Positions 1 to 12,169 of a stretch of DNA of 12,169 nt are shown piece by piece (position 1 is the first letter of the stretch; every line of letters begins with the position of its first letter). The stretch covers positions 1 through 12,169 of the forward strand of contig JAFROU010000035.1 of the NCBI GenBank assembly GCA_017429465.1, read 5' to 3'. This DNA comes from Candidatus Saccharimonadota bacterium (GTDB taxonomy: Bacteria; Patescibacteria; Saccharimonadia; Saccharimonadales; Nanosyncoccaceae). The position numbers were made by a program, and so were the translations under genes. The notes below the pieces were generated by a model, which was not told the origin of the DNA, ran no database searches, and was given only the letters and a program-made list of their open reading frames with translations.

Positions 1-2218
1 CTATCCAATTTGCGATAAATGTAATATTATTATTAATTGGTAGTGAAGTAGTTAGTTTGGTTCCAGTTCCGTCCGCACCAGTATACCATCCTTCTATAGT
101 GTAACCGCTTCTAATTGAAATAGGCAATTCAGAAATTGTGTCACCAATTTCTACGTCTATTGGGTCTACGCTTGACCCCTGCCCTGTAGTAAACGAGACT
201 CTTACCATACTATCACTTACGGTTACATTGATGGTCTTAGTGGTACCAGACTTTGTACCCGTCAATGTTATCGTTGTTGTTCCTGTCCCTATGCCAGTCA
301 CCAAGCCTGTGGCGGAGTCTACTGTAGCTACTGAAGTGTCACCTGAGGAAAATGTGTAGTCTTCAAGCTCTGCTGAATTCGTTACATTAATTGTTGCAGT
401 TCCGCTAACAGGGATAGTTATGGATGAATTGCTAATCGTTGCTTGGGCTGCTTCTTTTAGCCATGTGGCGTAATAAGAAATATCTCCGTGTGGCTGTGTA
501 TCTGGAGAAGCGATATTATTTCCACCCGTTGTTGAATACCAATGCATTAATACATAGCCAGTTCGGGTTATGTTTGTCGGTAGTGGACCAAGAACATCAC
601 CATCAATTACTTTGTAGATGGCTGTCGCGGGAGTGCCGCCATTGGCGTTAAATGTGATTGTATGCATGGTCTTACTGAAATCGCCTAATTTGATATACAT
701 ATTGCTAAGCGTAGCTTCAATATATCTTATTGCATTAGTACAGACTCCATTCGTTGTGTTGCCAGTACAATCATCGTCTGGATAAGCTCCGAACCATGTG
801 TTTAAACCGAATTGCTGATCAAAACTGGATACATTCTGAATTTGTCGCAAGGCTCCATGATTAATGCTCGCGTAAATTATGCCATCAATCCTATAAACAC
901 TAATATCAGTAGAGGTGCTTGATGGTACAGAAATTTCAGAGCTACTATTATTATTATGTCCAGAGGTACTTCTAATTTGGATATCATCACCATCTCTTCT
1001 CACAATCATACCAGGAGCTTTTCCGTCATAAGGCGAACTTGTAACACTACTCGACAATTTGTCGCTCACAAAGGTTTGTTGCTGATCAGCCAAACCATTA
1101 TTTTCACTCGGAACATAATGGTCAATTGTAAAATGAACTTCATAATCTTTTGTAGAGTTTGTGGTGCTATATAATGCAATGCCTGTATCGATAAACTTAT
1201 CATTAGTGTAATCTTGGCATTCTGTGCCGGTGATATTACCGTTGGTTGCAGCATGGAATTCACAGGCGCCCATTTGGGTCCAAACCATCGGGAATGGATC
1301 GTTTACCCAAATTGCATAGAGCGTAATATTGGTACCACCTGCTTGATTGATGGTATATTGTCCACCAGGTTGATATGTTGTACCAGAACATTCGTAATCA
1401 TTGGTAGACTGATTTAATGTCGGAGCAATATCACACCACCCACTAAAAGCCATATCTTCAAGCGTAGGAATAGCTCTAGAGAGTGTAATCGTTGTCGTAC
1501 CGCTATCAACTGGCACTATCTGAGGATTTGGAGATGGCATACTGCCAACCGTATCGTTTGTACTCGGATCGTAAGTAATATTATAAGTAATCGAATTAGC
1601 CACCGCCTGGACAACGTAAGTATACTCGTAAACCCCAGTCGGCTGAGTAGAATCTATTCTTGCTCCAAAAGAAATAGTATAAGAATTATTCACTGCATTT
1701 GCGCTATTCGTAATATCTAATATAAAACCGCTAGAAGTTGGTACAGGTAAATAGTCACTATTACTTATAACTGTATTTACGCCTGCATTAGAAACGACAT
1801 ATTTACTAGGTTTGAAACCCCATTGATTATTATAGGCACTATTTGTTGAGAAAACAGATTCTGAAATCGATGATGGTATTGATTCTATCTCATTATCATT
1901 GCTATCAACTAAACTACTAGAATCAGTCGCAATAACACTTAGCGTGTAGCCAGAATCATTATCTGTTTGGACCAAAATTGTTTCGTCATCTGTTTTATGA
2001 AAAGCACCAGATGCTATAGGAAGAATTTCCATTTCGAGCAAATTAGTATCAGTTTGTACCGAAAGGCTACTCTGTCCTTCTGTCGCAAAAGCGGGACTTG
2101 AACTCAAAAATAACGTCGCAATAATCACCGAGACAAATACCATTAGGGCGTGAAAAACAATGTAATTATTACAACTACCAACATTTAAACGATTACTCGA
2201 AAAATTTTGGATTAGCAT
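1..2218 (-). CDS. Secreted modular surface protein A (InlB-type B-repeats, LamG-like and Ig-like domains), C-terminus off the left edge
   Basis: The frame is open from ATG at 2218 to the window edge (739 codons), and an in-frame TAA lies just upstream of the ATG. Residues 1-45 form a signal peptide: Arg10, a hydrophobic core at about 24-40, and an AFA signal-peptidase I site before Thr46. Residues 46-208 are a beta-rich domain with a GYTLSV strand and a QPTGVYEYTYVVQAVAN strand, homologous to the start of surface protein B. Then come a B-repeat (about 209-308, GW and LYAIW motifs), a laminin-G-like jelly-roll region (about 310-517; my impression from strand pattern and the FIDTGIAL, IDGIIYASIN segments), a second B-repeat (518-590, TITFNANGG), a Big_2-type Ig-like domain (about 590-669; DTSVATVDSATGLVTGIGTG is diagnostic), and a third B-repeat running off the edge. 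It is exported, probably cell-surface attached; any anchor lies outside the window. Ligand unknown. The domain calls are family recognition; an adhesive role is inferred. Confidence 0.9.
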   Translation of the reverse strand, partial: MLIQNFSSNRLNVGSCNNYIVFHALMVFVSVIIATLFLSSSPAFATEGQSSLSVQTDTNLLEMEILPIASGAFHKTDDETILVQTDNDSGYTLSVIATDSSSLVDSNDNEIESIPSSISESVFSTNSAYNNQWGFKPSKYVVSNAGVNTVISNSDYLPVPTSSGFILDITNSANAVNNSYTISFGARIDSTQPTGVYEYTYVVQAVANSITYNITYDPSTNDTVGSMPSPNPQIVPVDSGTTTITLSRAIPTLEDMAFSGWCDIAPTLNQSTNDYECSGTTYQPGGQYTINQAGGTNITLYAIWVNDPFPMVWTQMGACEFHAATNGNITGTECQDYTNDKFIDTGIALYSTTNSTKDYEVHFTIDHYVPSENNGLADQQQTFVSDKLSSSVTSSPYDGKAPGMIVRRDGDDIQIRSTSGHNNNSSSEISVPSSTSTDISVYRIDGIIYASINHGALRQIQNVSSFDQQFGLNTWFGAYPDDDCTGNTTNGVCTNAIRYIEATLSNMYIKLGDFSKTMHTITFNANGGTPATAIYKVIDGDVLGPLPTNITRTGYVLMHWYSTTGGNNIASPDTQPHGDISYYATWLKEAAQATISNSSITIPVSGTATINVTNSAELEDYTFSSGDTSVATVDSATGLVTGIGTGTTTITLTGTKSGTTKTINVTVSDSMVRVSFTTGQGSSVDPIDVEIGDTISELPISIRSGYTIEGWYTGADGTGTKLTTSLPINNNITFIANWI

Positions 2219-2234
2219 GTTTATCTGTTTTTTA

Positions 2235-2239
2235 CCTCC
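2235..2239 (-). promoter_or_regulatory. Shine-Dalgarno motif of surface protein A, unusually distant
   Basis: On the minus strand a perfect GGAGG, extended to GGAGGT, lies 16 nt before the ATG at 2218. The usual gap is 5-9 nt. No ATG, GTG or TTG lies in frame between the motif and 2218, so either the long spacing is used or the motif works through folding of the A-rich spacer. Confidence 0.5.
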
Positions 2240-2292
2240 GCATTAGTGCAATTTAAGCTATTCGAGCAAAAATTACATTACTGCTTATTTTT

Positions 2293-2321
2293 ATTTTACA
2301 AGAAAAATACCATAATTGGAA
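2293..2321 (-). promoter_or_regulatory. Candidate sigma70-type promoter of surface protein A
   Basis: Read on the minus strand, TTCCAA (2316-2321, weak -35, 3/6) is followed after 17 bp by TAAAAT (2293-2298, -10, 5/6). This gives a 5' leader of about 70 nt carrying the GGAGG motif. It lies in the 125-bp gap after the TPR gene, in which I see no terminator, so read-through from the upstream cluster is also possible. Confidence 0.4.
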
Positions 2322-2343
2322 TAGTTTTCTAAAAAATGTTTAT

Positions 2344-3192
2344 TTACAGCTTGATTTTTCTTTTTGGTTTTGTGATAGATTTTGTATTAATGTGAGCTGT
2401 AGTGGCGTTTGGTTTCTTGGCAACTTTTTTAACGATAATACCTTCAGAAGAACTGCTATTTGATGGTTTAGCGGTTGGTTTATGATGGAAAACATTTTGC
2501 GCTGGTTTTTTTGGAACTTTTCGGTGAAGTGATCTATTAATGAGCGGCTTGGCTTTCTTTTTAGTCTTAGCCTCAGCCTCTTCAGCGATTTGTGCCTCAA
2601 TACGGGCGGTTGTGGCGGTAATAGCCTCAACGTCTTCGGCTTGCTCGTGGATAGCAAGAATTTGTCTTAAGGTAGACAAACTGTGGTCTAATTCATAGGC
2701 GTTTTCAAGAGCGGCAATTGCTTCTTTGCGATTTCCCAGTTTTTCGTGGGCTTTAGCAAGTGCGATAAATCTAGCTGGGATGTCTCCTTCCATTTCTAAG
2801 GCTTGTTCAAAGGCCATGGCGGCTTTTTCGTAGGCGCCAGTTTCTAGGTAAATTAGACCAACGTTGTGAAGCGATGACGGATTATTATCAAGTGATTGGG
2901 CAATTTCGAAACACTCGATTGCTTCATCGAACTTTTGATCTTTTGCGTACAAAATGCCGAGACGGTTATAGGCCGCGGCGTTCTTTTCGTCGAATTTTAG
3001 GATGGTGAGAAGAGCCTTTTCAGCACGTAATGGTTTACGCTCTTTCATTGAAGTTTGAGCAATGGTCCAAAGTTTTTTCATTTGGGCATTATATTTTGGA
3101 CTTTTCTTTTCTTCTTCGGTAGTTTTATGCTTTAACGGGAAAAAGAATGTCAGGAATACAATAAAAATAATTATTGCAAAAATTGCAGCCAT
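2344..3192 (-). CDS. Membrane-anchored TPR protein with a basic C-terminal tail
   Basis: 282 residues. Residues 2-20 are one hydrophobic segment (FAIIIFIVFLTFFF) with no cleavage motif, so it is probably an N-terminal membrane anchor, followed by a charged EEEKK stretch. Residues about 39-172 hold four tetratricopeptide repeats: 39-72, 73-106 (AAAYNRLGILYAKDQKFDEA), 107-140 (SLHNVGLIYLETGAYEKAAM) and 141-172. A Glu/Ala-rich helix (180-210, probably coiled coil) leads into a Lys/Arg-rich low-complexity tail (207-282) that may contact nucleic acid or acidic partners. TPRs mediate protein-protein contacts; no enzymatic motif is visible and the partner is unknown. It starts 7 bp after the delta-prime gene, but a strong extended -10 overlaps that gene's stop codon, so it can be transcribed separately, probably as a leaderless mRNA. 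No Shine-Dalgarno motif precedes the ATG. It is the last gene of the cluster. Confidence 0.85.
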   Translation of the reverse strand: MAAIFAIIIFIVFLTFFFPLKHKTTEEEKKSPKYNAQMKKLWTIAQTSMKERKPLRAEKALLTILKFDEKNAAAYNRLGILYAKDQKFDEAIECFEIAQSLDNNPSSLHNVGLIYLETGAYEKAAMAFEQALEMEGDIPARFIALAKAHEKLGNRKEAIAALENAYELDHSLSTLRQILAIHEQAEDVEAITATTARIEAQIAEEAEAKTKKKAKPLINRSLHRKVPKKPAQNVFHHKPTAKPSNSSSSEGIIVKKVAKKPNATTAHINTKSITKPKRKIKL

Positions 3193-3198
3193 AAGGAC

Positions 3199-3207
3199 AT
3201 TATAGCA
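3199..3207 (-). promoter_or_regulatory. Extended -10 promoter of the TPR gene (leaderless transcript predicted)
   Basis: TGCTATAAT on the minus strand, a perfect extended -10, overlaps the TAA stop of the delta-prime gene (3200-3202). Six nucleotides (GTCCTT) separate it from the ATG at 3192, which puts the expected transcription start on the A of ATG. The surrounding 14-mer GATATGCTATAATG (3198-3211) is identical to the one before trpS. Confidence 0.65.
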
Positions 3208-3865
3208 TATCAGCTACTAAATGTAACTTAATGTGTCCGTTCATCTCTATATTTTGATATAATGTTAAGAATTTTGGAATTCTAGCAACAAACTTTATCT
3301 GCTTAGTGGCAAAATATGACTTATATAGAATTTCAATTGCTGTTCCAATGATTAAAAGTGCGTAAGTTCTAGTATTGTCTTTATGCGAGGTGATATCTGT
3401 GGCGATTTTTGGTAATTCTTCTGGTTTAGCGGAAATTAATCTTTTTGCCAAGTCTAAAACTTTTTTATCTACTTTTGGTGGCTCGTCTAGGCTGTTATCT
3501 TTCTTTAAAATATATAGTTGGCCTCTCGATAATACAGTTGGTAGAAGTAAATTCGGTTTATCGGTCAATAAAACAAAGTGATAGTGCTCTTTTGGCTCCT
3601 CGAGGTTTTTCAAAAAGGCATTTTGAGCGTCGATACCCATGGCATCGGCTGGCGTGATAACGATATATCTTTCTGAAGTTTGCTTCATTTTAACTAGGTC
3701 TTCTGCTTCACGGATTTGGTTAATCGAAATTTGAGTCTTCTTTTCTGGGATAGTGATAGTAAAAGCGTTTTTAAGATTGATGTTAGTTTTTGGATTGACG
3801 ACGAAGATTGCAAAATTAGTCCCAGTGGCAAGTTCTGGAATTTTACCAAGGTCGTCAAAAAACAT
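3200..3865 (-). CDS. holB: DNA polymerase III delta-prime-like clamp-loader subunit (reduced)
   Basis: 221 residues, clearly shorter than the roughly 330 typical of delta-prime. It matches the second half of the clamp-loader AAA+ fold: INQIREAEDLV (48-58), the strand YIVITPADAM (67-76), the signature AQNAFLKNLEEP (80-91), FVLLTDKPNLLLPTVLSR (97-114) and a helical C-terminal part. The Walker A loop is absent and so are the zinc-binding cysteines of classical delta-prime. The conserved SRC motif reads SRG (113-115), keeping the arginine that acts as an arginine finger in clamp loaders. It is therefore probably a non-ATPase structural subunit that pairs with DnaX and delta to load the beta clamp. 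It overlaps the pseudouridine synthase by 11 bp, implying translational coupling; its own ribosome site is weak. The family call is firm; delta-prime rather than another clamp-loader paralogue is inferred. Confidence 0.8.
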   Translation of the reverse strand: MFFDDLGKIPELATGTNFAIFVVNPKTNINLKNAFTITIPEKKTQISINQIREAEDLVKMKQTSERYIVITPADAMGIDAQNAFLKNLEEPKEHYHFVLLTDKPNLLLPTVLSRGQLYILKKDNSLDEPPKVDKKVLDLAKRLISAKPEELPKIATDITSHKDNTRTYALLIIGTAIEILYKSYFATKQIKFVARIPKFLTLYQNIEMNGHIKLHLVADML

Positions 3866-4745
3866 CTTTAAATTCCGCCGGTAATTCTGTCTTAAAAATT
3901 TGACGATTCCCTTTTCCGTCTGGGCCAGGGATGGTTATTTCTAATTCTTTTGCATGTAGATAAAGCCTGTCAGCCTTTTGACCGGTGCCATAAACTTCGT
4001 CTCCGAGGATTGGCGTGCCAAGATATTTAAGGTGAACACGTAGTTGATGAGTGCGACCGGTGGTTGGTTTTAATTCGAGTAAGGAATACTTGTCATTGGA
4101 TTTTATGACTTTATAGTAGGTTTGGGCCGGTTTGCCATTAGCATCAACCTGAAAAGTGGTTGGATGTTTGAGATTGCGTGCTAGTGGTAGATCAATTACG
4201 GCTTCATCTAGCTTTGGATGGCCCTCAACTACCGCATAGTATGTTTTATGTGATTTACGATCTTGAAACTGTTTTCGTAGGAGCTTTTGCGTCTCCTCGT
4301 TCTTTGCCAGAATTACCACTCCAGACGTACCGCGGTCTAGACGATGGACTAAAAGACCATAGTTTTCTAGCGTTGGTTCATCACATTGCTCACCTTTAGC
4401 CATACTCAGTAGTCCGACTGGCTTATTGATGACTTTTACATTGTCGTCTTCATATATTATTGGCAGGTCCGGCAGATCTATTTGTTTTTCTGGTACTTTA
4501 AGTGTGATTTTGGCAGATTCAATGATTTGTGCGTTTGGTTTAGTCACGATTTTTTGATCTACTGTAACATAGCCTTTTTTTATAAAAGACTGGATGGACG
4601 AACGATTATAATTTGGATATTTTTGGACAAGAAAAAGATCTAGACGGATTTTTGGCTCCGGTAGCGGTTCATCGGCTAGCGCTTTGTCGCCGTTAATAAT
4701 ACGGGACATTTCAGGTTTGCTGAATTTTTTTCCTGTAATAATCAT
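3855..4745 (-). CDS. RluA-family 23S rRNA pseudouridine synthase (S4 domain-containing)
   Basis: 296 residues. After a short N-terminal extension (1-33), residues 34-75 form an S4 RNA-binding domain (RLDLFLVQKYPNYNRSSIQS then GYVTVDQ). The catalytic domain follows: IIYEDDNVKVINKPVGLL (97-114), motif II HRLDRGTSGVVILAKN (134-149) with catalytic Asp137, KTYYAVVEG (167-175), and GRTHQLRVHL (230-239) with GDEVYG (248-253). The enzyme isomerises uridine to pseudouridine in structured RNA; S4-bearing RluA members (RluC/RluD type) mostly act on 23S rRNA. The exact target uridine cannot be read from sequence, so no symbol is given. The ATG at 4745 overlaps the trpS stop as ATGA and has no Shine-Dalgarno motif, which suggests coupled translation; Met13 is a possible alternative start. 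Length and all key residues are normal. Confidence 0.95.
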   Translation of the reverse strand: MIITGKKFSKPEMSRIINGDKALADEPLPEPKIRLDLFLVQKYPNYNRSSIQSFIKKGYVTVDQKIVTKPNAQIIESAKITLKVPEKQIDLPDLPIIYEDDNVKVINKPVGLLSMAKGEQCDEPTLENYGLLVHRLDRGTSGVVILAKNEETQKLLRKQFQDRKSHKTYYAVVEGHPKLDEAVIDLPLARNLKHPTTFQVDANGKPAQTYYKVIKSNDKYSLLELKPTTGRTHQLRVHLKYLGTPILGDEVYGTGQKADRLYLHAKELEITIPGPDGKGNRQIFKTELPAEFKDVF

Positions 4746-5755
4746 CGGAGGTTAAAGGCCTTTTGTACCTGCAGCAGTTTTGCTCCAGCCACTTGGTTTG
4801 CATAGGTCTCACCAGCTTCTAGCAACTGTTTTACATAATCGTCTGGGATTTCAGCGAGCTTAGTTTGAAAGTCTTGCAAGAACGTAGAAACACTTTCGGC
4901 CACCTTTTGTTTTAAATCGCCGTAGGATGTTTCTCCGGACCAAGTGGAAATAACATCTTGAAGTGGCATGTCATTGACGAGGGCCTCAATCTGTAGGAGA
5001 TTACTAATGCCTGGTTGATTAAACATATCAAACTTGATTTTACCAACTGAGTCGGTAGTAGCGGACATAATCTTTTTTGCGGCTTTAGCTGGTTCGTCCG
5101 ATAGCATAATTTTACTGTTTTCGGCGGCAGTTGATTTGCTCATTTTCTTCTCTGGATTTAGTAGATCGCGGATGCGAATACCAGTATCAGTCCCCATAAA
5201 CTTAGCCTGATCGATGGTTTTGGCTGGTATTGTAAAAATATCGCCAAAACGATTGTTGAAGCGTATTGCAATATTGCGGGTTAATTCAAGGTGCTGGAAC
5301 TGGTCTTCTCCTACAGGAACGTAGGTGGCGTCATAAAGCAAGATGTCGGCAGCCATTAGTACTGGATAGTTGAAAATACCAACGTTGACGGATTCTTTAC
5401 CTTCACCCTTTTCTTTATACTGCGTCATGCGATTGAGTTCGCCCATATTGGCAACACAATCAAGAATCCAACAAAGCTCAGAATGAGCTGGGACGTGGGA
5501 CTGTCGATAAATATGGATATTATTATTAACTTGCAAACCGGCAGCAAGGTAGTATTTGATCGACTTGATTAGATTGGCTTGAAGATCGCCATCTACTTCT
5601 GAAATGATGGTGTGGAGATCTGGAATGAAAATATTTACATTGGAGTCCCCGGAGTGTTGATTGGCTAGACGCACCATTGGTAGTAAAGCACCGAGGAAAT
5701 TTCCAAGCGTTAACTCGCCATTGACACGAATGCCAGTTAAAATCGTGTTTTTCAT
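4742..5755 (-). CDS. trpS: Tryptophanyl-tRNA synthetase
   Basis: 337 residues, normal length for bacterial TrpRS, a class Ic aminoacyl-tRNA synthetase that charges tRNA-Trp with tryptophan using ATP in the cytosol. The HIGH-equivalent is TLGN (16-19) after ILTGIRVNGE. Characteristic TrpRS segments follow: FIPDLHTI (43-50), NYPVLMAADILLYDATYVPV (129-148), GEDQFQHLELTR (149-160), and a perfect KMSKS (204-208) in NPEKKMSKS. It is the first gene of the minus-strand cluster and ends in TGA overlapping the start of the pseudouridine synthase. There is no Shine-Dalgarno motif; an extended -10 lies 6 nt before the ATG, so the mRNA is probably leaderless. No tryptophan-responsive leader, T-box or attenuator can fit in the space upstream. 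Confidence 0.97.
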   Translation of the reverse strand: MKNTILTGIRVNGELTLGNFLGALLPMVRLANQHSGDSNVNIFIPDLHTIISEVDGDLQANLIKSIKYYLAAGLQVNNNIHIYRQSHVPAHSELCWILDCVANMGELNRMTQYKEKGEGKESVNVGIFNYPVLMAADILLYDATYVPVGEDQFQHLELTRNIAIRFNNRFGDIFTIPAKTIDQAKFMGTDTGIRIRDLLNPEKKMSKSTAAENSKIMLSDEPAKAAKKIMSATTDSVGKIKFDMFNQPGISNLLQIEALVNDMPLQDVISTWSGETSYGDLKQKVAESVSTFLQDFQTKLAEIPDDYVKQLLEAGETYANQVAGAKLLQVQKAFNLR

Positions 5756-5761
5756 ATTTTC

Positions 5762-5770
5762 ATTATAGCA
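5762..5770 (-). promoter_or_regulatory. trpS: Extended -10 promoter of trpS (leaderless transcript predicted)
   Basis: TGCTATAAT on the minus strand, 6 nt (GAAAAT) before the ATG. The last base of a -10 hexamer is usually at -7, so the start point falls on the ATG itself. No good -35 is seen at 16-18 bp (A-rich only), as often with extended -10 promoters. It sits in the 14-mer GATATGCTATAATG (5761-5774), shared exactly with the TPR gene. Confidence 0.7.
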
Positions 5771-5812
5771 TATCTAGCACAGAGCTTTTTTATGGTAATT
5801 TATGAAAATGTG

Positions 5813-5821
5813 TGATATAAT
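5813..5821 (+). promoter_or_regulatory. Extended -10 promoter of tRNA-Ala
   Basis: TGATATAAT, an extended -10 with consensus TATAAT at 5816-5821. It ends 8 nt before the mature tRNA 5' end, so transcription should begin within a base or two of the tRNA. The -35 region is not recognisable. It is divergent from the trpS promoter, with the two -10 hexamers about 48 bp apart. Confidence 0.7.
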
Positions 5822-5829
5822 TTGATAGA

Positions 5830-5905
5830 GGGGTGCTAGCTCATTTGGTAGAGCGCTTCCATGGCATGGAAGAGGTGAGGAGTTCGAATCTCCTGCACTC
5901 CACCA
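5830..5905 (+). tRNA. tRNA-Ala, anticodon GGC
   Basis: A 76-nt full cloverleaf with encoded CCA (5903-5905). Acceptor stem GGGGTGC/GCACTCC carries the G3:U70 wobble that identifies alanine tRNAs. D stem is GCTC/GAGC with a GG-containing loop. Anticodon stem CTTCC/GGAAG encloses the loop ATGGCAT (5861-5867), anticodon GGC at 5863-5865, reading GCC and GCU. The T arm is AGGAG-TTCGAAT-CTCCT. Loop positions 32 and 38 are A and U, the pairing known to be conserved in tRNA-Ala(GGC), where it restrains miscoding. It has its own promoter and terminator. Confidence 0.98.
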
Positions 5906-5917
5906 TGTTATGTTGCT

Positions 5918-5940
5918 GAGGTTGAAAAACCTCCTTTTTT
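5918..5940 (+). terminator. Rho-independent terminator of tRNA-Ala
   Basis: Perfect 6-bp stem GAGGTT/AACCTC with a GAAA tetraloop, followed by C and six T. It starts 12 nt after the tRNA CCA end. Confidence 0.85.
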
Positions 5941-5954
5941 GTTACGTAATATAT

Positions 5955-5982
5955 TTGACTTTTTAAGATTTCTTGCTATAAT
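5955..5982 (+). promoter_or_regulatory. Strong promoter of the unassigned ncRNA
   Basis: TTGACT (5955-5960, 5/6) and TATAAT (5977-5982, 6/6) with 16-bp spacing and an upstream TGC making an extended -10 (TGCTATAAT). It is the best promoter in the window by eye, with a predicted start near 5989. It lies directly after the tRNA terminator, so the downstream stretch is an independent transcription unit. Confidence 0.8.
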
Positions 5983-5988
5983 AATTAG

Positions 5989-6326
5989 CGATCGTACTGC
6001 GTACTCCTACGGGACCGCAGTTTCTGATTTGGTCGGGCCCTGTAGAGGACCTGATGGTTCTTTACAAATATTTCGGGCCGGCCGCCTAGAGCCACGTCTT
6101 AACGCATGCGTTAGTGATGTGGGATGCGGCACGCATGATTCTGTATGGCGCTGACTAGTGTAGTTGCGCTAACTGATCCCGTCATACACAGCATAGTTGA
6201 CTATGTCTGTGCTGACGAAGACCAGTAGGTCATTAACGGCCGCAGTGCGGTCTGTTTAAGAGTTTAACTCTTACAGACCTTGGAGCCCCATTCGGGTTCG
6301 CTCATTTGGGGCTCCTATTCATTTTT
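5989..6326 (+). ncRNA. Unassigned structured non-coding RNA, about 340 nt
   Basis: Transcribed from the strong promoter at 5955-5982. The stretch is visibly GC-richer than its AT-rich surroundings and holds no credible gene. It is dense in complementary segments: 5996-6001/6016-6021 (ACTGCG/CGCAGT); 6031-6034/6048-6051; 6092-6095/6119-6122 enclosing the palindrome AACGCATGCGTT (6101-6112); 6124-6128/6132-6136 (ATGCG, triloop, CGCAT); a long hairpin 6181-6216 (GTCA, CACAG, CATAG around a TTGA loop); 6220-6223/6228-6231; 6249-6279 (GGTCTGT..ACAGACC capped by AAGAG/CTCTT); and 6282-6315. I looked for signatures of tmRNA (tRNA-like ends, Ala-rich tag), RNase P RNA (GAGGAAAGTCC, ACAGAAA), SRP RNA and 6S RNA and found none. 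The 3' end could be after 6315-6326 or at the terminator ending at 6389. That an RNA is made is inferred; its class and function are unknown. Confidence 0.6.
6282..6326 (+). terminator. GC-rich hairpin with T-rich tail closing the ncRNA
   Basis: Perfect 9-bp stem GGAGCCCCA (6282-6290) / TGGGGCTCC (6307-6315), a 16-nt loop, then TATTCATTTTT. The T tract is interrupted, so it may be a terminator or the final structural helix of the RNA, backed up by the hairpins that follow. Confidence 0.55.
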
Positions 6327-6353
6327 CCAACTTACGGTTTTTCCGTAGGTTGG
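6327..6353 (+). other. Stable 11-bp hairpin between the ncRNA and the final terminator
   Basis: CCAACTTACGG / CCGTAGGTTGG around a TTTTT loop, 11 pairs including one G-T. It is followed by CTTCTAATTT rather than a T run, so it is not a classical terminator. It could be a 3' domain of the ncRNA or a processing or stability element. Confidence 0.5.
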
Positions 6354-6365
6354 CTTCTAATTTGG

Positions 6366-6389
6366 CCGCCCCATTAGGGGCGGTTTTTT
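6366..6389 (+). terminator. Strong Rho-independent terminator
   Basis: 7-bp all-GC stem CCGCCCC/GGGGCGG with an ATTA loop and six T. It ends transcription from the tRNA/ncRNA side and shields the surface protein B promoter that starts 22 bp later. Confidence 0.9.
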
Positions 6390-6411
6390 ATGATTATGTC
6401 GTAAAAAGCCC

Positions 6412-6440
6412 TTGTGCTTTTTATATATATTCTGTAGAAT
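6412..6440 (+). promoter_or_regulatory. Candidate promoter of surface protein B
   Basis: TTGTGC (6412-6417, 3/6) and TAGAAT (6435-6440, 5/6) with 17-bp spacing; predicted start near 6447, giving a leader of about 48 nt. The -35 is overlapped by a 7-bp inverted repeat, AAAAAGC (6403-6409) / GCTTTTT (6416-6422), which could be an operator, a weak AT-rich terminator, or chance. Confidence 0.45.
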
Positions 6441-6447
6441 TGAGGTA

Positions 6448-6494
6448 GGCACCTTTTTGGGAGGTGCTGTGGAACAAACCAAAAAATAGGTCAT
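6448..6494 (+). promoter_or_regulatory. Structured leader of surface protein B: hairpin over the GGAGG motif plus a six-codon upstream reading frame
   Basis: A 7-bp stem pairs 6448-6454 (GGCACCT core) with 6462-6468 (AGGTGCT), placing the perfect GGGAGG (6459-6464) in its loop and 3' arm. GGAGG lies 30 nt before the ATG of surface protein B, far beyond normal spacing. It is correctly placed for a GTG at 6469 that opens a mini-ORF, MEQTKK, ending in TAG at 6487-6489, 5 nt before the ATG at 6495. The ATG itself has only a weak TAGG before it. Translation by reinitiation after the mini-ORF is plausible but inferred. Confidence 0.4.
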
Positions 6495-9400
6495 ATGCAA
6501 ACAAGAATAAAACAGATAAAAAATATACTGTTTCTAACGTGGCTTTTTGTCGCGTTTTTTGCATTTGATAAGACCGCGTTTGCCGCAGCAAATACTCCTT
6601 CCCTGTCTCTTAGTTCTAGTACTATTTCTGTACAGATTAATCTTAATGAATTCAATATTTTAAAAACTGGTAATACAACTATTTCGGTTACTACCACCAA
6701 TCCAACTGGATATACTCTTACTCTCGCAACATCTGGAACTAACACTAATCTTATTTCGGGGTCGAATACAATTCCAACTCTTACTGCCAATAGTTCTTCC
6801 AATAACTTCCCTATAGGCAGATGGGGGTATTCGTTAGATAACAATACATTCAAGCCTGCCCCTAGTAAATCTGGTTCTGGCGATGTTCTTGCTTCTACTA
6901 CTGTTTCCAATACTATGGCCAATTCTTATGAACTATATGTAGGTGCTAAGGTGGCGAATACGCAGCCATCGGGTAATTATACTAATAGTTTTACGGTGAC
7001 AGCGGTGGCTAACCCAATTAATTACACACTATCTTTCAACGCTAATGGCGGTTCTAATAATCCAGCTACTCAAACTGTTTCGTCTAATGCAGAATCTCAT
7101 ACCTTTACTATTCCTTCCTCTAACCCGACAAAGACCGGATATACCTTTAAGGGCTGGTGTTCGAGCACGATTAGCGGAAATAATGGGACTTCTGCTCCAA
7201 GTTGTTCTGGCTCGTCTTATTCTTCAGGTGCTTCCGTTACGCTTTCTTATACTTCTCCGTCACTAACGCTTAATGCGATGTGGCAGAGGAATACTGCAAC
7301 TGTTAAGCTTGGGACTAAAGTTAATGTCACCAAGGTGTATTACGGGACTAGCGTTGATGCTATTAATACCGAATTAACAACTTCTGGTTTTACTGCAGCC
7401 TCTAACACTACTTATTACTTTAGGGCTGATGTGCCCGCTGGATATACTTTCTCTGCTTGGTCTGGTTGGTTTACTGGGTCGGATGATACTTATTCTACCG
7501 GTAAATCATTTACTACTAATGGTGGAACTTATACCGTCAACGCTGACGCTGCGGCTAACCCTTATACTGTGACGTTTAAGTCTTATGATGGTGCTACCAC
7601 TTACGGTACTCAGTCATTTACTTATGGTACTTCTGCCGCACTACGTGCGCGTACTGGTTCAGGCTGGACGGTGACACCCACGGCTCCAGTTAATAAAGTC
7701 TTTTATGGCTGGTCAATCACTTCTAATTCGACGACTCGTAGTTATACAGACGGTCAGTCCGTAAGCAATCTTACTACTACCTATAATGGGGACTTTGTGC
7801 TTTATGCGGTTTGGGTGTCAGTGCCGACGACATACCAGATAACCTTTAATCCAAACAATAATACTTCGTTTACGCTTAATGGTACGACTTATACTTCTAC
7901 GACTAGTTTTGATCTTTGCACGACTACAATTGTCTATAACGGTGAAGCCGTACCGACTTCTTGTACTGGGTCGATGACACTTCCAACTGTTAATGCTCCA
8001 ACAGGTTTTACTGTGGCTGGTTGGTCAACTACTTCAACTGGTACCTATAATCCGGACTATTCTTCTGGCGCCACAAATGTTAGTTTGACCTCCGGCACTA
8101 CTCTATATGCCCAGTCTTATAAGCCAGACATTGTTTATACTGCCACTCCACTTAAGAATGTTAGTAGTGCCACTGGGTCAACTTCATCGGTTTCATGTGT
8201 TGTTCCTGCGGTATATAACGGCGCAACTCAGGGTACTACGTGTAGTGTTAATTTACCGAATAATGGATTCACTTTGACCGGCTGGACTTTTAATGGTTGG
8301 GTGGGCACCGGTACCTCTTCCACTACTGCTGAGACTTCTGGTTTGTCTCCTCAAACTACGCTTTACCTTACTGGTAGCACAAATATTGTTGCTACTTGGA
8401 AAAAAGACGTTGAAGTAACCCTTAATGTGGCATTTAATGCTAATGGAGGAAGTGAAGATTTGTCTGCCTCTACTGTTGTGACGAGAACTCTATATAATGG
8501 TAATACTACTCTTAATACGACCGTTTCTATTATTGCGCCGGCTTGTACGACTTATACAGGCTTTACCTGCCTAGGATATGATTCTTCTAGCACTGCTACG
8601 ACAGCTTCTTGGACGGCCGGTACGTCTAAAGATTTTGCAATAAATGCTGAAATACCATTATCCGTTTCAACACTAACATCAGCTCGCACTGTGTATCATA
8701 TCTGGCAAGCAAATAATTTTACTATTGTTTATAACGGAAACGGGGGGGCTGGTAGTATGTCTGGTTATCAGCATGCGAATGTTAGCGAAGGTAGTTCTAT
8801 TAACCTTTATTCTTCAAACTTTAGTAGATCTGGCTATGGCTTTGCGGGCTGGTCATTTAACTCGAATTCAACCGTCAATGGTAGTTCTACTATTTATGGT
8901 CCTAACGCTACTATCACTATTCCTTCAGGTGTTTATGCTCAATATGGATCCTCTGGCACATTAAATCTTTATGCTGTTTGGGTCGCTTCTGAAGGCACAT
9001 TACAATCTTGGATTGGTTGCAGCAGTCTTAGCTCAGGCGCAATTACGGCGCTTACTGATGTAAGAGATAATCATACGTATGCTATAGCTAAACTTGGAGA
9101 TGGCAATTGTTGGATGATTGAAAATTTGCGTTTTGATCCAGCTAATAAGACTATTACGACCAGTAATACAAATTCTCCTACTTTTGATTTTGTCACTAAG
9201 GCTGCTGCAGTAACAAGCTCTAGCTTTGATGCTTGTAATTATGGTGTTACTTACTGTAAAGACACTTATTCTGTTGGAATGGGTAATGTCACAGGTTCTT
9301 CCAGTAGTCCAAACAGCGGCGGGCAGCCATCTCGTTGGTTTTCTTATGGTGCTATCTATAATTGGTATACAGCTACAGCTGGCAATGGTACATATAACAT

Positions 9401-12169
9401 GGCTAGTGGTACAACGGCCGGGGATATTTGTCCAGCCGGCTGGCATCTTCCATATGGCGGTTCTTCTGGCGGTGCTGGTGGCGGTAATACTGTTGGCGGA
9501 TTTTATTATCTTGCCTATACCATTGGTGCTATCAATAATAATGCTAGTAGCTCTACAATATTACGTAATTATCCGAATAATTTTGTTTATTCTGGTGCAT
9601 ATGTTAATTCTGTAACTCAAGGTCGCGGTTCATATAGTGAATTATGGAGTAGTACTGCGTCTAGTAATTCTAATGTATTTTATACATATTTTGGCGCCAC
9701 AGAGGTAAATTATACTAATAAACTTATGGCTAAGTCAAATGGCCTTCCTGTTCGTTGTATAATATCAAACGCTAGTTCTTATTTGGTTCATTTCAACCCG
9801 AACACAAATATTTATTCTGGTGAAATGCTTGACCAAGTAATAAATGTTTGTCAAACGACCTCACTAAGCAAGAATCTATTTACTAGGTCAGTTTCAAGTT
9901 ACAGTGGATACAGATTCACCGGCTGGAACACCAATTCAAACGGTACTGGTACTAGTTATCGCGATGAGGATGATGTTCTTAATCTTACGACGGCGGGTAA
10001 TACATTCACGCTTTACGCTCAATGGGAGCAGGTCGCTGTGATGAGAGTTAATTATCAAGCTAATAATTTATACTTTGGTAATAGCTCTTCGGTTGTGACC
10101 AATACCGTTTATTATTACAATTCATGTAGTCCTTATTATGTTTCGAGCCCATCCTATTCACATACTGCTAACATTAATGATAGTGGTGTTGCAAGTGGTA
10201 CTTATGCGACAAATCTAGCTACAAAGGACGTAGTAACTATTGCCGGCGCTGATTTTATCCGTGCTGAGATATATTACAGTACTGAAAATAACTGGGATAT
10301 GCTTTACGTGTTTCAAGGTGAATATACCGGAAGTGTTACTCGTAGTATGTCTGCCGGGCAGTTAATGACCTATCAGGGTGGTGGGAAAACTGATTATGCT
10401 AATGCTACACATGTCACGCTGGATATTCCTGGAGATAAAGCGACGTTTGCTTTCTATTCTGATTCTTCGAACCAGTATTACGGATATTATGTAGTTGCAA
10501 CTGGTTATTATGCAAACAATCCTGGTAGTTACGCGAGTATAAATCAGGTTTGCTCCCGTGAGGTGGTGTCTGGTTCTTATAAAGTCCCAACCACTACTGA
10601 ATTCCAGAAGTTTCTTGGTTGGAACACAAGCTCATCTGCAACATCTGCGACATATGTTACGCACGATGATATTCTCAATAATCTTTCTGGCAGTAATTCT
10701 CAAACTATTACCGTCTATGCGATTTGGCAAAAACTGCTGAAGGTCAACTTTAATGGTAATGGAGCTAGTTCAGGCGCGACCGCCACAGCTTATATTCCGG
10801 AAAACTCTTCTGGGCTGCTTACTGCCAATGGTTATTTGAGGGATGGATATAAATTTGTTAAATGGACTACTTCTTCGGATGGTACGGGTTCATCATATTT
10901 AAACGGTGCGTATTATAATGTAGGTTCTATTAGTCTGGGTGCTCAAGTGACCCTTTATGCTAACTGGACTATGGTATATTCATTTGCTTATAATGGCAAT
11001 GGGGCTGATTCTGGAACTGGCTATGGTGACATGGCTAATATTAAACAGACAAATATTGGCATAAATGACTATGTTGGTCTATTTGCTTCAAATTATTCTA
11101 GGTCTGGTTATGGTTTCTTAGGTTGGTCAACTACACAGTCGAGTAGCACAGATCGTGCGACATTAAATAATCAAATATCTGCTGGTACACTTAAAGTTTA
11201 TGGCCCTAACGAAGCGGTACTTGTCGATTCTAATTTGCTTAATAAAGCAAATTCAAATAAAATCATTACATTCTATGCCGTTTGGATGAAGGCTGAGACT
11301 TCTGGCTCTACTCCTGTTTATCTCCAAAGTTGGACTGGTTGTTCTGCTTTGACGGCTACGACTTATAATTCTAGTACTTTAATTCAGACCCCTGGTAGCG
11401 TCTATGCTTTAACCGACAGGCGTGACAATAACGTTTATGCTGTGGCTAAACTAGCCGACGGCAACTGCTGGATGATTGAGAACCTAAGAATCAGCTCTGG
11501 AGCGACAACTAGTTCGACTTATTCTCAAGGGTATGGTTCTGGTTTCTCTGGATTAGCTGATAGTGAATACACAAACTTCTCTAACTCTACTACCGCTAAT
11601 ACAAAATATAGTACTACGAATATAACTGGGTCTAATCAGGGATATCGTTTCCCTAGATTTAATAATTACAATATTATTCACCACACGAGCGAAACTACTA
11701 TAGATTATAACCCATCATTTACTGCCTCATTTGCTGCGAGTAGTAATAATGAGCACCCTACTAATTTAAACGTTCCTATTTATAGTTATGGCAATTATTA
11801 TACCTGGGCAGCTGCGACTGCAAATATTAATGACAATACTTCGCTAGTTTCCGTCTCAACCTCTTTGTGTCCAACTGGATGGACTATCCCTTATGGCGGT
11901 GCTTCTGAGGCAACTGGAAATCGTAGTGGCGGGTTTTACTATCTAGGTTCTAAAATTGGGGCGACAAGTTCTAACACTACTTCCTCAAGATCATTACGAA
12001 CTTTCCCAAATAATTTTGTATTTGCAGGCTCATATTATAATAGTAGTATTAGTAATCGTGGGTATAGTATTAATTATTGGACATCTACGAATATTGATAA
12101 TGTACAAGCATATTATACTAGCATAACCTATTCTTCGGTTGCTTTGAGCCCTTCAGTGTATAAGTATTA
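6495..12169 (+). CDS. Giant secreted modular surface protein B (B-repeats, CUB-like domain, two Fib_succ_major-type domains), C-terminus off the right edge
   Basis: The frame is open for 1891 codons to the window edge. Residues 1-30 are a signal peptide (RIKQIK basic start, hydrophobic 11-24, AFA cleavage site at 28-30). Residues about 33-175 match the N-terminal domain of surface protein A (GYTLTL, a WGY/WGF motif, SYELYVGAKVANTQPSGNY). About eleven units of InlB B-repeat type (Flg_new / Listeria-Bacteroides family, marked by FxxNGG, GYxFxGW and LYAxW) follow: seven at about 176-832, one at 1092-1179, one split around a CUB-like domain (1180-1414; CUB-like part about 1246-1340), then 1415-1493 and 1494-1606. 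Two Fibrobacter-succinogenes-major-type domains lie at 833-1091 and from 1607 to the edge, each with DGNCWMIENLR and CPxGW. The composition is rich in Ser, Thr, Asn, Gly and Tyr; cysteines cluster in the Fib_succ domains, suggesting disulfides. It is exported and probably surface-displayed; the anchor is outside the window. A role in adhesion is inferred, the ligand unknown. Confidence 0.93.
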   Translation, partial: MQTRIKQIKNILFLTWLFVAFFAFDKTAFAAANTPSLSLSSSTISVQINLNEFNILKTGNTTISVTTTNPTGYTLTLATSGTNTNLISGSNTIPTLTANSSSNNFPIGRWGYSLDNNTFKPAPSKSGSGDVLASTTVSNTMANSYELYVGAKVANTQPSGNYTNSFTVTAVANPINYTLSFNANGGSNNPATQTVSSNAESHTFTIPSSNPTKTGYTFKGWCSSTISGNNGTSAPSCSGSSYSSGASVTLSYTSPSLTLNAMWQRNTATVKLGTKVNVTKVYYGTSVDAINTELTTSGFTAASNTTYYFRADVPAGYTFSAWSGWFTGSDDTYSTGKSFTTNGGTYTVNADAAANPYTVTFKSYDGATTYGTQSFTYGTSAALRARTGSGWTVTPTAPVNKVFYGWSITSNSTTRSYTDGQSVSNLTTTYNGDFVLYAVWVSVPTTYQITFNPNNNTSFTLNGTTYTSTTSFDLCTTTIVYNGEAVPTSCTGSMTLPTVNAPTGFTVAGWSTTSTGTYNPDYSSGATNVSLTSGTTLYAQSYKPDIVYTATPLKNVSSATGSTSSVSCVVPAVYNGATQGTTCSVNLPNNGFTLTGWTFNGWVGTGTSSTTAETSGLSPQTTLYLTGSTNIVATWKKDVEVTLNVAFNANGGSEDLSASTVVTRTLYNGNTTLNTTVSIIAPACTTYTGFTCLGYDSSSTATTASWTAGTSKDFAINAEIPLSVSTLTSARTVYHIWQANNFTIVYNGNGGAGSMSGYQHANVSEGSSINLYSSNFSRSGYGFAGWSFNSNSTVNGSSTIYGPNATITIPSGVYAQYGSSGTLNLYAVWVASEGTLQSWIGCSSLSSGAITALTDVRDNHTYAIAKLGDGNCWMIENLRFDPANKTITTSNTNSPTFDFVTKAAAVTSSSFDACNYGVTYCKDTYSVGMGNVTGSSSSPNSGGQPSRWFSYGAIYNWYTATAGNGTYNMASGTTAGDICPAGWHLPYGGSSGGAGGGNTVGGFYYLAYTIGAINNNASSSTILRNYPNNFVYSGAYVNSVTQGRGSYSELWSSTASSNSNVFYTYFGATEVNYTNKLMAKSNGLPVRCIISNASSYLVHFNPNTNIYSGEMLDQVINVCQTTSLSKNLFTRSVSSYSGYRFTGWNTNSNGTGTSYRDEDDVLNLTTAGNTFTLYAQWEQVAVMRVNYQANNLYFGNSSSVVTNTVYYYNSCSPYYVSSPSYSHTANINDSGVASGTYATNLATKDVVTIAGADFIRAEIYYSTENNWDMLYVFQGEYTGSVTRSMSAGQLMTYQGGGKTDYANATHVTLDIPGDKATFAFYSDSSNQYYGYYVVATGYYANNPGSYASINQVCSREVVSGSYKVPTTTEFQKFLGWNTSSSATSATYVTHDDILNNLSGSNSQTITVYAIWQKLLKVNFNGNGASSGATATAYIPENSSGLLTANGYLRDGYKFVKWTTSSDGTGSSYLNGAYYNVGSISLGAQVTLYANWTMVYSFAYNGNGADSGTGYGDMANIKQTNIGINDYVGLFASNYSRSGYGFLGWSTTQSSSTDRATLNNQISAGTLKVYGPNEAVLVDSNLLNKANSNKIITFYAVWMKAETSGSTPVYLQSWTGCSALTATTYNSSTLIQTPGSVYALTDRRDNNVYAVAKLADGNCWMIENLRISSGATTSSTYSQGYGSGFSGLADSEYTNFSNSTTANTKYSTTNITGSNQGYRFPRFNNYNIIHHTSETTIDYNPSFTASFAASSNNEHPTNLNVPIYSYGNYYTWAAATANINDNTSLVSVSTSLCPTGWTIPYGGASEATGNRSGGFYYLGSKIGATSSNTTSSRSLRTFPNNFVFAGSYYNSSISNRGYSINYWTSTNIDNVQAYYTSITYSSVALSPSVYKY
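8715..9764 (+). repeat. Duplicated super-module, copy 1 (B-repeat plus Fib_succ_major domain)
   Basis: Within surface protein B, residues 741-1090. It begins with YNGNG and SGYGFAGWS, passes YGPN and LYAVW, and continues into LQSWIGCSSL, ALTDVRDN, AKLGDGNCWMIENLR, CPAGWHLPYGG, GGFYYL, YPNNFVYSG and LPVRC. Copy 2 lies about 2.26-2.36 kb further on. The two are alike in protein but differ at many synonymous positions, so the duplication is old and kept by selection on the protein. Confidence 0.75.
10974..12169 (+). repeat. Duplicated super-module, copy 2 (truncated by the window edge)
   Basis: Within surface protein B, from residue 1494. It repeats the order of copy 1: YNGNG, SGYGFLGWS, YGPN, FYAVW, LQSWTGCSAL, ALTDRRDN, AKLADGNCWMIENLR, CPTGWTIPYGG, GGFYYL, FPNNFVFAG. 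The spacing between copies grows from 753 codons at YNGNG to 786 codons at WMIENLR, because copy 2 has longer loops. Confidence 0.75.

Follow-up and report, generated by a model that had tools for sequence, protein, structure and literature searches.

The closest described counterparts of the locus reported here are ROOL and GOLLD, which are described as large, highly structured, non-coding and accessory RNAs of unknown function that are often found near tRNA islands, many GOLLD RNAs being longer than 800 nt (PMC12286853). The raiA-motif RNA (ModT) is described as a stand-alone structured bacterial RNA conserved in more than 2,500 species (PMC11706538). In this study we describe a stretch of DNA from an uncultured Saccharibacterium, at 5989-6389 of a window of 12,169 nt (the whole stretch of DNA that was analysed), which looks from its sequence like the gene of a strongly folded non-coding RNA of about 400 nt. 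The ROOL, GOLLD and OLE families are included in Rfam, raiA has an Rfam model as well, and 6S RNA has the shape of one long bulged hairpin. Our preferred reading, which we hold with moderate confidence, is that of a stand-alone, lineage-restricted accessory RNA gene whose folded product would act in trans. It draws on features predicted from the DNA: a promoter, an excess of folding, terminators, the lack of a protein, of a known family and of a relative in the genomes searched, and a variable site. The RNA is probably a young or fast-changing accessory RNA. Among the best matches in the open-licence PMC literature, none was seen that deals with structured or non-coding RNA in this lineage.

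The proposed RNA lies between a tRNA-Ala gene and the gene of a large surface protein (Table 1). The best segment of the window's TrpRS is 80-81% identical to that of the nearest Saccharibacteria in the genome collection, many of which come from rumen or gut according to their record titles; the best 80 of 136 confirmed relatives were kept as trpS loci. A second large surface protein with Listeria-Bacteroides repeats is encoded at 2-2218 of the window on the minus strand, and the two surface proteins flank a block comprising TPR, DNA polymerase III delta-like, RluA-like, TrpRS and tRNA-Ala genes. The right-hand surface protein (6495-12167) contains two WMIENLR modules. In base composition the RNA differs from its surroundings, with a GC content of 0.53, 0.50 and 0.47 in the three 200-base windows within 6000-6399 against 0.33-0.44 in all other 200-base windows from 5400 to 6999, in agreement with an earlier sequence-only reading of the same DNA, which had noticed a GC-rich stretch of about 400 bp.

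Table 1. Coordinates of the predicted features of the locus and of the element found behind tRNA genes in relatives (window positions unless a locus is given)
Feature	Position	Strand	Basis or remark
TrpRS gene	4742..5755	-	divergent from tRNA-Ala; context
tRNA-Ala (GGC)	5830..5905	+	upstream of RNA; Rfam (5830-5902) and ARAGORN
Terminator-like hairpin of tRNA-Ala	5918-5933		3' of tRNA-Ala; terminator scan
Promoter TTGACT-16-TATAAT, extended -10 (TG)	5955..5982	+	scan, 11/12
Proposed RNA	5989..6389	+	start inferred from -10 box, end from last terminator U-run
Hairpin P1, inner stem ACUGCG/CGCAGU, cap UCC-UACG-GGA	5990..6029	+	pair probability of inner stems 0.97, 0.94; outer 0.72
Hairpin P2, long stem UGGUCGG-CCC-UGUAGAGGACC	6030..6084	+	mean pair probability 0.78, 0.97, 1.00
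Hairpin P3, 7+6 bp, CAUG loop in 12-nt perfect palindrome AACGCAUGCGUU	6092..6122	+	pair probability 1.00, 0.96
Central branched domain P4, closing stem UGCGGC/GCCGCA and three hairpins	6125..6244	+	pair probability of closing stem 0.94, 0.89
P4 hairpins	6146-6171, 6180-6217, 6220-6231	+	pair probability of two larger 0.90-0.99; smallest 0.68
P4 weak inner stems	6137-6140/6175-6178, 6143-6144/6172-6173	+	pair probability 0.44, 0.62
Hairpin P5, GGUCUGU..ACAGACC and AAGAGU..ACUCUU	6249..6279	+	mean pair probability 0.95, 0.94
3' hairpin T1, 9 bp, weak U-rich tail	6282..6315	+	hairpin search
3' hairpin T2, 11 bp (one G-U)	6327..6353	+	terminator scan
Terminator T3, 9-bp stem 6364-6385 and U-run	6364..6389	+	terminator scan
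Candidate promoter of surface-protein gene, TTGTGC-17-TAGAAT	6412..6440	+	weak, 8/12
Large surface protein, Listeria-Bacteroides repeats	6495..12167	+	downstream context, outside RNA; Pfam
tRNA-tail element copies in relatives	L022:5335-5483, L024:9695-9843, L026:9687-9837, L045:9675-9824	-
tRNA-tail element copies in relatives	L013:5650-5795 and 1239-1391	-
tRNA-tail element copies in relatives, among others	L077:8130-8277, L112:1645-1795

The predicted promoter resembles the kind found before tRNA genes. A loose scan returned 1 site where 1.4 were expected, so that a promoter-like site as such is unsurprising. At 11/12 or better the window has 2 sites, of which only the one at 5955-5982 carries the TG of an extended -10 box; shuffled 12-kb windows hold 0.57 sites of this quality with or without TG and 0.04 with it, which bears out the near-consensus promoter (TTGACT, 16 bp) of the sequence-only reading. 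When regions upstream of genes were compared with this promoter, at least 18 of 28 positions were identical in 33 of 248 tRNA upstreams versus 30 of 1476 ORF upstreams. The tRNA set was derived from 254 tRNAs, 6 being dropped as duplicate or cut short, and it is dominated by tRNA-Ala (74/248) and tRNA-Thr (68/248) because the sampled loci surround trpS. Twelve loci of the genus were recovered through the promoter alone, and 8 of these run, by eye, into tRNA-Glu-like sequence.

Judged by its reading frames, the region 5989-6389 does not encode a protein. The longest of them (71 aa, 5939-6154) begins ahead of the promoter, is matched by no Pfam family at E 0.01 and by none of about 5.8 billion proteins at E 10, and the other nine frames listed in 5985-6395 are all of 47 aa or less; the absence of credible coding asserted by the sequence-only reading is thereby upheld. 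Nor did the searches point to a described RNA. At the gathering cut-off of Rfam 15 the whole window gives only the tRNA at 5830-5902, and the relaxed threshold gives 12 matches in 5900-6500, many of them on the terminators and all far below their cut-offs (the best, MicF, reaches 20.7 bits against a cut-off of 79). RNase P RNA (RF00010) was not matched in the window at the gathering cut-off, nor in 5900-6500 at the relaxed threshold, and the same is true of 6S RNA (RF00013) in the window and in 5900-6500. The ornate RNAs ROOL, GOLLD and OLE gave no Rfam match in the window at the gathering cut-off or in 5900-6500 at the relaxed threshold, and for tmRNA, ARAGORN reports only tRNA-Ala in the window. 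By these searches the RNA is a member of no family tested. The Rfam scan of the RNA region that had been suggested as a check thus returned no family over threshold, and the proposal of an RNA gene without a family is supported by this result together with the promoter, the terminators and the fold.

The fold itself is predicted to be extensive. Of its 25 helices, 18 have a mean pair probability of at least 0.90, the weakest reaching 0.44, and 5989-6389 folds at -184 kcal/mol (z -10.3), a value that none of 100 shuffles reached. Because z is raised by terminator hairpins in tandem, the body was refolded without the 3' hairpins, giving z -6.2 for 5989-6281 and z -5.5 for 5989-6245, both of them below the lowest value (-4.9) among 200 random 257-nt windows of a relative, G002. 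The abundance of complementary segments noticed earlier corresponds to an excess over shuffled sequence in the body alone as well. On the minus strand the two stretches reach z -5.5 (5989-6281) and z -4.2 (5989-6245), so that this strand is well folded too and the folding preference for the plus strand is modest. Transcripts of 13 lengths were folded and the structures of 3 were examined. The RNA ending at 6390 has the P1-P5 architecture of Table 1. When the transcript stops at 6375, about six pairs form between the 5' domain and the 5' arm of T3; when it extends to 6510, the closing stem of P4 gives way to other pairing. Three points of the modelling might be held against an RNA gene: a fold from one sequence does not prove that an RNA is functional; the minus strand is nearly as good at folding, as would also be the case for a DNA palindrome; and the stems that close P1, P2 and P4 are rearranged in the folds ending at 6375 or 6510, with the hairpins persisting.

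At the 3' side, a terminator scan of 5750-6600 found 6 terminator-like sites where 0.9 were expected. T2 and T3 are among the six, and T1 (6282-6315) is absent from the scan's list. T3, the last of the three tandem hairpins, is by its sequence a good terminator. A 9-bp hairpin, an 11-bp hairpin and an all-GC terminator had been proposed here; the hairpins and the terminator stand, and the all-GC stem does not, T3 having 7 G-C and 2 G-U pairs. These hairpins bear on the alternative that the stretch is a cis-acting leader of the surface-protein gene, in which the structured part would sense something and the 3' hairpins would attenuate read-through. The gene starts on the same strand, 106 bases past the last terminator, and its own promoter candidate is weak (8/12, as are three further candidates in 6401-6487); the alternative pairings in the folds ending at 6375 and 6510 make some switching conceivable. 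However, three tandem hairpins stand between RNA and gene, and the alternative of about six pairs at 6375, among the 3 of 13 lengths with examined structures, has fewer pairs than the terminator stem with its 9 and no longer appears once the transcript reaches 6390. Moreover, locus L025 has a related surface protein (29-37% identical to those of the window) 129 nt behind tRNA-Ala without the RNA or any such leader, the 129-nt spacer having a GC content of 0.26 and z -1.5. Overall we regard a leader as rather unlikely. In an antisense test, the RNA paired with six local gene starts no better than with shuffled targets, and this result, taken with the hairpins that persist in all examined folds, speaks on balance for a folded RNA acting as such rather than for an antisense RNA or, less firmly, an attenuator.

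The stretch 3' of tRNA-Ala is, by comparison of sequences, variable among relatives. Among 50 of the 80 trpS loci whose neighbourhood was surveyed, tRNA-Ala(GGC) is oriented as in the window and lies within 400 nt of trpS in 27, is on the other strand in 6 and is absent from the stretch in 17. The next ORF of at least 100 aa follows at 16 to 824 nt from tRNA-Ala in the 27 loci; it is RluA-like by its first residues in 5 (L006, L015, L043, L047, L051), similar by blastp to the surface proteins of the window in 5 (L025, L026, L032, L038, L045) and something else in 17.

Relatives carry a multi-copy, covarying structured element of about 150 nt behind tRNA genes (Ala, Tyr, Glu, Trp, Arg, Val, Ile, Leu), for which we built a model, R3, from six aligned structured spacers behind tRNA-Ala. 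The spacers were picked by a core motif, 3 of the 9 pattern matches (L004, L063, L166) having been dropped by eye as unrelated. RNAalifold predicts 39 pairs for the six copies; in 28 of these at least one sequence is changed on both sides with the pair kept, and as many as 2 of the 6 sequences fail to form some of the outer pairs. In the 80 loci plus the window, R3 gave 25 matches at E <=1, some of them partial and the training copies matching by construction; none lies in the window. Two matches, one of them a training copy, were found in 51 sources including most of G002, and 57 at E 0.01 in 8 of 9 genomes, a set in which G022, G024 and G026 were included because of known copies and in which G138 had none. 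We examined 40 copies, of which 4 are the same places seen twice. A same-strand tRNA stands just before the element in 28 of the 40, at a distance of 33-54 nt in 25 of these 28; in 6 further copies a tRNA on the opposite strand is close by, and in 6 there is no tRNA near. An exact copy of the tRNA 3' end, 11-19 nt long, occurs at the far end of the element in 23/40 copies (a raw count). At the Rfam gathering threshold seven element loci gave tRNA matches only. The element looks like either a mobile element targeting tRNA ends or a new RNA family. Beside intact tRNA genes at L163:5746-6615, L028 and L117, incomplete or disrupted tRNA copies were recognised by eye, and these are possibly linked to the element.

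The same comparison bears on the alternative that the RNA stretch is a palindromic remnant of a mobile element or integration behind a tRNA gene, which would fold as DNA and whose promoter and terminators would be incidental. Such an origin would fit the variability after tRNA-Ala, the presence of palindromic elements at the same spot in several relatives and the good folding of both strands. But with filters off, R3 scores the window RNA at 5.1 bits or less, and for this reason the RNA is not taken to be a tRNA-tail element; the 3' end of the tRNA, searched at up to 3 mismatches, occurs a single time in the window, within the tRNA itself; the inverted pairs around the RNA are only short and imperfect (10-12 nt); and a strong promoter and terminators lie on one strand. 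We therefore consider a remnant of this kind improbable.

Relatives of the RNA itself were sought at several distances. A blastn search with the body (5989-6362) against 174 genomes of the nearest genus (that of G004) gave no credible match: 10 places in 9 genomes at E <=0.1, the best at 0.008, which is chance level, and all listed matches span 33 nt of the query or less. By eye the displayed ones read as coding sequence and chance, the one in L153 (G065) resembling a RecG-type coding stretch. As a control, rnpB of G002, searched for in the same way, was recovered from 153 of the 174 genomes at E 0.001. The rnpB matches in G013, G079, G108 and G120 fall into two parts around query position 112-119, separated by about 100-130 additional bases, as if a variable stem were enlarged or something had been inserted. 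In the 80 trpS loci blastn found no match to the RNA, only one 48-nt match in L022 (E 0.005) to window positions 6403-6450, beyond the RNA, and nhmmer, by which the sequence-only reading had proposed to collect homologues, found none there. When promoter and RNA were searched together, the 34 genomes behind L001-L035 gave promoter, terminator and chance-level matches only (26 of 34 with something at E 1), and in a sample of 147 genomes, which overlaps with the 174, the 18 matching at E 0.01 comprised 12 promoter and 6 terminator matches. One promoter match with GC-rich DNA behind it, L097, was considered as a relative and rejected, since by eye it resembles the template region of a diversity-generating retroelement; L097:1500-2080, GC-rich and behind a tRNA-type promoter, is matched neither by Rfam nor by ARAGORN.

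Covariance models built on the single sequence extended the search to larger samples. R1 (5' domain, 96 nt) gave 1/394 in the family sample (E 0.996) and 1/241 in the order sample (E 0.5), and R2 (middle, 154 nt) 1/394 in the family sample (E 0.67) and 0/361 at E 0.1 in the phylum sample, all taken as chance. These runs were made under the stricter filters of Infernal and included no positive control, and the two samples of 394 appear to share most of their genomes. R2 on the 80 trpS loci and R1 on 11 loci found nothing save the window itself where it was included. Collections of phages and plasmids held no match to the RNA; in viral contigs three exact patterns occurred at 9, 0 and 0 loci, and R1 found nothing in the 9. 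A scan of the gaps of G002 (669,131 bases, without 57,809 bases of contig C3) listed 87, and the 22 with the lowest z include no clear counterpart, being by eye RNase P RNA, tRNAs and leader-like or pseudo-tRNA regions. No repeat common to the RNA and the rest of the window was better than E 0.24.

The sequence-only reading had also allowed for a diverged raiA, 6S or RNase P RNA. This idea is not supported, as a diverged housekeeping RNA is unlikely when the body has no match across the genus and rnpB is recovered in most of the same genomes. In 24 relatives (G001-G008, G010, G012, G014-G027) RNase P RNA lies above its cut-off in 20 and tmRNA in 18, and the Rfam model of 6S RNA at E 1 detects none in any of the 24. 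The same model detects 6 of 14 controls, for which reason the non-detection is weak evidence either way; 6S RNA may be absent or unrecognised in the lineage. That the window RNA is a strongly diverged housekeeping RNA, above all 6S RNA, is very improbable: an unrecognised RNA could serve the function in these relatives, but the window RNA is about twice as long as the 187-position Rfam 6S model, shows no match to it even at the relaxed threshold and was not recovered from relatives that yield rnpB and tmRNA. Nothing ties the RNA to the open 6S slot.

Under the preferred reading of a stand-alone accessory RNA gene, we infer transcription, transcript ends, action in trans and a scaffold role as follows. 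RNA polymerase would start near 5989 from the strong tRNA-type promoter and transcribe about 390-400 nt. The folded product would begin with the two hairpins P1 and P2 at its 5' side, followed by P3, the branched central domain P4 and the fifth hairpin, P5; transcription would be stopped by one of the three hairpins in tandem at the 3' side, T3 (6364-6389) being the likeliest. Most likely the product would act in trans as a folded RNA, either as a protein-binding or as an RNA-only scaffold, its gene being carried, on this reading, in a variable island behind tRNA-Ala. If real, this would be a structured RNA of about 400 nt without family or detected relative in a lineage of small genomes (about 0.3-1.2 Mb in the listed relatives), where there should be a reason for bearing the cost of such an RNA. 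It would also show the origin or turnover of accessory structured RNAs in Saccharibacteria to be fast. The negative search, with its rnpB control, argues against an overlooked core RNA of the genus. As a class the novelty of the RNA is unproven, because it stands alone. By analogy, it might belong to a new class of accessory ornate RNAs in Saccharibacteria, that is a particle of RNA only or of RNA and protein, built on a tRNA-promoter-driven RNA of about 400 nt, a small analogue of ROOL and GOLLD in islands behind tRNA genes of these host-dependent bacteria, whose palindromic CAUG hairpin would allow it to pair with itself; this we hold to be a doubtful, low-probability extension.

Among the known systems, 6S RNA is likewise a stand-alone structured RNA, whereas the window RNA is predicted to have several hairpins and a different length, and no match to 6S was seen at the relaxed threshold. 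The raiA-motif RNA (ModT) is also stand-alone and structured (PMC11706538); the window RNA differs in having no Rfam match and in showing no conservation in the genus searched, compared with the more than 2,500 species of raiA (PMC11706538). The tRNA-tail element of relatives is structured as well and lies directly behind tRNA-Ala in several of them, but by model it is not homologous to the window RNA, which has a promoter of its own and no extra copy of the tRNA 3' end. With ROOL and GOLLD the differences are the lack of an Rfam match and of a conserved core in our searches, a length of about 400 nt as compared with more than 800 nt for many GOLLD RNAs (PMC12286853), and, with regard to the phage and prophage examples, the fact that no protein of the window has a Pfam match pointing to a phage gene. 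The likeness lies in their general character, namely large, structured, non-coding and accessory RNAs often near tRNA islands (PMC12286853), and both the name ROOL (PMC12286853) and the record titles of the window's nearest relatives point to rumen or gut. ROOL and GOLLD would serve as a precedent for accessory structured RNAs of unknown function close to tRNA genes, and by analogy the window RNA possibly works like them.
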